Shown: piece after piece, positions 1 to 64,000 of the stretch
Layout of the letters: every line of letters begins with the position of its first letter
How positions within the stretch are numbered: the first letter of the stretch is position 1
NCBI GenBank assembly: GCA_003862195.1
Contig: QOUO01000003.1
Span: 35,879-99,878 of the forward strand
Source of the DNA: Coriobacteriaceae bacterium
GTDB lineage: Bacteria > Actinomycetota > Coriobacteriia > Coriobacteriales > Atopobiaceae
Reading direction: 5' to 3'
DNA length: 64,000 nt
Position numbers and translations under genes: made by a program
The notes under the pieces: model-generated
What the model saw: only the letters and a program-made list of their open reading frames with translations
Databases searched by the model: none
What the model was told of the DNA's origin: nothing

Positions 1-26
1 AAAGGCCGAACGGAAACCGTCCGGCC
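1..26 (-). terminator. Rho-independent terminator after tRNA-Val
   Basis: On the minus strand a GC-rich hairpin (GGCCG and ACGG arms, one A/C mismatch, 3-nt loop) is followed by Ts at the window edge. It lies 12 bp past the CCA end of tRNA-Val, so it very likely ends that transcript. The T-tract is cut by the window boundary, so its full length cannot be seen. Confidence 0.75.
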
Positions 27-38
27 TGCAATCTCTTA

Positions 39-113
39 TGGTGGGCGATGCTGGATTTGAACCAGCGACCCCTTCCGTGTGAAGGAAGTGCTCTACCCCT
101 GAGCTAATCGCCC
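39..113 (-). tRNA. tRNA-Val (anticodon CAC)
   Basis: Read on the minus strand the segment folds as a cloverleaf. The 7-bp acceptor stem is GGGCGAT with ATCGCCC, the D-arm contains AGCTCAGGGGTAGAGC, and the anticodon stem CTTCC/GGAAG encloses the loop TTCACAC, giving anticodon CAC (Val, GUG codons). The T-arm GGTTCAAATCC and an encoded CCA end follow. It has its own promoter upstream and a hairpin terminator downstream, so it appears to be a single-gene transcript. Confidence 0.95.
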
Positions 114-128
114 CTCAGTGCGGTAGCT

Positions 129-156
129 ATAGTAACAGAACATTCGCCCCTGTAAA
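129..156 (-). promoter_or_regulatory. Promoter of tRNA-Val
   Basis: Minus-strand -35 TTTACA (151-156) and -10 TACTAT (129-134) are separated by 16 bp. The -10 ends 15 bp before the mature tRNA 5' end, a normal distance for a tRNA promoter. Called by eye. Confidence 0.6.
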
Positions 157-272
157 GCCGAGAAGTTCGCCCAATCGCAAAATTGTTTGTCGCTCGTTTC
201 CTTACAAGCCATTTACCTGCGACGATGCCATTCCCTATGGTGGATATTTTTTGAGCGACACCCCATGCGGCG

Positions 273-1295
273 CTACGCGAGCATGTCCGCGTTGATGTCC
301 GCCGTCGTCTGGGCGCCGCACATCTCCATGGTGTCGGCCAACTCCCGGCCGAGCTGCGCAAAGTAGTCGCGCACGCCCTCTGCTCCGGCGCCATAGGTCG
401 CGACGGCAAACGGCCTGCAAATCAGGCATGCGTCTGCACCGAGCGCCAGTGCCCTAAAGACGTCGAGCCCTGTGCGGATGCCTCCGTCCACCAGGACCGT
501 GACCTTCTCCCCCACCTCGTTTGCTATTGCGGGCAGGACGTCCGCCGTGGCGGGGACGCCATCCTGTACCCTTCCACCGTGGTTGCTCACCACGATGCCG
601 TCGGCGCCGGCTGCCACGGCCTTGTGCGCGCCTCGCACCGTCATGATGCCCTTCAGGACAAAGGGCGTGTCGGCCGCGTGGCAGGCGTCCGCGACGCGCG
701 CGAGCTCCTCGACGGTCTTGGGTCCTGCGGGCGGCTCGAAGCCCCTCAGGAACGGCAGGCCGGCCGCGTCGATGTCCATGGCGATGGCCGTGGGGTGCGC
801 GTCGAGCGCAAGCTCGAGCTTCTCCATGATGGTCTCCATGTTCCAGGGCTTGATGGTCGTGACGCCGCAGCCGCCAAGCTTGCGGATGTCTTTCACCGCG
901 GACTCATGGATGGCCGCCACCATGCCGTCGCCCGTCCACGCGAGCGAGCCCGCCTCCGACGCGGCTTGGAGGATGCAGGAGTTGTAGGCCTCCATCTCCC
1001 ACTTGTCGCCGTAGTGGAGCTTCACGTCCCCAAGCGGCCCGATCATGACGGGTACGGATAGCCTGCGCCCAAAGAACCCGACGGAGGTGTCTGCCTCGAA
1101 GCGCTCGTGGATCGTGTCCATCTGCACGCACACGCGCTGCCACGCGTCGTAGTTTCGCGTAGCGACGGTGCCCGTGCCCTTGGAGCCCGGCCCCGGCATG
1201 TGCGAGCCGCACGCACGCCCGTTGCACACGGGGCACGCCTTGCACCAGGGGCCCATGTTGCCGCGCGCCGCAGCGGCCATCTGGCTGTAGTTCAT
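273..1295 (-). CDS. FMN-dependent alpha-hydroxy-acid oxidase/dehydrogenase family protein
   Basis: The 340-residue protein is a TIM-barrel flavoenzyme of the lactate oxidase/glycolate oxidase family, which oxidises L-2-hydroxy acids to 2-oxo acids. Visible are the catalytic SNHGGR segment (His239, Arg242), the FMN-phosphate loop VLVDGGIRTG (about 267-276) and Lys215 in PFVLKG. The N-terminus carries Cys18, 21, 24 and 29 in a CX2CX2CX4C pattern within CKACPVCNGRACG, which classical lactate oxidases lack but which I recall from anaerobe relatives annotated only as alpha-hydroxy-acid oxidising protein. The start chosen is the ATG preceded by GGGAGA; an upstream in-frame start (1340) would run through a hairpin. 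Substrate and electron acceptor cannot be told from sequence. A GATAAT box at 1344-1349 could be its -10, with no convincing -35. It follows proS but is separated from it by a terminator-like hairpin. Confidence 0.85.
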   Translation of the reverse strand: MNYSQMAAAARGNMGPWCKACPVCNGRACGSHMPGPGSKGTGTVATRNYDAWQRVCVQMDTIHERFEADTSVGFFGRRLSVPVMIGPLGDVKLHYGDKWEMEAYNSCILQAASEAGSLAWTGDGMVAAIHESAVKDIRKLGGCGVTTIKPWNMETIMEKLELALDAHPTAIAMDIDAAGLPFLRGFEPPAGPKTVEELARVADACHAADTPFVLKGIMTVRGAHKAVAAGADGIVVSNHGGRVQDGVPATADVLPAIANEVGEKVTVLVDGGIRTGLDVFRALALGADACLICRPFAVATYGAGAEGVRDYFAQLGRELADTMEMCGAQTTADINADMLA

Positions 1296-1306
1296 GTTCT
1301 TCTCCC

Positions 1307-1338
1307 AAAAGCGGCCGCCTCCCGGAGGATGCGGCCGC
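1307..1338 (-). terminator. Terminator-like hairpin after proS
   Basis: On the minus strand, GCGGCCGC arms (1331-1338 and 1311-1318) enclose an inner TCC/GGA pairing and a TCCG loop, followed directly by TTTT. It lies 32 bp past the proS stop. The T-tract runs straight into the Shine-Dalgarno region of the downstream oxidase gene, so the hairpin may instead act as an attenuator or 5' structure of that mRNA. Confidence 0.55.
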
Positions 1339-1370
1339 ATTCGATTATCCGTATGTTCCTTGCGCCAGGC

Positions 1371-3092
1371 TTAGGCCCTCTGGGCCTCGACCTTCTGGGC
1401 GAGAAGGGCGGCCACCTCGTCGATGGCGACCTCCGTGCGCTCGCCGGTCGCACGGTTCTTGAGCTCCACGTTGCCGTTCTTGATGGCCTTCTTGCCGCAG
1501 ACCACCTGGTAGGGCATGCCCATGAGGTCGGCGTCGTTGAACTTGACGCCGGGGCGCTCCTTGCGGTCGTCCACCAGCACGTCAACGCCAAGTCCCAGGA
1601 GCTGGTTGGCCACCTTGTCGGCCACGGGCCACACGAGGTCGTCGTGGACGTCAAGCGGGATGACCTCGACCTCGTAGGGGGCAACGCTGACGGGCCAGAT
1701 GATGCCGTGCTCGTCGTGGTGCTGCTCGACGATGGCCTGCAGCGTGCGGCTGATGCCGATGCCGTAGCAGCCCATGAGGAGCGGCTTCTCGACGCCGTCC
1801 TCGTCCATGAACGTGGCGCCCATGGAGGCGGAGTACTTGGTGCCGAGCTGGAAGACCTGGGACACCTCGATGCCGCGCGCAGCCTTGAGCGGGGCGCCGC
1901 ACTTGGGGCAGACGTCGCCCTCCCTGGCCGTGATGATGTCGACCCAGTCGGAGTCTGCGATCTGGAAGTCGCGGCCGGGCTTGGCGTGCACGTAGTGGTA
2001 GCCGGGCTCGTTTGCGCCGATGGCCCACCACTGGGACTCCTTGAGGGAGACGTCGTAGCAGGCGCGAACGCCGTCAGGCAGGCCGATGGGACCCATGAAG
2101 CCCTTGACGAGGCCAAACTCCTTGAGCTCCTCCTCGGTCATCATGTGGTAGGAGCCAAAGGCGTGCTCCGCCTTGACGTCGTTAAGCTCGTGGTCGCCGG
2201 GCACGAAGCACACGACGGGCTTGCCGTCGCCATCGACGAGCGCAAGTGCCTTGCGCGTGCCCGCCTCGGGGACGTTGAGGAACTTCGCGAGCGCCTCGAT
2301 GGTGGAGGCACCGGGGGTCGCGATCTTCTCGAGGTCGCCGGCCTCGCCGTCGACGAGGTTGATGGCTGCCGTGGCGGCCTCGGTGTCCGCCGCGAAGCCG
2401 CAGTCGTCGCAGTAGACGAGGGCGGCCTCGCCTGCGTCCGCGATCGCCATGAACTCGACGGAGGTGTCGCCGCCGATCTGGCCGGAGTCGGCCACGACGG
2501 GGAGCGCCCTCAGGCCGACGCGCTTGCAGATCTTGGCGTAGGCCTCCTTCTCCTGCTCGTAGCACTCCTGCAGGGACTCCTGCGTCGCGCTGAACGAGTA
2601 GGCGTCCTTCATGATGAACTCGCGGCTGCGCATGAGGCCAAAGCGGGGGCGACGCTCGTCGCGGAACTTGTCCTGCATCTGGTAGAGCGTCACTGGCAGC
2701 TGCTTGTAGCTGCGAAGCTCGTTGCGGACGAGGTCCGTGAACGTCTCCTCGTGCGTGGGGCCGAGCGCGTACTCGTGGTCGTAGCGGTCGCTCAGGCGCA
2801 TGAGCTCGGGGCCGTAGTCGTTCCAGCGGCCGCTCTGGTGCCAGAGGTCGCCGTCCGTCAGGATGGGGACCTGCATCTCCTGTGCGTCGATGGCCTCCAT
2901 CTCGTCGCGGATGATGTCCTCGATCTTGTTGATGGAGCGCCACGCGAGCGGCAGGTAGCTATAGAGGCCCACGGCGCCACGGCGCATCATGCCGGCACGC
3001 AGCAGCAGCTTGTGGCTGGCGAGCTCGGCCTCCCTCGGGTCCTCCTTGAGGGTCGGGGCGTAGAGCCTCGACATCTGCATGTACTTTCTCAA
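1371..3092 (-). CDS. proS: Prolyl-tRNA synthetase (bacterial type)
   Basis: A class II aminoacyl-tRNA synthetase that charges tRNA-Pro in the cytoplasm. The N-terminal RLYAPTLKEDP opening, the motif 2 region (KFRDERRPRFGLMRSREF) and motif 3 (GCYGIGISRTLQA) are clear. A long segment between motifs 2 and 3, containing a CDDC-type Cys pair and GFAAD, matches the bacterial editing (INS) domain that removes mischarged Ala. A C-terminal anticodon-binding domain follows. The frame is open to a GTG at 3113, but a TTG at 3090-3092 follows GGAAGGAAG at good spacing, and an ATG lies 12 bp further in; I take the TTG (573 aa). It is the penultimate gene of the pyrH-to-proS run, 62 bp downstream of ispG. 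Confidence 0.95.
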   Translation of the reverse strand: MRKYMQMSRLYAPTLKEDPREAELASHKLLLRAGMMRRGAVGLYSYLPLAWRSINKIEDIIRDEMEAIDAQEMQVPILTDGDLWHQSGRWNDYGPELMRLSDRYDHEYALGPTHEETFTDLVRNELRSYKQLPVTLYQMQDKFRDERRPRFGLMRSREFIMKDAYSFSATQESLQECYEQEKEAYAKICKRVGLRALPVVADSGQIGGDTSVEFMAIADAGEAALVYCDDCGFAADTEAATAAINLVDGEAGDLEKIATPGASTIEALAKFLNVPEAGTRKALALVDGDGKPVVCFVPGDHELNDVKAEHAFGSYHMMTEEELKEFGLVKGFMGPIGLPDGVRACYDVSLKESQWWAIGANEPGYHYVHAKPGRDFQIADSDWVDIITAREGDVCPKCGAPLKAARGIEVSQVFQLGTKYSASMGATFMDEDGVEKPLLMGCYGIGISRTLQAIVEQHHDEHGIIWPVSVAPYEVEVIPLDVHDDLVWPVADKVANQLLGLGVDVLVDDRKERPGVKFNDADLMGMPYQVVCGKKAIKNGNVELKNRATGERTEVAIDEVAALLAQKVEAQRA

Positions 3093-3154
3093 CGTACTTC
3101 CTTCCAAGTTCACGACCAGCCGGCGCGTGCCGGCACGAACACTATCGCGACATT

Positions 3155-4282
3155 CTACGCGTCCTTCTCGCCCGCGTCGTCCTGCGTGACGGGATTCGCG
3201 CCGTCACCGTAGCGACGCTCGATCTCCGAGAAGAGCTCGTCCACGATCCTGTCCTCCGGGACGGTGCGGATCTGCTTGCCGTTCTCGAAGAGGACGCCCT
3301 TGCCCAGGCCGCAGGCGATGCCGAGGTCAGCGTCCCTGGACTCGCCGGGGCCGTTCACGACGCAGCCCATGACCGCCACGGAGATGGGAGCCTTGACCTT
3401 GGCGAGCCTGCGCGAGACCTCGTCCGCCATGCCGATGAGGTTGACCTGGCAGCGGCCGCAGGTGGGGCAGCTCACGAGCTCGGGGTGCAGGCGGCGCATC
3501 CCCAGTGCCGAGAGCAGGTCCCACGCGACGTTGACCTCCTCGACCGGGTCGGCCGTGAGCGAGAGGCGCATCGTGTCGCCGATGCCCTGTTCGAGCAGGA
3601 TTCCGACGCCGGCACAGTTCTTAACCGTGCCCTGGCGGAGCGTCCCGGCCTCGGTCACGCCCACGTGCAGCGGGATACTGGGGAGCTCGCGCGAGAGCAT
3701 GCGGTAGGTCTCGAGCGTCACGGGCACTGAGTGGGCCTTTGCGGAGAGCACGACGTCCGTGAACCCGCGCGAGGCGAAGTGGTCGACGTAGCTCTTGGCG
3801 GACGCGACGAGCTTCTGCGGGAGCGAGAGGTCCTGGCGCTCGGCGTACGTGGGGTCGAGCGATCCCGCGTTGACTCCGATGCGAATGGGGATGCCCTTCT
3901 CGCCCGCCGCGTCGATCACCTGGTCGACGCGCTCGAACGAGCCGATGTTTCCTGGGTTTATGCGAAGCGCAGCGGCACCCCTGCGCGCGGCCTCGATGGC
4001 GAGCCTGTGGTCGAAGTGGATGTCGGCCACCACGGGCAGCGGGCTCTGCGCGCAGATCGCCTCGAAGCCGTCGAGCGCGCCGGCGTTGGGAATCGCGACG
4101 CGGATGATCTCGCAGCCGGCCTTGGCAAGCCCGTCTATCTGCGCGAGCGTCGCCTTGGGGTCGGTCGTCTTGGTCGTGCACATTGACTGCACGGAGACGG
4201 GGGCACCGCCTCCCACGGCAACGTCGCCAACGTGCACCTGGTGCGTCAGGTTCCTGGCGGCACCGTCACGAGCGTCAGACAT
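3155..4282 (-). CDS. ispG: 4-hydroxy-3-methylbut-2-enyl diphosphate synthase (flavodoxin/ferredoxin)
   Basis: IspG (GcpE) converts MEcPP to HMBPP, the penultimate step of the MEP isoprenoid pathway, using a [4Fe-4S] cluster. The 375-aa protein has the usual TIM barrel followed by a cluster-binding half with Cys272-X2-Cys275 (SCPTCGRC), Cys307 (MGCVVNGPGE) and Glu314. The barrel carries RINPGNIG and the VQSMCTTKT opening. It shares this run with dxr (second pathway step) and uppS (undecaprenyl diphosphate synthesis), so isoprenoid precursor and lipid-carrier genes are likely co-transcribed. The family length is normal and no defects are seen. Confidence 0.96.
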   Translation of the reverse strand: MSDARDGAARNLTHQVHVGDVAVGGGAPVSVQSMCTTKTTDPKATLAQIDGLAKAGCEIIRVAIPNAGALDGFEAICAQSPLPVVADIHFDHRLAIEAARRGAAALRINPGNIGSFERVDQVIDAAGEKGIPIRIGVNAGSLDPTYAERQDLSLPQKLVASAKSYVDHFASRGFTDVVLSAKAHSVPVTLETYRMLSRELPSIPLHVGVTEAGTLRQGTVKNCAGVGILLEQGIGDTMRLSLTADPVEEVNVAWDLLSALGMRRLHPELVSCPTCGRCQVNLIGMADEVSRRLAKVKAPISVAVMGCVVNGPGESRDADLGIACGLGKGVLFENGKQIRTVPEDRIVDELFSEIERRYGDGANPVTQDDAGEKDA

Positions 4283-4313
4283 GTGTCATCACCTATCCAA
4301 TAACCTTGCGTCT

Positions 4314-5681
4314 CTATCCAAGCACGAGGCGCGTGATGTCATTCTTGAGCGCGAACACGAATATGAACGCGAAGAACGCTAGACCGACGTAGCTCACGAT
4401 GGTCTGCGCGCGGAGCGAGAGCGGCTTGCGCACGATCAGCTGGATGACCTCGATAAGGATCTTGCCTCCGTCGAGCGGCGGGATGGGCAGCAGGTTCATG
4501 AAGCCCAGGGACATGGACACCATCGCGACAAAGAGGAGAAGGTCGTTCACTCCGCTTGCAGCCGCCTGGCTGGCGGCGGCCGAGATTCCCACGACGGACG
4601 AGGCGCTCGAGAGCGTCTTCATGGTCTGCTGCGGGATGATGAGCTGCACCGCAAACTTTGCGACCGCCTGCCCGTATTGCAGCGCCGCGAGCGCCGACTG
4701 CCAAACGGGAAGTCGTACCTGCCTGGACTGCGCATCGATTCCGAAGACCTTGACCTTCTTGCCGTTGACGCTTACGTTCGCGGTATGGGACCTGCCGGAC
4801 CGCTCGTACGTGACGGTAAAGTCCTTGCGCGTTCCGAGCACGCCGTCGAGCGCCCTGACGACGCCGTTCCAGTCGCTTGTGCTCGTCCCGCCGATTGCCG
4901 TGATGCGGTCCCCCGCGCGGAGGCCTGCCTTGTACGCGTACGAGCCGGACTCGACGCCGCCCAGCTTGTTGGAGTTGACCGCAGCCGTGACGCCGACGAT
5001 GGAGAGGCTCGCGGTCACGATCGCGAAGGCGACCACGACGTTGACGAGCGGGCCCGCAAAGAGGGTGAGCACGCGCCTGAGGAAACCCTTGCCAAGGTAG
5101 GTGTGGCCCTTCTCGTCCGCAAGGGCGGCATCTGGGTCTGTAACGGGACGTGGCTCCGCATACGTTGTCGAGCCGTCCTGCGAGAAGTCGTGTCCGGAGT
5201 CGTACTCCGTGAGCATGTGCGCATCGCGAGCAAGGGTCTCGAACGCCTCCGGGAAGGAACCCTGGTTGGGAGACTCGCCCTTGTCTGGGTCGTAGTATGG
5301 CCGGATGCTCGCCCAGTCGCACAGCGTAGCGAGAAGATCGTACGCACGGTCCAGGTCCACGCCCAGCTCCGCGGCAACGTCCGAGGCGAGGACGTGGCCC
5401 TCGCGCTGCACGATGGCGAAGCACTCGGACAGGAGCTCGTCCTGGGAGCCCTCCATGCCGCAGATGCGCGTGTAGCCGCCCAGGAGGATGGGCGTGACGC
5501 CAAACTCCGTACCGTACTTTTTGGACTTGCGGCTTGCACGGATGCGACACGGCATGCCGAGGAAGAACTCCGTCACGCGCATGCCACACGCGCGGGCCGC
5601 GAGGAAGTGGCCGCCCTCGTGAACGAAGACGAGGACGGAGAGGACCACAACGCCCCAGAACACGGCCGAGATGACGCCCAT
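4314..5681 (-). CDS. Site-2-type intramembrane zinc metalloprotease (RseP/RasP family) with inserted domain
   Basis: A membrane protease of the S2P family that cleaves transmembrane substrates such as anti-sigma factors or signal-peptide remnants. It has HEGGH (21-25) in the first membrane helix, FAGPLVNVV at about 208-216 opening the next membrane segment, a PDZ domain at about 240-310, and the third-ligand motif NLLPIPPLDGG (396-406). A feature is unusual: between the first core loop (GGYTRICGME, about 68-77) and the AGP helix lies a soluble insert of roughly 115 residues. Its first half (about 80-135) reads like a winged helix (SDVAAELGVDLDRAYDLLATL) and its second half is acidic. The insert would lie in the cytoplasm. 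The gene sits between dxr and ispG, the usual rseP neighbourhood, and its start overlaps the dxr stop by one base. Substrate unknown. Confidence 0.92.
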   Translation of the reverse strand: MGVISAVFWGVVVLSVLVFVHEGGHFLAARACGMRVTEFFLGMPCRIRASRKSKKYGTEFGVTPILLGGYTRICGMEGSQDELLSECFAIVQREGHVLASDVAAELGVDLDRAYDLLATLCDWASIRPYYDPDKGESPNQGSFPEAFETLARDAHMLTEYDSGHDFSQDGSTTYAEPRPVTDPDAALADEKGHTYLGKGFLRRVLTLFAGPLVNVVVAFAIVTASLSIVGVTAAVNSNKLGGVESGSYAYKAGLRAGDRITAIGGTSTSDWNGVVRALDGVLGTRKDFTVTYERSGRSHTANVSVNGKKVKVFGIDAQSRQVRLPVWQSALAALQYGQAVAKFAVQLIIPQQTMKTLSSASSVVGISAAASQAAASGVNDLLLFVAMVSMSLGFMNLLPIPPLDGGKILIEVIQLIVRKPLSLRAQTIVSYVGLAFFAFIFVFALKNDITRLVLG

Positions 5682-6880
5682 CAGGAGGCAATCCCCTCGA
5701 GATATGCGCGTGCCGCGTCGCGAGCCTTGGAGTCGAGCTCCTCGAGCTGCGCGAGAGACTCGACGGGCGCAACGTCATGGACGCCCATGACCGCCTCGAC
5801 GGTAGCCTCGATGTCGAGGAAGCCGCACCTGCCTTGCCTGAACGCGAGGTTGGCGACCTCGTTTGCCGCGTTCATCACGCAGGGCATGGTGCCACCGGTG
5901 CGGCCTGCCTCCTTGGCGAGCCTGAGGCAGCCGAACGCCTCCTCGTCGGCGTGGCCAAAGCTGAAGTCGCAGACGTCCCGGTAGTCAACGCGTTCGCAGG
6001 GGGTCTCCCAGCGTTCGGGGAAGCTGAGGGCGTACTGGATGGGAATGCGCATGTCGGAGGGGCCGAGCTGGGCCTTCACTACGCCATCCGAGAACTCGAC
6101 CATGGAGTGGACCATGCTCTGGGGATGGACGAGCACGTTGACCTGGTCCACGGGCACCTCGAACAGGTGGTGCGCCTCGAGCACCTCGAGGCCCTTGTTC
6201 ATGAGCGTGGCGGAGTCGATCGTGATCTTGCTGCCCATGCTCCACGTGGGGTGCTTGAGCGCCATGGCCGCCGTGACGTGGGAAAGCTCTTCTCGCCCCA
6301 TGCCGTAGAACGGTCCGCCGGAGCAGGTGAGCCAGATGCGGTACAGGTCGCTCCTGTGCTCCCCCACCAGGCACTGGTAGATGGCGCTGTGCTCGGAGTC
6401 GACGGGGATGAGCTGGCCCGGCTTGACGAGCGGCATGAGCAGGTCGCCGCCCACGACGAGCGACTCCTTGTTGGCGTACATGAGCGCCTTGCCGGCCTTG
6501 AGGGCTGCGTATCCGGCGCGGATGCCCGCAAAGCCAACCACGGCTGAGACGACGCTGTCCACGTCGTCGCTGCGAACGAGCTCCTCGAGGGCCTCGGGGC
6601 CAAACGTGACCTCGGCCTGCTCGGGCATGTCCGCGAGCGCGGGGTCGTTCCTTCTTGCCTCGTTTGCGATGACCACGTGGCGGCACCCGAACTCGCGAGC
6701 CGCCTTGGCCGCGAAGGACACGGAGTCATACACGGTGATCGCGACGACGTCGAGCCTGTCGGCATGCTGCCTGCAGACGTCAAGCGTCTGGCTGCCGATG
6801 GAGCCAGACGCACCCAGGATTGCTACGCGCTGCGGGTTGGGCCTTTTGTGGGCCTCGCCCTCATTCACGAATATACTCAA
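5681..6880 (-). CDS. dxr: 1-deoxy-D-xylulose 5-phosphate reductoisomerase
   Basis: DXR (IspC) converts DXP to MEP with NADPH and a divalent metal, the committed step of the MEP pathway and the target of fosmidomycin. The 399-aa protein opens with the Rossmann motif ILGASGSIGSQTLDV (about 22-36). It has the metal/substrate segment ANKESLVVGG and the SEH-containing loop PVDSEHSAIYQ, then LTCSGGPF and the ATMNKGLEVIEA-like stretch (TLMNKGLEVLEAHHLF). Its start overlaps cdsA by 4 bases (ATGA) and its stop touches the protease start, indicating translational coupling. Confidence 0.97.
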   Translation of the reverse strand: MSIFVNEGEAHKRPNPQRVAILGASGSIGSQTLDVCRQHADRLDVVAITVYDSVSFAAKAAREFGCRHVVIANEARRNDPALADMPEQAEVTFGPEALEELVRSDDVDSVVSAVVGFAGIRAGYAALKAGKALMYANKESLVVGGDLLMPLVKPGQLIPVDSEHSAIYQCLVGEHRSDLYRIWLTCSGGPFYGMGREELSHVTAAMALKHPTWSMGSKITIDSATLMNKGLEVLEAHHLFEVPVDQVNVLVHPQSMVHSMVEFSDGVVKAQLGPSDMRIPIQYALSFPERWETPCERVDYRDVCDFSFGHADEEAFGCLRLAKEAGRTGGTMPCVMNAANEVANLAFRQGRCGFLDIEATVEAVMGVHDVAPVESLAQLEELDSKARDAARAYLEGIAS

Positions 6881-7875
6881 AGGATTCCTCCAAGTCTAAG
6901 CAGCAGGAACGCCGTCATGCCGCCAAAGAGCAGCGAGTCCGAGCGATCGAGCATGCCGCCATGTCCTGGCATGAGGTTGCCGGAGTCCTTCACGCCCACC
7001 CCACGCTTCAGGCGAGACTCGAAGAGGTCGCCAGCGACGGCGGCGATGTTGACGAGCACGCCGCACACGATCGCGTACACGAGGTTGATGTTCCAGACGC
7101 GCAGGAAGTACACGATGATCCAGACGAGGACGCTGCCGGCGAGGCCGCCCCAGAAGCCCTCGATCGTCTTGTTGGGCGAGATTCTGGGCGCAAGCTTGTG
7201 CTTGCCGAACTTCGATCCGACGAAGTACGCGGTGGAGTCGCTCAGCCAGATGGATCCCATAACGGCGAAGGTGAGAAGGGCGCCCCTCCACGACGGGAAG
7301 CTGTCTCTGATGATTACGATGCTCGAGAAAGCGAGCGACGTGTAGATGGGGCCGAACACGGTGAGCGCGACGTCCCCGAGGTTGGCACGGGGCGTCGACA
7401 CGTACCAGCACGCGCAGACGACGAGCAGCGCGAATATGACGAAGAACTCCGCGTCAGAGATGTTCGACAGCGGTGCGAAGGGGAACACGACGGCGAACAC
7501 GAGCGCGATGACGTCGTTTGGCATCCTGCCGCTTCGACGCGACATCTTGAGGAACTCCGAGCAGCAGAGGAACGCCATGACGGCGATGAGGATCGCCGTG
7601 GGCCACGTGCCCAGAAAGAGACACGCCACCGTGCCAAGGGCGTAGATGGCCCCGGAGACCACGCGCGCGTGCATGGCTGTAGGCTTGCCCTTGTGGGCAA
7701 CGTCACTCTTCTCGTCCTTTGTGGCGGCTTCCGCCGACGGTGCCTCGTTCTTCTCGTCCTTGGCTTCGCTCTGCGAAGGCTTTGGCTCCTGGCCGGAATC
7801 CTGCGTTGAACTGGCCGCGGCCTGTTCAACGCCTTCCGTCGAGACCTCGGGGTCCGACTGCTTCTCTTCGCTCAC
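6877..7875 (-). CDS. cdsA: Phosphatidate cytidylyltransferase
   Basis: A multi-spanning membrane enzyme making CDP-diacylglycerol from phosphatidic acid and CTP. The C-terminal signature is clear: DSTAYFVGSKFGKHKLAPRISPNKTIEGFWGG (split: DSTAYFVGSKFGKHK, then SPNKTIEGFWGG) followed by GDLFESRLKRGVGVKDSG and PGHGGMLDRSDS. The first 65 or so residues are hydrophilic, rich in Glu, Lys, Ser, Ala and Gln, and precede the first membrane helix, making the protein longer (332 aa) than the usual 260-280. The ends overlap dxr and uppS by 4 bases each. Confidence 0.95.
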   Translation of the reverse strand: MSEEKQSDPEVSTEGVEQAAASSTQDSGQEPKPSQSEAKDEKNEAPSAEAATKDEKSDVAHKGKPTAMHARVVSGAIYALGTVACLFLGTWPTAILIAVMAFLCCSEFLKMSRRSGRMPNDVIALVFAVVFPFAPLSNISDAEFFVIFALLVVCACWYVSTPRANLGDVALTVFGPIYTSLAFSSIVIIRDSFPSWRGALLTFAVMGSIWLSDSTAYFVGSKFGKHKLAPRISPNKTIEGFWGGLAGSVLVWIIVYFLRVWNINLVYAIVCGVLVNIAAVAGDLFESRLKRGVGVKDSGNLMPGHGGMLDRSDSLLFGGMTAFLLLRLGGIL

Positions 7876-8657
7876 TTTCCAGTAACACCTCCGAATCGCC
7901 TGTTCCTACCCTGGAAGGAACGAACGGCCCTCAAGAATTCCCATCGGTCAAAGTCCGGCCAGAGGGTGTCTGTCACGTAGAACTCCGTGTACGCCAGCTG
8001 CCAGAGCAGGTAGTTGGAGAGGCGCAGCTCGCCGGAGGTCCTGATGAGAAGGTCGGGATCCGGGAGTCCCACCGTGTAAAGGTGGGACGAGAAGAGCTCC
8101 TCGTCGATGTCGGCGGGGTCGAGCTCACCCCTCTTCACGAGTTCGCTGATCTCCCTGCAAGCCTTTACGATCTCCTTGCGTGCACCATAGTTGACGGCAA
8201 GCGCGAACGTCATGCCGTCGTGGTCAGCCGTCTCGTCGAGGCCTTCCTGGAAGACGGAGCGCGTCTCGTCCGGAAGCTGGTTCAGGTCGCCAAGGAAGCG
8301 CAGGCGCACGTTCTCCTGGTGGAAGAGCGGGAGCTCCTTTAGAAGCGTCGTGGCGAACAGGTGCATGAGCAGGTTGACCTCATGCTGTGGGCGCTTCCAG
8401 TTCTCCGTCGAGAACGCGTATACGGACAGGACGTCCAAGCCAAGGCGCACGCTTGTGGTCACGGTCTCGCGCAGCGAGTCCACGCCGGCGACGTGCCCCT
8501 CCGACCTATCGAGACCCCTCGCTTGGGCCCAGCGACCGTTTCCGTCCATGATTATGGAAACGTGGCTCGGTATACGATCGAGGTCGACGTCAGAAAGGCA
8601 TATGTCATCAGGTGCCTCCGCATAGAAGGCCCTGAGCTTCTCCAGGTCCCTTTGCAC
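7872..8657 (-). CDS. uppS: Isoprenyl transferase (undecaprenyl diphosphate synthase)
   Basis: A cis-prenyltransferase that extends farnesyl diphosphate to the C55 lipid carrier used for peptidoglycan and wall polymers. The catalytic Asp38 lies in IIMDGNGRWA. Further motifs are SVYAFSTENWKRP and the dimer/substrate Arg motif DLLIRTSGELRLSNYLLWQ. Length (261 aa) is typical. It starts with GTG preceded by GGAG, immediately after the frr stop, and overlaps cdsA by 4 bases. Confidence 0.96.
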   Translation of the reverse strand: MQRDLEKLRAFYAEAPDDICLSDVDLDRIPSHVSIIMDGNGRWAQARGLDRSEGHVAGVDSLRETVTTSVRLGLDVLSVYAFSTENWKRPQHEVNLLMHLFATTLLKELPLFHQENVRLRFLGDLNQLPDETRSVFQEGLDETADHDGMTFALAVNYGARKEIVKACREISELVKRGELDPADIDEELFSSHLYTVGLPDPDLLIRTSGELRLSNYLLWQLAYTEFYVTDTLWPDFDRWEFLRAVRSFQGRNRRFGGVTGK

Positions 8658-8658
8658 G

Positions 8659-9204
8659 CTAGATCTCCATGACCTCGGCGGTCTTCTCCTTCAGAAGGGC
8701 GTCGATCTTGGCCACGAACTCGTCCGTCACCTTCTGGATGCTCTTCTTCTCGCGGTTGACGTCGTCCTCGGAAAGCTCCTCGTCCTTCTCCGCGTCGTGA
8801 ATCGCGTCGCGACGCGCGTTGCGGACGGCAACCCTGGCCTCCTCGGCGTACTTGTTGCAGTCCTTCACGAGCTCCTTACGGCGCTCCTCAGTGGGCTTCG
8901 GGAACGGAAGGCGAATGGAGACGCCGTCGTTCGAGGGAGTGATGCCGAGGTCGGAGGACTCGATGGCTTTCTCGATGGCCTTTAGCGCGGTCTTGTCCCA
9001 CGGCTCGATGACGAGCATCGACGCCTCGGGCACCTTCACGCCCGCAAGCTGGGTGATGGGGGTCGGCTGGCCATAGTACTCGACGCTGATGCCGTCGAGG
9101 ACATGTGCGTTTGCACGTCCAGTGCGGACCTTGCTGAAGTTGTACTTCAGGGCTTCGATGGACTTGTTCATGCTCTTCCTGGCGGAGTCTGTAAAGGTGC
9201 TCAT
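8659..9204 (-). CDS. frr: Ribosome recycling factor
   Basis: RRF releases post-termination ribosomes from mRNA together with EF-G. The 181-aa protein has the family pattern: helix with KVRTGRANAHVLDG, the beta domain (YYGQPTPITQLAGVKVPEA), IEPWDK, and the long C-terminal helices with RKELVK and the basic stretch VRNARRDA. The ATG is preceded by GGAGAGAG. It lies 9 bp after pyrH, the near-universal pyrH-frr order. Confidence 0.97.
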   Translation of the reverse strand: MSTFTDSARKSMNKSIEALKYNFSKVRTGRANAHVLDGISVEYYGQPTPITQLAGVKVPEASMLVIEPWDKTALKAIEKAIESSDLGITPSNDGVSIRLPFPKPTEERRKELVKDCNKYAEEARVAVRNARRDAIHDAEKDEELSEDDVNREKKSIQKVTDEFVAKIDALLKEKTAEVMEI

Positions 9205-9213
9205 GTCTCTCTC

Positions 9214-9933
9214 CTACTCGTCTACGACGGTGGTTCCTACGTTCTCGCCGCGAAGCGCGCGGTCGAAAATGCCGTCCCCATCAAGGTTGAAGACCATGAT
9301 GGGCATGTGGTTGTCATGGCAGAGCGCCGTTGCCGTCGCGTCCATGACGTGGAGGTCCCTGTTGAGGACGTCCATGTACGTGATGGTATCGAACTTCTTG
9401 GCGTTGGGATTTTTCATGGGGTCGCTGTCATAAACCCCGTCGACCTTCGTGGCCTTCATCAGCACCTCGGCGCCAATTTCGCATGCCCTCAGTGCTGCCG
9501 CGGTGTCGGTAGTGAAGTACGGATTGCCCGTGCCTGCGGCGAAGATGGTGATGCGGCCCTTCTCGAGGTGCCTTATCGCCCTCCTCCTGATGTACGTCTC
9601 GGAGACCTGGTGCATCTCGATGGCACTCATGACCCTGCACACCATGCCGTTGTGCTCGAACGTGTCCTGAAGCGCAAGCGAGTTGATGACCGTCGCCAGC
9701 ATGCCCATGTTGTCTCCCTGGGCGCGATCCATTCCGGCCGCAGCACCAGAGAGTCCGCGGAATATGTTTCCGCCTCCCACGACCACGGCGATTTGGAGTC
9801 CAGCATCATACGCTGGCTTCAGCTCCTTTGCGATTCTCTTCGGGACCTCTGGGTCGATTCCGAAATCCTTGGACCCCATGAGGGCCTCGCCAGAAAGCTT
9901 GAGGAGAACGCGCTTGTACTTGTAATCGGACAA
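9214..9933 (-). CDS. pyrH: UMP kinase
   Basis: Phosphorylates UMP to UDP, an amino-acid-kinase-fold hexamer normally activated by GTP and inhibited by UTP. Seen are the opening [13 protein letters not shown], the glycine loop [40 protein letters not shown] (split: [19 protein letters not shown]) and the C-terminal GENVGTTV. The start is TTG, supported by GGAGG six bases upstream; no closer ATG fits. It heads the pyrH-frr-uppS-cdsA-dxr run. Confidence 0.96.
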
Positions 9934-10054
9934 TCCAGGCCTCCAGTCCTTGTTCGAGGTGCGTCGGTATACTCGATGCCTCGCGTGTTAGATTTTAGCA
10001 AAGCGTCAACAGAGACACGCATCCAATAGGTAACCTGTGGTGACGCGACATATG

Positions 10055-10083
10055 AAAGGAGCCGGCGTTTGTGCGCCGGCTCC
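10055..10083 (-). terminator. Terminator of rpsB-tsf
   Basis: A perfect 10-bp inverted repeat (GGAGCCGGCG / CGCCGGCTCC, 6-nt loop) is followed on the minus strand by TTT. It begins 22 bp past the tsf stop and separates rpsB-tsf from pyrH. Confidence 0.85.
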
Positions 10084-10105
10084 CAAGCAATACGATCTTT
10101 TGTGT

Positions 10106-10978
10106 CTACTCGCCGAATGCGAAGCGGACGAACTTAACGATCTCGATGTCGTCGCTGACGGCCTTGGAGACCTTCTTGGCGAGCTCGCTGATGGTGACGC
10201 CAGACTCCTTGATCGACTCCTGCTCGGTCAGGCAGTTCTCCTTGTAGAACTTCTCGAGCTTGCCGAGGGCAATCTTCTCCTGGATGAACTCGGGCTTGCC
10301 GGACTCGGCAGCCTGGGCCATGTAGATGCCCTTCTCGTGCTCGAGAACGTCAGCGGGGACGTCCTCGCGGCGAGCGGCAACGGGGTTGGCGGCAGCGACC
10401 TGCATCGCGACGTCATGCGCGAAGCTCTTGAACTCCTCGTTGGAGCTGGTCTCGGCCTTGCCGAACGTGAAGGCGACGATGTCCGCAAGCTTGCCGTTGT
10501 GGTGGACGTACTTCGCGAGTGCGCCGTCCTCAGCGGTGATGCGCTGGAAGCGAGCGATCTTCATGTTCTCGCCAATGACGTGAATCATCTCGGTGAGCTC
10601 GTCGGCAACGGTGTCCTCGGCCATCTTGCAGGCCTTGAGGGCCTCGACGTCAGCGGGGTCGTTCTCCGCAACGACCTTGGCGAGGTCGTTTGCGAAGCCG
10701 ACGAACTTGGGGTTGGTGCCCACGAAGTCGGTCTCGCAGGTGAGCTCGAGAAGAGCACCGGTCTTGCCGTCGTCGGAGACGTAAGCGGCGATGGTGCCCT
10801 CGTTAGTCTCGCGGCCAGCGCGCTTGACGGCCTTGGCAACGCCCATCTTGCGGAGGACGTCGACAGCCTTATCGATGTCGCCGTCTGCCTCGACGAGGGC
10901 CTTCTTGCACTCCATCATCGGGGAGTCGGTCATCTCACGAAGCTGCTTGACGAGAGCGGCAGTAATCTTAGTTGCCAT
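10106..10978 (-). CDS. tsf: Elongation factor Ts
   Basis: EF-Ts exchanges GDP for GTP on EF-Tu. The 290-aa protein has the N-terminal UBA-like domain (VKQLREMTDSPMMECKKALVEA), the family signature CETDFVGTNPKF at about 80-91, and two core subdomains, with AAANPVAARREDVP and KFYKENCLTEQ in the second. The ATG follows AAGGAG. It is 32 bp downstream of rpsB and ends at a strong terminator. Confidence 0.97.
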   Translation of the reverse strand: MATKITAALVKQLREMTDSPMMECKKALVEADGDIDKAVDVLRKMGVAKAVKRAGRETNEGTIAAYVSDDGKTGALLELTCETDFVGTNPKFVGFANDLAKVVAENDPADVEALKACKMAEDTVADELTEMIHVIGENMKIARFQRITAEDGALAKYVHHNGKLADIVAFTFGKAETSSNEEFKSFAHDVAMQVAAANPVAARREDVPADVLEHEKGIYMAQAAESGKPEFIQEKIALGKLEKFYKENCLTEQESIKESGVTISELAKKVSKAVSDDIEIVKFVRFAFGE

Positions 10979-11010
10979 GGTGAACTCCTTTGTCTCTACT
11001 GTAAAGAAGC

Positions 11011-11766
11011 CTACTCAGCTGCAGGGGTCTCGACCGCGGGAGTGGTCTCGCCAGAGGCCATCTCCTCGACGGAGATCTGCTCCTTGCCAGAGCCAGCCAG
11101 GATGGCGTCAGCGACAAGCTCGCACATCAGGTTGACGGAGCGGATGGCGTCATCGTTCGCGGGGATGCCATAGTCGACGACGTCCGGGTCGGAGTTGGTG
11201 TCGAGAAGGGCGACGACGGGGATGTGGAGACGGTTGGCCTCGCGGATGGCGATCTCCTCGCGCTTGCTGTCGACCACGAAGATGGCCTGAGGCAGGGCGT
11301 GGAGGTCACGGGCGCCACCGAGGTTGCGCTGGAGCTTGTCGAGCTCCTTCGTCAGGACTGCCTGCTCCTTCTTGGGGAGAAGAGCCATGCGGCCGTCCTC
11401 GACCATGGCCTCGAGCTCCTCCATGCGATCGATGCGGGAGCGCATGGTGACGAAGTTGGTGAGCATGCCGCCGAGCCAACGCTGGTTGATGTAAGGCATG
11501 CCGCAGCGCTCGGCCTGAGTCGCGATGGGCTCCTGGGCCTGCTTCTTGGTGCCGACGAAGAGGATGCGACCACCCTTGGCAGCCGTCTCCTTCAGGAACG
11601 TATACGCCTTGTCGGCGTCGAGGACCGTCTGCTTGAGGTCAAGGATGTAGATGCCGTTGCGCTCGCCGAAGATGTAGGGCTTCATCTTCGGGTTCCAACG
11701 ACGCGTCTGGTGGCCGTAGTGGCAGCCAGCCTCGAGCAGGGTACGGATGTTGATCTTAACAGCCAT
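11011..11766 (-). CDS. rpsB: 30S ribosomal protein S2
   Basis: S2 joins late in 30S assembly and helps recruit S1. The 251-aa protein shows [24 protein letters not shown] (split: [17 protein letters not shown]), [15 protein letters not shown], and DTNSDPD with [10 protein letters not shown]. It ends in an acidic tail (VETPAAE). The ATG is preceded by GGAGG. The gene has its own promoter and about 135 nt of leader with secondary structure, then tsf follows, the usual two-gene unit. Confidence 0.97.
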
Positions 11767-11815
11767 TCAAAAACCTCCATTGGTTGGTCCTCCGTGTGAT
11801 ATCAACCCCGTGCGT

Positions 11816-11853
11816 ACCACCTGGGATGCGGCTCACATCACAGGCACCGTGGT
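11816..11853 (-). promoter_or_regulatory. Structured 5' leader of rpsB (possible S2 autoregulatory element)
   Basis: In the minus-strand leader, a stem pairs CCTG-T-GATGT with GCATC-C-CAGG around a GAGCC loop, and outer ACCA/TGGT arms extend it with a CGGTG bulge on one side. It lies about 50 nt upstream of the rpsB start codon, between the promoter and the Shine-Dalgarno. Many bacteria regulate rpsB-tsf by S2 binding to the leader; that this hairpin does so is inference. Confidence 0.4.
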
Positions 11854-11863
11854 CGACGAGTCG

Positions 11864-11875
11864 TCACACGTGTGA
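11864..11875. promoter_or_regulatory. 12-bp perfect palindrome TCACACGTGTGA
   Basis: A perfect palindrome lies about 30 bp downstream of the predicted rpsB transcription start, on the transcribed side. It could be a protein operator acting as a roadblock or part of the leader structure. No regulator is assigned. Confidence 0.35.
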
Positions 11876-11907
11876 ATTAATGCTGCACGGTCGCACAGCA
11901 AGCAAAA

Positions 11908-11936
11908 ATTATAACAGTGTGTAGCGTTTAAAACCA
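11908..11936 (-). promoter_or_regulatory. Promoter of rpsB-tsf
   Basis: A consensus -10 TATAAT (11908-11913) lies on the minus strand. The hexamer 17 bp upstream is TGGTTT, a weak -35. The surrounding sequence is AT-rich compared with its neighbours. Transcription would start near 11901, giving a leader of about 135 nt. Confidence 0.65.
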
Positions 11937-12027
11937 CGCAACGGACAAATACCCTCCACTCCACAAGGTTTGCAGGATTCTTCTCGGATGTTTCACAATC
12001 CTCTCGCTCGCTTGTCCGTTCCAGCGC

Positions 12028-12963
12028 TCATTCGGACCTTGGATGAGCCTGCTTGGCCGCAGCCTTCATTCTGTCTATGGTCAGGTGCGTGTATATCTGC
12101 GTCGTAGATAGGTCGGAGTGGCCAAGGAGCGTCTGGACGCTTCTGAGGTCGGCACCACCGGCGAGAAGTTCCGTTGCGAAGGTGTGGCGCATTGCGTGCG
12201 GCGTAACGTGCCTCCCGATGCCGGATTGGACGACACGCTGCTCGAACACCTTTCTGAGCGCGTCGGCACTCATGCGGTTTCCCCTCGTCGAAAGGAAGAG
12301 GGCGCGCTCGCGTCCGTCAGACCTTGTCGAAAGCTTCGGCCGTGCCTCGCGCTCGTATGCGTCGACCCGTTCGATTGCGAGCTTGTAGACGGGAACGATG
12401 CGGACCTTACTCCCCTTTCCGAAGAGCCTCACCTGCGCTTGTGCGAGGTCTACGTCATCCACGTTGAGTGACGAGATTTCGGAGATTCTCGCGCCCGTCG
12501 CGTACAGCAGCTCCAAGAACGCTCTGTCTCTCATTTCCCGAGCGCCGTTGCCATCGCAGCTGTTCAGAATGGCCTCCGCCTCGGCCTCCGTAAGCGTCTT
12601 CGGGAGCGTCTTCCTTCTCTTCGGGCTCGCGATCGCCGCGGCAGAATCCTGCTCCGTCACGCCTTCCTCGAGAAGCCACCTGTAGAGGTCGCGGACCGCC
12701 GACAGCCTCCTGTTTATCGTGGCCGTGGAGTACTTCGCCCTGTTCATGTCTGCAAGATATCCGCGCAACTGCGGGTGGCTCACCTTGAACGGGTCGACTC
12801 CGCTCCTCTCGACCCATCTTACATACGATTCAAGGTCGCATGTGTACGCCCGGACGGTATTGTCCGAGAAGAGCCGGGCGCCTTTCTCGCTTCTCAGAAA
12901 CGATTGGACGTACTCTCGGAACCGCGCAATCGATTCCTCAGAGCTCGACTCCGTCTCACTCAA
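12028..12963 (-). CDS. Tyrosine recombinase XerC/XerD
   Basis: A site-specific tyrosine recombinase, most likely one of the chromosome dimer resolution enzymes acting at dif. The N-terminal SAM-like core-binding domain (about 1-105) has TVRAYTCDLESYVRWVE. The catalytic domain carries Arg in TGARISEISSL, Lys in GKGSKVRIVPV, HAMRHTFATELL, the LLGHSDLSTTQIYTH stretch and the nucleophile Tyr in IYTH. Length is 311 aa, normal for Xer. The frame stays open upstream to 13212 but that is shadow of trmFO; the start chosen is TTG 12961-12963, which overlaps the trmFO stop. XerC versus XerD cannot be decided here. It is the last gene before the rpsB promoter. Confidence 0.92.
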   Translation of the reverse strand: MSETESSSEESIARFREYVQSFLRSEKGARLFSDNTVRAYTCDLESYVRWVERSGVDPFKVSHPQLRGYLADMNRAKYSTATINRRLSAVRDLYRWLLEEGVTEQDSAAAIASPKRRKTLPKTLTEAEAEAILNSCDGNGAREMRDRAFLELLYATGARISEISSLNVDDVDLAQAQVRLFGKGSKVRIVPVYKLAIERVDAYEREARPKLSTRSDGRERALFLSTRGNRMSADALRKVFEQRVVQSGIGRHVTPHAMRHTFATELLAGGADLRSVQTLLGHSDLSTTQIYTHLTIDRMKAAAKQAHPRSE

Positions 12964-14290
12964 CGGATGCCGCCGGAAAGAGGTCGCGCCTGGAGGCCAG
13001 ATACTCGTCGAGGTCTGTCGATGCCCTGTCAGCATACGCCTGGTAGCGCTCTCGCTTCTTGAGTCTCTTGCCCTCAATTGGAGGCACAAGGCCAAAGTTG
13101 ACGTGCATCGGCTGGTACGGGCTCGTGTTCGGGTTTGTTGCGTATGCGACGAGCGACCCGAACGCGCTGGTTGGCGGCAGACTGACCATGGGAAGCCCTC
13201 GGAGGTCCGCATAGGTGTTCAGGGCGGCCAGAAGGCCAGAAGCTATTGCCTCCGTATATCCCTCCGTACCGGTAATCTGCCCAGCCAGTCTCACGCTCGT
13301 GTCAGGTATCGCGAATGTCTTGTCCAGGACGCGCGGGGCATCCACAAACGAGTTCCTGTGCATGACACCGTAACGGAAGAAGTCCGCGTTCTCGAGACCC
13401 GGGATCATTCGGAAAACGCGCTTCTGCTCCCCCCATGTGAGGTTCGTCTGGAAGCCAACAAGGTTGTAAGCGGTGTTCGCCTCGTTCTCCGAACGCAGTT
13501 GCACCGCCGCCCATGGCCTTCTCCCGGTCCTCGGGTCAACAAGGCCCACGGGCTTGAGTGCGCCGAACCTAAGCGAGTCCCTTCCTGTCCTCGCAACCTC
13601 TTCGACTGGCTGGCACGCACTGAACAAGTCGCTCTGTTCGAACTCCTTCGAGACGACCCTCTTGGCCTCGATGAGAGCATCATAGAACGCGTCATACTCT
13701 TCCTTGTCCATGGGGCAGTTCAGATAGTCGCCCACTCCCTTATCGTCGTATCGCGATTGGGAGAAGACCACGTCCCTGTCAAGCGTCTGCGCGTCTACGA
13801 TGGGGGCAGCTGCGTCATAGAAGGAGAGGGAATCCCCGCCGACCTTCTCGGCGATAGCCGAGAAGAGCTCGTCCCCGCAGAGCGGTCCAGCCGCAATCAC
13901 CGCCGGACCCTCTGGAAGTGTCGTCTGTACTCGGCGCTGAACCACGATGTTCTCGGTATTCGAAATCGCTTCGCCAACAAGGTCTGAGAACCTCTTCCGG
14001 TCGACGGCCAATGCCCCACCCGCGGGTACGGCAGCCTCCCTTGCATAGGAGATGAGCTTCGACCCCATCTTTGAGAGCTCTTCCTTCAAAAGACCGGCAG
14101 CACTGTCGTGCCTAGTGGACTTCAGAGAGTTCGAGCAGACGAGCTCGGCAAAGCCGTCGGTATGATGTGCGGCCGTGCTGGCAACGGGACGCTGCTCAAC
14201 CAATGTCACATCTACGCCCCTGTCGGCGAGCTGCAGCGCGCACTCGCTCCCTGCCAAGCCACCGCCGATGACGATAACGCTCTCAGCCAA
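12956..14290 (-). CDS. trmFO: Methylenetetrahydrofolate-tRNA (uracil-5-)-methyltransferase
   Basis: A folate- and FAD-dependent enzyme that makes ribothymidine at U54 of tRNA, the Gram-positive counterpart of TrmA. The N-terminal FAD motif VIGGGLAGSECALQLADRG (about 6-24), the VELVCSNSLKS-like region (AELVCSNSLKSTRHD), and GYTEAIASGLLAALN near the C-terminus are typical, as is the 444-aa length. Conserved Cys residues in ELVCSN and in DLFSACQPVEE are present. The start is TTG with GAGGGGG upstream. The stop overlaps the xerC/D start; this trmFO-xer order is also common in Firmicutes. Confidence 0.95.
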   Translation of the reverse strand: MAESVIVIGGGLAGSECALQLADRGVDVTLVEQRPVASTAAHHTDGFAELVCSNSLKSTRHDSAAGLLKEELSKMGSKLISYAREAAVPAGGALAVDRKRFSDLVGEAISNTENIVVQRRVQTTLPEGPAVIAAGPLCGDELFSAIAEKVGGDSLSFYDAAAPIVDAQTLDRDVVFSQSRYDDKGVGDYLNCPMDKEEYDAFYDALIEAKRVVSKEFEQSDLFSACQPVEEVARTGRDSLRFGALKPVGLVDPRTGRRPWAAVQLRSENEANTAYNLVGFQTNLTWGEQKRVFRMIPGLENADFFRYGVMHRNSFVDAPRVLDKTFAIPDTSVRLAGQITGTEGYTEAIASGLLAALNTYADLRGLPMVSLPPTSAFGSLVAYATNPNTSPYQPMHVNFGLVPPIEGKRLKKRERYQAYADRASTDLDEYLASRRDLFPAASVE

Positions 14291-14306
14291 CTGATCCCCC
14301 TCTTCG

Positions 14307-15209
14307 CTAATTCCTACAGTCCATTCTATCGGACGTTCTGAGGAATTCCTCCGAGGGAGAGTACCTCCCGTCGGGCAGCCTCACGACCATGCCCCTCGCC
14401 TCATAGTCGGACAGCGTGCCGAGAATCGTGATTACGCTGTCGCCAAGCCTGTTTGCGAGCTCGTCCGCACGCGTCGGTGATGCGACCAAGGCCGACATGA
14501 CCCTGCCCATCTCGGGATTGCCAGTCGTCTCAGTCAGCCTAAGCCTGTCATAGTCCAGGGCAATGCACATTTCCAAATCCCGTTCAGAGCAGATGATGCT
14601 CGCCCCATCCGATATCAGCTCGTTCGTCCCCAGGGATTGGGGCGAGAAGATCGATCCGGGTACGGCATAGAGCAACCTCCCGAGCTGCGATGCCATCTCG
14701 GCGGTGCTCATCGTTCCAGACTTCTTGCCAGCCTCGATTACGAGCGTCGCCCGTGACAGCGCCGCAATGACTCCATTCCTCTTCGGAAAGGCATACCGTC
14801 TCGGTGGCGCACCCCACTTCTCGATGGAGATGACGGCACCGTCGAGCTCTATCGATTTCAGGAAGACGTCGTTCGATGCCTGTGGGTAGATGACGTCGGC
14901 CCCACAGCCGGATACGATAATTGACCTTCCTCCGGCATTCATTGCGGCTCTGGACGCCGCCGAGTCGCAACCGAGCGCTCCTCCGGAAACCACCGCGAGA
15001 CCACTTTCCGCCGCGACCCTACCCGCAATCTCGGCGACGGCAATCCCGTAAGGCGTCGCACGTCTCGAGCCGACGATGGCAATGCTAGGGAGGGCTAGAA
15101 CCTCCGGATCACCAATCCCATAGACGGTCTTTGGCGGATTGGGAAGATCATCCAGTGTCTTCGGGTACTGCGCTTGCCCGCGGGAGAGCTCAAATGATTT
15201 GTCAGTCAT
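14307..15209 (-). CDS. dprA: DNA-processing protein DprA
   Basis: DprA binds incoming single-stranded DNA and loads RecA during natural transformation. The Rossmann core shows AIVGSRRATPYG, VVSGGALGCDSAASRAAM, GCGADVIYPQAS, PKRNGVIAALSRATLVIEA and KSGTMSTAEMASQLGR. The C-terminal part (about 225-300) is compatible with a small winged-helix DprA domain. The 300-aa length is slightly short, because the N-terminal SAM-like domain is absent or reduced. ATG is preceded by GGAGGGAAGG and overlaps the comM stop by 4 bases. Without the comE/comG machinery in view, competence cannot be concluded. Confidence 0.93.
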   Translation of the reverse strand: MTDKSFELSRGQAQYPKTLDDLPNPPKTVYGIGDPEVLALPSIAIVGSRRATPYGIAVAEIAGRVAAESGLAVVSGGALGCDSAASRAAMNAGGRSIIVSGCGADVIYPQASNDVFLKSIELDGAVISIEKWGAPPRRYAFPKRNGVIAALSRATLVIEAGKKSGTMSTAEMASQLGRLLYAVPGSIFSPQSLGTNELISDGASIICSERDLEMCIALDYDRLRLTETTGNPEMGRVMSALVASPTRADELANRLGDSVITILGTLSDYEARGMVVRLPDGRYSPSEEFLRTSDRMDCRN

Positions 15210-16702
15210 CCTTCCCTCCTGTCTCTGTATGCGCAGGCCTCGAGCACATCTTCCCTAGTGACGCGATCTCTCCCTTCTAGGTCCGCGATGGTCCTGGCGA
15301 TGCCTCCGACGCGAACTATCGCTCTCCCACCGAACCCAAGCCTGCGTGCCACCCTCTCAATCTCCTCACGAGCGCAGTCATCCAGACACATGGGCTCGAG
15401 ACCCTGGTTCGGAAGACCGACCTCTCCGGTCCGTCGCGTTCTCCAATTCCGGAATTCCCTTCCTTGTAGGACCTGACTGCGCATTTCCTCGGTGCTCATC
15501 CCCTCTTCGCCGGAAACAACCTTCCTGGAGTCCGGGCGGTTAACGAAGACGTGTAGGTCGATCCTGTCATTCAGTGGTCCGCCTATCCGCGACTGGTACT
15601 GCGCGATCTTCGCAGGCGTACATTTGCACTGGTGGCGGTCATCACCAAGGTATCCGCAGGGACAGGGGTTCGATGCGGCCAGGAACATGAAGTTGCAGGG
15701 GAACCTATAGAGTCCGTCAGCGCGTACGAGCCTGACCTCATGCTCCTCGAAGGGTTGCCGCAAAGACTGGAGTACGTTGGAGGAGAATTCTGGGAGCTCG
15801 TCGAGGAAGAGAACGCCCTCGTGGGACAGAGATACCTCGCCGGGCCTCACGGGGCTGCCTCCCCCTATCATCCCCGCCATCGAGATCGAGTGATGCGGTG
15901 CCCTGAAAGGCCTCTTCCCTGAAGCAATGTCCGAGACGTCCAGCCCCGCAACGGAGCTTACGAGCATGGCTTCCTCCATCTCCCCTCTCGTCAATGGAGG
16001 GAGAATAGTCGGCATCCTCTTGGCGAGCATCGTCTTTCCAGACCCCGGCGGGCCAATCATGAGCAGACCATGACCGCCAGTTGCCGAGATGACCATCGCG
16101 CGCTTCGCAGCCTCCTGGTCCATCACGTCCGAGAAGTCAACGTCTTTGGAACTCGAGCCACTGGCAACTTGCGACGAACTGAGAGGCAACGTTTGCAGGT
16201 GCTCGACACCCGCCAGAATCTCCGGAAGGGACTCCATGTCCAAAAAGTGCGTCGACCCTATAAGCTCGTTTGTGCCTGAGCTGACGAGCTTCATGCCAAG
16301 CCTCTGTGCCAGCCGCTCATATGCGACCATTCCACGCACGGGGTTGACCGTGCCGTCAAGGTCAAGCTCGCCGACAAAGAGACATTCGTCAAGACCGCGA
16401 GGGGGAATCTGCGAGGTCGACGCAAGTATGGCGACAGCCAGCGGAAGGTCGAAGCCCGTTCCGGTCTTCCTGAGCTCGCCAGGCGAAAGGTTTACCGTGA
16501 ACCTGAGTCTTGGCATCTTGAGTCCGGATGCCCTAATCGCACAGCGTACTCTCGAACGCGCCTCCAACACATTCGAATCCGGCATTCCCACGATGACGAT
16601 TCCGGGAATTCCGTTTGACGTCGCTATCTCGAGGTCGACTGGGAGCGCCTCCATACCCCTCAGGGTTGCGCTGTGAATCACGAGACAAGGGGAGCCAGCC
16701 AT
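15206..16702 (-). CDS. comM: YifB/ComM family Mg-chelatase-like AAA+ ATPase
   Basis: A hexameric AAA+ helicase; in transformable bacteria ComM drives branch migration during integration of donor DNA. The order of domains is an N-terminal Lon-protease-like (ChlI) domain (RFTVNLSPGELRKTGTGFDLPLAVAIL, split: FTVNLSPGELRKTGTGFDL), a Walker A GPPGSGKTMLAKR at about 217-229, Walker B VLFLDELPEF, a Cys-rich insert (NPCPCGYLGD, CKCT) and a C-terminal Mg-chelatase domain. Length 498 aa is standard. It is followed by dprA with a 4-base overlap, so the two are probably made together. Confidence 0.94.
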   Translation of the reverse strand: MAGSPCLVIHSATLRGMEALPVDLEIATSNGIPGIVIVGMPDSNVLEARSRVRCAIRASGLKMPRLRFTVNLSPGELRKTGTGFDLPLAVAILASTSQIPPRGLDECLFVGELDLDGTVNPVRGMVAYERLAQRLGMKLVSSGTNELIGSTHFLDMESLPEILAGVEHLQTLPLSSSQVASGSSSKDVDFSDVMDQEAAKRAMVISATGGHGLLMIGPPGSGKTMLAKRMPTILPPLTRGEMEEAMLVSSVAGLDVSDIASGKRPFRAPHHSISMAGMIGGGSPVRPGEVSLSHEGVLFLDELPEFSSNVLQSLRQPFEEHEVRLVRADGLYRFPCNFMFLAASNPCPCGYLGDDRHQCKCTPAKIAQYQSRIGGPLNDRIDLHVFVNRPDSRKVVSGEEGMSTEEMRSQVLQGREFRNWRTRRTGEVGLPNQGLEPMCLDDCAREEIERVARRLGFGGRAIVRVGGIARTIADLEGRDRVTREDVLEACAYRDRREG

Positions 16703-16708
16703 CGCCGA

Positions 16709-17284
16709 TCACTGGTCCCACTCGAATGCGCCACAGAGATGACGCAGCCTTGCGAGATGCATGCCAACGATATTGACGGCGATGACATCAAAGCGGATGT
16801 TGAACACACCGGGATGGTCGTACAGATACCTCAGGGCAAGTCGCCTGTACTTCGCCTGCTTCTTCTGGTCGACGGCAAGCTCGGGGATCAGCTCCTTGTT
16901 CATGCCCAGGGCGAGCCTCGTCTTGACCTCCACGAGAACGAATACGTCGTGTCCGTCCTCGTCCAGCGTCTTGGCGACAATGTCAATCTCGCCGTCCAAG
17001 CAGGACCAGTTTCGTTCGACGATCTCGTAGCCTCTGCGCATGAGGTACGTGGCCGCGATCTTCTCGCCCTCCTGTCCCAGCTCCTTGGGCGTGAGCTGGT
17101 CAACCGGTTTGTTGTCGACGGGTGGCTGTGCCGCATCCTCGTCCAAGCCGCTTGATGGCCCGTATTCCGATTGGGGCTGCGGAGTGGGAGCCGTTTCGAG
17201 GCCCGTGCCCGTCCCCTCTGCCGCAAAGTATTCGGGGTCGTCGTACCCTGACTGCTGCGTTCCGTAGACCTCTTCGTCGCTCAT
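16709..17284 (-). CDS. YraN/UPF0102 family nuclease-like protein with N-terminal extension
   Basis: The C-terminal 120 residues match the YraN family, a predicted restriction-endonuclease-like fold: GEKIAATYLMRRGYEIVERNW, then GEIDIVAK and FVLVEVKTR (the EhD-ExK type residues), then KKQAKYRRLALRYL and IRFDVIAV. The family function is uncertain, probably Holliday-junction or DNA processing given its comM-dprA neighbours. The first 65 or so residues are an acidic, Pro/Gln/Gly-rich tract without predicted fold, absent from ordinary YraN (about 120 aa). The start used is the ATG at 17282-17284 with GGAGG five bases upstream; a TTG 12 bases earlier is less likely. Confidence 0.88.
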   Translation of the reverse strand: MSDEEVYGTQQSGYDDPEYFAAEGTGTGLETAPTPQPQSEYGPSSGLDEDAAQPPVDNKPVDQLTPKELGQEGEKIAATYLMRRGYEIVERNWSCLDGEIDIVAKTLDEDGHDVFVLVEVKTRLALGMNKELIPELAVDQKKQAKYRRLALRYLYDHPGVFNIRFDVIAVNIVGMHLARLRHLCGAFEWDQ

Positions 17285-17447
17285 GGGAACCTCCAAGCCT
17301 CGCCTATGGGCTTTAGAGCTTCCCTCACAGGTCTTTAGGTAGCCTTTCGCATGTCTTGCGTGAAACTTTGCAAACGAGCCAGCTTCTCGAGATTGAACGG
17401 GGACTCACACGTACAAGCCACGCCTCAATATGCTGTGATTAAGACAT

Positions 17448-18239
17448 TTATGAGAAGAGCCGAGGCGTCTCCAAGAAATTCCCACAAAACGAGACTCTGT
17501 GGATTGGCGTGAGGCCGAGCCGCTTGATGGCGTCAATGTGCGAGGCGGAACCATAGCCCTTACACTCTGCGAGGTGGTACTCCGGATACTCCGAGTCGTA
17601 CGCGACCATCAGGGCGTCCCTCGTGACCTTTGCGACTATGGATGCCGCGGCGATGCAGGCTATGCGCGCATCGCCCTTGACCAAGGTCTTCTCCCTTGGG
17701 TGGACGTGCACGGGATTGCCGTCGATGAGGACGCAGTCAGGGTCGACGCCGGCGTCCTCTATCGCACCCGACATGGCCATGCGCAGCGCCGTCGCCATGC
17801 CCACGGCGTCTATGGAGGCGGGTTCGACGTGCGCTATGCCGATGGCCGTCGCGACTTCGGCAATCCTCGCGGCAAGCACCTCTCGGCGCTCGGGAGTGAG
17901 CTGCTTCGAGTCGTTTATACCGTATATTCGTGGTTCGTCTGGCAGAGCGACCGCGCAGACCGTAAGCGGACCGGCAAGCGCGCCGCGACCGACCTCGTCA
18001 ACGCCCAGGACGACGCCGTCGCCACCGAGCTCGCGCTGTAGCTCGTACATCCCGTCGACGCGCTCGATCTCGGCCTGTTCGCGCTGCTTCCTACGCAGGG
18101 CCGCCTGCACCGCATGCTGCACCTGCTTGCGAGGGTCCTCCGCATAGCGTTCTGCAAGCTCATCGATTTCGTCAAGGCTCGCGTCATGGAGCCTGGCCGC
18201 CACTTCCCTTGCGCTTGCGGGACGAGAGGCCTGTGTCAT
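17448..18239 (-). CDS. rnhB: Ribonuclease HII
   Basis: Cleaves RNA of RNA-DNA hybrids and initiates ribonucleotide excision. The catalytic carboxylates lie in GVDEVGRGALAGPL (Asp-Glu-x-Gly-Arg-Gly, about 80-93), in CVLIDGNP and in the ASIVAKVTRDALM region; the tail has HxxxHRxSF (PIHRVSF). A helical N-terminal extension of about 75 residues, rich in Ala, Arg, Glu and Gln, precedes the catalytic core; similar extensions occur in Gram-positive RNase HII. It lies 66 bp after rplS, past a strong terminator, so it may be read only through leaky termination. Confidence 0.96.
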   Translation of the reverse strand: MTQASRPASAREVAARLHDASLDEIDELAERYAEDPRKQVQHAVQAALRRKQREQAEIERVDGMYELQRELGGDGVVLGVDEVGRGALAGPLTVCAVALPDEPRIYGINDSKQLTPERREVLAARIAEVATAIGIAHVEPASIDAVGMATALRMAMSGAIEDAGVDPDCVLIDGNPVHVHPREKTLVKGDARIACIAAASIVAKVTRDALMVAYDSEYPEYHLAECKGYGSASHIDAIKRLGLTPIHRVSFCGNFLETPRLFS

Positions 18240-18254
18240 GAGTGATCTCCCTAC

Positions 18255-18284
18255 AAAAAAGGCGACACCCGCAAGGGTGCCGCC
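18255..18284 (-). terminator. Terminator of rplS
   Basis: Minus-strand hairpin with GGCGGCACCC and GGGTGTCGCC arms (one mismatch) and a TTGC loop, followed by TTTTTT. It begins 22 bp beyond the rplS stop. Confidence 0.88.
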
Positions 18285-18305
18285 AAGGTGTGCCTATGGA
18301 AAGGC

Positions 18306-18647
18306 TTAGCGCTTCTCGCGGATGCGAGCAGCCTTGCCGACGCGGTCGCGCAGGTAGTAGAGCTTTGCGCGGTTGACGTCGCCGTGACGCACGACCTCGA
18401 GCTTTGCGATCTTCGGGCTGTGCAGGGGGAAGGTGCGCTCGACGCCAACGCCGAAGCTGATCTTGCGGACGGTGAAGGTCTCGCGGGAGCTGGCACCGCT
18501 CATGCGGATGACGTCGCCCTGGAAGACCTGGATGCGCTCGCGGTCACCCTCCTTGATGCGGTAGTGAACCTTGACGTTGTCGCCCACGCGGACCTGAGGG
18601 ATGTCCTCACGGATCTGCTGACGCTCGATGGCGCGAATGTAGTCCAT
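18306..18647 (-). CDS. rplS: 50S ribosomal protein L19
   Basis: L19 lies at the 30S-50S interface. The 113-aa protein has [49 protein letters not shown] and the C-terminal [14 protein letters not shown]-like block ([21 protein letters not shown]). The start is the ATG preceded by GAGGAAA; an in-frame codon 57 bases upstream is not supported. The gene stands between its own promoter and its own terminator and is separated from trmD, unlike the rpsP-rimM-trmD-rplS order of many bacteria. Confidence 0.97.
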
Positions 18648-18712
18648 AGTTTCCTCGTCTCTAGAGGTGCCGTCGCCGTGTGCGCGGCACATAGGTTTAC
18701 ACACAAGTGCGA

Positions 18713-18741
18713 AGTATAAACCTCGGAACGTGCTCCTTCAA
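18713..18741 (-). promoter_or_regulatory. Promoter of rplS
   Basis: Minus-strand TTGAAG (18736-18741) and TATACT (18713-18718) with 17-bp spacing; both are close to the sigma-70 consensus. Transcription would start about 60 nt upstream of the rplS ATG. Confidence 0.75.
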
Positions 18742-18810
18742 GCCTTGCGAAGCCGTCAAAACTTATTCACACAAGCCGGGGCAGGCCAAGACGCCGCTCG
18801 CACTTCTCGC

Positions 18811-19854
18811 CTACCTCAAGCCCCAGGCACGTGGCACAAACAGGTCCTGGTACCTGCGGATGGCAAACCTGTCCGTCATGGAGCTGATGTAGTCCGCAAC
18901 GCGCACCTCGTCGGGGTCGCCGCGCAACGTGTACTCCGCGGGAAGCTCGTCGAGGTGCCGCACGTAATAATCGAAGAGCGCCTCGACGACGTGCTCGGCC
19001 TTGGGCTCCTCGGACTTTGCGTCACCTGTCTTGTAGAGGTTCGAGAAGAGAAACGCGCGCATGCCCATGAGCGCGCCCCACACCGTGTCGGACATCTGGA
19101 CGTCGCCGGCGGCAGCGCTCGTGGACACAATGTCATGCACCATGGCCGCAATCCGCTCGGACGAGTTGCCGCCCAGGCCGTCCCGGCAGCGCGCCGGCAG
19201 CATCTCCTCCGTGAGCAGGCCCGCTCGCTCCGCGTCGTCAATGTCATGCGTGACGTACGCAATCCTGTCCGCACGCGCGACGACCCTGCCCTCGAGCGTG
19301 CGGGCCCTCAGGCTCCCCGCATGGCAGCGCATCCCGTTGAGCACCTCGGTGCTGAGGTTAAGGCCGCGCCCTTCTCGCTCGTAAAGCTCGACGACACGCA
19401 CGCTCTGCTCGTTGTGGCGGAAGAGCCCCCTTGCCGCATCCGACCTCGGGTCAACGCCAACGTGACGCGCCATCGCACGCTGCAGCGCGCGCTCCCCGGC
19501 ATGCCCAAAGGGCGTGTGCCCAAGGTCGTGGCCAAGCGCTATCGCCTCGGTCAGGTCCTCGTTGAGCCTCAGGGGCCGGGCGATGTCGCGCGCGATCTGC
19601 GCAACCTCGAGCGTGTGCGTGAGCCTCGTGCGATAGTGGTCGCCCTCGGGGGCCAGAAACACCTGCGTCTTGTTTGCGAGGCGCCTGAAGCTCTTGCTGT
19701 GCAGAATCCGATCCCTGTCGCGCTGGTAACAGGTCCTTAGGGGGTCCTCCGGCTCATGCCTGCCCCGCCCCAGAGATGCATCCGCAAACGCGGCCATCGG
19801 CGAGAGCAGCTCGTGCTCGCGTCGCTCCAGATCCAAACGAGCGCAGACTTCCAT
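18811..19854 (-). CDS. dGTPase-like HD-domain triphosphohydrolase
   Basis: A deoxyguanosinetriphosphate triphosphohydrolase-like protein that removes tripolyphosphate from dNTPs, helping to balance dNTP pools. HD-domain metal ligands appear as YRTRLTHTLEVAQIAR and AIALGHDLGHTPFGHAGE, with a later RADRIAYVTHDIDDA. The GRGLNLSTEVLNGMRCH segment is typical of the type-2 subfamily. The protein is 347 aa. The start is the ATG preceded by GGGAGGAACG; a start 36 bases upstream lacks a site. It lies alone between the ppdK terminator and the rplS promoter. Substrate specificity is by family only. Confidence 0.93.
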   Translation of the reverse strand: MEVCARLDLERREHELLSPMAAFADASLGRGRHEPEDPLRTCYQRDRDRILHSKSFRRLANKTQVFLAPEGDHYRTRLTHTLEVAQIARDIARPLRLNEDLTEAIALGHDLGHTPFGHAGERALQRAMARHVGVDPRSDAARGLFRHNEQSVRVVELYEREGRGLNLSTEVLNGMRCHAGSLRARTLEGRVVARADRIAYVTHDIDDAERAGLLTEEMLPARCRDGLGGNSSERIAAMVHDIVSTSAAAGDVQMSDTVWGALMGMRAFLFSNLYKTGDAKSEEPKAEHVVEALFDYYVRHLDELPAEYTLRGDPDEVRVADYISSMTDRFAIRRYQDLFVPRAWGLR

Positions 19855-19892
19855 CGTTCCTCCCGTTTGCCGCTCGGGAACCCCTTGCACCC

Positions 19893-19931
19893 AAAAACAA
19901 GAAGGGGAGAAGGACGCGAGTCCTTCTCCCC
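19893..19931 (-). terminator. Terminator of ppdK
   Basis: A perfect 12-bp stem (GGGGAGAAGGAC with GTCCTTCTCCCC, 4-nt loop) at 19904-19931 is followed on the minus strand by TTCTTGTTTTT. It begins 39 bp past the ppdK stop and lies just upstream of the dGTPase gene. Confidence 0.88.
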
Positions 19932-19969
19932 CACTCTAAACCAAGCGATTGGCCAATGCCTGCCTCAGG

Positions 19970-22738
19970 CTACTCCCCGAGCTTCTTGGGGCCGCCGTTG
20001 GAGTTGATCTTCGCCTGAGCGCCGGCAAGACGCGCGATGGGCACGCGGTACGGCGAGCAGGAGACGTAGTCAAGGCCAAGGTCGTAGTACATCTGGATGG
20101 AGTCGGGGTCGCCACCGGTCTCGCCGCAGACGCCGCAGACGATCTTGTCGTTGGCCTCGTGGCCACCCTCGACACCCATCTTGACGAGCTTTGCGATGCC
20201 GTAGTCCAGCGTCTCGAACGGGTTGGACTTCAGGATCTTCTTCTTGAGGTACAGGGGTACGAACGCGCCCTCGACGTCGTCGCGAGAGTAGCCGAAGCCC
20301 ATCTGCGTGAGGTCGTTGGTGCCAAAGCTGAAGAAGTCGGCATACTTGCCGATCTCGTCGGCGGTGACGGCGGCACGCGGAATCTCGATCATGCAGCCGA
20401 CGGGGATGTCAAGATCGACGCCGGTCTGCTCGGCGACGGAGGCGATGGTCTCCTCGATCTGGTCGCGCTCGACCTTGAGCTCCTGCCAGGTGCCAACCAG
20501 CGGGACCATAATCTCGGGCCTGGGGTCTAGACCGCGCTTCTTGAGGTGCGCTGCGGCGCCGGCGATGGCGCGAACCTGCATCTCGGTGAGCTCGGGGTAC
20601 ACGATGCCCAGACGGCAGCCACGCAGGCCGAGCATCGGGTTGGCCTCCTGGAAGGAGTCCAGACGGGCGAGCATATCGCGACGGGCCTTGAGCTGGGTCT
20701 CGTTCTCGCCACGGTCCTCGGCGTGAGCCAGCGCGACGGCGTAGTCACGCGGGTTGTCCAGGAACTCGTGCAGAGGCGGATCGAGCAGACGGACGATGAC
20801 GGTCTTGCCGTCCATGGCCTCGAACATTCCGAGGAAGTCGTCGGTCTGGGCCTTCAGGAGCTGGCCGAGAGCGGTCTGCTTGTCGCCGGTGCGGTCGGCG
20901 AGGATGAAGGTCTGGATGATCTGCTTACGGTCGCCCAGGAACATGTGCTCGGTACGGTCAAGGCCGATGCCCTCGGCGCCGAAGTCACGGGAGAGCTTGG
21001 CGTCAGCCGGGTTGTCGGCGTTAGCGCGGACACCGAACAGGCGGCCACGGGAGGCGTCGTGACGGACGTCGTCGGCCCACTCGAGGATGGTCTCGAGATC
21101 GCCGGTGAGCTCCGGGCGAACCAGGGGCACCTCGCCCAGGATGACGTCGCCGGTCGTACCGTTGATGGAGATGACGTCACCCTCGTGCAGGACGATGTCG
21201 GTGCCGGTGATGACGCACTCCTTGGCCTTGGCGTCGATCTTGAGCGCCTCAGCGCCGCAGACGCACGGGGCACCCATGCCACGGGCGATGACGGCCGCGT
21301 GAGAGGTCTTGCCGCCGTGAGACGTGAGGATGCCCTCGGCCGCAACCATGCCCTTGAGGTCGTCAGGAGTGGTCTCCCAGCGAACGAGGATGCAGGGCTT
21401 CTCGATGTTGTGGTAATGAACCGCAGCGTCGGAGGAGAACACGACGGCGCCAACTGCAGCGCCAGGGCTGGCGTTCATGCCCTTGGCGACTACGTCGAGC
21501 TTCGCCTTCGGGTCGAACTGCGGGTGCAGCAGCTGGTCGAGCTGAGCGGGAGCGACGCGCATGATCGCCTGCTCCTTGGAAATGCGGCCCTCCTCGACCA
21601 TCTGCATAGCGACCTTGAGCGCGGAAAGCGCGGTACGCTTGCCGACACGGGTCTGCAGCATCCAGAGCTTGCCCTCCTGGATGGTGAACTCGAGGTCCAT
21701 CATGTCAGCGTAGTGATCCTCGAGGATCTCGAAGACGTGATAGAGGTCCTTGCCTGCCTTCTCGAGACCAGGGGTCTTGGGGAGGTCGGCGATGGGCTCG
21801 GTGTTACGGATGCCCGCGACGACGTCCTCGCCCTGAGCGTTGACGAGGAAGTCGCCATAGCGCTCGTTGGTGCCGTCGGCCGGGTTACGCGTGAAGGCGA
21901 CGCCGGTCGCGGAGGTGTTGCCCATGTTGCCGAAGACCATGACCTGCACGTTGACGGCGGTGCCGAGCGTGTCGTCGATCTTGTTCTGCTTGCGGTACAG
22001 GATGGCGCGCGGAGTGTTCCAGGAGCCGAAGACGGCCTGCTCTGCGAGACGGAGCTGCAGGTAAGGATCCTGCGGGAACTCGGCCTTGCCGTTCGGGGCG
22101 ACCTCGGGGTGAGCCTGGGAGTCGACGTTCTTCGCGAAGATGTCCTTGAAGGTTGCGGTGAGGTCCTTGAGGTCCTCGGCGGTGAGCTCGGTGTCGAGCT
22201 TTACGCCCTTCTCCTCCTTCTTCTCGTTGATGGCGTCCTCGAAGAGCTGACCATCAACGCCCATGACGACGTCGGAGAACATCTGGACGAAGCGACGGTA
22301 GGAGTCCCAGCCGAAGCGCTCGTTGTTCGTCTTCTTGATGAGGCCCTGGACGGAGTCGTCGTTGAGGCCGAGGTTGAGGACCGTGTCCATCATGCCGGGC
22401 ATCGAGAAGGGAGCGCCGGAGCGGACGGAGACGAGCAGCGGGTCGTCCTTGTCGCCGAGCTTCTTGCCCATGCGATTCTCGAGGTCCTTGCGGTAGACGT
22501 CGATCTCGTCGAGAACGCCGTCAGGCCACACGTTGCCAGCGCTGGAATATGCAACGCAGGTCTGGCAGGTGATGGTGAATCCCGGAGGAACAGGAAGGCC
22601 AATGTTTGCCATCTCGGCAAGGTTCGCGCCCTTACCACCAGTGATCCACTTGGCCTCGTCAACGGTCTTGCCGGCGACTTCGGTAACGTTGTTACCGTTT
22701 TCGTCAACGCCGAATTTGTACACGTGCTTTTCAGCCAT
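19970..22738 (-). CDS. ppdK: Pyruvate, phosphate dikinase
   Basis: PPDK interconverts pyruvate, ATP and Pi with PEP, AMP and PPi; in anaerobes it often works in glycolysis or gluconeogenesis. The 922-aa protein has an N-terminal ATP-grasp domain (ITGGKGANLAEM, VRSGAPFSMPGMMDTVLNLG split as SGAPFSMPGMMDT), the central phosphohistidine domain GGKTSHAAVIARGMGAPC with His480 preceded by Thr478, and a C-terminal PEP-binding TIM barrel (GIGLDRTEHMF, LGLRGCRLG, SFGTNDLTQMGFGYSRDD split as FGTNDLTQMGFGYSRD, CGVCGETGGDP). Thr478 corresponds to the regulatory Thr phosphorylated by PPDK regulatory proteins in other organisms. The start is the ATG preceded by GGGGTG; an open frame to 22930 reads through the leader. 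The gene upstream on the same strand is a half-length regulator, but a terminator separates them. Confidence 0.97.
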   Translation of the reverse strand: MAEKHVYKFGVDENGNNVTEVAGKTVDEAKWITGGKGANLAEMANIGLPVPPGFTITCQTCVAYSSAGNVWPDGVLDEIDVYRKDLENRMGKKLGDKDDPLLVSVRSGAPFSMPGMMDTVLNLGLNDDSVQGLIKKTNNERFGWDSYRRFVQMFSDVVMGVDGQLFEDAINEKKEEKGVKLDTELTAEDLKDLTATFKDIFAKNVDSQAHPEVAPNGKAEFPQDPYLQLRLAEQAVFGSWNTPRAILYRKQNKIDDTLGTAVNVQVMVFGNMGNTSATGVAFTRNPADGTNERYGDFLVNAQGEDVVAGIRNTEPIADLPKTPGLEKAGKDLYHVFEILEDHYADMMDLEFTIQEGKLWMLQTRVGKRTALSALKVAMQMVEEGRISKEQAIMRVAPAQLDQLLHPQFDPKAKLDVVAKGMNASPGAAVGAVVFSSDAAVHYHNIEKPCILVRWETTPDDLKGMVAAEGILTSHGGKTSHAAVIARGMGAPCVCGAEALKIDAKAKECVITGTDIVLHEGDVISINGTTGDVILGEVPLVRPELTGDLETILEWADDVRHDASRGRLFGVRANADNPADAKLSRDFGAEGIGLDRTEHMFLGDRKQIIQTFILADRTGDKQTALGQLLKAQTDDFLGMFEAMDGKTVIVRLLDPPLHEFLDNPRDYAVALAHAEDRGENETQLKARRDMLARLDSFQEANPMLGLRGCRLGIVYPELTEMQVRAIAGAAAHLKKRGLDPRPEIMVPLVGTWQELKVERDQIEETIASVAEQTGVDLDIPVGCMIEIPRAAVTADEIGKYADFFSFGTNDLTQMGFGYSRDDVEGAFVPLYLKKKILKSNPFETLDYGIAKLVKMGVEGGHEANDKIVCGVCGETGGDPDSIQMYYDLGLDYVSCSPYRVPIARLAGAQAKINSNGGPKKLGE

Positions 22739-22835
22739 TTGACACCCCTGATCGTTTTCCCGCGGTGCTGTAGTGCACCTAGTCCTTTTTGGCACCACTC
22801 TGATTGCGAATCTCGCAGCACCTCTAACGAACCCT

Positions 22836-22864
22836 ATTGTATCCACAAGTATTGGTTTATCGCT
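22836..22864 (-). promoter_or_regulatory. Possible ppdK promoter
   Basis: A minus-strand TACAAT (22836-22841) lies between the upstream terminator and ppdK, in an AT-rich stretch. The -35 region at 17 bp is AGCGAT, a poor match. A ppdK promoter is expected here because of the terminator at 22886-22923, but its exact place is uncertain. Confidence 0.35.
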
Positions 22865-22885
22865 CACGAATACACATTTGGGGGT

Positions 22886-22923
22886 AAAAAAGGTCGTTAG
22901 CATCCACTCAGACGCTAACGACC
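22886..22923 (-). terminator. Terminator between the regulator fragment and ppdK
   Basis: Minus-strand arms GGTCGTTAGC (22914-22923) and GCTAACGACC (22892-22901) form a 10-bp stem followed by TTTTTT. It ends the long rpsP-to-regulator transcript 49 bp past the last stop. Confidence 0.88.
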
Positions 22924-22971
22924 ACCACACGCAAAATACTTCTTTACAGCCACTACAAATTGAAGTAGCTA

Positions 22972-23376
22972 TTAAATCTCCTGGACGTCACTGTCCACGC
23001 GGCGACCCACGACGAGCTTCGGCTCCTCGCCGGTGAGCGACGATAGCACCGTGATTGCCGGCCCAAGCAGGTCGATGGAAGGAACGCCGCGCTTGTCGAG
23101 CTCGCGACGGATGTCCCTGCGAAGGTTGCGGTCGACGATCGTGTGGAACACGGCTACGGGGATGCCCTCCTCGATGTTCTCGTCCAGGTACTTGACGACC
23201 GTATCGAGGTTCCTCACGTTGCCGATGCTCTTGATGATGACGCTGTCCTCGCTGAACTGGTCGGCCGCCGCCTCCACGACGCCGGTTGCGGTCTTGCCGC
23301 GAGCGTCAGAGATGACGATCACGACGGGAGTCTGTACGTCAAAGATGTCCTCGTCCATACCAGCCTCGTCTCCCAT
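22972..23376 (-). CDS. N-terminal domain only of a PPDK/PEP-synthetase regulatory protein (DUF299 family)
   Basis: Full-length DUF299 proteins (about 270-280 aa) are bifunctional kinase/phosphorylases that switch PPDK or PEP synthase off and on by modifying the Thr next to the catalytic His. This 134-aa product matches only their N-terminal half: VVIVISDARGKTATGVVEAA, VRNLDTVVKYL, AVFHTIVDRNLRRDI, and GVPSIDLLGPAITVLSSLTG. The C-terminal kinase domain with its P-loop (GVSRTSKTP-like) is missing. The frame ends in VDSDVQEI and a terminator begins 49 bp later, so no second half is encoded nearby. Start is the ATG with GGAGG upstream. It is the last gene after glyS and the next gene is ppdK, so the link to PPDK is supported by position. 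Either it is a reduced regulator with another activity, or a remnant. Confidence 0.8.
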   Translation of the reverse strand: MGDEAGMDEDIFDVQTPVVIVISDARGKTATGVVEAAADQFSEDSVIIKSIGNVRNLDTVVKYLDENIEEGIPVAVFHTIVDRNLRRDIRRELDKRGVPSIDLLGPAITVLSSLTGEEPKLVVGRRVDSDVQEI

Positions 23377-23436
23377 ATCGATACCTCCTCGCCGGAGGAA
23401 AATCCCCCGCATGATGGATAAGCAGCTTTTCCTATC

Positions 23437-25533
23437 CTACTTCTTCTTCGAGAGCGCGCCAATGTTGGCGACACCGCTGAACACCGCAGCGAACCTGTTG
23501 AGAAGCCTCAGGCGGTTCTCCCTTACCACAGTGTCCTCGTCCATGACGAGTACGTCATCAAAGAAACGGTCGATTGGCTCACGTAGTTCGGCGAGAGCCT
23601 TGCAGGCGCCCTCGTAGTCATGCTTCGAGAGCGCTTCCTCCACGCTTTCGTCACCCTTCCTACATGCGGCGAGGAGTGCCTTCTCGGCGTCGCCCATGAT
23701 CGACTCATCGACGTCGGTGCCGAGCGACTTGTCACCGAGGTGCGCGGCGCGCGCATAGGCCGTGGCGAGGTCGTCGAAGAGCTCGGGCTCGTTCTTGCGT
23801 GCGTTCTCGAGGGCGTGTGCGCGCTCGAGGAACTCCTCGGGATCGATGACGCCGACGCTGGAGACCGCCTCGATGGTGTCGGGAGAGATCTTCTCGTCCT
23901 TGGCGATGGTGTTGAGCCTGCCGGCGAAGAACTTCTGGACCTCGGCCTCGACCGCATCCTTGTCGAACATAAGCCCCTGCTCTGCATAGGCGTCCAGGGA
24001 GACGGAGATGAGCGACTTGAGCGAGACCTCGGGCATCGTCCTGAGCATGGAGATGATGCCGATGGCGGAGCGCCTCACCGCGAACGGGTCGGAGGAGCCG
24101 GTCGGCGGCTCGTTGATCGCAAAGAGGCCGCACACCGTGTCGAGCTTGTCGGCGATGGCGACGCACTTGCCGACGACGCCGGCGGGCATGTCATCGCCCG
24201 CGAAGCGGGGACGATAGTGGTCGCGGATGGCCTCCGCCACCTCGTCGGGCTCGCCGGAGGCCTTGGCGTAGTAGCCGCCCATGACGCCCTGCTGGCTCGT
24301 GAACTCGACGACGGCCTGCGTAACGAGGTCCGCCTTCGCGAGGTGAGCGGCCCTCTCTGCCATGCGCACGACGTCCTCGCCCTGGCCGTCCTCGCGTGCG
24401 ACCTCGGGGGCGATCTTCTCCATGCGGAGGGTCTTCTGGTACACGGTGCCGAGCTTCTCCTGGAAGACGACGTCCTTAAGCTTCTCGACGTAGTCTGCGA
24501 GCGGCTTCTTGAGGTCCTCCTCGTAGAAGAACTTGGCATCGTCGAGGCGTGCGCGCACTACGCGCTCGTTGCCGTCGATCACGCGCTCGTCGTTGCGGCG
24601 GGCGGTGTTGGAGACCACCACGAACTCGCGGGTCAGGTTGCCATTGGCATCGTAGATCGGGAAGTAGCGCTGGTTGGAGAGCATCGAGTCGCAGATGATC
24701 TCGTTGGGGACCTTGAGGAACTCCTCGTCGAACTTGCCGACGAGCACCGAGGGGTACTCCGTGAGGTTGACGACCTCGTCGAAGATCCTCTTGGGCGTGT
24801 CCACGTGAGCTCCGCCACGCTCCTGCTCGACCTGCTTGATGCCGTCGAGGATGACCTTGCGGCGCTCGTCCTCGAAGAGCACGCCAGCCTCACGGCAGGT
24901 CTCGACGTAGCTTGCGGGGTCCTTCACCAGGTGCTCGCCGGGGCCGAGGACGCGGTGCCCGCGCGTGACGTGGCCGCTCGTGACGTCGGCGTACTTGACG
25001 GGGACGACCTCCTCGCCGAGAAGCGCACAGATCCAGCGGATAGGCCTCACGAACGTCTGGTGCTCGGAGCCCCAGCGCTGCGAGCGGTAGTTGGGCCACT
25101 CGAGGGACGCGATGGAGTCCTCGGAGAGCTTGGTCAGGATGGGGAGCGCCGGCTGGGAGGGCACGTTCTTCTCCGCGAAGACGTACTCGCGGCCGTCGGC
25201 GTCCTCGCGCCTCACGAGCTCGCTCGCGGCGAGGCCGAACTTGCGGGCGAAGCCTGCCGCTGCCTTGGTGGGGTTGCCGTCGGCGTCGAACGCGATGTTG
25301 GCCGCGGGGCCGCGCTTGACCTCGTGGACCTCCTGCGTCGCGGTCGCGACGTCCTTCACGATGACCGTGAGCCTGCGCGGCGTGCTCATGGCGCTCACGG
25401 CGCCGTGGCTGAGGCCCGCCTCGTCAAGCCCCTTGCCGACGAGCTGGCCGAACTGCTTTATTGCATGGATGAGAGGAGCGGAGGGCATCTCCTCGGTACC
25501 AACCTCCAGCAGGAAGTCCAGAGTCTCTGCCAT
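23437..25533 (-). CDS. glyS: Glycyl-tRNA synthetase beta subunit
   Basis: The beta subunit of the alpha2beta2 GlyRS carries tRNA-binding and editing-like domains. The 698-aa protein opens with FLLEVGTEEMPSAPL, has RRGPAANIAFD-like (KRGPAANIAFDADGNPTKAA split as KRGPAANIAFD), EWPNYRSQRWG, FVRPIRWICALLG, the central HD-like region and the C-terminal anticodon-binding part (FFDDVLVMDEDTVVRENRLRLL split as FFDDVLVMDED). Its ATG immediately follows the glyQ stop, so the subunits are probably translationally coupled. Confidence 0.96.
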   Translation of the reverse strand: MAETLDFLLEVGTEEMPSAPLIHAIKQFGQLVGKGLDEAGLSHGAVSAMSTPRRLTVIVKDVATATQEVHEVKRGPAANIAFDADGNPTKAAAGFARKFGLAASELVRREDADGREYVFAEKNVPSQPALPILTKLSEDSIASLEWPNYRSQRWGSEHQTFVRPIRWICALLGEEVVPVKYADVTSGHVTRGHRVLGPGEHLVKDPASYVETCREAGVLFEDERRKVILDGIKQVEQERGGAHVDTPKRIFDEVVNLTEYPSVLVGKFDEEFLKVPNEIICDSMLSNQRYFPIYDANGNLTREFVVVSNTARRNDERVIDGNERVVRARLDDAKFFYEEDLKKPLADYVEKLKDVVFQEKLGTVYQKTLRMEKIAPEVAREDGQGEDVVRMAERAAHLAKADLVTQAVVEFTSQQGVMGGYYAKASGEPDEVAEAIRDHYRPRFAGDDMPAGVVGKCVAIADKLDTVCGLFAINEPPTGSSDPFAVRRSAIGIISMLRTMPEVSLKSLISVSLDAYAEQGLMFDKDAVEAEVQKFFAGRLNTIAKDEKISPDTIEAVSSVGVIDPEEFLERAHALENARKNEPELFDDLATAYARAAHLGDKSLGTDVDESIMGDAEKALLAACRKGDESVEEALSKHDYEGACKALAELREPIDRFFDDVLVMDEDTVVRENRLRLLNRFAAVFSGVANIGALSKKK

Positions 25534-26463
25534 CTAGGCCACCTCCCCCTTCGTGTGCTTGTCGTCTTGCTTGCTTGCCACCTCGGCAAGGTATGCCTCG
25601 CAGCAGGCCTTTGCGATGGTGCGGACGCGCAGGATGTAGTTTGCGCGCTCCGTTGCGGATATCGCGCCGCGCGAGTCGAGGAGATTGAACGCGTGCGAGC
25701 ACTTCATGACGCAGTCGTAGGCGGGAAGCGGCAGCTTGCGCTCGAGGCAGGCGTTGCACTCGCGCTCGTAGTCGTCAAACTTGTTGCGCATCATCTCGAC
25801 GTTGGCGACCTCGAAGTTGTACGTGGAGAACTCGAACTCGTTCTCGTGGAACACGTCGCCGTACGTCATGGGCGTGCCGTCGGGCAGGTAGCTCCAGACG
25901 AGGTCGTACACGGAGTTGACGCCCTGGGCGTACATGGCGATGCGCTCGAGGCCGTAGGTGATCTCGACGGGGACGGGGTCCACCTCGAGGCCGCCGACCT
26001 GCTGGAAGTACGTGAACTGCGTGACCTCCATGCCGTTGAGCCAGACCTCCCAGCCGAGGCCCCACGCGCCGAGCGTCGGGGACTCCCAGTCGTCCTCAAC
26101 AAAGCGGACGTCGTGGTCGTTGGGGTCGAGGCCGATAGCGGCGAGCGAGCCGAGGTACAGGTCCTGGGAGTCAACCGGGGACGGCTTGAGCAGCACCTGG
26201 AACTGGTAGTAGTGCTGCAGGCGGTTGGGGTTGTCACCGTAGCGGCCGTCGGCCGGACGGCGGCAGGGCTGCGGGTAGCAGGTCCTCCACGCCTGGGGCC
26301 CAAGGGAGCGCAGGAGCGTCGCGGTGTGGAACGTGCCGGCGCCTACCTCGCTGTCGTAGGGCTGCATGACCGTGCACCCCTGTTCTGCCCAGTACTTCTC
26401 GAGCGTCAGGATTATCTCCTGAAACGTAAGCGGCTTGTCGCTCATGTGCTTGTCTGCTCCCAT
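25534..26463 (-). CDS. glyQ: Glycyl-tRNA synthetase alpha subunit
   Basis: The catalytic class II subunit that activates glycine. Clear motifs are [27 protein letters not shown]-like [27 protein letters not shown]-like [27 protein letters not shown]-like [13 protein letters not shown], and [16 protein letters not shown]. Length 309 aa is slightly above the usual 290-300. Two ATGs 18 bases apart are possible starts; the outer one is reported. The two-subunit GlyRS is shared with Firmicutes and many other bacteria, whereas most Actinomycetia use the single-chain form. Confidence 0.96.
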
Positions 26464-26481
26464 CGTATGTGTGCCCGCGCG

Positions 26482-27057
26482 CTAGAGTCCGCGCGCGTCC
26501 TTGAACGGCCAGAAAATGAATACGGCCCTTGATGATACCGAATCTACGCTCACGGCGCCAAAGTAGCGGGAGTCAAGGGAGTTGGTCCTGTTGTCCCCCA
26601 TCACCCAGATATGACCCGCCGGGACCTTGTACGGATAGCTGATGGCCTCGCCCAGCGTGCTCGAGTACTGCTCGAGCGGGTAGCTGGGCTTCCCCTCCGT
26701 GTAGGACTCGCTCAGCTTCTTGCCGTTGACGTAGACGAAGCCGTTCCTGAGGTCCACGGTGTCGCCCGCGACGGCGATCACGCGCTTGATGAGCGTGGTG
26801 CCGGGCTTCTCGGGGTCGTCGAACGTGACGATGTCACCCCACTTGGGGCTCGAGGTCTTGTAGGTGACCTTCTCGCCCAACAGGCGGTCGCCCTCCTGGA
26901 TCGTGTCGAGCATGGAGCCCGAGGGAACGATGTAGACCTCGGCCACAAAGGCCCTCACCAGGAGCGCGAGGGTCACGCCCACGGCGATCGTGATGACCCA
27001 CTCGAGCCATCCCGGAATCCCCTTGCCGCGCTCCTTCTGTTCAGATGACGCCATCAT
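26482..27057 (-). CDS. lepB: Signal peptidase I
   Basis: A membrane-anchored Ser/Lys protease that removes signal peptides from secreted proteins. After a short charged N-terminus comes a membrane helix (WVITIAVGVTLALLVRAFVAE, about 19-38), then the catalytic Ser motif PSGSMLDTIQEGD, the Lys motif TTLIKRVIAVAGD, and box E GHIWVMGDNRTNSLDSRYFG (GDNRTNSLDSR). Length 191 aa, one transmembrane segment, typical of Gram-positive enzymes. It overlaps trmD by 4 bases. Confidence 0.96.
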   Translation of the reverse strand: MMASSEQKERGKGIPGWLEWVITIAVGVTLALLVRAFVAEVYIVPSGSMLDTIQEGDRLLGEKVTYKTSSPKWGDIVTFDDPEKPGTTLIKRVIAVAGDTVDLRNGFVYVNGKKLSESYTEGKPSYPLEQYSSTLGEAISYPYKVPAGHIWVMGDNRTNSLDSRYFGAVSVDSVSSRAVFIFWPFKDARGL

Positions 27058-27800
27058 TCGTCCTTCCCGTCGGGCTCGTCGAGGATACCGGACACGAAGT
27101 CGCGTTCCTCGTCCGTAAGTTCCGCTGAGTCAAGCAGGTCGGGCCGCCACCTGGCCGTGCGCTCGAGCGCGCTCCTGCGGCGCCACGCGTCCACGGCACC
27201 ATGGTCGCCCGAGAGCAGCACGTCGGGAACGCGCCTTCCCTCGTAGTCGGCGGGTCGCGTATACTGCGCGTACTCCAGCAGCCCATCGCTGAACGACTCG
27301 TCCCGGGCGCTCATCTCGTCTCCAAGGGCCCCGGGCAGGAGCCTCACGACGGAGTCGATAACCACGAGCGCGGCAAGCTCGCCGCCCGTGAGCACGTAGT
27401 CCCCGAGCGAGAAGACCTCGTCCGCCAGCTCGTAGGCGCGCTCGTCCATGCCCTCGTAGCGGCCGCACACCAGGAGCACTCGGTCCAGATGCGACAGCCG
27501 CTCGGCGCAGGCCTCGTCGTAGCGCCTTCCGCAGGGCGAGAAGAACACGACGTGCGGGGCGCAATCCCCCCGTTGCGATATGTCACGAACCGCCTCGAAG
27601 ATCGGGGCAGGCTTCATGAGCATGCCCTGCCCACCCCCGAAGGGGGCGTCGTCCACGGTGTTGTGCCGGTCGTGTGTCCAGTCCCTCAGGTTGTACGCCT
27701 CGAAGTCGAGTATCCCCTTTGCCTGGGCGCGACCCATGATCGACTCGTCGAGGTAGGGCGCGAACACCTGCGGGAAGACGGATAGGGTCTCGAACCTCAA
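27054..27800 (-). CDS. trmD: tRNA (guanine-N1)-methyltransferase
   Basis: TrmD methylates G37 next to the anticodon, preventing +1 frameshifts. The SPOUT trefoil-knot motifs are seen: SVFPQVFAPYLDESI, YNLRDWTHDRHNTVDDAPFGGGQGM (split: DDAPFGGGQGMLMKP), LVCGRYEGMDERAYE, and SLGDYVLTGGELAALVVID. Length 248 aa is normal. The start is TTG, preceded by GGGGAG. It is sandwiched between rimM and lepB with 4-base overlaps at both ends. Confidence 0.96.
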   Translation of the reverse strand: MRFETLSVFPQVFAPYLDESIMGRAQAKGILDFEAYNLRDWTHDRHNTVDDAPFGGGQGMLMKPAPIFEAVRDISQRGDCAPHVVFFSPCGRRYDEACAERLSHLDRVLLVCGRYEGMDERAYELADEVFSLGDYVLTGGELAALVVIDSVVRLLPGALGDEMSARDESFSDGLLEYAQYTRPADYEGRRVPDVLLSGDHGAVDAWRRRSALERTARWRPDLLDSAELTDEERDFVSGILDEPDGKDE

Positions 27801-28318
27801 CGCGCGTCACTCCCCACGGTCCCGTCGGGGACCCTCACGACGATTGAACCTTGCCTGGGAATCTTTACCAGGAACTCATCCACGACGGGCACCATGACCT
27901 CGCCATAGGGACCTTCGACGGTCCAGACGTCGTTTGCCGGACCGACCATGACCTCGGTAACCTTGCCGAGGTAGCCGAGGCGCTCGTCCGTGACGTCACG
28001 GCCCATCAGCCAGTCGACGTCCGAGCGCTCGAACCCGTCGGGCAGGTCCTCCACGCGTGCGAGGAGCGTCTTCCCCACGAGCTTCGATGCGGCCTCGAGG
28101 TCGTCGACACCCTGCAGGTGCACGAGCTGGCCCTTCTCGCCCCCATCTGCGGAGAGCACCTTGCGCCAGCGCGGTCCCTTAAGCGCGGGGGGAACGACGC
28201 AGACCTCGAGACCCTTGCTCACAATCGAAGGAAGGCCGTGAACGGGAACCGTCACGACCTCCCCCCTTCTGCCGTGGGCCTTGACCACACGGCTTATGGC
28301 TCTGTATTCGTTATGCAC
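27797..28318 (-). CDS. rimM: 16S rRNA processing protein RimM
   Basis: RimM binds S19 and helps mature the 30S head. The N-terminal RimM domain has RVVKAHGRRGEVVTVP, and the C-terminal PRC-barrel has LMGRDVTDERLGYLGKVTEV, WTVEGPYGEVMVPVVDEFL and a basic tail. Length 173 aa. The start is a GTG just after the KH-protein stop. The rpsP-KH-rimM-trmD order is a classic conserved cluster. Confidence 0.94.
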   Translation of the reverse strand: MHNEYRAISRVVKAHGRRGEVVTVPVHGLPSIVSKGLEVCVVPPALKGPRWRKVLSADGGEKGQLVHLQGVDDLEAASKLVGKTLLARVEDLPDGFERSDVDWLMGRDVTDERLGYLGKVTEVMVGPANDVWTVEGPYGEVMVPVVDEFLVKIPRQGSIVVRVPDGTVGSDAR

Positions 28319-28325
28319 GAGACGT

Positions 28326-28631
28326 CTAGCCCAGAACCTCTACTTCCACGGAGGTGCCGACCCTCGAGCCGAGCGCGCGAGCGAGCGTGCGGATGGCCTT
28401 GATGGTGCGTCCCCTCCTGCCGATTATCCTTCCGGCATCCTCCTCGGCGCACGAGACCTCGATGAGGGCGGAACCCTCGCTGTCGGTCACGTCGAGAGAT
28501 ACGGCGTCCTCATTCGTCACGAGTCCGCAGACGATGTACTCGACGAGGTCCGCGACCTTGTCGGAGGCAAGCTCCTCGGAGTCGTCAGAGAGCTGGTCCA
28601 GGGAATCGACGTCCTCGATTTCCTCGGACAC
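28326..28631 (-). CDS. khpA: KH-domain RNA-binding protein (KhpA/YlqC family)
   Basis: A small KH protein (101 aa) between rpsP and rimM. The nucleic-acid-binding GXXG lies in AGRIIGRRGRTIKAIRTLARAL near residues 66-87 (GRRG). The N-terminal 25 residues are unusually acidic (EEIEDVDSLDQLSDDSEE). In Firmicutes KhpA pairs with KhpB/Jag and affects cell elongation and division mRNAs; this role is by family. The start is a GTG at 28629-28631; an open frame further upstream is rpsP shadow. It begins 5 bases after the rpsP stop. Confidence 0.92.
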   Translation of the reverse strand: MSEEIEDVDSLDQLSDDSEELASDKVADLVEYIVCGLVTNEDAVSLDVTDSEGSALIEVSCAEEDAGRIIGRRGRTIKAIRTLARALGSRVGTSVEVEVLG

Positions 28632-28636
28632 GATGC

Positions 28637-28957
28637 CTACTCCGCGTTCTCGGCGGCGGCAGCGGCCTTGGCTGCGGCCTTCTTGGAGAGCTTCTGCTTC
28701 TTCTCGGGAGCGGGAGCGTCGGAGCGTGCGATGTCGATCAGGTGAGCGACGGCGTTGGAGGGCTGGGCACCCTTGGCGACCCACTCGTCGATCTTCTCGA
28801 GGTCGAGGTCGATGGTCTTGGGGCTGGTCAGCGGGTTGTAGCGGCCAACGAGCTCGATGTAACGGCCATCGCGGGGCATGCGGCCGTCAGCGACGACGAC
28901 GCGGTAGTACGGACGCTTCTTTGCACCGTGACGGGCGAGACGAATCTTAACTGCCAA
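28637..28957 (-). CDS. rpsP: 30S ribosomal protein S16
   Basis: S16 is an early 30S assembly protein. The 106-aa product has [35 protein letters not shown] and [16 protein letters not shown], followed by a 30-residue Lys/Ala-rich tail. The start is TTG with AAAGGAG upstream, rare for a ribosomal protein gene. It heads the rpsP-khpA-rimM-trmD-lepB-glyQ-glyS-regulator run. The leader contains a 7-bp GCGGCGC/GCGCCGC hairpin (arms 29004-29010 and 28978-28984) just upstream of the ribosome binding site. Confidence 0.96.
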
Positions 28958-29033
28958 AACAAAACTCCTTTACACGCGCGGCGCCGGGGTTAGTTGAGTT
29001 TGTGCGCCGCATAGCTGCAATCAGCGACTCTAT

Positions 29034-29061
29034 ATGATACGACACCCCACGGGAGTCTCAA
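29034..29061 (-). promoter_or_regulatory. Promoter of the rpsP operon with an inverted repeat
   Basis: Minus-strand TTGAGA (29056-29061) and TATCAT (29034-29039), 16 bp apart. An 8-bp inverted repeat ACGACACC (29039-29046) and GGTGTCGT (29062-29069) flanks the spacer and -35, which would suit a repressor operator. The intergenic region also holds the divergent promoter of the two-component system. Confidence 0.6.
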
Positions 29062-29120
29062 GGTGTCGTTTCTGTGAACCTTGTGGAGCATTTTTGCACG
29101 CAAAATGGCGCGTGCGTACT

Positions 29121-29152
29121 TTAAGACGCAATTAAGGGCACGTGCCTATATT
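29121..29152 (+). promoter_or_regulatory. Promoter of the two-component system with an 11-bp-spaced direct repeat
   Basis: A plus-strand -10 TATATT (29147-29152) lacks a good -35 (AGACGC). Instead TTAAG occurs twice with 11-bp periodicity (29121-29125 and 29132-29136) across the -35 position. OmpR/PhoP-type regulators bind such one-turn direct repeats, so autoregulation by the downstream regulator is plausible but inferred. Confidence 0.5.
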
Positions 29153-29196
29153 GCTACTAGAAACACGGAATTCAGCTTTCCAAAGGAGGAAGCCAC

Positions 29197-29877
29197 ATGA
29201 ACGTTCTGGTTGTCGAGGATGAGAGGAACCTGGCCGACGCAATCGTGAGGATCGTCTCGGACGCGGGATTCAACTGCGAGGCCGTGTATGACGGCAACAC
29301 CGGACTCACCGCCGCGGAGAGCGGTCTGTACGACGCGGTGATCATGGATGTCATGCTGCCCGGGCTCGACGGCATCCAGATCACGAAGGAGCTCCGCCAC
29401 AAGGGCAACTCCATCCCCATCCTCATGCTCACCGCCAGGACGTCAACCACGGACAAGGTCGAGGGCCTCGACGCCGGCGCCGACGACTACATGACCAAGC
29501 CGTTCGAGGCACCCGAGCTGCTCGCGAGGCTTCGCGCCCTCACGCGCAGGCAGGGCGACGTCGTGATCGACACCGTGACGTTTGCGGACATCACGCTCGA
29601 CCTCGAGACGCACGACCTCTCCTGCGGGCCCCACACGGTGCACCTGTCCGGCAAGGAGTTCGAGGTCCTCAAGATGCTGATGAGCTCCAACGCCCGCGTC
29701 GTGTCAAAGCAGGACCTTCTCACCCGCGTGTGGGGCGCCGACGCCGAGGCGTCCGAGAACTCCGTCGAGGCGTACGTCTCGTTCCTGCGCAAGAAGCTCA
29801 ACCACGTCCACTCGAAGGTCCAGATCACGACGCTTCGCATGCTCGGCTACAGGCTCGAGGTGTTCGACGAGGAGTAG
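29197..29877 (+). CDS. OmpR/PhoB-family response regulator
   Basis: A 226-aa two-domain regulator. The receiver has acidic residues at 7-9 (EDE), the phosphoacceptor Asp51 in VIMDVMLPGLDG, Thr79 in MLTA and Lys101 in MTKPFE. The C-terminal winged helix (about 128-223) has the OmpR pattern HLSGKEFEVLKMLMSS, LTRVWG, and SVEAYVSFLRKKL with RMLGYRLE. The ATG follows AGGAGG. It is co-transcribed with the histidine kinase 15 bp downstream. It starts a plus-strand unit divergent from the rpsP operon. The stimulus and targets cannot be told. Confidence 0.95.
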   Translation: MNVLVVEDERNLADAIVRIVSDAGFNCEAVYDGNTGLTAAESGLYDAVIMDVMLPGLDGIQITKELRHKGNSIPILMLTARTSTTDKVEGLDAGADDYMTKPFEAPELLARLRALTRRQGDVVIDTVTFADITLDLETHDLSCGPHTVHLSGKEFEVLKMLMSSNARVVSKQDLLTRVWGADAEASENSVEAYVSFLRKKLNHVHSKVQITTLRMLGYRLEVFDEE

Positions 29878-29892
29878 CGGCGGTATCCGCAC

Positions 29893-31152
29893 ATGATAAA
29901 GAAGCTCAAGCGCAAGTTCATTCTTATCGTCATGACGCTCGTGGGGCTCGTCCTCGCGGGCGTTCTCGGCATGTCGCTGTATTCCACCTACGTCAACCAG
30001 CAGAACCTCATCAACGAGGCGCTCGACCGCAACCTCGAGGGCAGCATCGACTCCGTGCCCGTCATCGGCGCGCAGCACGAGCCCGGCGACGGCAAGCAGC
30101 ACGGCAACATGCTCGCGCTCGGGATCGAGATCTCCTCCGAGGGCGTCGTGCTCCAGACCAGCGACGCGCCCGTCAACATCAACACGAGCGTGCTCAAGCA
30201 CGTCATCAAGCTCGTGCTCAAGTCCAACGAGTCCCAGGGCACCATTCGCAAGAACCACGTCTCGTGGAAGTCCGCCACCACCGCGACGGGCAGCATCCGC
30301 ATCGCCCTGGTGGACACGTCCGCCGTCGACGCCACGTTCCAGAACACCCTCATAAGGGACCTCGAGATCATAGTCATCGGTCTTCTCGTCCTCTCCGTGA
30401 TCACGTGGTTCCTGGCGGATTGGGCACTCAAGCCCGTCAAGCGCGCCTGGGAGCAGCAGCAGCGCTTTGTGGCGGACGCGTCGCACGAGCTCAAGACGCC
30501 CCTTGCGGTCATCATCGCGAACACCCAGATATTGGAGAAGGACACGTCCATCCCGGCTTCGAGCAAGCGCTGGATCGACAGCACGGAGGAGGAGTCGCGC
30601 CACATGAAGGCGCTCGTGAACGACCTGCTGCAGCTCGCCCGCGCTGACGAGAGCTCCGCCGGCATCACGGACGCGCTCAAGCGCGAGGACGTGGACTTTT
30701 CCGACCTCGTGGGCGAGGCGGCGCTGGAGTTTGACGCCGTTGCCTTCGAGCGCGGCATCACTATAGACGACGACGTGACCGAGGGCATCCACGTGAACGG
30801 CGACTCGGAGTGGCTCGAGCGCCTGGTCAAGATCCTGATCGACAACGCCGTCAAGTACGCCGACGCGAACTCGACGGTGAGCGTCACGCTCTCCCGCAAG
30901 GGCGGAAAGGGCGGCAAGGCCAAGGGCTGCGTGCTCAAGGTCAACAACCGCGGAAACGTGATCTCACCCGAGGACCTCAAGCACATATTCGACCGCTTCT
31001 ACCGCTCGGACAAGGCGCGCAGCAGGACCGACGGCCAGGGCGGCTTTGGCCTGGGCCTTGCCATCGCGAAGGGCATAACCGAGGCCCATGGCGGCTCCAT
31101 CGCGTGCACGAGCACCGCGGAGGCGGGCACCACGTTCACGGTCACCCTCTAG
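29893..31152 (+). CDS. Membrane sensor histidine kinase
   Basis: The cognate kinase of the preceding regulator (419 aa). Membrane helix 1 is at about 9-30, an extracellular sensor of about 125 residues follows, and helix 2 is at about 157-176. The H-box ASHELKTPLAVII places phospho-His at 198, only about 20 residues after helix 2, so there is no full HAMP domain. The catalytic domain has LIDNAVKYAD (N-box), FDRFYRSDKARS (F-box) and GFGLGLAIAKGI (G2 box). The extracellular part has no recognisable fold and is Ser/Val/Asn-rich. Confidence 0.93.
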   Translation: MIKKLKRKFILIVMTLVGLVLAGVLGMSLYSTYVNQQNLINEALDRNLEGSIDSVPVIGAQHEPGDGKQHGNMLALGIEISSEGVVLQTSDAPVNINTSVLKHVIKLVLKSNESQGTIRKNHVSWKSATTATGSIRIALVDTSAVDATFQNTLIRDLEIIVIGLLVLSVITWFLADWALKPVKRAWEQQQRFVADASHELKTPLAVIIANTQILEKDTSIPASSKRWIDSTEEESRHMKALVNDLLQLARADESSAGITDALKREDVDFSDLVGEAALEFDAVAFERGITIDDDVTEGIHVNGDSEWLERLVKILIDNAVKYADANSTVSVTLSRKGGKGGKAKGCVLKVNNRGNVISPEDLKHIFDRFYRSDKARSRTDGQGGFGLGLAIAKGITEAHGGSIACTSTAEAGTTFTVTL

Positions 31153-31156
31153 CGCG

Positions 31157-31184
31157 TGGCAACGCGGGCGCGCCGCCCTATAAT
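31157..31184 (+). promoter_or_regulatory. Promoter upstream of dinB
   Basis: Consensus TATAAT at 31179-31184, with TGGCAA (31157-31162) 16 bp upstream. Transcription would start near 31191, leaving a leader of about 40 nt with the GGAGG site used by the ATG at 31231. It sits in the 78-bp gap after the kinase gene. Confidence 0.5.
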
Positions 31185-31230
31185 CCTTCCCATGGAACAC
31201 GTTTCGGACATGGCAGAGGCGGAGGGCGGC

Positions 31231-32508
31231 ATGGCGCTCCCCTGGTCCGGCAAGGCCATAGGCCTGCTGGACCTTGACGCGTTCTTCGCATCCGTGGAGC
31301 AGCTGGACCACCCCGAGTGGCGAGGCAAGCCCGTCATCGTGGGCGGCTCCGCCGACCGTCGCGGCGTGGTGTCGACGGCGTCCTACGAGGCGCGCCGCTT
31401 TGGCGTCCACTCCGCCATGCCGTCATGGCAGGCCGAGCGCCTCTGCCCCAACGCCATCTGGACCCGCGGCCACTACGACCGCTACCGCGAGATGTCGCGC
31501 GCGGTCATGTCGCTCATCCTGGACGAGACGCCCCTGGTGGAGCAGGTCTCCATAGACGAGGCGTTCTTCGACGTCACACCCGGTCGCTACTCGCGCGAGA
31601 GCCCCATCGCGATCTGCCGGCGCCTGCAGCGGCGCGTGGCGGAGCTCGGCATCACCTGCTCCATCGGCCTCGGCACCAACAAGACGATCGCGAAGATCGC
31701 CTCGGAGCGCCAGAAACCCCGCGGCATGACGGTCGTGCTTCCCGGTACGGAGGCGCAGTTCCTGGCACCGCTTCCCGTGGGAGCGATGAGCGGCGTGGGC
31801 TCCGCAACGGAGGCACACCTGCGCGAGATGGGCATCAGGACGCTGGGCGACCTCGCTCGACAGGACGAGGAGCGCATGCAAAGGTCGTTCGGCATACAGG
31901 GCCCGCGGCTCGTGGAGCGCGCGGCGGGACGCGAGGTGTCGACCGTACGCGCGGAGGCCACGCCCGCGGAGGTCAAGTTCGTCTCGAACGAGCGCACCTT
32001 CGCCCACGACCTCACGAGCGAGCAGGACGTCACTGCCGCCATCAGGATGGTGAGCTCGCTCGTGGGCACCCGGCTGCGCCGCAAGGGCCTCAGGGGCCAG
32101 CAGGTCACGCTCAAGCTGCGCTTCTCGCTCAAGAAGACGAGGACCGCCCAACGCCAGTTGGACGGTCCCACAGACGACGAGCATGTGTTTGGTGCGGCCG
32201 CCGTCGAGCTGCTCTCCGGCATCTGGCAACCCGGAACGCCGGTGCGCCTGGTCGGCGTGGCGGTGAGCGGCTTTGGCCCCGCAAGGCCCCATCAGCAAAG
32301 GCTGGAGCTCTTCTCGCCCAATGCGGGCGAGAAGGACGAGGCACCGCAGGCTGACGCCAGGCCTCACAGGGACCTCAGGGCGCTCTCCGTGGCCGCCGAC
32401 GAGGTGCGCGCCCGCTTTGGCAGGGACGCCCTCAACATGGGGCGTGACCTCAGGATCGGGCGCGACGCCTCGGACACGTCGCCCATGAACAAGCCGGACG
32501 AAACCTGA
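31231..32508 (+). CDS. dinB: DNA polymerase IV (Y-family translesion polymerase)
   Basis: An error-prone Y-family polymerase for lesion bypass. Catalytic acidic residues lie in LLDLDAFFASVEQ and SIDEAFFDV; also visible are SYEARRFGVHSAMP, the GIGLGTNKTIAKIAS-like helix (SIGLGTNKTIAKIAS) and GVGSATEAHLREMGI (HhH thumb). The little-finger domain follows, then a 50-residue tail after RLELF. The chosen ATG has GGAGG five bases upstream; an ATG at 31192 would sit almost at the transcription start and lacks a site. The tail does not show a clear beta-clamp QL motif beyond QRLELF. It follows the kinase gene but may have its own promoter. Confidence 0.93.
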   Translation: MALPWSGKAIGLLDLDAFFASVEQLDHPEWRGKPVIVGGSADRRGVVSTASYEARRFGVHSAMPSWQAERLCPNAIWTRGHYDRYREMSRAVMSLILDETPLVEQVSIDEAFFDVTPGRYSRESPIAICRRLQRRVAELGITCSIGLGTNKTIAKIASERQKPRGMTVVLPGTEAQFLAPLPVGAMSGVGSATEAHLREMGIRTLGDLARQDEERMQRSFGIQGPRLVERAAGREVSTVRAEATPAEVKFVSNERTFAHDLTSEQDVTAAIRMVSSLVGTRLRRKGLRGQQVTLKLRFSLKKTRTAQRQLDGPTDDEHVFGAAAVELLSGIWQPGTPVRLVGVAVSGFGPARPHQQRLELFSPNAGEKDEAPQADARPHRDLRALSVAADEVRARFGRDALNMGRDLRIGRDASDTSPMNKPDET

Positions 32509-32544
32509 CGTCCCAGCCGCGCGACGGCGCCTGATGGCACCCCG

Positions 32545-32901
32545 CTACTGCTCGAGCTCGAGCGGCACGCGCGGGGCGTCGCCCCAGAGGTTCTCCAGGC
32601 GATAGAAGTCCCTGGTCTCAGGCTTGAAGACGTGGCACACGAGCGAGCCGTAGTCCATGAGGAGCCAACCGGAGCCGCCGCGGCCCTCCGTCGAGATCGG
32701 CTTGGTGCCGCACTCCTCGAGCACGCGCTTCTTGATCTCCTCAACCACGGCGTCCATCTGCGGGTTGTTCTGCGTGGTGCAGATGAGGAAGTAGTCGCAC
32801 ACGTCCGTGAGGCCGCGCAGGTCGAGCAGCACGATGTCCTGCGCCTTCTTGGCGTCGGCGGCCGCCGCGGCGACCTTTGCCATATCGAGTGATTCTGCCA
32901 T
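32545..32901 (-). CDS. rsfS: Ribosomal silencing factor RsfS
   Basis: RsfS binds L14 and blocks 30S-50S joining under nutrient limitation. The 118-aa product has KAQDIVLLDLRGLTDVCDYFLICT, QMDAVVEEIKKRV, GGSGWLLMDYGSLVCHVF (split: WLLMDYGSLVCHVF) and the C-terminal RDFYRLENLWGDAPRV. It ends the nadD-yqeK-rsfS series, the conserved order, and converges with dinB across 36 bp with no clear terminator. Confidence 0.94.
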   Translation of the reverse strand: MAESLDMAKVAAAAADAKKAQDIVLLDLRGLTDVCDYFLICTTQNNPQMDAVVEEIKKRVLEECGTKPISTEGRGGSGWLLMDYGSLVCHVFKPETRDFYRLENLWGDAPRVPLELEQ

Positions 32902-32921
32902 GTGAGTTCCCTTCCGCCTTC

Positions 32922-33545
32922 CTAGCGCGACTGCGCGCGCCGCAGGACGAGCTTGTTGTAGATGTCGAGCGTTCCCGGATAGAGGTAGCGCCTGGTGTCG
33001 ATCACGTACGAGAGACCGCCGCAGAACGACTCGTAGTACACGTCGTCGAGCGGCGCCTTGCCCACCATCTCACGCACGCGCTCGATGCCGGGCGACGACT
33101 TGCGGAGCGGCTCGATACCGTCCGCCACGAAGACGACCTCCTGCAGCGGCGTCATGTCCGCCGCGCCCGTGGTGTGCCGTGCTATGGCGAGAAACACGTC
33201 CCCCGGGAGCTCCGGATAGAGCTCGGGAAGCTCGCGCGCCGCAACGACCCCGTGCAGGAGCGGCCTCACGAGAGAGAGGTCAACGCCGAAGTCGATCCCC
33301 AGGGACATGGCGCGCGCCTCGAGCTCGTCGTCAGGCACGACCTTGTCCCAGTCGTGCAGGATGCCCGCCGTCCTGGCGAGGTACGGGTCGACGCCGTACT
33401 CGAGTGCCATCGCCTCCGCCGTCTTAGCGACGGAAAGCGAGTGCGCGAGCCGCCTTGGCTTGACGTCCCGCATGCGCTCCGTCACGTCATGCTCGAGCTT
33501 CTCGATCTCCGCCCGTTGCGCGGGCGTGTACGCTGGCTCCGCCAT
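32922..33545 (-). CDS. yqeK: HD-domain hydrolase, YqeK family
   Basis: YqeK-type proteins are HD phosphohydrolases; members from Gram-positives hydrolyse Ap4A symmetrically. HD-domain metal ligands: RLAHSLSVAKTAEAMA, AGILHDWDK, LLHGVVAARE and VFLAIARHTTG with VFVADGIEP. The N-terminal 20 codons of the longest open frame are shadow of nadD; the ATG at 33543-33545 gives 207 aa, and starts 4 bases after the nadD stop. Its location between nadD and rsfS is diagnostic. Confidence 0.92.
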   Translation of the reverse strand: MAEPAYTPAQRAEIEKLEHDVTERMRDVKPRRLAHSLSVAKTAEAMALEYGVDPYLARTAGILHDWDKVVPDDELEARAMSLGIDFGVDLSLVRPLLHGVVAARELPELYPELPGDVFLAIARHTTGAADMTPLQEVVFVADGIEPLRKSSPGIERVREMVGKAPLDDVYYESFCGGLSYVIDTRRYLYPGTLDIYNKLVLRRAQSR

Positions 33546-33549
33546 GCAA

Positions 33550-34284
33550 TCACTCACGACCTTCCGCGCCCTTGGAGCCGTAGCCCAGCTGGCTCGCCCC
33601 ATAGAGCTTGTGCTTGTGTATGTACCCAGTCACGGCGTCCGGCGTGAGGTAGCGCAGGCTCTGGCCCCTGCGCACCCGCTCGCGCAGGTAGCTGGATGAT
33701 ATGGCGAGCGCCGGCACCTCGAGGTACGTGACGTCAAAGGGCAGGCCCGACTTGGCGATGGCGCTCTTGGCACGGGCGAGGTCGTAGCCAGGGCGCGTGG
33801 CGCCCACGAACCTGGCGAGCGAGGCCATCCGCCCCGCCTCGCGCCAGCTCACGATGTCCGCGATCGCGTCCGCGCCGGTGATGAAGTAGAGCTCCACGTT
33901 CTCAGGGTAGATGGCCCGCAGGCGCTCCAGCGTGTCCGCCGTGTACGTGATGCCGGGGCGGTCCACCTCGAAGCGGCTCGCCAGGAAGTGCGGGTTGTCC
34001 GACGTGGCCAGAAGCGTCATCGCGTAGCGGTCCTCGCCGGCGCTTACCTGCTTGTCCTGCTTGAAGGCGGGGCGACCGGCCGGCATGAACACCACGGTGT
34101 CGAGCCCCAGGTCGTCAAAGGCCTGCTCGGCGGCCACGAGGTGGCCGTTGTGGATGGGGTCGAACGTCCCGCCCATGATGCCCAGCCTATAGGTGCGCGA
34201 TGGCTCCTGCCCAAGCGTGGGCAGATCGCCGCGCTCCACCACGTCGGCGGCAACCTGTTCAATCTCGTCGAGGCTCAGCTCCAT
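33550..34284 (-). CDS. nadD: Nicotinate-nucleotide adenylyltransferase
   Basis: Converts NaMN and ATP to deamido-NAD. The nucleotidyltransferase core starts at LGIMGGTFDPIHNGHLVAAE (HxGH, about residues 33-52), has FMPAGRPAFKQ and the ISSSYLRERVRRGQSLRYLTP signature near the C-terminus. About 30 residues precede the usual start (ELSLDEIEQVAADVVERGD), predicted as one acidic helix. The ATG with GGAGG upstream supports this longer form (244 aa). It is 8 bp downstream of proB. Confidence 0.93.
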   Translation of the reverse strand: MELSLDEIEQVAADVVERGDLPTLGQEPSRTYRLGIMGGTFDPIHNGHLVAAEQAFDDLGLDTVVFMPAGRPAFKQDKQVSAGEDRYAMTLLATSDNPHFLASRFEVDRPGITYTADTLERLRAIYPENVELYFITGADAIADIVSWREAGRMASLARFVGATRPGYDLARAKSAIAKSGLPFDVTYLEVPALAISSSYLRERVRRGQSLRYLTPDAVTGYIHKHKLYGASQLGYGSKGAEGRE

Positions 34285-34292
34285 CTTCCCTC

Positions 34293-36963
<2,671 letters not shown>

Positions 36964-36982
36964 TCACGATGTAAGGGTGTGA

Positions 36983-37231
36983 CTAGGCGGTGCGGACGTG
37001 CACGTAGTGCTTCTTGCCCTTGACGAACTCGACGGTGCCGTCTGCGAGCGCGAAGAGGGTGTCGTCCTTGCCGCGACCGACGTTGTCGCCCGGCGTGATG
37101 TGCGTGCCACGCTGACGGACGATGATCTGGCCGGTCTTCACGGCCTGGCCACCAAAGACCTTGGTGCCGAGGCGCTGAGCGTTGGAGTCACGACCGTTAC
37201 GGGAAGTACCCTGGCCTTTCTTGTGAGCCAT
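36983..37231 (-). CDS. rpmA: 50S ribosomal protein L27
   Basis: L27 reaches the peptidyl transferase centre with its N-terminus. The 82-aa product begins directly [15 protein letters not shown] after Met, i.e. without the cleavable N-terminal extension of many Firmicutes. [20 protein letters not shown], the [12 protein letters not shown]-like patch and [13 protein letters not shown] follow. It lies 39 bp after rplU. Confidence 0.97.
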
Positions 37232-37270
37232 AATCTACCTGCTCTCTTTACGAAGTAACTATAAAACGAA

Positions 37271-37627
37271 CTACTCGGCAGCTTCCTCGGTAGAGGCAGA
37301 CTTGGCAGCGGCAGTCCTGGTGGTCGGCATCGAAGTCACCTGGAGCTTGGTGAGGTTCTGACGGTGACCCTTGGTGCGGTGATAGCGCTTGCGCTTCTTG
37401 AACTTGACGACGAGGCACTTCTCGCCCTTGTGCTGGTCGAGGACCTCGCAGGTGACCTTCTTCTTTGCGAGCGTGGCAGCGTCAACGACGGTCTTCTTGC
37501 CATCATTAAGCATGAGAACGTCAAGCTTGACCTTGTCGCCAGGCTGCGCATCGAGCTTCTCGACATCAAAGATGTCGCCCTTGGCAACCTTATACTGCTT
37601 GCCACCAGTGGTAACGATTGCGTACAT
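37271..37627 (-). CDS. rplU: 50S ribosomal protein L21
   Basis: L21 stabilises 23S rRNA domains. The 118-aa product has MYAIVTTGGKQYKVAKGD, GDKVKLDVLML, KGEKCLVVKFKKRKRYHRTKGHRQ (split: VVKFKKRKRYHRTKGHRQ) and LTKLQVT, then a 17-residue tail rich in Thr, Ala, Ser and Glu. It has a strong promoter 45 bp upstream and is followed by rpmA. Confidence 0.97.
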   Translation of the reverse strand: MYAIVTTGGKQYKVAKGDIFDVEKLDAQPGDKVKLDVLMLNDGKKTVVDAATLAKKKVTCEVLDQHKGEKCLVVKFKKRKRYHRTKGHRQNLTKLQVTSMPTTRTAAAKSASTEEAAE

Positions 37628-37668
37628 GTGTTAACCCTTCATTACTGGTTCTAGTGCAACAGCAAAAC

Positions 37669-37697
37669 ATATTACTAGCGTCCGACCGCACAGTCAA
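37669..37697 (-). promoter_or_regulatory. Promoter of rplU-rpmA
   Basis: Minus-strand TTGACT (37692-37697) and TAATAT (37669-37674) with 17-bp spacing, both near consensus. A leader of about 35 nt would precede the rplU ATG. Confidence 0.75.
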
Positions 37698-37755
37698 CGG
37701 GGAAACAGCATCGACATGCAGCGCACGCGCCTAGCAAAGGATACCTGCGTTGAGG

Positions 37756-38484
37756 CTACTCTTCCTGCGAGGGCATCGGCTTCACGAGATTGCCATTTTC
37801 CTCCTCGTGCCACTGGCCCGTTCGGCAGACCCGCAGGGGCACGCGCGCGGGTCCGGCGTCGCCATCCGCGGGGAGAATCTTGGCCAGCGCCGCGTCGATC
37901 AGGATCTGCGGACGCAGTGACCCGTTGTTTGACGAGCGGGTGTCGAGCCGGAGGAGAAGGTCTTCTCCCTCAGTTGACACGTCCCAACCAACGAGGGCCG
38001 ACGTGAGGTCGATGCGCTTCTGCCGCTCGCCCCTCATGTAGCGGAGCTCGCCGGCGTCGCGCAGCTGCGAGAACGTCGCGTCGAGGTCGTGCGGCGCCAC
38101 GAACCGTGGCATGCGGACCTCCCACGCGGCGCGGTTGAGCCATGCCTCGAGGGCCGGCAGCTTGCGAGACACATAGGCGGCGGCGTTGGGCGCGAGGCCG
38201 GTGGGCGTGGCGCCCGCGAGCATCCGAAGCGCCTCGGCGGGTTCGAGCCTCTGCGTTAGCATGAGGTCGTAGTACTCCCCCGCGGACGAAGCGCCGACGG
38301 GCAGCGCCTGCGAGAACTGCAGGCGGATGCGCCGCGCGAAGCCGTTGCCGACGGCAAACGGCACGCACGAGCGCCGGATCGAGCGGTTGATGGTGCCCAG
38401 CACCTCGAGGTGCCCGAGGTAGGCGAGCCTGCCGTCCTTCTTGTAGCGGACGCGGAGACGCACCTGGTTACTGGTGTCCGGCAT
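37756..38484 (-). CDS. DUF2344/TIGR03936 family protein
   Basis: A 242-aa protein of the DUF2344 family, almost always found next to or fused with a TIGR03960 radical SAM protein; the function is not established. Seen are the opening VRLRVRYKKDGRLAYLGHLEVL, RRSCVPFAVGNGFARRIRLQFSQALPVGASSAGEYYDLML (in parts, SQALPVGASSAGEYYDL) and LRMLAGATPTGL. The chosen ATG (38482-38484) lies inside the end of the radical SAM gene, giving a 17-base overlap and implying translational coupling; the frame opens 21 bases further upstream. The pair lies upstream of rplU-rpmA-obgE, where many Actinobacteria have an RNase E/G gene in between; none is seen here. Confidence 0.85.
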   Translation of the reverse strand: MPDTSNQVRLRVRYKKDGRLAYLGHLEVLGTINRSIRRSCVPFAVGNGFARRIRLQFSQALPVGASSAGEYYDLMLTQRLEPAEALRMLAGATPTGLAPNAAAYVSRKLPALEAWLNRAAWEVRMPRFVAPHDLDATFSQLRDAGELRYMRGERQKRIDLTSALVGWDVSTEGEDLLLRLDTRSSNNGSLRPQILIDAALAKILPADGDAGPARVPLRVCRTGQWHEEENGNLVKPMPSQEE

Positions 38485-40357
38485 GCCTGTCACCCACAAT
38501 CGCAAGGTCGACGCCGAGCTTGGGGCAGACGCCGCAGCCGACGCAGCTCGTCATGGTGCAGTCGTCCGTCGTGACGCCCTGGGCGGCGCGATGCCACTCG
38601 CGCTTGAGGAAGCCCTTGGAGACCCCGGGCGAGGTGTGCTCCCAGGGGAGCCTGCGGTCGAGCGGGATGTCCGTGGACGCGATGTCCTCGAGGTCGAGGC
38701 CCAGCTCCGCGGCGGCCTCCTGCCAGCGCTCGAAGCTGAACTCGTCCGTCCAGGCGTCAAAGCGGCAGCCGTGGCGCCATGCCGTGTAGATCAGGTCGAA
38801 GCCCGCGCGCCCCATCTTGGAGAGGACGGCCTCCACGAGCGAGACCTCCGCGTCGTGGTAGGAGATCTTGATCGCGTGGTCGGGGCAGGTGTGGAGAAGG
38901 AGCTGCTGCCTGCGGCGCACCTCCTCCAGGCGTAGCTGCCCGCACCACTGGAACGGCGTGTGCGACTTGGGCACGAAGACCGCGACGGATATCGACACGC
39001 TCACGCCGCTCTTGGGACCCTTGCCCACGACCGTGCGGCCGATCTCGAGCAGGTGGTCCGCGACCTTGTTGATCGCGACGATGTCGTCGTCCGTCTCGGT
39101 CGGCAGGCCAATCATGAAGTACAGCTTCATGCGGCGCCACCCGTTGCGAAAGGCGTTTTCTGCCGCGACGTCTATGTCCTTCTCGCTCACGTTCTTGTTG
39201 ATCACGTCGCGGAGGCGCTGGCTGCCCGCCTCGGGCGCGAAGGTGAGGCCGCCCTTCTTGGAGCCGCCAACCTCGGCCGCCATGTCGACGCCAAAGGAGT
39301 CGAGGCGCTGCGACGGGATGGACACGCGCACGCCCTGGTCGCGCACGTCGGCGTTGAGCTGGTGCAGGATGGCGGCGCACTGCGAGTGGTCCGTGGTGGA
39401 AAGCGACGTGAGCGAGACCTCGTCGTGCCCGGTGATCCTGAGGCCCTCCTTGGCGGCCTCGATCACCTGCTCCGCGGGGCGCTCGCGCACGGGGCGGTAC
39501 GTCATGCCCGCCTGGCAGAACCTGCAGCCGCGGCAGCACCCGCGCAGGATCTCGACGGCGAGGCGGTCCTGTACCACGTCCATGTACGGCACGATCCTGT
39601 GCGGCAGCGGGTCCGTTCCCGCAAAGTCCTGCAGGCAGCGCTTGAGCACGACCTCGGGTGCGCCGGTGCCGGGCCGCGGAACCGCATAGCCCCACCGGGT
39701 CGAGCTGTCGTCCACCACCACGTCGTACAGGCTCGGCACGTAGACGCCCTGTATGCGCGAGAGGTCCAGCAGGATCTGAGCCCTAGGCTTGCCGGCGGTG
39801 CGGCCGTCGCTCACGCAGGCGCACATCTGAACGAGCGCCTCCTCGCCGTCGCCCAGGAGCACCGCGTCGAACATGGGCGCCACGGGCTCGCAGTTCCAGA
39901 CCGAGGGCCCGCCGGCGATGACGATCGCGTCGTCCTCCGCGCGGTCGGCGGCACGCACCGGAATCCGTGACAGGTCGAGCGCCTCCACGATGTTGGTGCA
40001 GGCCATCTCGTGCGCGAGCGTGAAGCCAACCACGTCAAAGGATGCTATGGGAGAAGAGCTTTCCAACGCGAGCAGGGGCACGTCGTGGGCGCGCATCAGG
40101 TCCGCCATGTCGACCCACGGCAGGTAGCCGCGCTCGCAGGACATGCCATCGACCTTGTTGAGGATGGAGTACAAGATGGAGAGCCCCATGTTGGGCAGAC
40201 CGACCTCGTACACGTCCGGGTACATGAGCGCCACGTGGAAGGGACCGTCCTGCTCCTCGATGGCGCCCCACTCGTGGTCGAGGTAGCGGGAGGGCTTCTC
40301 TACCTGCCCGAGCAGGGGCTCGAGCCGGTGGTATAGGTCTTCTCGCCTGAGTCGCAT
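38468..40357 (-). CDS. B12-binding-like radical SAM protein (TIGR03960 family)
   Basis: A 629-aa radical SAM protein. The N-terminal 200 residues resemble a cobalamin-binding-type Rossmann domain (VALMYPDVYEVGLPNMGLSILYS, split: YPDVYEVGLPNMGLSIL; ALLGDGEEALVQM-like VLLGDGEEALVQM). The radical SAM cluster motif is CCRGCRFCQAG with CX3CX2C spacing, followed by MTYRPVRER. Next is RLDSFGVDMAAEVGGSKKGGLTFAPEAGSQRLRDVINKN (in parts, LTFAPEAGSQRLRDVINKN), the conserved core of the family. The C-terminus adds a four-Cys ferredoxin-like motif SCVGCGVCPKLGVD. Substrate is unknown. The gene begins 1 base after the stop of the DUF697-like gene. Confidence 0.88.
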   Translation of the reverse strand: MRLRREDLYHRLEPLLGQVEKPSRYLDHEWGAIEEQDGPFHVALMYPDVYEVGLPNMGLSILYSILNKVDGMSCERGYLPWVDMADLMRAHDVPLLALESSSPIASFDVVGFTLAHEMACTNIVEALDLSRIPVRAADRAEDDAIVIAGGPSVWNCEPVAPMFDAVLLGDGEEALVQMCACVSDGRTAGKPRAQILLDLSRIQGVYVPSLYDVVVDDSSTRWGYAVPRPGTGAPEVVLKRCLQDFAGTDPLPHRIVPYMDVVQDRLAVEILRGCCRGCRFCQAGMTYRPVRERPAEQVIEAAKEGLRITGHDEVSLTSLSTTDHSQCAAILHQLNADVRDQGVRVSIPSQRLDSFGVDMAAEVGGSKKGGLTFAPEAGSQRLRDVINKNVSEKDIDVAAENAFRNGWRRMKLYFMIGLPTETDDDIVAINKVADHLLEIGRTVVGKGPKSGVSVSISVAVFVPKSHTPFQWCGQLRLEEVRRRQQLLLHTCPDHAIKISYHDAEVSLVEAVLSKMGRAGFDLIYTAWRHGCRFDAWTDEFSFERWQEAAAELGLDLEDIASTDIPLDRRLPWEHTSPGVSKGFLKREWHRAAQGVTTDDCTMTSCVGCGVCPKLGVDLAIVGDRHAGHQ

Positions 40358-40358
40358 G

Positions 40359-41375
40359 CTAGGCCTCGCCTATCACGATGTAGCCGGAGCCCCCGGCACT
40401 GCGGTCGTCCTCGTGCGAGGTCGTTGCCTCCAGCAGCGCCCTGGGGAGCTGGCGCCCCTCGCGCGGCACCTCGTCCTCGTGGCCAAAGGCCACCTCGTCG
40501 GCACCGCGGTGGGCCGCGGCGCGCACGCGATCCATCACGCCCGCGACGAGGTTGGGCTGGTTCCTGACGCCGGCGACGGCTGCCGTGGCCACGGTTCCCG
40601 CATAGCCCACGGCCGAGCGGACCATCCAGTTTGGCAGCGGCACCGCGGCCTCGAGCGCCCTCGCGACGGCACGGTACGCCAGGCCGGCCCCCGCCACGCC
40701 CGCGACGTCCGCCACGCAGGAGAGGTCCACCCTCCTGCCGTGCGCGGCCGCGATGTCGAGCGCGAGCTTGGCCTGCCTCACGGTCATGATGGGGAAGTCG
40801 GCACCGTGGATGACGTCGACGGCACCCACGGCGGCGTTCTGGAGCGCAGTGTCCCTCACCAGCGAGCGCACCACGGGCTCGCGGCAGAAGGGGAAGTTCG
40901 CGGCAAAGGCTATGGCCTTCTCGCCCGCCGCGTCCGCGACCCACTGCGAGAGATTTGCCTGGAGCGCGTCGGCACTTGACGCGGCGACCGGCGTGACGAG
41001 CGCCGCCACGGCATCGGGAAGGTCGCCCGTCGCAAAGTCGAGCGCGGACTCCACCACGACGCACGCGGCCACGCCGCAACGCGCGTAGCCGATGGCCGTC
41101 TGCGTGGCATGCGCCGCGTCGGGTCCCGCCACGACCACCACGAGGTCGCGGCTGCCGTCAGGCGCGCCGCAGTTGTCGAGCGTGCCAACCTCGACGCTCG
41201 AGCTCTCCTGCTCCGGCACGAAGGCGTCGCGGACCGCGAGCACCACGTCGCGCGGCGCGCTCGGGTCCACCACGACCAGGAGGCTGATCGGCGTCGAGCG
41301 ACGCCTCTCGCTGTTGCGCCCAGCGCTCAGGACTTCCGCTACGTCCCGCACCGAGACCCTACTCTTTCGCGCCAT
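40359..41375 (-). CDS. DUF697-like protein with a degenerate GTPase-like N-terminal domain
   Basis: I do not recognise a characterised homologue. The 338-aa protein starts with a basic helix (ARKSRVSVRDVAEVLSAG), then an alternating strand/helix domain (ISLLVVVD, DLVVVVAGPD, GVAACVVVESA) that reads like a small GTPase fold, but with no P-loop GxxxxGKS, no DxxG and no NKxD. From about residue 165 comes CREPVVRSLVRDTALQNAAVGAVD, HGADFPIMTVRQAKLALDIAAAHG, and a Gly/Ala-rich helical stretch (about 215-275) that matches the pattern of DUF697/YcjF membrane-associated proteins. The chosen ATG follows AAGGTG. It lies between rodA and the radical SAM gene in the cell-shape run. The name is tentative. 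Confidence 0.7.
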   Translation of the reverse strand: MARKSRVSVRDVAEVLSAGRNSERRRSTPISLLVVVDPSAPRDVVLAVRDAFVPEQESSSVEVGTLDNCGAPDGSRDLVVVVAGPDAAHATQTAIGYARCGVAACVVVESALDFATGDLPDAVAALVTPVAASSADALQANLSQWVADAAGEKAIAFAANFPFCREPVVRSLVRDTALQNAAVGAVDVIHGADFPIMTVRQAKLALDIAAAHGRRVDLSCVADVAGVAGAGLAYRAVARALEAAVPLPNWMVRSAVGYAGTVATAAVAGVRNQPNLVAGVMDRVRAAAHRGADEVAFGHEDEVPREGRQLPRALLEATTSHEDDRSAGGSGYIVIGEA

Positions 41376-41430
41376 GCGCACCACCTTACCTGGGACGGAC
41401 CACCTTACGCCGGACTGACGCCAGTCGCGC

Positions 41431-42681
41431 CTAGCCGGCCTTCAGCTTATGATGCCACACGGACTGGACCATGCCCACCGCGGTTATCTGCACCAGCATC
41501 GACGACGAGCCAAAGCTTACAAAGGGCAGCGGGATGCCCGTGATGGGCATGATGCCGATGCACATGCCCACGTTCTGCAGCAGCTGGAACGACCACATCG
41601 TGGCGCATCCCACGAGCACGAGCTTGCCAAACGGCGACTCGATCTTGTTCGCCAGGATGATGGTCGAGAAGATCAGCCCTCCAAAGAGCGCGAGCAGCAG
41701 CACGGATCCCACGAAGCCAAACTCCTCGGCGAGAAGCGCAAAGACGAAGTCCGTGTGCGCCTCGGGGAGGAAGCCGCTGCCGGCCTGCGTGGCGTGGCCG
41801 ATGCCCTTGCCGAGCAGGCCGCCCGAGCCGACGGCGATCTTGGCCTGCTGGAGGTTGTAGCCGTCGCCCGCGGGGTCCACGGAGGGGTCCGCGAACACGA
41901 TGAGCCTGTTGAGCTGGTACTGCTTGAGCGGGTGCGGCATGCCGGGCGTCATGGACATGACGACCACGAGCGCGCCGAGCGCCACGATGCCGCCGATGGT
42001 CACGAGCACCCAGGAGCGCTTCGCCCCCGCGCAGATGATGATGGCGGCGCCGGTCACGAGGATGATGAGGCCGGTGCCCAGGTCGGGCTGCGTGAGGATG
42101 AGCAGGAACGGCACACAGAGGAAGCCGCAGAGCTTGAGGTAATCGCGCAGCGTGTCAATCTTGCCGTTGTACTGCGCGCCCAGCCCCGCCATGAGGTATA
42201 TCGTGACGAGCTTGGCGAGCTCCGAGGGCTGGAACGTCATCCCGATGATCGGAATCTTGATCCAGCCGGTCATGCCCAGGGCCGTGTAGCTGAGCCCCGG
42301 CACCTTGGGCAGGAACATGAGGATGACGTCGGTCACCAGCAGCGCCGTCGTCATGTTCTGCAGCGTGCGGTAGTCGTAGCGCCAGATGAGAAACGCGCCC
42401 ACCAGGCCCATGGCGATGCCCAGGAGGTGCCTGGGGAAGGACGCCTCCGCGATGGAGAGCGACGCCGAGTAGATGACGACGGCGCCGTACGCCACCAGCA
42501 GCACGGCCGGGATGAGCTGCGGGATGTAGACGGAGCTGCGGGCGATGTGCTTGCCCGTGGAGGGACGGGCCGCCATGCCGCGGCGGTTCATGATGTGGGA
42601 ATAGAATGCCGAGAAGGACCCCAGGCCCTTCTCGTTCACCTTGGCCCCCTGGGCCGAGTTCTGCCGTGTCTGCCGTGCCAT
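41431..42681 (-). CDS. rodA: Peptidoglycan polymerase RodA (SEDS family)
   Basis: The glycosyltransferase of the elongasome, working with PBP2. The 416-aa membrane protein has a hydrophilic N-terminal extension of about 50 residues, then about ten membrane helices (first IPQLIPAVLLVAYGAVVIYSASL). SEDS features: WRYDYRTLQ, FQPSELAKLVTIYLMA, LILTQPDLGTGLIILV, and the C-terminal PITGIPLPFVSFGSSSMLVQ (split: GIPLPFVSFGSSS). The neighbour mrdA and the mre genes confirm RodA rather than FtsW. It begins 10 bp after mrdA. Confidence 0.95.
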   Translation of the reverse strand: MARQTRQNSAQGAKVNEKGLGSFSAFYSHIMNRRGMAARPSTGKHIARSSVYIPQLIPAVLLVAYGAVVIYSASLSIAEASFPRHLLGIAMGLVGAFLIWRYDYRTLQNMTTALLVTDVILMFLPKVPGLSYTALGMTGWIKIPIIGMTFQPSELAKLVTIYLMAGLGAQYNGKIDTLRDYLKLCGFLCVPFLLILTQPDLGTGLIILVTGAAIIICAGAKRSWVLVTIGGIVALGALVVVMSMTPGMPHPLKQYQLNRLIVFADPSVDPAGDGYNLQQAKIAVGSGGLLGKGIGHATQAGSGFLPEAHTDFVFALLAEEFGFVGSVLLLALFGGLIFSTIILANKIESPFGKLVLVGCATMWSFQLLQNVGMCIGIMPITGIPLPFVSFGSSSMLVQITAVGMVQSVWHHKLKAG

Positions 42682-42691
42682 CGTCCCTCCC

Positions 42692-44725
42692 CTACTGGAC
42701 GCCGGAGTTGTCCACGGACGTTGCCGTGTCGGGCTGGTTGTAGATCTGGCCGAGGATGTCCCTCACCACGTACATGGCTCCCTCGCTGCCGTAGCCGCCG
42801 TACTCGATCACGGATGCGACCACGTACTTTGGCTTGTCGTAGGGAGCGTACGCGATGAACCAGCCCGTGGGCTGGGACTTCGAGGTCTGGGCGGAGCCCG
42901 TCTTGCCGGCGACGGTGACCGAGAGGTTCGTGAAGTGCTCGGTCTGCGCCTCGGACTCCTCGTAGATCACGCCCTTGAGGCCGGCGTGGACCACGTCGAG
43001 GTAGGCCTGCTTCTCCGTCACCTTGCGCATGACCTGCGGCTCGTACGTGACCACGGAGCCGTCGCCCAGGGGCGACTTGACGCTCTTGAGCACGTGCGGC
43101 CGGTACATGGTCCCGTCGCACGCGATGCCCTCGTAGACGCAGAGCATCTGCAGGGGCGTCACGAGCAGGTCGCCCTGGCCGATGACGAGGTTCGTCGTGT
43201 CGCCTCCCTGCCAGGTCCTCGAGTCGCTGTCTGAGGAGGCGTAGTACTTGTACTTCCACTCGGGCGTCGGCACGCGGCCCTCCGACTCGCTCGGCAGGTC
43301 GATGCCCGTCTTTGAGCCCAGGCCCCACTTCTTGTACGTGTCCTGTAGCCCCTCGGGGTGCTTGGAGTAGAAGAACCCCTTGCCGATCTCGTAGAAGACG
43401 ACGTCGCAGGAGACCGTGATGCCCCTCTGGATGTTGACCGTCCCGTGTCCGGCGTGGTCCCAGCAGTACTGTCCGAAGCCCTTGCCGAAGCCCGTCCAGT
43501 ATCCGGAGCAGTAGTAGGTCGAGCTCGTGGTCGCGATGCCGTAGTTGAGGGCGGCAAACGACGAGAGCGGCTTGATGGTCGAGGCCGACGGGTACTGGCC
43601 GGCTATGCAGCGGTTCATGAGCGGGTAGTGGCTCGAGTCGTCCGAGAGGCTCTTCCAGTCGTCGCTCGAGATGCCACCCACGAAGACGCTCGGTGAGTAC
43701 GTAGGGGCCGACGCCATGGCGAGGATCTCGCCGTTCGTCACGTCCATCGCTATCGCGCATCCCGCGTGGCAGTCCGTCCTGCCCTGCTTCCTTAGTGCCG
43801 CGATCCTCTTGGCCAGCGAGTCCTCCGCCGCCTTCTGCAGTGCCGAGTCGATGGTGAGCACAACGTCGGACCCGCTTTGCGGCTCGACTGAGCTCGAGTA
43901 GCTCAAGACGTTTCCGGATGCGTCTACGTACACCTTCTGTTCGCCCTTGACGCCCTGGAGCACGTTCTCGTACTCGTACTCCACGCCGGCCTGGCCCACG
44001 ACGTCCCCGGACTCGTAGGCGATGCTCGACTTGCTGTCAGACGAGGACGACTTCTTCAGCTGGTCGGAGCTCACGGTTCCGGTGTAGCCCAACACCTGCG
44101 CCGCCAGGGTCCCCTGCGGGTAATGCCGCTGGGTCCTCTCCTCCACGCTCACGCCCGTGAAGACGCTCTGGTGCGCGTCGATAAAAGCCACGACGCGCCT
44201 CGAAACGTCCACCGCGACCGGCCTCAGGCTCTGCGCGCCGCCCGTCGAGTCCTCGATGTTGCGCTTGACGGCCATCTCGGGCATGCCGATCAGGTTCGCC
44301 AGAAGGCGCATCTCGATCTCGTCGTCCACCACGTCCGACTTCGCGACGACGGTCAGACTCGCGCGGTTGTTCACGAGCTCCTTGCCGTTGCGGTCCAGAA
44401 TCCTGCCTCGCGCGGCCGCCGTCGAGATGGTCCTCGACCTGTTCGACTCCGCCTGCTCGCTGTACGAGCTCGAGGACACGAGCTGCATGGTCCAAAGGCG
44501 GGCGAGAAGAACGCCGATGATCGAGCCAGAGAATATCCCCAGCCCGAACAGCCTCGACTTGAAGCCGCCCTCGCTCGACATGTCCGATCCGCCGGACGCG
44601 CGAGGCGCCCCGCCTCCGATGTCGAAGGTGAAGCGCGACTCGCCCCTCCCAAAGAGGAAGAACGCGATAAGCAGCCCGATGAGTACGAGCGCCAGTACGA
44701 TGATTATTACGACGATGGGACTCAA
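42692..44725 (-). CDS. mrdA: Penicillin-binding protein 2 (elongation transpeptidase) with an extra N-terminal helix
   Basis: A class B PBP that cross-links peptidoglycan during elongation. Catalytic motifs are S382-T-I-K385 (SASTIKPLSS), S439-C-D441 (SCDVVFYEIG) and KTG in VAGKTGSAQTS. The pedestal domain carries RGRILDRNGKELVNNRASL. The protein has two hydrophobic segments, at about 4-26 and 59-80, where PBP2 normally has one; the 32-residue link contains GGGAPRASGGSD. An alternative start Met49 (SSEGGFKSRLFG) would leave only the usual helix. The reported start is a TTG preceded by AGGTGAG, 9 bases after mreD, so the longer form is favoured. A Ser-rich loop lies at 226-235. Confidence 0.92.
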   Translation of the reverse strand: MSPIVVIIIVLALVLIGLLIAFFLFGRGESRFTFDIGGGAPRASGGSDMSSEGGFKSRLFGLGIFSGSIIGVLLARLWTMQLVSSSSYSEQAESNRSRTISTAAARGRILDRNGKELVNNRASLTVVAKSDVVDDEIEMRLLANLIGMPEMAVKRNIEDSTGGAQSLRPVAVDVSRRVVAFIDAHQSVFTGVSVEERTQRHYPQGTLAAQVLGYTGTVSSDQLKKSSSSDSKSSIAYESGDVVGQAGVEYEYENVLQGVKGEQKVYVDASGNVLSYSSSVEPQSGSDVVLTIDSALQKAAEDSLAKRIAALRKQGRTDCHAGCAIAMDVTNGEILAMASAPTYSPSVFVGGISSDDWKSLSDDSSHYPLMNRCIAGQYPSASTIKPLSSFAALNYGIATTSSTYYCSGYWTGFGKGFGQYCWDHAGHGTVNIQRGITVSCDVVFYEIGKGFFYSKHPEGLQDTYKKWGLGSKTGIDLPSESEGRVPTPEWKYKYYASSDSDSRTWQGGDTTNLVIGQGDLLVTPLQMLCVYEGIACDGTMYRPHVLKSVKSPLGDGSVVTYEPQVMRKVTEKQAYLDVVHAGLKGVIYEESEAQTEHFTNLSVTVAGKTGSAQTSKSQPTGWFIAYAPYDKPKYVVASVIEYGGYGSEGAMYVVRDILGQIYNQPDTATSVDNSGVQ

Positions 44726-44734
44726 GATCTCACC

Positions 44735-45298
44735 TTAGATGTTGCCAATGTTGTATCTCGAACCCTTCTTGGGACGACCGCCCCGCTGGCGTCCGCTGAG
44801 GCCCGTACCGTCGCCACGCGAGTAGAAGATCGCGAACGGGATGAACGCAATCACGCTCAGGAGGAACGTCGGCAGCGTCCTCTGAACGATCACGTCGAAG
44901 ATGGAGCTCGCCTGACCCACGATGAGCATGGCCAGGTGGTAGAAGAGGCTCACCAGCAGCGCATGTATCGCGTACAGGATCATCGAGGGACCTATCTCCC
45001 CCGCCAGACGGTTCCTGCACTCCATGCCCATCTGGAACGAGGATATGGTGAGCAGCAGCGCCATGAGTCCGATGGGGCCCGTTGTGGACAGGTCGAAGAC
45101 CAGCCCCGCAAGAAACCCGCAGAAGACTCCCGTCCTCCCGCCGATGGTCAGCGCCACCACGGCGGAGAAGATCAGCGCAAAGTTGATGCGGCCGTTTCCA
45201 AGGGCGAGGTTCGGTGCCACGGCGAGCTGCAGCACCAGACAGGCCAGCGCGAGCCAGCCGATGCTCCTCTTGTTCTTGTTGGTGTCCTTGACCTGCAC
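44735..45298 (-). CDS. mreD: Rod shape-determining protein MreD
   Basis: A small integral membrane protein of the elongasome (187 aa) with five or six membrane segments: WLALACLVLQLAVAPNLA, INFALIFSAVVALTIGG, TGVFCGFLAGLVFDLSTTGPIGLMALLLTI (in parts; GFLAGLVFDLSTTGPIGLMA is the family signature), and others. The family diverges strongly and the call rests on the signature plus position between mreC and mrdA. The start is GTG with GGTGAG upstream. The C-terminal tail is basic (GRQRGGRPKKGSR). Confidence 0.9.
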   Translation of the reverse strand: MQVKDTNKNKRSIGWLALACLVLQLAVAPNLALGNGRINFALIFSAVVALTIGGRTGVFCGFLAGLVFDLSTTGPIGLMALLLTISSFQMGMECRNRLAGEIGPSMILYAIHALLVSLFYHLAMLIVGQASSIFDVIVQRTLPTFLLSVIAFIPFAIFYSRGDGTGLSGRQRGGRPKKGSRYNIGNI

Positions 45299-45358
45299 GC
45301 TTACTCACCCACTTCCGATTTGTCGAAAGTCCCTCCGATGCTCCCTAAGGGATGGTTC

Positions 45359-46336
45359 CTAGGAGGAGCTGGAGCTGCTGTCGCTGCTGTCAGAACTCTT
45401 GGAGGAGCTCTTGCTCGAGCTCGAGGAGTCCTGCGAGTCGGCGGACGTGATGTCCTCCGACGTGGCCTGCTGGTCCTCCGTGAGCGACGTGATCACGAGG
45501 ACCTCCTCGAAGTTCTCCGTGGTCGACAGCGGCTTCACGTCGATGTCATAGTAGAGCGCGCCGGCGGACTTGTTTACGCTCATTACGGTGCCGATCGGCA
45601 GGCCCTTTGGGAACACGCCACCCAGGCCACTCGTGACCACGTTGTCTCCCACCTTGACCGACGTGTCGGTGCTGATGAGCGTGAGCTTGAGCGTTCCATC
45701 TGAGCTGCCCTCGAGTATGCCCTGTGCCCTGCTCGACTGGATCATCGCGGAGACCCTGGAGTTCTCGTCCGTCAGAAGCCTGACCGTCGCGGAGGTGCCG
45801 CCACAGCTGATGATCTGCCCAATGGCGCCATTCGAGTCCGTTACGGGCATGCCGACGGCGAGCCCCGAGGTCGATCCCTTGTCGATGGTCACGTCGTCGC
45901 TCCAGGAGGACGTTGCCCCAGAGATCACCCTCGCGGCCGTGGACTTCAGCTTGTAGGTACTCTGGAGCGCAAGCAGCTTCTCGAGCCGCTCGGAGGTCTT
46001 CTCAGCCTCCTTGAGCTTCACGTTGCTCGCCTTGAGCTTCGCGTTCTCCGACTTGAGCTCCGACAGCGACTTCTGGTTCGCCGTCAGGTTCGAGAATATG
46101 TTCCCGAGTCCCTGGAACGGAGCCGTCACGACGACCCCCACATAGCGTACGGGCGTGGTGATCGTGGAGTACACGCTCCTGACGCCCGTGAAGAACCCGC
46201 CATTGGACTCGCGCGCGCTCATGGTGAACATGACGAGGGAGAGAACGACGAGAACCACCGCAAGGCGGCTCCCGTTTCCCTGCGTATCCTTATGCAGACC
46301 CGAGGAGGACAGGCCTCCCCCGTTCATAGTCGGCAA
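45359..46336 (-). CDS. mreC: Rod shape-determining protein MreC
   Basis: A bitopic membrane protein that bridges MreB to the extracytoplasmic wall enzymes. A cytoplasmic N-terminus is followed by a membrane helix (LAVVLVVLSLVMFTM, about 25-40), a coiled coil (LSELKSENAKLKASNVKLKEAEKTSERLEKLL in parts; about 85-120), and the two-barrel region with GMPVTDSNGAIGQII, DENSRVSAMIQSSRAQGIL and VTSGLGGVFPKGLPIGTV. The last 35 residues are a Ser/Asp/Lys tract (DSQDSSSSSKSS and further Ser runs), not part of the standard fold. The start is uncertain: TTG 46334-46336 (AGGTGG upstream), GTG 9 bases earlier or ATG 9 bases later. mreB lies 12 bp upstream. Confidence 0.93.
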   Translation of the reverse strand: MPTMNGGGLSSSGLHKDTQGNGSRLAVVLVVLSLVMFTMSARESNGGFFTGVRSVYSTITTPVRYVGVVVTAPFQGLGNIFSNLTANQKSLSELKSENAKLKASNVKLKEAEKTSERLEKLLALQSTYKLKSTAARVISGATSSWSDDVTIDKGSTSGLAVGMPVTDSNGAIGQIISCGGTSATVRLLTDENSRVSAMIQSSRAQGILEGSSDGTLKLTLISTDTSVKVGDNVVTSGLGGVFPKGLPIGTVMSVNKSAGALYYDIDVKPLSTTENFEEVLVITSLTEDQQATSEDITSADSQDSSSSSKSSSKSSDSSDSSSSSS

Positions 46337-46348
46337 TCGCCCCACCTG

Positions 46349-47392
46349 CTAGCTTGCGCTCTGGACAAAGCCGCCGGAGAGCGCGTTGGCCTCGAGCACC
46401 TTTGCACAGCCGTTCACCACGTTCTCGAGCGCCGTGGGGCTCACGTTCACGGGGACTCCGGTCTCCTCGCGGAGCCTCTGGTCGAGGCCGCGGAGCATGC
46501 CGCCGCCACCCGTCAGGAGCACACCATAGTACATGAGGTCCGATGCAAGATCGGGAGGCGTCACGTCGAGTGCGTCCTTAACGGCCTTCGTGACCTCGTC
46601 GAGGGGCTTGTCCAGGGCACGCCTGATCTCCTCCGACTCGATCCTGACGCTCTTGGGCAGACCACTCATCACGTCGCGGCCGTTGACCTCGACGTCGAGC
46701 TCCTCCGCAAGCGGCGCGGCGGATCCGACCTTGATCTTGATGTCCTCAGCGGTCCTCTCGCCGATCGAGAGGTTGTACGCGTCGCGGACGTGCTCGAGGA
46801 TCGTCTGGTCGAACTCGTCGCCAGCGACGCGAATCGACTGCGACACGACGATACCGCCCATTGCGATGACGGCGACCTCGGTCGTACCGCCACCGATGTC
46901 GACGACCATGGAACCCGTCGGGTCCTCGATGGGCAGGTCGGCGCCGATGGCCGCGGCCATGGGCTCCTCGATGAGGTATGCCTGCCTCGCGCCGGCCGAG
47001 ATCGTGGCCTCGAAGACCGCGCGCTTCTCGACGGACGTGACGCCGGACGGAACGCAGATGACGACCCTCGGCCTCGGGGACCAGGGATAGCGCCGCGTCC
47101 CGCGGGCTTTCTCTATGAAGTAGCGGAGCATGACCTCCGTGACGTCAAAGTCGGCGATGACGCCGTCCTTGAGCGGGCGCTCCGCGATGATCGAGCCAGG
47201 AGTCCTGCCGATCATGCGCTTTGCATCGGCACCGACGGCAAGGACCCTGTCCTCGCTCTTGTCGATGGCAACGACGGAGGGCTCGTTGAGCACGATGCCA
47301 CGGCCGCGAACGGCCACGAGCGTGTTGGCGGTGCCCAGGTCGATGGCGAGGTCTCCGTCATTTTCGCCGAAGAGTGAGTCGATGATCGACAT
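46349..47392 (-). CDS. mreB: Rod shape-determining protein MreB
   Basis: A bacterial actin that orients wall synthesis along the rod. The 347-aa product has phosphate-1 LAIDLGTANTLVAVRGRGIV (split: AIDLGTANTLV), VVICVPSGVTSVEKRAV, the phosphate-2 region MVVDIGGGTTEVAVIAMGGIV (DIGGGTTEVA) and the adenosine motif LLTGGGGMLRGLDQRL. The DLGTANTLV start and absence of insertions are typical. It is 56 bp downstream of the TPR gene start region and leads mreC. Confidence 0.97.
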   Translation of the reverse strand: MSIIDSLFGENDGDLAIDLGTANTLVAVRGRGIVLNEPSVVAIDKSEDRVLAVGADAKRMIGRTPGSIIAERPLKDGVIADFDVTEVMLRYFIEKARGTRRYPWSPRPRVVICVPSGVTSVEKRAVFEATISAGARQAYLIEEPMAAAIGADLPIEDPTGSMVVDIGGGTTEVAVIAMGGIVVSQSIRVAGDEFDQTILEHVRDAYNLSIGERTAEDIKIKVGSAAPLAEELDVEVNGRDVMSGLPKSVRIESEEIRRALDKPLDEVTKAVKDALDVTPPDLASDLMYYGVLLTGGGGMLRGLDQRLREETGVPVNVSPTALENVVNGCAKVLEANALSGGFVQSAS

Positions 47393-47453
47393 TGCTTCCT
47401 ATCCTATTCCCATACGGGCAGCCCTGCCCGAGGCCAATCGTGAATCCTTTGGG

Positions 47454-48893
47454 CTACTCGCCCGTAGAGATGGTACCCGTGGTGGAGCCACTCTGAGACG
47501 TCGAGGAGCTACTGGACACGTCAGTTCCACTATTCGAGCTCGTGGAAGAGTCCGCACTCGACGTGGACGAGTCGCTCACGGACGCGTCGGAACCGTTGCT
47601 CGAGGCGTACAGGGGCGTCACGGCCGAGACCTTCCAGCCGATGCCATCCCTCACGAGCGTGATCTTGTAGCTCTGGGTTCCGCCAGCGGAGAGCGTCGCG
47701 GTCGCGGTGACGGTGGACGTGCGCATCGACTTATCCAGGCCGTCGATCGTGACCTTCGAGGTGCTCGTGGGAAGGAGACTCTTGATCTGCGAGCGCTCCG
47801 AGCTGGAGAGGCTGGAGCTCAGGTAGCTCGAGACGTCCTTGCTCGAGGAGCCAGCCGTGAAGAGGTCCTCGACGACGGACTGCTGCGTGGGCCAGCCATA
47901 GCCCTTGTAGTACGCAAACCCAGCGACTCCGGCCGCGATGATCAGGATGATGAGGATGGTCAGGAACGCCTTCAGGCCACGGTGGCTCTTCTTGCGCCTC
48001 ACCTTACGCTCCTTGCGGGCCTTCTTGTCCTGCGCGACGAGGTCCTCCTCCTTGACGGAGAAGAAGCCGGTGTCCTCGGGAGAGGGCATGAACTCGCCCG
48101 TCTGTCCCGTGGGGTCGAGCGGGTCGATCGCGGCGCCGGTGCCATAGCCGGCGGCGGCGAGAAACGCGTCGGTCTCGGAGGGAGAGCCGTCAGTAATGGC
48201 GGCAACGGCCTTCTTGGCCGCCTCGAACGCTGCCTGCGCCTCGGGCTTGAGCTTGTAGGAGCCGTCCTTCGTCGCACGGGAGAAGGCGTCCACTGCCTCG
48301 GTCATGCGGTTCGCGGCGACGTAGGCGAGGCCGAGGTCACCGTAGATCTCGTTCTGGCTCTCTGCGGGAGTCGTGAAGTCGAGCGCGGTGCGGTACGCCT
48401 CGACGGCGTCGACAGCACGTCCCATCTGCATGAAGCATCCGCCGAGGTTCTTGAGCGCGGAGCTGGGATCGGGGTTCTTCTCGTCGATTGCGGCGTTCCT
48501 GTATGCGACGCCCGCATCACGAACGTTGCCGACGCGCATATAGGCGTTGCCAAGCGCCGTGTAGGCCTTGTAGGGAGTCGGGTAGTCCTCGTCCTTGATG
48601 GCGAGCGACAGGGACGCGATTGCCTCCTGGGGCTTGTTCGCGGCGAGAAGGGCGCGGCCGCGGTTGCACGCGAGTGCGCCGGAGTGGCCGTAGTTTGCGT
48701 CCCCGAGGGCGTTGCCGTAAGAATTTGCTGCCTCGGCGTAGCGGCCGAGCTTCATGAGGCAGTTGCCGAGCAGGTGATCGACAGCGCCAGACACCTCTCC
48801 CGGGGCCTTTGCGGCCGAGAGCTGAGCCACGGCGCCAGCGAAGTCCCCACGCTTGTACGCGTTTTTGCCGGCTTCGAATGCTTGCTGATTCAT
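47454..48893 (-). CDS. TPR-repeat bitopic membrane protein of unknown function
   Basis: A 479-aa protein beginning with about six tetratricopeptide repeats (residues 1-225; pairs such as AFEAGKNAYKRGDFAGAVAQL and LGNCLMKLGRYAEAANSY). A charged linker (KARKERKVRRKKSH) precedes one membrane helix at about 308-328 (FLTILIILIIAAGVAGFAYYK). A domain of about 110 residues outside the membrane follows (VEDLFTAGSSSKDVSSYL; TVTATATLSAGGTQSYKITLV) and then a Ser/Thr/Asp tail of about 50 residues. TPR would be cytoplasmic and the rest extracellular. It sits directly upstream of mreB, which suggests but does not prove a link to the elongasome. ATG follows AAAGGGG. Confidence 0.8.
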   Translation of the reverse strand: MNQQAFEAGKNAYKRGDFAGAVAQLSAAKAPGEVSGAVDHLLGNCLMKLGRYAEAANSYGNALGDANYGHSGALACNRGRALLAANKPQEAIASLSLAIKDEDYPTPYKAYTALGNAYMRVGNVRDAGVAYRNAAIDEKNPDPSSALKNLGGCFMQMGRAVDAVEAYRTALDFTTPAESQNEIYGDLGLAYVAANRMTEAVDAFSRATKDGSYKLKPEAQAAFEAAKKAVAAITDGSPSETDAFLAAAGYGTGAAIDPLDPTGQTGEFMPSPEDTGFFSVKEEDLVAQDKKARKERKVRRKKSHRGLKAFLTILIILIIAAGVAGFAYYKGYGWPTQQSVVEDLFTAGSSSKDVSSYLSSSLSSSERSQIKSLLPTSTSKVTIDGLDKSMRTSTVTATATLSAGGTQSYKITLVRDGIGWKVSAVTPLYASSNGSDASVSDSSTSSADSSTSSNSGTDVSSSSSTSQSGSTTGTISTGE

Positions 48894-48929
48894 AGTGCCC
48901 CTTTACCGAGTGTTTATAGAAGTTTCTGG

Positions 48930-49475
48930 CTACTCAGCGTGCTCGATCCTGATCGACTCGATCACGTCGCCGGCCCGAAGGCTCTTGACGACGTCAAGCC
49001 CCTCGATGGTGTTGCCGAACACCGTGTAGTTGGGATCGAGGAAGTGCTGGGCGCCCAGGCAGAAGTAGAACTGCGACCCTGCCGAGTCTGGATTCTGCGA
49101 GCGCGCCATCGCGAGCGCGCCGTCCACGTGGCTGTTGCGGGGATTGGTGTCGTACTCGTGCTTGATGCGATACCCGGGGCCGCCCGTGCCGGGCATTCCG
49201 TCGGGACCGGCGACGCCCGCCGCGACCTGCTCCGGTGTCATGTCCCTGGTGTTGGGGCATCCGCCCTGGATCACGAAGTCCGGGACGTAGCGATGGAACT
49301 TCAGTCCGTCGTAGAAGCCGGAGCTGGCAAGCTCGCAGAAGTTTGCCACGTGAATCGGTGCGCCGTCGCCATCGAGACGCGCCTTGATGGTGCCCTTGCT
49401 CGTCTCGAACACGGCCACCTCGTCACCCGCGACCTCGTACTCGGGCGTGTAGACGGGCTCCAAGAAGAATCCCAT
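48930..49475 (-). CDS. Cyclophilin-type peptidyl-prolyl cis-trans isomerase
   Basis: Catalyses proline isomerisation during protein folding. The 181-aa protein has the cyclophilin core: VAVFETSKGTIKARLDG, FYDGLKFHRYVPDFVIQGGCP, GYRIKHEYD, ALAMARSQNPDSAGSQFYFCLG, and FGNTIEGLDVV. The active-site Arg lies in FHRYVP. There is no signal peptide, so it is probably cytoplasmic. The start is the ATG preceded by GGAGGGAC; an upstream frame of 42 bases is less likely. A minus-strand TAGAAT at 49532-49537 may belong to its promoter. Confidence 0.93.
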   Translation of the reverse strand: MGFFLEPVYTPEYEVAGDEVAVFETSKGTIKARLDGDGAPIHVANFCELASSGFYDGLKFHRYVPDFVIQGGCPNTRDMTPEQVAAGVAGPDGMPGTGGPGYRIKHEYDTNPRNSHVDGALAMARSQNPDSAGSQFYFCLGAQHFLDPNYTVFGNTIEGLDVVKSLRAGDVIESIRIEHAE

Positions 49476-49582
49476 GTCAGTCCCTCCAGAATGCAGGCCA
49501 TATCCCTGGCTCGCCATCGTTCATCCAACCAATTCTAGCAGCAGGGATATTGTTTCACATATTCGGCAGAACGCTACCGTGC

Positions 49583-50584
49583 CTAGCTCGATTTCTTCTG
49601 GGGCTTCCAATCCTTGTAGTTATCCTCAAAGAGCTTCTTGTACCGGTCGGTTATTGAGCTTCCGTCGGTGTCCGTGAGCGGCTCCGCGATGATCTTCTGG
49701 TCCGCCTGCGGGTCGGACGACTTGGCGGAGCGCTTCCACGCGTCGTAGAGCGCATCCATCCTGTTGCGCATGTAGTTGCCGAGCGACGTGAGGTTGTTTG
49801 CGTCGTCGGTGTAGGTGCCCGACGTGACGTCTATCTGCTTGATGTCGCTGATGAGGTTGCTGATCTCGTACACGAGCGCCTGCGCGTTGTCGCAGCCCGC
49901 CTGACGCTCCGTCTGCGTACCGGAATAGGCGATCTTGTCGAAGTTCTTCTCGCTCGCGTCGACCTTTGCCTCCAGCTTCACGAGCTTCTTGTACGCGCTC
50001 GAGAGCTTCTTGTACGTGGCGTCGTCGCCCGAAGTCACCTTCTGGGAATCGGAGCTCGACGAGGAGTCCTGGCCCTTGAGCTCGGTGATCTTGCCCGGGT
50101 AGCCGGCCATGGAGGTGTTCGCGTCCGTCTTGGCACGAGTGTCGAACGCCTGGGGGTTCCAGGGATGGGTGACGAGAAGGACGAATCCGCACACGGCCGC
50201 CACGGCTATGGCCATGGTGATCACCATCACGCGGGCGCGCGGCATGCGGTCGTGCTCCGCGACGGGGCTGTCGCCGTCGTCCTCCGGCGGGATGGCGCTC
50301 TCGATGCGCGGCATCACGTTGGTGCGCTCGCGGTCGGAGTTGAGGTCGCCCGTCGCCTCGCCCGCCTCGATCGCACTCTGGCGAGGGTCGGCATCGTCCG
50401 TCTGGCCCACGGGCATCCCGCAGTGCGGGCACACCGTCGCGCCATCGGGAACAAGCGAACCGCAGCTCTCGCACCACACGCCCTCGGCCTTATGGGGCTT
50501 TGCGGGGTGCTCGAGGTCGACGTGACACGCCGGGCACTTTGCCAGGCCGTCAGGTATGTTCGAGCCGCAGTTGGGACAAATCAC
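49583..50584 (-). CDS. Zinc-ribbon bitopic membrane protein of unknown function
   Basis: A 333-aa protein with two N-terminal zinc ribbons, CPNCGSNIPDGLAKCPAC (about 3-20) and CESCGSLVPDGATVCPHCG (about 38-56), each with four Cys or three Cys plus His. A disordered charged linker, one membrane helix at about 121-143 (VMVITMAIAVAAVCGFVLLV), and an extracytoplasmic alpha-helical domain (LSSAYKKLVKLEAKVDASEK; IKQIDVTSGTYTDDANNLTS in part) follow. The start is GTG at 50582-50584 with GGAGG upstream. I do not recognise a characterised family member. The zinc ribbons would face the cytoplasm. A peptidyl-prolyl isomerase and the TPR membrane protein follow on the same strand. Confidence 0.75.
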   Translation of the reverse strand: MICPNCGSNIPDGLAKCPACHVDLEHPAKPHKAEGVWCESCGSLVPDGATVCPHCGMPVGQTDDADPRQSAIEAGEATGDLNSDRERTNVMPRIESAIPPEDDGDSPVAEHDRMPRARVMVITMAIAVAAVCGFVLLVTHPWNPQAFDTRAKTDANTSMAGYPGKITELKGQDSSSSSDSQKVTSGDDATYKKLSSAYKKLVKLEAKVDASEKNFDKIAYSGTQTERQAGCDNAQALVYEISNLISDIKQIDVTSGTYTDDANNLTSLGNYMRNRMDALYDAWKRSAKSSDPQADQKIIAEPLTDTDGSSITDRYKKLFEDNYKDWKPQKKSS

Positions 50585-50617
50585 GATTGATGACCTCCAG
50601 GTCACGAGCACTGGAAG

Positions 50618-50652
50618 GGTCGCCCCGTCGCCTTGTGGACGGCGGGGCGACC
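50618..50652 (-). terminator. Terminator-like hairpin after acnA
   Basis: A minus-strand stem with arms GGTCGCCCCG and CGGGGCGACC (10 bp) encloses a 15-nt loop. Only TTCC follows, so termination may be weak. It lies 4 bp past the acnA stop. Confidence 0.45.
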
Positions 50653-50656
50653 GACG

Positions 50657-53338
50657 TTACTCCGAAAGCTCCTCGAGAACGTACGGCAGGATGCCGCCCG
50701 CAGAAAGATAACCGCCCTCCATGGGCGTGTCCACCCTCACCACGCAGTCGAACACAATCTTCTCCCCGTTCGGCTTCGTAGCCGTCACGGTCGCCTTGCG
50801 GTCGCGGGGCAGGCCCTCAGACACGTCGACGGGCGTGACATCGAAGGTCTCCGTGCCGTCGAGACCAAGGCTCTCGGCGGAGTCGCCGTCCTGGAACTGG
50901 AGGGGCAGCACGCCCATCTGCACGAGGTTCGAACGGTGGATCCTCTCGAAGCTCTGCGCGATGACGGCCCTGACGCCCAGGAGCGCCGGACCCTTGCCCG
51001 CCCAGTCGCGGCTCGAGCCGGAGCCGTAGAGCTTGCCGGCCACGACGACCAGGGGCACTCCGTGCTCGCGGTAGTCGACGGACGCGTCGTATATGCTCTT
51101 GACTTCGCCGTCCAGGAAGTCCCTGGTCCAACCGCCCTTGCGGCCGTCCGCGAGCGCGTTGGAGAGCTTGACGTTGGCAAAGGTGCCGCGCGCCATGACC
51201 TCGTGGTTGCCGCGGCGGCTGCCGTACGTGTTGAAGTCCCTGGGCTCGATACCGTGCTCGCGCAGGTAGCGCGCCGCGGGCGAGTCGGGCGCGATGGCGC
51301 CGGCGGGCGAGATGTGGTCCGTTGTGACGAAGTCGCCCAGCAGCGCGAGCGCGCGGGCGCCCCTCACCTCGATCACGTCGGTCGGACGAGCGATGTCGAA
51401 GTACGGCGCACGCCTCACGTACGTGGACTTGGGGTCCCAGTCGAAGGTGCTGCTCTTGCCCGCGTCGATCTGCCTCCACACGCGCGAGCCCTCGAACAGG
51501 CTCTTCTCGCCCTCGCTGAAGAGCTCGGGTGTGAGCTGCGCGTCCAGGACCGCCTTGACCTCGGCGTCCGTGGGCATGACGTCCGAAAGCATGACGGGCT
51601 TGCCGTCGCCGTCGAGGCCGAGGGGCTCGTTTGCGAGGTCGACGTCCACGGTGCCCACGAGCGCGTAGGCGACCACGAGCGCTGGCTGCATGAGATAGTT
51701 CTGGCTCACGTAGGGCGAGATGCGGCCCTCGAAGTTCCTGTTGCCGGAAAGCACGCTCGTGAGCTCAATCCTGGAGGAGAGCTCCTTGAGTGCGGGAAGG
51801 ATGTCGCCGGAGTTGCCGATGCAGCTCATGCAGCCAAATCCGCAGGTGTAGAACCCAAGCTTGCGCAGCGGCTCCGCGAGGCCGGAGCGCGCGAGCAGAA
51901 GCGACGTCACCCTGGAGCCGGGCGCGAGGATGCGCTTGACCCACGGCTTGGTGGCAAGCCCGCGCTCGCAGGCCTTCCGCGCGAGCAGGCCGGCCGCGAC
52001 CATCATGGCGGGGTCGGTCGCCGTGGTGCAGCTGGTGATGGCCGCGATCGCGATGGTGCCGTGGCCGAGGCTCACGTCCTTCTCGCCCACCTTGACGTCG
52101 AAGCGCTCGGCGGGGTCCTTGACGCCGTGGGCGGCGAGGGAGGACGAGAAGCGCTCCCTCAGGGTCGCGGGCGTCACGCGGTCGTGCGGCTTGGACGGGC
52201 CGGCGAGGCTCGTCTGGACGGTCGCGAGGTCGAGCTCGACCGTGCGCGAGTACGTGCGGCCGCTGGTGGCGCCAAAGACGCCCTGCATGCCGAGGTAGGA
52301 CCTGATGAGCCCGACGCGGGCCTCGCTCCTGCCCGTGAGGGTGAGGTAGTCGACGGACTGCTCGTCCACCGGGAAGAGCGTGGTCGTGGCGCCGTACTCC
52401 GGCGTCATGTTGGCGACGCAGGCGCGCTGCGTCGCGGTGAGCGTTGCCGCGCCGTCGCCCGTGACCTCCACGAGCGTGCCGACGACGCCCTCCGCGCGCA
52501 GGCGCTGCGCCACCGTGAGCGCGAGGTCCATGCCGCTCACGCCGTCGCGCAGCCTGCCCGTGAGGCGCAGCTCCACGACGGGCGGCACGAGCATCGTGAT
52601 GGGCTGGCCGAGCGCCGCGGCCTCGGCCTCGATGCCGCCCACGCCCCAGCCGAGCACGCCGAGGCCGTTTGCCGTGGTGGTGTGCGAGTCGGTGCCGACC
52701 AGCGTGTCGAAGCACGCGACCGGCAGCTCCTCGCTGGAGAGCGTGTCCCTGCTCACGACCTCGCTGAAGCGCTCCATGTTGAGCTGGTGGCAGATACCCT
52801 CCCCGGGCGGCACGATGCGCACGTTGTCGAAGGAGTTGGCGGCCCACTTGAGGAACGCGAAGCGCTCGTGGTTGCGCTCTGCCTCGCGCCGCTGGTTCTT
52901 CTCGACCGCGTCGTCCTCGCCCGTGACGTCCGCGATGACGGAGTGGTCCACCACCAGCGTGCACGGGATGCGCGGGCTCACCTTTGCGGGGTCGCCGCCG
53001 CGGGCGACCATGGCGTCGCGCATGGCCGCGAAGTCCACGAAGACCGGCACGCCCGTGAAGTCCTGGAAGAGCACGCGTGACGGCATGAAGGGGATCTCCT
53101 CGCCCTGCTTGCCGGCAAGGCCCGCCTCGACCACGCGCCGTGCGAGCTCCGTCGCCTCCTCGTCAGTGGACGCCCTGCGCACGCAGTTCTCGAGCAGCGT
53201 CACGAGTGCCCTGGGCAGCCTCGACGCGCCGGGGATGGCGGACACGTCGTAGGCGAGGAAGCTCTTCTCCCCCACCTCCAGGCGCTTGGGCCTGCGTGCG
53301 GCGCTAACCGCGTCTGCGAACTCTTTGCTCACGCTCAT
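50657..53338 (-). CDS. acnA: Aconitate hydratase A
   Basis: Isomerises citrate and isocitrate with a [4Fe-4S] cluster. The 893-aa monomer has VPVFVDFAAMRD, DTLVGTDSHTTTANGLGVLGWGVGGIEAEA (in parts, TDSHTTTANGLGVLGWG), CTTATDPAMMVAAGLLARKA, and the cluster Cys region CGFGCMSCIGNSGD; the swivel domain carries YGSRRGNHEVMARGTFANV (GSRRGNHEVM) and VVAGKLYGSGSSRDWAGKGP. The start ATG (GGAG upstream) lies inside the ATPase gene, a 35-base overlap, which is rare and suggests translational coupling. In a fermentative organism aconitase probably serves 2-oxoglutarate and glutamate synthesis; that is inference. Confidence 0.95.
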   Translation of the reverse strand: MSVSKEFADAVSAARRPKRLEVGEKSFLAYDVSAIPGASRLPRALVTLLENCVRRASTDEEATELARRVVEAGLAGKQGEEIPFMPSRVLFQDFTGVPVFVDFAAMRDAMVARGGDPAKVSPRIPCTLVVDHSVIADVTGEDDAVEKNQRREAERNHERFAFLKWAANSFDNVRIVPPGEGICHQLNMERFSEVVSRDTLSSEELPVACFDTLVGTDSHTTTANGLGVLGWGVGGIEAEAAALGQPITMLVPPVVELRLTGRLRDGVSGMDLALTVAQRLRAEGVVGTLVEVTGDGAATLTATQRACVANMTPEYGATTTLFPVDEQSVDYLTLTGRSEARVGLIRSYLGMQGVFGATSGRTYSRTVELDLATVQTSLAGPSKPHDRVTPATLRERFSSSLAAHGVKDPAERFDVKVGEKDVSLGHGTIAIAAITSCTTATDPAMMVAAGLLARKACERGLATKPWVKRILAPGSRVTSLLLARSGLAEPLRKLGFYTCGFGCMSCIGNSGDILPALKELSSRIELTSVLSGNRNFEGRISPYVSQNYLMQPALVVAYALVGTVDVDLANEPLGLDGDGKPVMLSDVMPTDAEVKAVLDAQLTPELFSEGEKSLFEGSRVWRQIDAGKSSTFDWDPKSTYVRRAPYFDIARPTDVIEVRGARALALLGDFVTTDHISPAGAIAPDSPAARYLREHGIEPRDFNTYGSRRGNHEVMARGTFANVKLSNALADGRKGGWTRDFLDGEVKSIYDASVDYREHGVPLVVVAGKLYGSGSSRDWAGKGPALLGVRAVIAQSFERIHRSNLVQMGVLPLQFQDGDSAESLGLDGTETFDVTPVDVSEGLPRDRKATVTATKPNGEKIVFDCVVRVDTPMEGGYLSAGGILPYVLEELSE

Positions 53339-55718
53339 TCAGCTTCTCCAACCTCTTGATAAGGAACCCGACGAGGCCCTTGGCCCCTCCCTCGCGAACG
53401 GATTCGTCGTACAGCCTGTTGAACAAGACTATCGCCAAAACGGCGACCACGGTCGATGCTACCGCAGAATTAACCGTCGGGGTGGCTATGGAGAAGAACG
53501 AGGCGCCCAGGGTCGTGCCCACGCCTATGGTCGCGAGCACGATCGCGAGCACAGCGACCCTCAGCGGGTTGAGTGGACGCGATATGCGGTAGATGAGCGC
53601 GACACCCACGACGAGCATCTGCATCATGCACATGGTGGACATCGTCGCGTCCGACCAGCCCAGCGCCCTGCAGCAGCAGATGGTCGCGACCAGCGCCGCC
53701 ACGATGGAGAGCGAGGCCGGCAGCGAGCTGGTGAGGACGTTTGATATGAAGCGCCCACGCACGCGTTCGTGGTTGGGCTCGAGCGCCAGCAGGAAGGACG
53801 GGATGCCGATGACGGCCGCGGACACGAGCGACATCTGCACCGGCACGAAGGGATAGGGCGGCATCAGGATGCAGAACGCGGCAAGCACCGCGCTGAAGAA
53901 CGTCTTGGTGAGGAAGAGCGCCGCGGAGCGCTGCAGGTTGTTGATGGAGCGTCGCCCCTCCGCCACGACCTCGGGCAGGTGCGCGAAGTCGTTGTCCACG
54001 AGCACGATCTCTGCCACGTTCCTCGCGGCGGCCGACCCGGAGGCCATGGCCACGGAGCAGTCGGCGTCCTTGAGCGCGAGCACGTCGTTCACGCCGTCGC
54101 CCGTCATGGCGACCACGTGCCCCTCCTCGCGCAGCTTCCGCACGATCTGGCGCTTGACCTGGGGCGTGACGCGGCCGAACACGCGGCAGTCCCTCACCGC
54201 GCGGTCCACGTCCTTCTCGCCCGAAAGGGTCGACGCGTCCACGTAGCGGTCGGCGTCCGGCACGCCCACCACGCCCGCGATGCCCGACACGGTGCGCGGG
54301 TCGTCGCCGGAAATCACGCGGATCTGGACGCCCTGGCGCTTGAAGAACTCCATGGTCTGCGCCGCGGTGTCGCGGATCTGGTCGCGGATGCCCAAGAAAC
54401 CCAGCACCTCAGGCTTGCCCTCTATCGAGCCGTCGGGCGCAAAGCCGTCCACGCGCGCCACCACGAGCACACGCATGAGCTGGTCAAAGCCGTCAAGCTC
54501 TGCCCTGACCTCCGCAGCGCGCTCGCCCAGCACGAACTGCGCCGCACCCATCGCGAGGCAGGTGCCGTCCGCCGTGACGCAGCCAGAGTACTTGGTCCTG
54601 GACGAGAAGGGCACGGCCCGCGTGACGGCAAGCGGCTCCACGGCGTGCGCCCTTCCGTACTCGATGACGGCGCGGGCCGTCTCGTTCGCGTCGTCCGCGC
54701 TCGCGTGCGCGATGGTCACGGCCGCCTGCGCGGCGTCCCCGCGCACCTCCGCGACCTCCATGGCACCCGTCGTGATGGTCCCCGTCTTGTCGAGGCAGAG
54801 CACGTCCACGCGCGCGAGCGTCTCCACGCAGTACGCCTGCTGCACGAGGACGTTGCGCATGGCCAGGCGCGTCGTCGCGATGGCGAGGACGCTCGAGGTG
54901 AGGAGCACGAGCCCCTGCGGGATCATGCCCACCACGGCCGCGACCGTCTGCAGCACAGCCGCGTTGTAGTCGTACTTTCCCGTCAGGATGATCCGCACAA
55001 AGAGCACCGGACCCAGCACGAGCAGGCACGTGGTCCCCAGGCGGATGATCTCCTCCAGGGCGGAGAGCATCTCGGAGTTGACGCGCTTGACGTACTTGGC
55101 CTCCGCGTTGATGCGCGCGGCAAAGCCCTCGCGTCCCACGCGCGTCACGCGGTACACAAAGGCGCCGCTGTCCACGAAGGAGCCGGACAGGACCTCGCTG
55201 CCCACGTTCTTCTCTATTGCGTCGCTCTCGCCCGTGAGCAGGCTCTCGTCCATGCGGGGCGAGCCCTCCACCACCACGCCGTCGGCGGGCACCTGGTCGC
55301 CGTGTGCGAGAGCCACCAGGTCGTCCAGCACCACCTCGTGCACGGGCACCTGTCTGCGCTCGCCCCCGCGGATGACCGTCACGTCCTTTGCCGCGACGAT
55401 CGTGAGCCGGTCGACCTTGCGCTTGGCCCGTACCTCCTGGACGATGCCGATGGCCAGGTTCGCGATGACCACGATCATGAACGCGCAGTTCTTGTAGGAG
55501 CCGGTGGAGATGACGAGGGCCGCCATGAAGACGTTGATCGCGTTGAAGAGCGTGAGCGTGTGTTCGGCCACGATCTGCCGGACCGACTTGGTCTTGACGT
55601 CCGTGTCGGCGTTGACCTTGCCCTCGCGCACGCGCTCGCGGACCTCGTCGTCGCTCAGGCCGCGGAGCGGTTCTTCCTCCCGCGTCCGGGCCGACTGCTC
55701 CGTCGTCTCAGGTGCCAC
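53304..55718 (-). CDS. CtpE-like cation-transporting P-type ATPase
   Basis: An 804-aa P-type ATPase. Actuator motif DESLLTGESDAIEK, phosphorylation motif CLDKTGTITTGAMEV (Asp about 316), hinge MTGDGVNDVLALKDADCSVAM (GDGVNDVLALKDADCSVAM in part), and about ten membrane helices, with two before the actuator, are visible. The ordering LSDDEVRERVREGKVN, HTLTLFNAINVFMAALV, VIANLAIGIVQEVRAKRKVDRL is close to mycobacterial CtpE, reported as a calcium transporter. The ion cannot be read from the sequence. The start is GTG with AAGGAGG; the stop overlaps the acnA start. A TAGAAT at 55778-55783 could be its -10. Confidence 0.9.
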   Translation of the reverse strand: MAPETTEQSARTREEEPLRGLSDDEVRERVREGKVNADTDVKTKSVRQIVAEHTLTLFNAINVFMAALVISTGSYKNCAFMIVVIANLAIGIVQEVRAKRKVDRLTIVAAKDVTVIRGGERRQVPVHEVVLDDLVALAHGDQVPADGVVVEGSPRMDESLLTGESDAIEKNVGSEVLSGSFVDSGAFVYRVTRVGREGFAARINAEAKYVKRVNSEMLSALEEIIRLGTTCLLVLGPVLFVRIILTGKYDYNAAVLQTVAAVVGMIPQGLVLLTSSVLAIATTRLAMRNVLVQQAYCVETLARVDVLCLDKTGTITTGAMEVAEVRGDAAQAAVTIAHASADDANETARAVIEYGRAHAVEPLAVTRAVPFSSRTKYSGCVTADGTCLAMGAAQFVLGERAAEVRAELDGFDQLMRVLVVARVDGFAPDGSIEGKPEVLGFLGIRDQIRDTAAQTMEFFKRQGVQIRVISGDDPRTVSGIAGVVGVPDADRYVDASTLSGEKDVDRAVRDCRVFGRVTPQVKRQIVRKLREEGHVVAMTGDGVNDVLALKDADCSVAMASGSAAARNVAEIVLVDNDFAHLPEVVAEGRRSINNLQRSAALFLTKTFFSAVLAAFCILMPPYPFVPVQMSLVSAAVIGIPSFLLALEPNHERVRGRFISNVLTSSLPASLSIVAALVATICCCRALGWSDATMSTMCMMQMLVVGVALIYRISRPLNPLRVAVLAIVLATIGVGTTLGASFFSIATPTVNSAVASTVVAVLAIVLFNRLYDESVREGGAKGLVGFLIKRLEKLNEREQRVRRRG

Positions 55719-55856
55719 CTGTCCTCCTTGTCAGACCCGCCAGATCGCTACCACGCCATGAGTCGGTTCGAGGGTCCATTCTATCAGTTGGAGAAGAACG
55801 ACGGCGAAGGTCGAAGCCCCGCACCTGCCGCCACGTCAAATCCTGCCCACTCCCGT

Positions 55857-55885
55857 GGCACATTTTGCGCGGGATGTCGTATACT
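55857..55885 (+). promoter_or_regulatory. Promoter of tRNA-Arg
   Basis: TATACT at 55880-55885 lies 12 bp before the mature tRNA 5' end. The -35 is weak (GGCACA at 55857-55862, 17-bp spacing). This is a normal distance for a tRNA gene. Confidence 0.55.
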
Positions 55886-55897
55886 GTTCACCCGCGT

Positions 55898-55974
55898 GGC
55901 CCCATAGCTCAGTGGATTAGAGCGTTCGCCTCCGGAGCGAAAGGTCGTGAGTTCGAGCCTCACTGGGGTCACCA
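55898..55974 (+). tRNA. tRNA-Arg (anticodon CCG)
   Basis: A 77-nt cloverleaf: acceptor stem GGCCCCA/TGGGGTC, D-arm TAGCTCAGTGGATTAGAGC, anticodon stem TTCGC/GCGAA with loop CTCCGGA giving CCG (Arg, CGG codons), T-arm GAGTTCGAGCCTC and an encoded CCA. It has a promoter and a terminator of its own, and stands between the divergent ATPase gene and the aro operon. Confidence 0.96.
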
Positions 55975-55985
55975 ACCGGCAGTTC

Positions 55986-56013
55986 AAGGGCATCCTTCGG
56001 GATGCCCTTTTTT
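55986..56013 (+). terminator. Terminator of tRNA-Arg
   Basis: A perfect stem AAGGGCATCC / GGATGCCCTT with a TTCG tetraloop is followed by TTTT. It starts 12 bp past the CCA end. Confidence 0.9.
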
Positions 56014-56208
56014 GTTCTTCTCGCCCTCTTCCTCCACCGGGGCCGTCGCGCCGTCGGCCCGCCTTCATCAAACGTGCACGGACGGGCTCACCAAAATCCA
56101 CGTTTCGTAACGCTTTGAGTACGCGAAGCCGCATATCCAATATCTTGCGTTAGCATCGTCCCCGTATAGGACGACTAGGTGCGCAGGCACCCGAAAGGTT
56201 AGTTAGAA

Positions 56209-57243
56209 ATGATTGCAATCGTTAAAGACTCCGCAACCCCGGAGCAGCTCGACCACTTCGTGCGATGGATCGAGGACCGCGGCTTCAAGACAAACGTGTC
56301 CAAGGGCGAGAACGAGACGATCGTCGGCATCATCGGCGACACCACGCGCATCGACCCGTTCCTGCTCGAGTCGATGGACATCATCGACCAGGTGAGGCGC
56401 GTCTCCGAGCCCTTCAAGAAGGCCAACCGCAAGTTCCACCCCGAGGACACGGTCGTCGACTGCGGCCACGGCGTCAAGATCGGCGGCGGCAACTTCCAGG
56501 TCATCGCCGGCCCCTGCTCAGTCGAGGGCGAGGGCCTGCTCCCCATCGCGCGCGCCGTCAAGAAGGCCGGCGCCACCATGCTGCGCGGCGGCGCCTACAA
56601 GCCCCGCACCAGCCCCTACTCGTACCAGGGCATGGGCGAGAAGGGCCTCGACATCCTGCTGGAGGCCTCTGCCGAGCTCGACATGCCCATCGTCACGGAG
56701 GTCATGGACCCGCGCGACGTGGGCCTCTTCCTCGACAAGGGTATCGACGTCATGCAGATCGGCGCGCGCAACGCGCAGAACTTCCCGCTCCTCAAGGAGG
56801 TCGGCAAGACCAACGTCCCCGTTCTCCTCAAGCGCGGCATGTCCGAGACCATCGACGAGTTCCTCATGGGCGCCGAGTACATCATGAGCGAGGGCAACCC
56901 CAACGTCATCCTCTGCGAGCGCGGCATCCGCACGTTCGAGACGCGCACCCGCAACACGTTCGACGTCAACGCCATCCCCGTTGTGCACCACCTCTCGCAC
57001 CTGCCCATCATCGGCGACCCGAGCCACGCCACGGGCTACACCCGCTACGTGCGCCCCGCCGCCTACGCGGCGACGGCCGCCGGCGCGGACGGCCTCGAGA
57101 TCGAGGTGCACGACAACCCGTCCAAGGCATGGTCCGACGGCGCGCAGGCGCTCACACCCCAGCAGTTCGAGGACGCAATGAGGCGCATCCACGTCATCCG
57201 CGAGGCCGTCACGATGGACCTCGACGAGGGCGGCGAGCTCTGA
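56209..57243 (+). CDS. aroF: 3-deoxy-7-phosphoheptulonate synthase (DAHP synthase, type I-beta)
   Basis: Condenses PEP and erythrose 4-phosphate, the entry to the shikimate pathway. The 344-aa enzyme has an N-terminal ferredoxin-like regulatory domain (about 1-70; MIAIVKDSATPEQLDHFVRW) and the TIM barrel with FQVIAGPCSVEGEG, MLRGGAYKPRTSPYSYQGMG (GAYKPRTSPYSYQG), QIGARNAQNF, VLLKRGMS, and DPSHATGYTRYV. The N-terminal domain type gives Tyr/Phe or chorismate/prephenate feedback in relatives. The Shine-Dalgarno is weak (AAAGG, 12 bases before ATG). A promoter somewhere in 56110-56208 is expected but I cannot place it with confidence. The operon's order continues with tyrA overlapping by 1 base. 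Confidence 0.95.
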   Translation: MIAIVKDSATPEQLDHFVRWIEDRGFKTNVSKGENETIVGIIGDTTRIDPFLLESMDIIDQVRRVSEPFKKANRKFHPEDTVVDCGHGVKIGGGNFQVIAGPCSVEGEGLLPIARAVKKAGATMLRGGAYKPRTSPYSYQGMGEKGLDILLEASAELDMPIVTEVMDPRDVGLFLDKGIDVMQIGARNAQNFPLLKEVGKTNVPVLLKRGMSETIDEFLMGAEYIMSEGNPNVILCERGIRTFETRTRNTFDVNAIPVVHHLSHLPIIGDPSHATGYTRYVRPAAYAATAAGADGLEIEVHDNPSKAWSDGAQALTPQQFEDAMRRIHVIREAVTMDLDEGGEL

Positions 57244-58106
57244 TGGCGCAGCAGACCTTCACTCCCGACCGCGTCGGCGTGGTCGGGCTCGGCCTCATGG
57301 GAGGCTCCTTCGCCAAGGCGGAGCACGCGGGCGGTCGCGAGGTGTACGCCTGGAACCGCACGCACTCCACCGTCGAGCTCGCGGAGATCGAGACCATCGA
57401 CGGCGAGCTGACGGACGACGTCATCCCGACCTGCGAGCTCATCATCCTGGCCGGCTACCCCCAGGTGAGCATCGACTGGCTCGAGCAGATGGCTGGCCTC
57501 ATCTCGCCCAACGCGATCGTGATCGACACCGTGGGCGTCAAGCGCGTCATCTGCAGCCACTGCTTCAAGATAGCGGAGAAGTACGAGTGGACCTTCGTCG
57601 GCTGCCACCCCATGGCCGGCACCCAGTACTCGGGCTTCGCGCACTCCCGCGCCAACATGTTCCACGGCGCCCCCATGGTCGTCGTGCCGCCCAAGATGGA
57701 CGACTTCGAGCGCCTCGACGTGCTCGAGCGCCTCAAGCACCTGCTCGAGCCCTGCGGCTTCGGCTCGTTCACGCTGGCCACGGCCGCGTTCCACGACGAG
57801 CAGATCGCCTACACGTCCCAGCTCGCGCACGTCGTCTCCAACGCGTACGTCAAGAGCCCCGCGGCCCAGAGCCACAAGGGCTTCTCCGCCGGCTCCTACA
57901 AGGACCTCACGCGCGTCGCGCGACTCAACGCCCCCATGTGGACCGAGCTCTTCCTCGACAACGCCGACAACCTCTCGCACGAGATCGGCATCCTCATCGA
58001 CAACCTGCAGGCATACAAGGACGCGATAGACGAGAAGGACGCCAAGCGCCTCGAGGAGCTCCTCGCGGAGGGCGACCGCCTCAAGAAGGAGGCCGAGCGC
58101 AGATGA
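57243..58106 (+). CDS. tyrA: Prephenate dehydrogenase
   Basis: Oxidises prephenate to 4-hydroxyphenylpyruvate for tyrosine synthesis. The 287-aa protein starts with VGVVGLGLMGGSFAKA (NAD-binding GxGxxG, about 11-26), then ETIDGELTDDVIPTCELIIL, the substrate region VGCHPMAGTQYSGF and ATAAFHDEQIAYTSQLAHVVSNAY (in parts, HDEQIAYTSQLAHVVSNA). The C-terminal helices carry VARLNAPMWTELFLDNADNL. The ATG is inside the aroF stop (TGATG) and the stop overlaps aroB (ATGA). No ACT domain is attached. Confidence 0.94.
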   Translation: MAQQTFTPDRVGVVGLGLMGGSFAKAEHAGGREVYAWNRTHSTVELAEIETIDGELTDDVIPTCELIILAGYPQVSIDWLEQMAGLISPNAIVIDTVGVKRVICSHCFKIAEKYEWTFVGCHPMAGTQYSGFAHSRANMFHGAPMVVVPPKMDDFERLDVLERLKHLLEPCGFGSFTLATAAFHDEQIAYTSQLAHVVSNAYVKSPAAQSHKGFSAGSYKDLTRVARLNAPMWTELFLDNADNLSHEIGILIDNLQAYKDAIDEKDAKRLEELLAEGDRLKKEAERR

Positions 58107-59194
58107 GCACGGACGTCATCAAGGTCAACACGCCGTCGCGCTCCTACGACGTCGTCGTGGGCCAGGGCGTGATCGACGAGGTGGGCGACCTCACGCGCAA
58201 GGCGTGCGGCGGCTCCGTCGCCTGCGTCATATCCGACTCCAACGTCGCGCCGCTCTACGCCAACGCGGTCGCGGAGTCGCTCGAGGCCGCGGGCTACCGC
58301 ACGACCCTGCAGGTCTTCCCCGCGGGCGAGCAGCACAAGCGCCTCTCGACCCTGTCGGACCTGCTCGAGGGCCTCGCGGAGTCCGAGCTCTCGCGCGACG
58401 ACGTGGTCGTCGCCGTGGGCGGCGGCGTCACGGGCGACATGGGCGGCCTCGCGGGCGCGCTTTACCTCCGTGGCTGCAAGGTCGTCCAGGTCCCCACGTC
58501 GCTCCTCGCGATGGTCGACTCATCCGTCGGCGGCAAGACCGCCGTCGACCTCGAGGCCGGCAAGAACCTCGCCGGCGCGTTCTTCCAGCCCTCGCTCGTG
58601 GTCGCAGACGTCGACTGCCTCGACACCCTCACGCCGGCCCTGTTCACGGACTCGTGCGGCGAGGTCATCAAGCACGGCGTCATCCGCGACGCGGAGCTCT
58701 TCAGGAGGCTCGTTAGCAAGCCCATCAACGCGCCGGACTTCGACCCAGCAGAGCTCCAGTCCGTCATCGTCCGCAACATAGAGATCAAGCGCGACGTTGT
58801 TGACCAGGACGAGCGCGAGCGCGGCCTCAGGCAGATCCTCAACTTCGGCCACACCATCGGCCACGCGATCGAGGCCGCGAGCGACTTCAAGCTCGGCCAC
58901 GGATCGAGCGTCGCCGCTGGCATGTGCTGCATCGCCCGCGCGTCCGCGCGCATGGGCTGGTGCCCCGACGAGGTCGCGACGGACATCGTGTCCGCGGTCG
59001 AGGCGTACGGCCTTCCCACTGACACCTCCGAGGACCACGACACGCTCTTCTCCTATGCCGTGCACGACAAGAAGCGCCATGGCACCACCGTCAACGTCGT
59101 GGTGCCCCTCGCCATCGGCTCCGTCGAGGTGAGAAAGCTGTCGCTGGAGGAGTTCAGGCACCTCATCGACCTTGGCTGCGGCACGCAGGCGTAG
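58103..59194 (+). CDS. aroB: 3-dehydroquinate synthase
   Basis: Converts DAHP to 3-dehydroquinate using NAD and zinc. The 363-aa protein has FPAGEQHKRLST, VAVGGGVTGDMGGLAGALYLRG (split: VAVGGGVTGDMGGLAG), PTSLLAMVDSSVGGKTAVD, the metal ligands in CGEVIKHGVI, NFGHTIGHAIE, and HDKKRHG near the C-terminus. The start ATG is set by the 4-base overlap with tyrA. Upstream in-frame extension is shadow of tyrA. Confidence 0.96.
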   Translation: MSTDVIKVNTPSRSYDVVVGQGVIDEVGDLTRKACGGSVACVISDSNVAPLYANAVAESLEAAGYRTTLQVFPAGEQHKRLSTLSDLLEGLAESELSRDDVVVAVGGGVTGDMGGLAGALYLRGCKVVQVPTSLLAMVDSSVGGKTAVDLEAGKNLAGAFFQPSLVVADVDCLDTLTPALFTDSCGEVIKHGVIRDAELFRRLVSKPINAPDFDPAELQSVIVRNIEIKRDVVDQDERERGLRQILNFGHTIGHAIEAASDFKLGHGSSVAAGMCCIARASARMGWCPDEVATDIVSAVEAYGLPTDTSEDHDTLFSYAVHDKKRHGTTVNVVVPLAIGSVEVRKLSLEEFRHLIDLGCGTQA

Positions 59195-59206
59195 GGGGAG
59201 AAGATC

Positions 59207-60517
59207 ATGGACGTAACCATCGAGCCCCACGCGCTCGCGGGCACGCTGCCCGCCGTCGCCTCCAAGTCGATGGCGCACCGGCTGCTCATCCTCGCGGCGC
59301 TCTGCCCCGGCACCACGGACATCGACTGCAACACGACCTCGCTCGACATCGACGCGACGGTCTCGTGCCTCGAGGCCCTCGGCGCGCGCATCACGCGCAC
59401 GCGCCGCGGCTTCAGGGTGAGGCCCGTACCGCACGACGCCGAGCAAGGTGCGCCTGCGGCGGACGACCACGTGCCCACGCTCGACTGCGGGGAGTCCGGC
59501 TCCACGCTGCGCTTCCTGCTGCCCGTTGCAAGCGCCCTTGGCATGCCGGTCCGGATCGTCGGTCACGGCCGCCTAGCGTCGCGCCCGCTCTCGCCCCTGC
59601 GCGAGGAGCTCATCGCCCACGGCGCGCGCATCTCGCGGGAGGGGTCGTTCCCGCTTACCGTCGAGGGGCCAATCTCCGGCGGCGCCTACCGCATCCCCGG
59701 CAACGTCTCCTCGCAGTACGTGAGCGGCCTCCTCATGGCGGCGCCGCTCCTCGGCGAGCCCGTGCGCGTCGCGGTGAGCGAGCCCGTCGAGTCCCGCTCA
59801 TACATCACGCTCACGCGTGCGGCCCTCCGGGCCTTCGGCGTCACGGTCCGCGTCTCGCACGAGGACGTGGCTGGCACGCCGTGCGAGGTCTACTCCGTCA
59901 ATTCCGCCAAGCTCGCCTCCCCCGGCACCTGCTCCGTCGAGGGCGACTGGTCCAACTCCGCCTTCTGGCTCGCCGCCGGCGCCATCGGCGGCCCCGTCAC
60001 GGTCACCGGCCTCGATCCTAAGAGCTCCCAGGGCGACCGCGCGGCCCTCGCCGCCACGGCACTCTTCGGCGGGCGGACGTCCGCCTCGCAGGAGGGCGTC
60101 ACCGCGGGTCACGCACCGCTCCACGCCCAGGTCTCGAGCGTGGCCAACATCCCCGACCTCGTGCCGCCCCTCGCGGCCATGGCCGCGTACGCCACGGGCA
60201 CGACGCGCCTCACCGACGCGGGCCGGCTGCGCCTCAAGGAGTCCGACCGCCTCGCAACGGTGAGCGCCGCAATCAACGCGCTGGGCGGAACGGCCCGCGT
60301 CGAGGGCGACGACCTCGTGGTCGAGGGTTCGGGCCGCCTTTCCGGCGGCACCGTCGACGCCGCAAACGACCACCGCATCGCCATGATGGCCGCGGTCTGC
60401 GGCGCCTACGCCGACGGCCCCACCACGATCCGCGGCGCCGAGTGCGTCCGCAAGTCCTATCCGGATTTCTTCCGCGACTTCCGCTCGCTCGGCGGCGTCG
60501 CGCGCGAAAGCGAGTAG
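59207..60517 (+). CDS. aroA: 3-phosphoshikimate 1-carboxyvinyltransferase (EPSP synthase)
   Basis: Adds enolpyruvyl to shikimate 3-phosphate; the glyphosate target. The 436-aa protein has SKSMAHRLLILAAL, CGESGSTLRFLLPVAS, the QYVSGLLMAAPL region, VEGDWSNSAFWLAAGAI and LRLKESDRLATV, and ends with AANDHRIAMMAAV. The motif RPLSPLREEL is present, with the Lys/Arg of the PEP site in SKSMAHR. The ATG follows GGGGGAG and lies 12 bases after aroB. It precedes aroC by 2 bases. Confidence 0.95.
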   Translation: MDVTIEPHALAGTLPAVASKSMAHRLLILAALCPGTTDIDCNTTSLDIDATVSCLEALGARITRTRRGFRVRPVPHDAEQGAPAADDHVPTLDCGESGSTLRFLLPVASALGMPVRIVGHGRLASRPLSPLREELIAHGARISREGSFPLTVEGPISGGAYRIPGNVSSQYVSGLLMAAPLLGEPVRVAVSEPVESRSYITLTRAALRAFGVTVRVSHEDVAGTPCEVYSVNSAKLASPGTCSVEGDWSNSAFWLAAGAIGGPVTVTGLDPKSSQGDRAALAATALFGGRTSASQEGVTAGHAPLHAQVSSVANIPDLVPPLAAMAAYATGTTRLTDAGRLRLKESDRLATVSAAINALGGTARVEGDDLVVEGSGRLSGGTVDAANDHRIAMMAAVCGAYADGPTTIRGAECVRKSYPDFFRDFRSLGGVARESE

Positions 60518-60519
60518 CC

Positions 60520-61635
60520 ATGCCTTCAACCTTCGGCAACACACTCAAGGTCACCGTCTTCGGGCAGTCGCACTCCACGGCCGTCGGTTGCGTCGTCGAG
60601 GGGCTTCCCTCCGGCCACGTGGTCGACCTCGACGCCCTTAACGCGTTCATGGCGAGAAGGGCGCCCGGCCAGGGCAGCTGGACAACGCCGCGCAAAGAGG
60701 CCGACCTTCCTCGCATCGTGAGCGGTCTCAACCCCAAGGGCGCGACCTGCGGGGCCCCGCTTGCCGTCGTGATAGAGAACACCAACACCCGCTCCGGCGA
60801 CTACGACAACATCCTCGCCGTCCCGCGCCCCGGCCACGCGGACTTCACGGCATGGGCCAAGTGGCACGGCAACCAGGACGTCCCCGGCGGCGGCCACTTC
60901 TCCGGCAGGCTCACCGCGCCGCTCTGCGCGGCGGGAGGCATCGCGCTCCAAATCCTCGCAAAGCAGGGCGTCCGCGTGGCCGCGCACCTCGCAAGCGTCG
61001 CGAACGTGGATGACGAACCCTTCTCCGCGCTCGACAACTCGCCGGAGGCACAGCAGCGCCTGGCCGCGCAGATGGACGCGCTTGCAGACGGCCGCACCTT
61101 CCCCACGATCGACGAGTCGGCCGGCACGTCCATGCTCGCCGCGATCGACGAGGCGCGCCGCTCGCTCGACTCCGTGGGCGGCATTGTGGAGTGCGTCGCG
61201 ACCGGCATGCCCGCCGGCGTCGGCTCGCCCATGTTCGACGGCATAGAGAACCTCATCGCGCGCGCGGCCTTTGGCATCCCCGCGGTCAAGGGGCTCGAGT
61301 TCGGCCGTGGCTTCGAGGCGGCGCGCCTGCGCGGGAGCGAGGACAACGACCCCTACCGCATGCGCGACGGCAGGCCCACCCCCACCACCAACAACGCGGG
61401 CGGCGCCCTGGGTGGCATCACCACGGGCGCGCCCGTCCTCTTCAGGATCGCGCTCAAGCCCACGTCGAGCATCTCGCGCCCCCAGCAGAGCGTCGACCTC
61501 ACCACGATGGCCGACGCCGAGCTCGAGGTCCACGGCCGCCACGACCCCTGCGTCGCCACGCGCGCCGTCCCCGTGACGGAGGCGGTCTGCGCGCTCGTCC
61601 TTCTCGACGCGCTCGAGTCGTTCCCGGCAGAGTAG
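60520..61635 (+). CDS. aroC: Chorismate synthase
   Basis: Removes phosphate from EPSP with reduced FMN to give chorismate. The 371-aa protein has the signature FGQSHSTAVGCVVEGLPSG, the RRAPGQG element (MARRAPGQGSW), VIENTNTRSGDYDN, RPGHADFTAW and HFSGRLTAPL, and the C-terminal GGALGGITTGAPVLFRIALKPTSS (GGALGGITTGAP). A short insert of no known function may lie near residue 150. The start is the ATG 2 bases after the aroA stop; the upstream frame is shadow. Confidence 0.95.
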   Translation: MPSTFGNTLKVTVFGQSHSTAVGCVVEGLPSGHVVDLDALNAFMARRAPGQGSWTTPRKEADLPRIVSGLNPKGATCGAPLAVVIENTNTRSGDYDNILAVPRPGHADFTAWAKWHGNQDVPGGGHFSGRLTAPLCAAGGIALQILAKQGVRVAAHLASVANVDDEPFSALDNSPEAQQRLAAQMDALADGRTFPTIDESAGTSMLAAIDEARRSLDSVGGIVECVATGMPAGVGSPMFDGIENLIARAAFGIPAVKGLEFGRGFEAARLRGSEDNDPYRMRDGRPTPTTNNAGGALGGITTGAPVLFRIALKPTSSISRPQQSVDLTTMADAELEVHGRHDPCVATRAVPVTEAVCALVLLDALESFPAE

Positions 61636-61695
61636 CCAAGCACACAAGCAGAACCCGGGTGCCGCGCCGAGCGGCCGGACCCGTCAGGAGGAACC

Positions 61696-62841
61696 TTGGA
61701 AGACCTTTCCCAGATCCGCAGCGACATCGACTCGATAGACTCGCAGATCGTCGACCTGTTCAAGCGCCGCATGGACTGCGCGGACAGGGTCGCCGCGTAC
61801 AAGCGACAGAAGCACCTCCCCGTGCTGGACAAGTCGAGGGAGCGCGCTCTTCTCGCCCGCCGCGCCTCCGAGGTGCCCGAGGACATGCGCGTCTACACGG
61901 AGGTGCTGTTCCAGCTCCTCATGGAGGCCTCGCGCAACCGCCAGACCGAGCGCCTTCAGACGCCCAGCGCCACGGCCGAGGCCATCCAGGCCGCGCTCGC
62001 GCAGAGCCCGGCGTGCTTCCCGCGCGACGCCTTCGTGGCGTGCCAGGGCGTCGAGGGCGCCTACCAGCAGATCGCGTGCGACCGCATCTTCCGGCACGCA
62101 AACATCAGCTACTTCGACACGTTTGACGCGGTCTTCCGCGCCGTGGAGGAGAAGTACGTGGACCTTGGAGTGCTGCCCATCGAGAACAGCACCGCCGGCT
62201 CCGTCAACCAGGTGTTCGACCTCATGATGCGCCACAACTTCCACATCGTGCGCACGTGCCGCCTCAAGGTCGACCACAACCTGCTGGCAAAGCCCGGCAC
62301 CGGGATCGAGGACATCCGCCACATCTACAGCCACGAGCAGGCCATCAACCAATGCGGCGACTTCCTGGGCCAGCTCAAGGGCGTCAAGGTCCACGCGTGC
62401 GAGAACACGGCCGTCGCCTCCAAGATGGTGGCCGAGAGCCCCCGCACGGACGTCGCCGCGCTCGCGTCGCGCTCGTGCGCCCAGATCTACGGGCTCGACG
62501 TGCTCGCGTCCAGCGTGCAGGACCAGGGCAACAACTACACGCGCTTCGCCTGCATCTCGCGCGACCTCACGATCTTCCCGGGCGCCGACCGCAGCACGTT
62601 CATGCTCGTCGTCAACCACGAGCCCGGAGCCCTCTACAAGGTGCTGGCCAAGTTCTACGCACTCGACATCAACATCATCAAGCTCGAGAGCCGCCCCATC
62701 CCGGACCGCGACTTCAAGTTCATGTTCTACTTCGACATCGACTGCCCCGCGGCCTCCCCGGAGTTCCTCACGCTCGTGCGCTCCCTCGAGGCGAACTGCG
62801 AGGAGTTCCGCTACCTCGGCAGCTACAGCGAGGTGATCTAG
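61696..62841 (+). CDS. pheA: Bifunctional chorismate mutase / prephenate dehydratase (P-protein type)
   Basis: Makes phenylpyruvate from chorismate. An N-terminal AroQ-type chorismate mutase (about 1-88; LSQIRSDIDSIDSQIVDLFKRRM and VLDKSRERALL) is followed by the prephenate dehydratase (about 105-285; FVACQGVEGAYQQIAC, GVLPIENSTAGSVNQVFDLM, YSHEQAINQC, and NNYTRFACISRD) and a C-terminal ACT domain for Phe feedback (about 296-375; ESRPIPDRDFKFMFYFDID). The 381-aa arrangement resembles E. coli PheA. The start is TTG, with AGGAGG upstream. Its stop touches the aroE-aroK start. Confidence 0.95.
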   Translation: MEDLSQIRSDIDSIDSQIVDLFKRRMDCADRVAAYKRQKHLPVLDKSRERALLARRASEVPEDMRVYTEVLFQLLMEASRNRQTERLQTPSATAEAIQAALAQSPACFPRDAFVACQGVEGAYQQIACDRIFRHANISYFDTFDAVFRAVEEKYVDLGVLPIENSTAGSVNQVFDLMMRHNFHIVRTCRLKVDHNLLAKPGTGIEDIRHIYSHEQAINQCGDFLGQLKGVKVHACENTAVASKMVAESPRTDVAALASRSCAQIYGLDVLASSVQDQGNNYTRFACISRDLTIFPGADRSTFMLVVNHEPGALYKVLAKFYALDINIIKLESRPIPDRDFKFMFYFDIDCPAASPEFLTLVRSLEANCEEFRYLGSYSEVI

Positions 62842-64000
62842 GTGGCGCGCTTTGGCCTGCTGGGCAGGAAGCTCGGCCACAGCTGGTCCCCGCTCATCCA
62901 CAAGTGCCTGGGCTCCACGCCGTACGACCTGATCGAGCTCGAGCCGGGCGAGGTCGAGCCCTTCGTGCGCGAGGACAAGACCTGGCAGGGCCTCAACGTG
63001 ACGATCCCCTACAAGGCCGACGCCGCCCGCCTCGCGGACGAGGCATCCACGCGCGTGCGCGAGCTCGGCGTGGCCAACACCCTCGTCCGCCGCGAGGACG
63101 GAAGCATCTACGCCGAGAACACCGACGTCCTCGGCTTCGGCTTCATGCTGGACCAGTTCCTGCGCGGGCCCCTGGCACTCGACGGCCCCGAGCCGCTCCG
63201 CGGACGCGAGGTCCTCGTCCTGGGCGACGGCGGCGCGAGCCAGGCCGTACAGGCCGCTCTCGCCCGGACCGGCGCGGACGTCCGCGTGATATCGCGCCAC
63301 ACCGAGGACGACTACTCAAACATCCCCGGGCGCCACCCCAACGCCTTCCTCGTCGTCAACACCACGCCCGTGGGTATGTACCCCAAGTGCCCCGCGACGC
63401 CCCTCACGCTGGATGACATGCGCGCGCTCCACGGCCTCGCGGGCGTGCTGGACGTCGTCTACAACCCCGCGCTCACGGGCATCTGCCTTAACGCCCGCCG
63501 GCTCGGCATACCCTACCAGAGCGGCCTCGCCATGCTCGTCTCGCAGGCGCTGTATTCCAGCGAGCTCTTCCAGGGCCGCACGCTCGACCGCTCGCTCGTG
63601 GCAAGCATCGAGTCGCAGATCCGCCGCCAGACCCAGAACGTCATCCTCATCGGCATGCCGGGCGTCGGCAAGACGACCACGGGACGCGCGCTCGCGCACC
63701 TGCTCGGGCGCCCGTTCGTGGACCTGGACGACGCCTTCAGGCTCGAGTACGGCACGGGCGCCGGCGACTACATCCGCTTGCACGGCGAGGATGCCTTCCG
63801 CGAGCTCGAGACGCGCGTCGCCGCGGACTACGGCTCGCGCTCGAGCCTTGTGATCGCATGCGGAGGCGGCATCGTCACGCGCAGTCGCAACGAGGACCTC
63901 CTCCGCCAGAACGGCACGATCGTGCTCCTGGAGCGCCCGCTCGAGAGCCTCCCCAAGGGCGGCCGCCCCATCTCGCAGGCAAAGGGGCTCGAGCAGCTCG
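62842..64000 (+). CDS. Shikimate dehydrogenase-shikimate kinase fusion (partial, runs off the window)
   Basis: One frame without a stop encodes two pathway enzymes. Residues 1-255 are AroE-like: FGLLGRKLGHSWSPLIHK, NVTIPYKADAARL, NTDVLGFGFML, the NADP-binding VLGDGGASQAVQAALA and NTTPVGMYPK. From about residue 265 a shikimate kinase follows: VILIGMPGVGKTTTGRALAHLL (GMPGVGKTTTG P-loop), VDLDDAFRLEYG, IACGGGIVT and GGRPIS. Shikimate dehydrogenase reduces 3-dehydroshikimate; kinase then makes shikimate 3-phosphate, so the fusion joins consecutive steps. The GTG start directly follows the pheA stop. The C-terminus is cut by the window end. Separate aroE and aroK would be usual. Confidence 0.93.
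   Translation, partial: MARFGLLGRKLGHSWSPLIHKCLGSTPYDLIELEPGEVEPFVREDKTWQGLNVTIPYKADAARLADEASTRVRELGVANTLVRREDGSIYAENTDVLGFGFMLDQFLRGPLALDGPEPLRGREVLVLGDGGASQAVQAALARTGADVRVISRHTEDDYSNIPGRHPNAFLVVNTTPVGMYPKCPATPLTLDDMRALHGLAGVLDVVYNPALTGICLNARRLGIPYQSGLAMLVSQALYSSELFQGRTLDRSLVASIESQIRRQTQNVILIGMPGVGKTTTGRALAHLLGRPFVDLDDAFRLEYGTGAGDYIRLHGEDAFRELETRVAADYGSRSSLVIACGGGIVTRSRNEDLLRQNGTIVLLERPLESLPKGGRPISQAKGLEQL

Follow-up and report, generated by a model that had tools for sequence, protein, structure and literature searches.

The window, by which we mean the whole 64,000-nucleotide stretch of DNA analysed, carries on its minus strand the gene order glyQ-glyS-RP-ppdK. The conserved upstream neighbours glyQ (25534..26463, identified by synteny) and glyS (23437..25533, identified by PF02092 and synteny) encode the alpha and beta subunits of glycyl-tRNA synthetase, and ppdK (19970..22738) encodes a pyruvate phosphate dikinase (PPDK) of 922 aa that scored 1208 bits against TIGR01828 (cut-off 843). 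Between glyS and ppdK, the gene at 22972..23376 encodes a DUF299 protein of 134 aa comprising the N-terminal domain only, hereafter the short RP. It starts with an ATG at 23376, and reading of the sequence placed an AGGAGG ribosome-binding site (23384..23389, minus strand) 7 nt 5' of this codon.

The short RP matched PF03618 (Kinase/pyrophosphorylase, DUF299) with an E-value of 2.3e-16 and 60.7 bits (cut-off 23.5), aligning only to positions 1-107 of the 256 in the profile, which correspond to the N-domain, while its match to NCBIfam NF003742 (positions 6-115 of 270) gave 59.3 bits and did not reach the full-family score (cut-off 225). The protein stops before the C-terminal P-loop domain (GVSRTSKTP-type) that holds the catalytic site in PDRP/PSRP proteins, and no second PF03618 match was found in the genome of the window (2.42 Mb, 99% complete). 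Residues 23-30, SDARGKTA (23287..23310, minus strand), form the N-domain loop motif SDxxGxT(A), whose Ser, Asp, Gly and Thr are kept in the full-length, short and paralog sets. An earlier note, made from the sequence alone, had placed here about 130 residues of N-terminal domain with a good ribosome-binding site and conserved N-terminal motifs, and each of these points was borne out.

The 233 nt that separate the short RP from ppdK in the window are too few for a catalytic domain and include an intrinsic-terminator-like hairpin (22892..22923, minus strand). RP-ppdK distances were 128-412 nt for short and 145-361 nt for full-length genes, a similar spacing that leaves no debris of a C-domain. 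Whether short or full, the primary RP copies of the 100 loci compared with the window follow the glyQ-glyS-RP-ppdK order, with few exceptions in which ppdK lies elsewhere, and the short gene takes the slot of the full-length one. The terminator was rejected as a mark of the truncation, because terminator-like hairpins occur in a similar share of short (25/63) and full-length (5/12) loci in a cruder scan.

Spread of the short form and the missing C-terminal domain

PF03618 matches were obtained in 131 of 140 genomes of Atopobiaceae, the family that includes the nearest named relatives, Parafannyhessea (for which the lineage was checked), Olsenella, Olegusella, Thermophilibacter and Tractidigestivibacter. 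We then took the C-terminal domains of full-length RPs from within the family, made a C-domain profile of them and searched the 140 genomes with it. The profile matched exactly 15 genomes, those with a full-length RP; the remaining 125, among them the genome of the window, gave no DUF299 C-terminal P-loop domain (E<=0.1, six frames). Because the profile matches nothing in these 125 genomes, an unlinked DUF299 kinase half is absent from them, and the earlier note's suggestion that the short protein might partner such a half fails for any half of DUF299 type. Other Coriobacteriia, where the note had proposed to look for the same form, gave full-length-size matches outside Atopobiaceae, with a best E-value below 1e-54 in every listed genome with a match, and in the sample of Actinomycetota each match outside the family lay in an open frame of at least 268 aa. 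As far as sampled within this phylum, the short form is thus confined to Atopobiaceae. Our search of open-licence papers found no description of a single-domain DUF299 form.

The intact target threonine of PPDK (Thr478, codon 21305-21307, minus strand, in the motif GGK-T478-S-H480-AAV) would favour a short RP that teams up with a separately encoded kinase half. The earlier note was correct that Thr478 and His480 are both present, but the observation is uninformative: TSHAA is part of the catalytic motif of PEP-utilising enzymes and is invariant in genomes with full-length and short RPs alike. This invariance, which also led us to reject a change of the PPDK target site in short-form genomes, weighs together with the empty C-domain search against a separate kinase half, which we consider very improbable; a kinase unrelated to DUF299 may act on PPDK. 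Since the C-domain is gone and none is encoded elsewhere in the genome, the DUF299-type phosphorylation switch would be absent, and PPDK would no longer be inactivated and reactivated through its threonine. We also rejected the idea that regulation became needless because PPDK substitutes for a missing pyruvate kinase. The latter enzyme is found in 101 of 101 good genomes, with short or full RP, so that the view of PPDK as simply an obligate glycolytic enzyme without regulation does not hold.

The position of the truncation was equally regular. Short RPs stop 4-12 residues after the last conserved Gly of the N-domain (2-3 in genus g9), and in the predicted model of a full-length relative, in which the last N-domain helix spans residues 92-102 and the first C-domain helix 118-132, this end point maps to the lower-confidence interdomain linker. 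The short RP is therefore a domain-boundary truncation and not a random frameshift. It is also under purifying selection and not decaying, with dN/dS values of 0.05-0.16 in genus g1, to which the window belongs (comparable to the 0.01-0.18 of ppdK and the 0.08-0.19 of glyS), and below about 0.25 in the other short-form genera tested. The loss of an essential catalytic domain could be taken to indicate a non-functional remnant, produced by recent truncation or sequencing error, but the same form in more than 100 genomes, the selection acting on it and its clean end at a domain boundary make this almost certainly wrong. The two outcomes that the earlier note had named as fatal to a fixed single-domain form were not observed: two further species of genus g1 carry the short form, so close relatives do not all have a full-length orthologue, and no reading frame brings back a C-terminal domain. 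The note's own preference, a fixed form rather than debris, thus has strong support from a family-wide gene that is selected and ends at a domain boundary.

Flanking-gene trees placed genus g9, which carries the short form, among full-length genera with full support. A single truncation event was rejected by the AU test on the glyQ-glyS-ppdK trees, where a clade uniting every short form was excluded (p-AU 0.0026), whereas the N-domain tree (108 columns) did not reject their monophyly (p-AU 0.59). The phylogenies favour at least two truncations at the glyS-ppdK locus; given the result of the N-domain tree, the short gene alone may instead have been transferred into genus g9. In the N-domain tree, the few full-length genes found within otherwise short groups (G005, G009 and G058/G059) fall together with other full-length genes, a pattern that would fit recombination at the locus. 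In G058 and G059 (loci L074 and L076), a diverged full-length DUF299 gene with the P-loop GLSGSAKTP is kept with glyS, and ppdK lies more than 400 kb from both; glyS of this genus groups with short-form genera.

Fold, conserved residues and proposed role

In its AlphaFold2 model (pLDDT 92.9), the short RP forms a complete domain of alternating beta-alpha type with the fold of the PDRP N-domain. A Foldseek comparison of this model with 5D0N, the structure of maize PDRP bound with AMP and the sole PDB match at E<=0.001, gave an E-value of 5.4e-06 and a TM of 0.70 of the query, and the profile match extended over residues 126-236 of 5D0N. Full-length and short sets both keep S23, D24, G27, T29, Q40, F41, T79, R86, D102, G105, P119 and G124. 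Arg50 is relaxed in the short forms, so some of the original contacts may be lost. In the maize protein, AMP is reportedly located in the N-domain loop.

The loop of the window, SDARGKTA, looks like the final part of a Walker A motif, which could suggest that the short domain gained catalysis of its own, for example as a phosphatase or kinase acting on PPDK through a GKT-like loop. The Lys of this loop is not conserved, Glu being the commonest residue with Lys and Asp also seen, and we rejected a Walker-lysine gain as a new active site for this reason. Moreover, the N-domain of maize PDRP is described in a 2022 review as having the fold of the C-domain and a phosphate-binding loop but no active site, with a proposed allosteric role (PMC9138534). 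Acquired catalysis is accordingly improbable.

Our proposal, which we put forward as an evenly balanced judgement, is that the short RP is a stand-alone, non-catalytic, adenylate-sensing subunit that acts on PPDK or another enzyme by binding alone, the Thr switch having been lost. The gene between glyS and ppdK has lost its catalytic C-terminal P-loop domain and survives as a lone N-domain that would keep the ancestral AMP/phosphate-binding pocket (the SDxxGxT loop) and a docking face, from which we infer the adenylate-sensing function. This small subunit would then bind PPDK or another metabolic enzyme and alter its activity. From its conserved residues, the short RP probably binds adenylate, and synteny makes an action on PPDK plausible.

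The short RP shares with bacterial and plant PDRP (DUF299, PF03618; maize 5D0N/5D1F) its ancestry, N-domain sequence and fold, SDxxGxT loop and ppdK-adjacent locus, but it is without the entire C-terminal P-loop kinase/phosphorylase domain (134 aa against about 270-280). With the PEP synthase regulatory protein PpsR/PSRP it has the superfamily N-domain in common, as the weak NCBIfam match indicates, and it differs in the missing catalytic domain and in its neighbour, which is PPDK and not PEP synthase. Maize PDRP2 could be seen as a parallel, a DUF299 form with altered activity, as the short RP is predicted to be. PDRP2 keeps both domains and kinase activity and is mainly without Pi-dependent activation (PMC6019023), unlike the short RP, which is without all catalysis-bearing sequence. 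A known family of PPDK regulators thus has a kinase-less form in Atopobiaceae, gut and oral bacteria that dropped the catalytic half and still have the other half under selection, which suggests that the lone N-half works by itself in a manner not previously described. The N-domain, whose role in maize is only proposed to be allosteric, becomes available for study as a natural single-domain protein, and annotation of such 130-aa proteins as kinase/pyrophosphorylase should be avoided.

Candidate partners and N-domain-only paralogs

PPDK is, we infer, the most likely partner of the short RP. Among the 101 good genomes of Atopobiaceae, 99 have a PF03618 gene and 98 retain PPDK, and the two nearly always co-occur. 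Some genomes may count against this partner: in G017 and G024-G026 the short RP stays with glyS and ppdK is at another place, and G030 has PPDK without an RP. The genome of G030 is reduced (1.0 Mb) and encodes no DUF299 protein of any length, and G071 has neither PPDK nor a DUF299 protein.

In addition to the copies at the ppdK locus, we found diverged N-domain-only paralogs (RP2) at 19 loci in 18 fetched genomes. They branch outside the ppdK-locus clade in the N-domain tree and have a longer tail (15-22 residues), and they keep nearly all of the 12 conserved N-domain residues. In one type, with the motif SDMTGET, a glycyl-radical-enzyme activase gene precedes the paralog by 0-55 nt and a PFL-like enzyme is encoded divergently. 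This arrangement holds for 11 of 11 loci (L149:5991-6434, L105, L122, L127, L142, L144, L147, L152, L154, L159 and L160), often with a DeoR regulator downstream of the paralog. Another adjoins or is near deoC, named from sequence, in 5 loci (L077, L091, L099, L101 and L109), where it is accompanied by a divergent GntR-UTRA regulator, a fructose-6-phosphate aldolase/transaldolase-like gene, or both.

As RP2 genes sit beside activase and deoC loci, the N-domain can stand alone by other metabolic enzymes, which suggests that it is able to serve partners besides PPDK, and PPDK need not be the target of the short RP either. These paralogs, and the short RPs that still adjoin glyS where ppdK has moved, speak for a general adenylate- or phosphate-sensing adaptor with a partner other than PPDK, found near ppdK by inherited gene order only; most genomes keep the short RP by ppdK and the two genes co-occur in the family, and we consider such an adaptor rather unlikely. 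Broadening our proposal of a binding subunit, the DUF299 N-half could be a self-sufficient adenylate-sensing module, freed more than once and joined to PPDK (without phosphorylation), to a glycyl-radical enzyme system and to deoC/transaldolase operons, a tentative generalisation that we hold to be possible, if somewhat doubtful. One genome, G019, combines a full-length RP at ppdK with a short RP2 by deoC, and a third type of N-domain-only paralog is present at L095 and L096, with an nrdG-like activase gene at a distance of about 1 kb.
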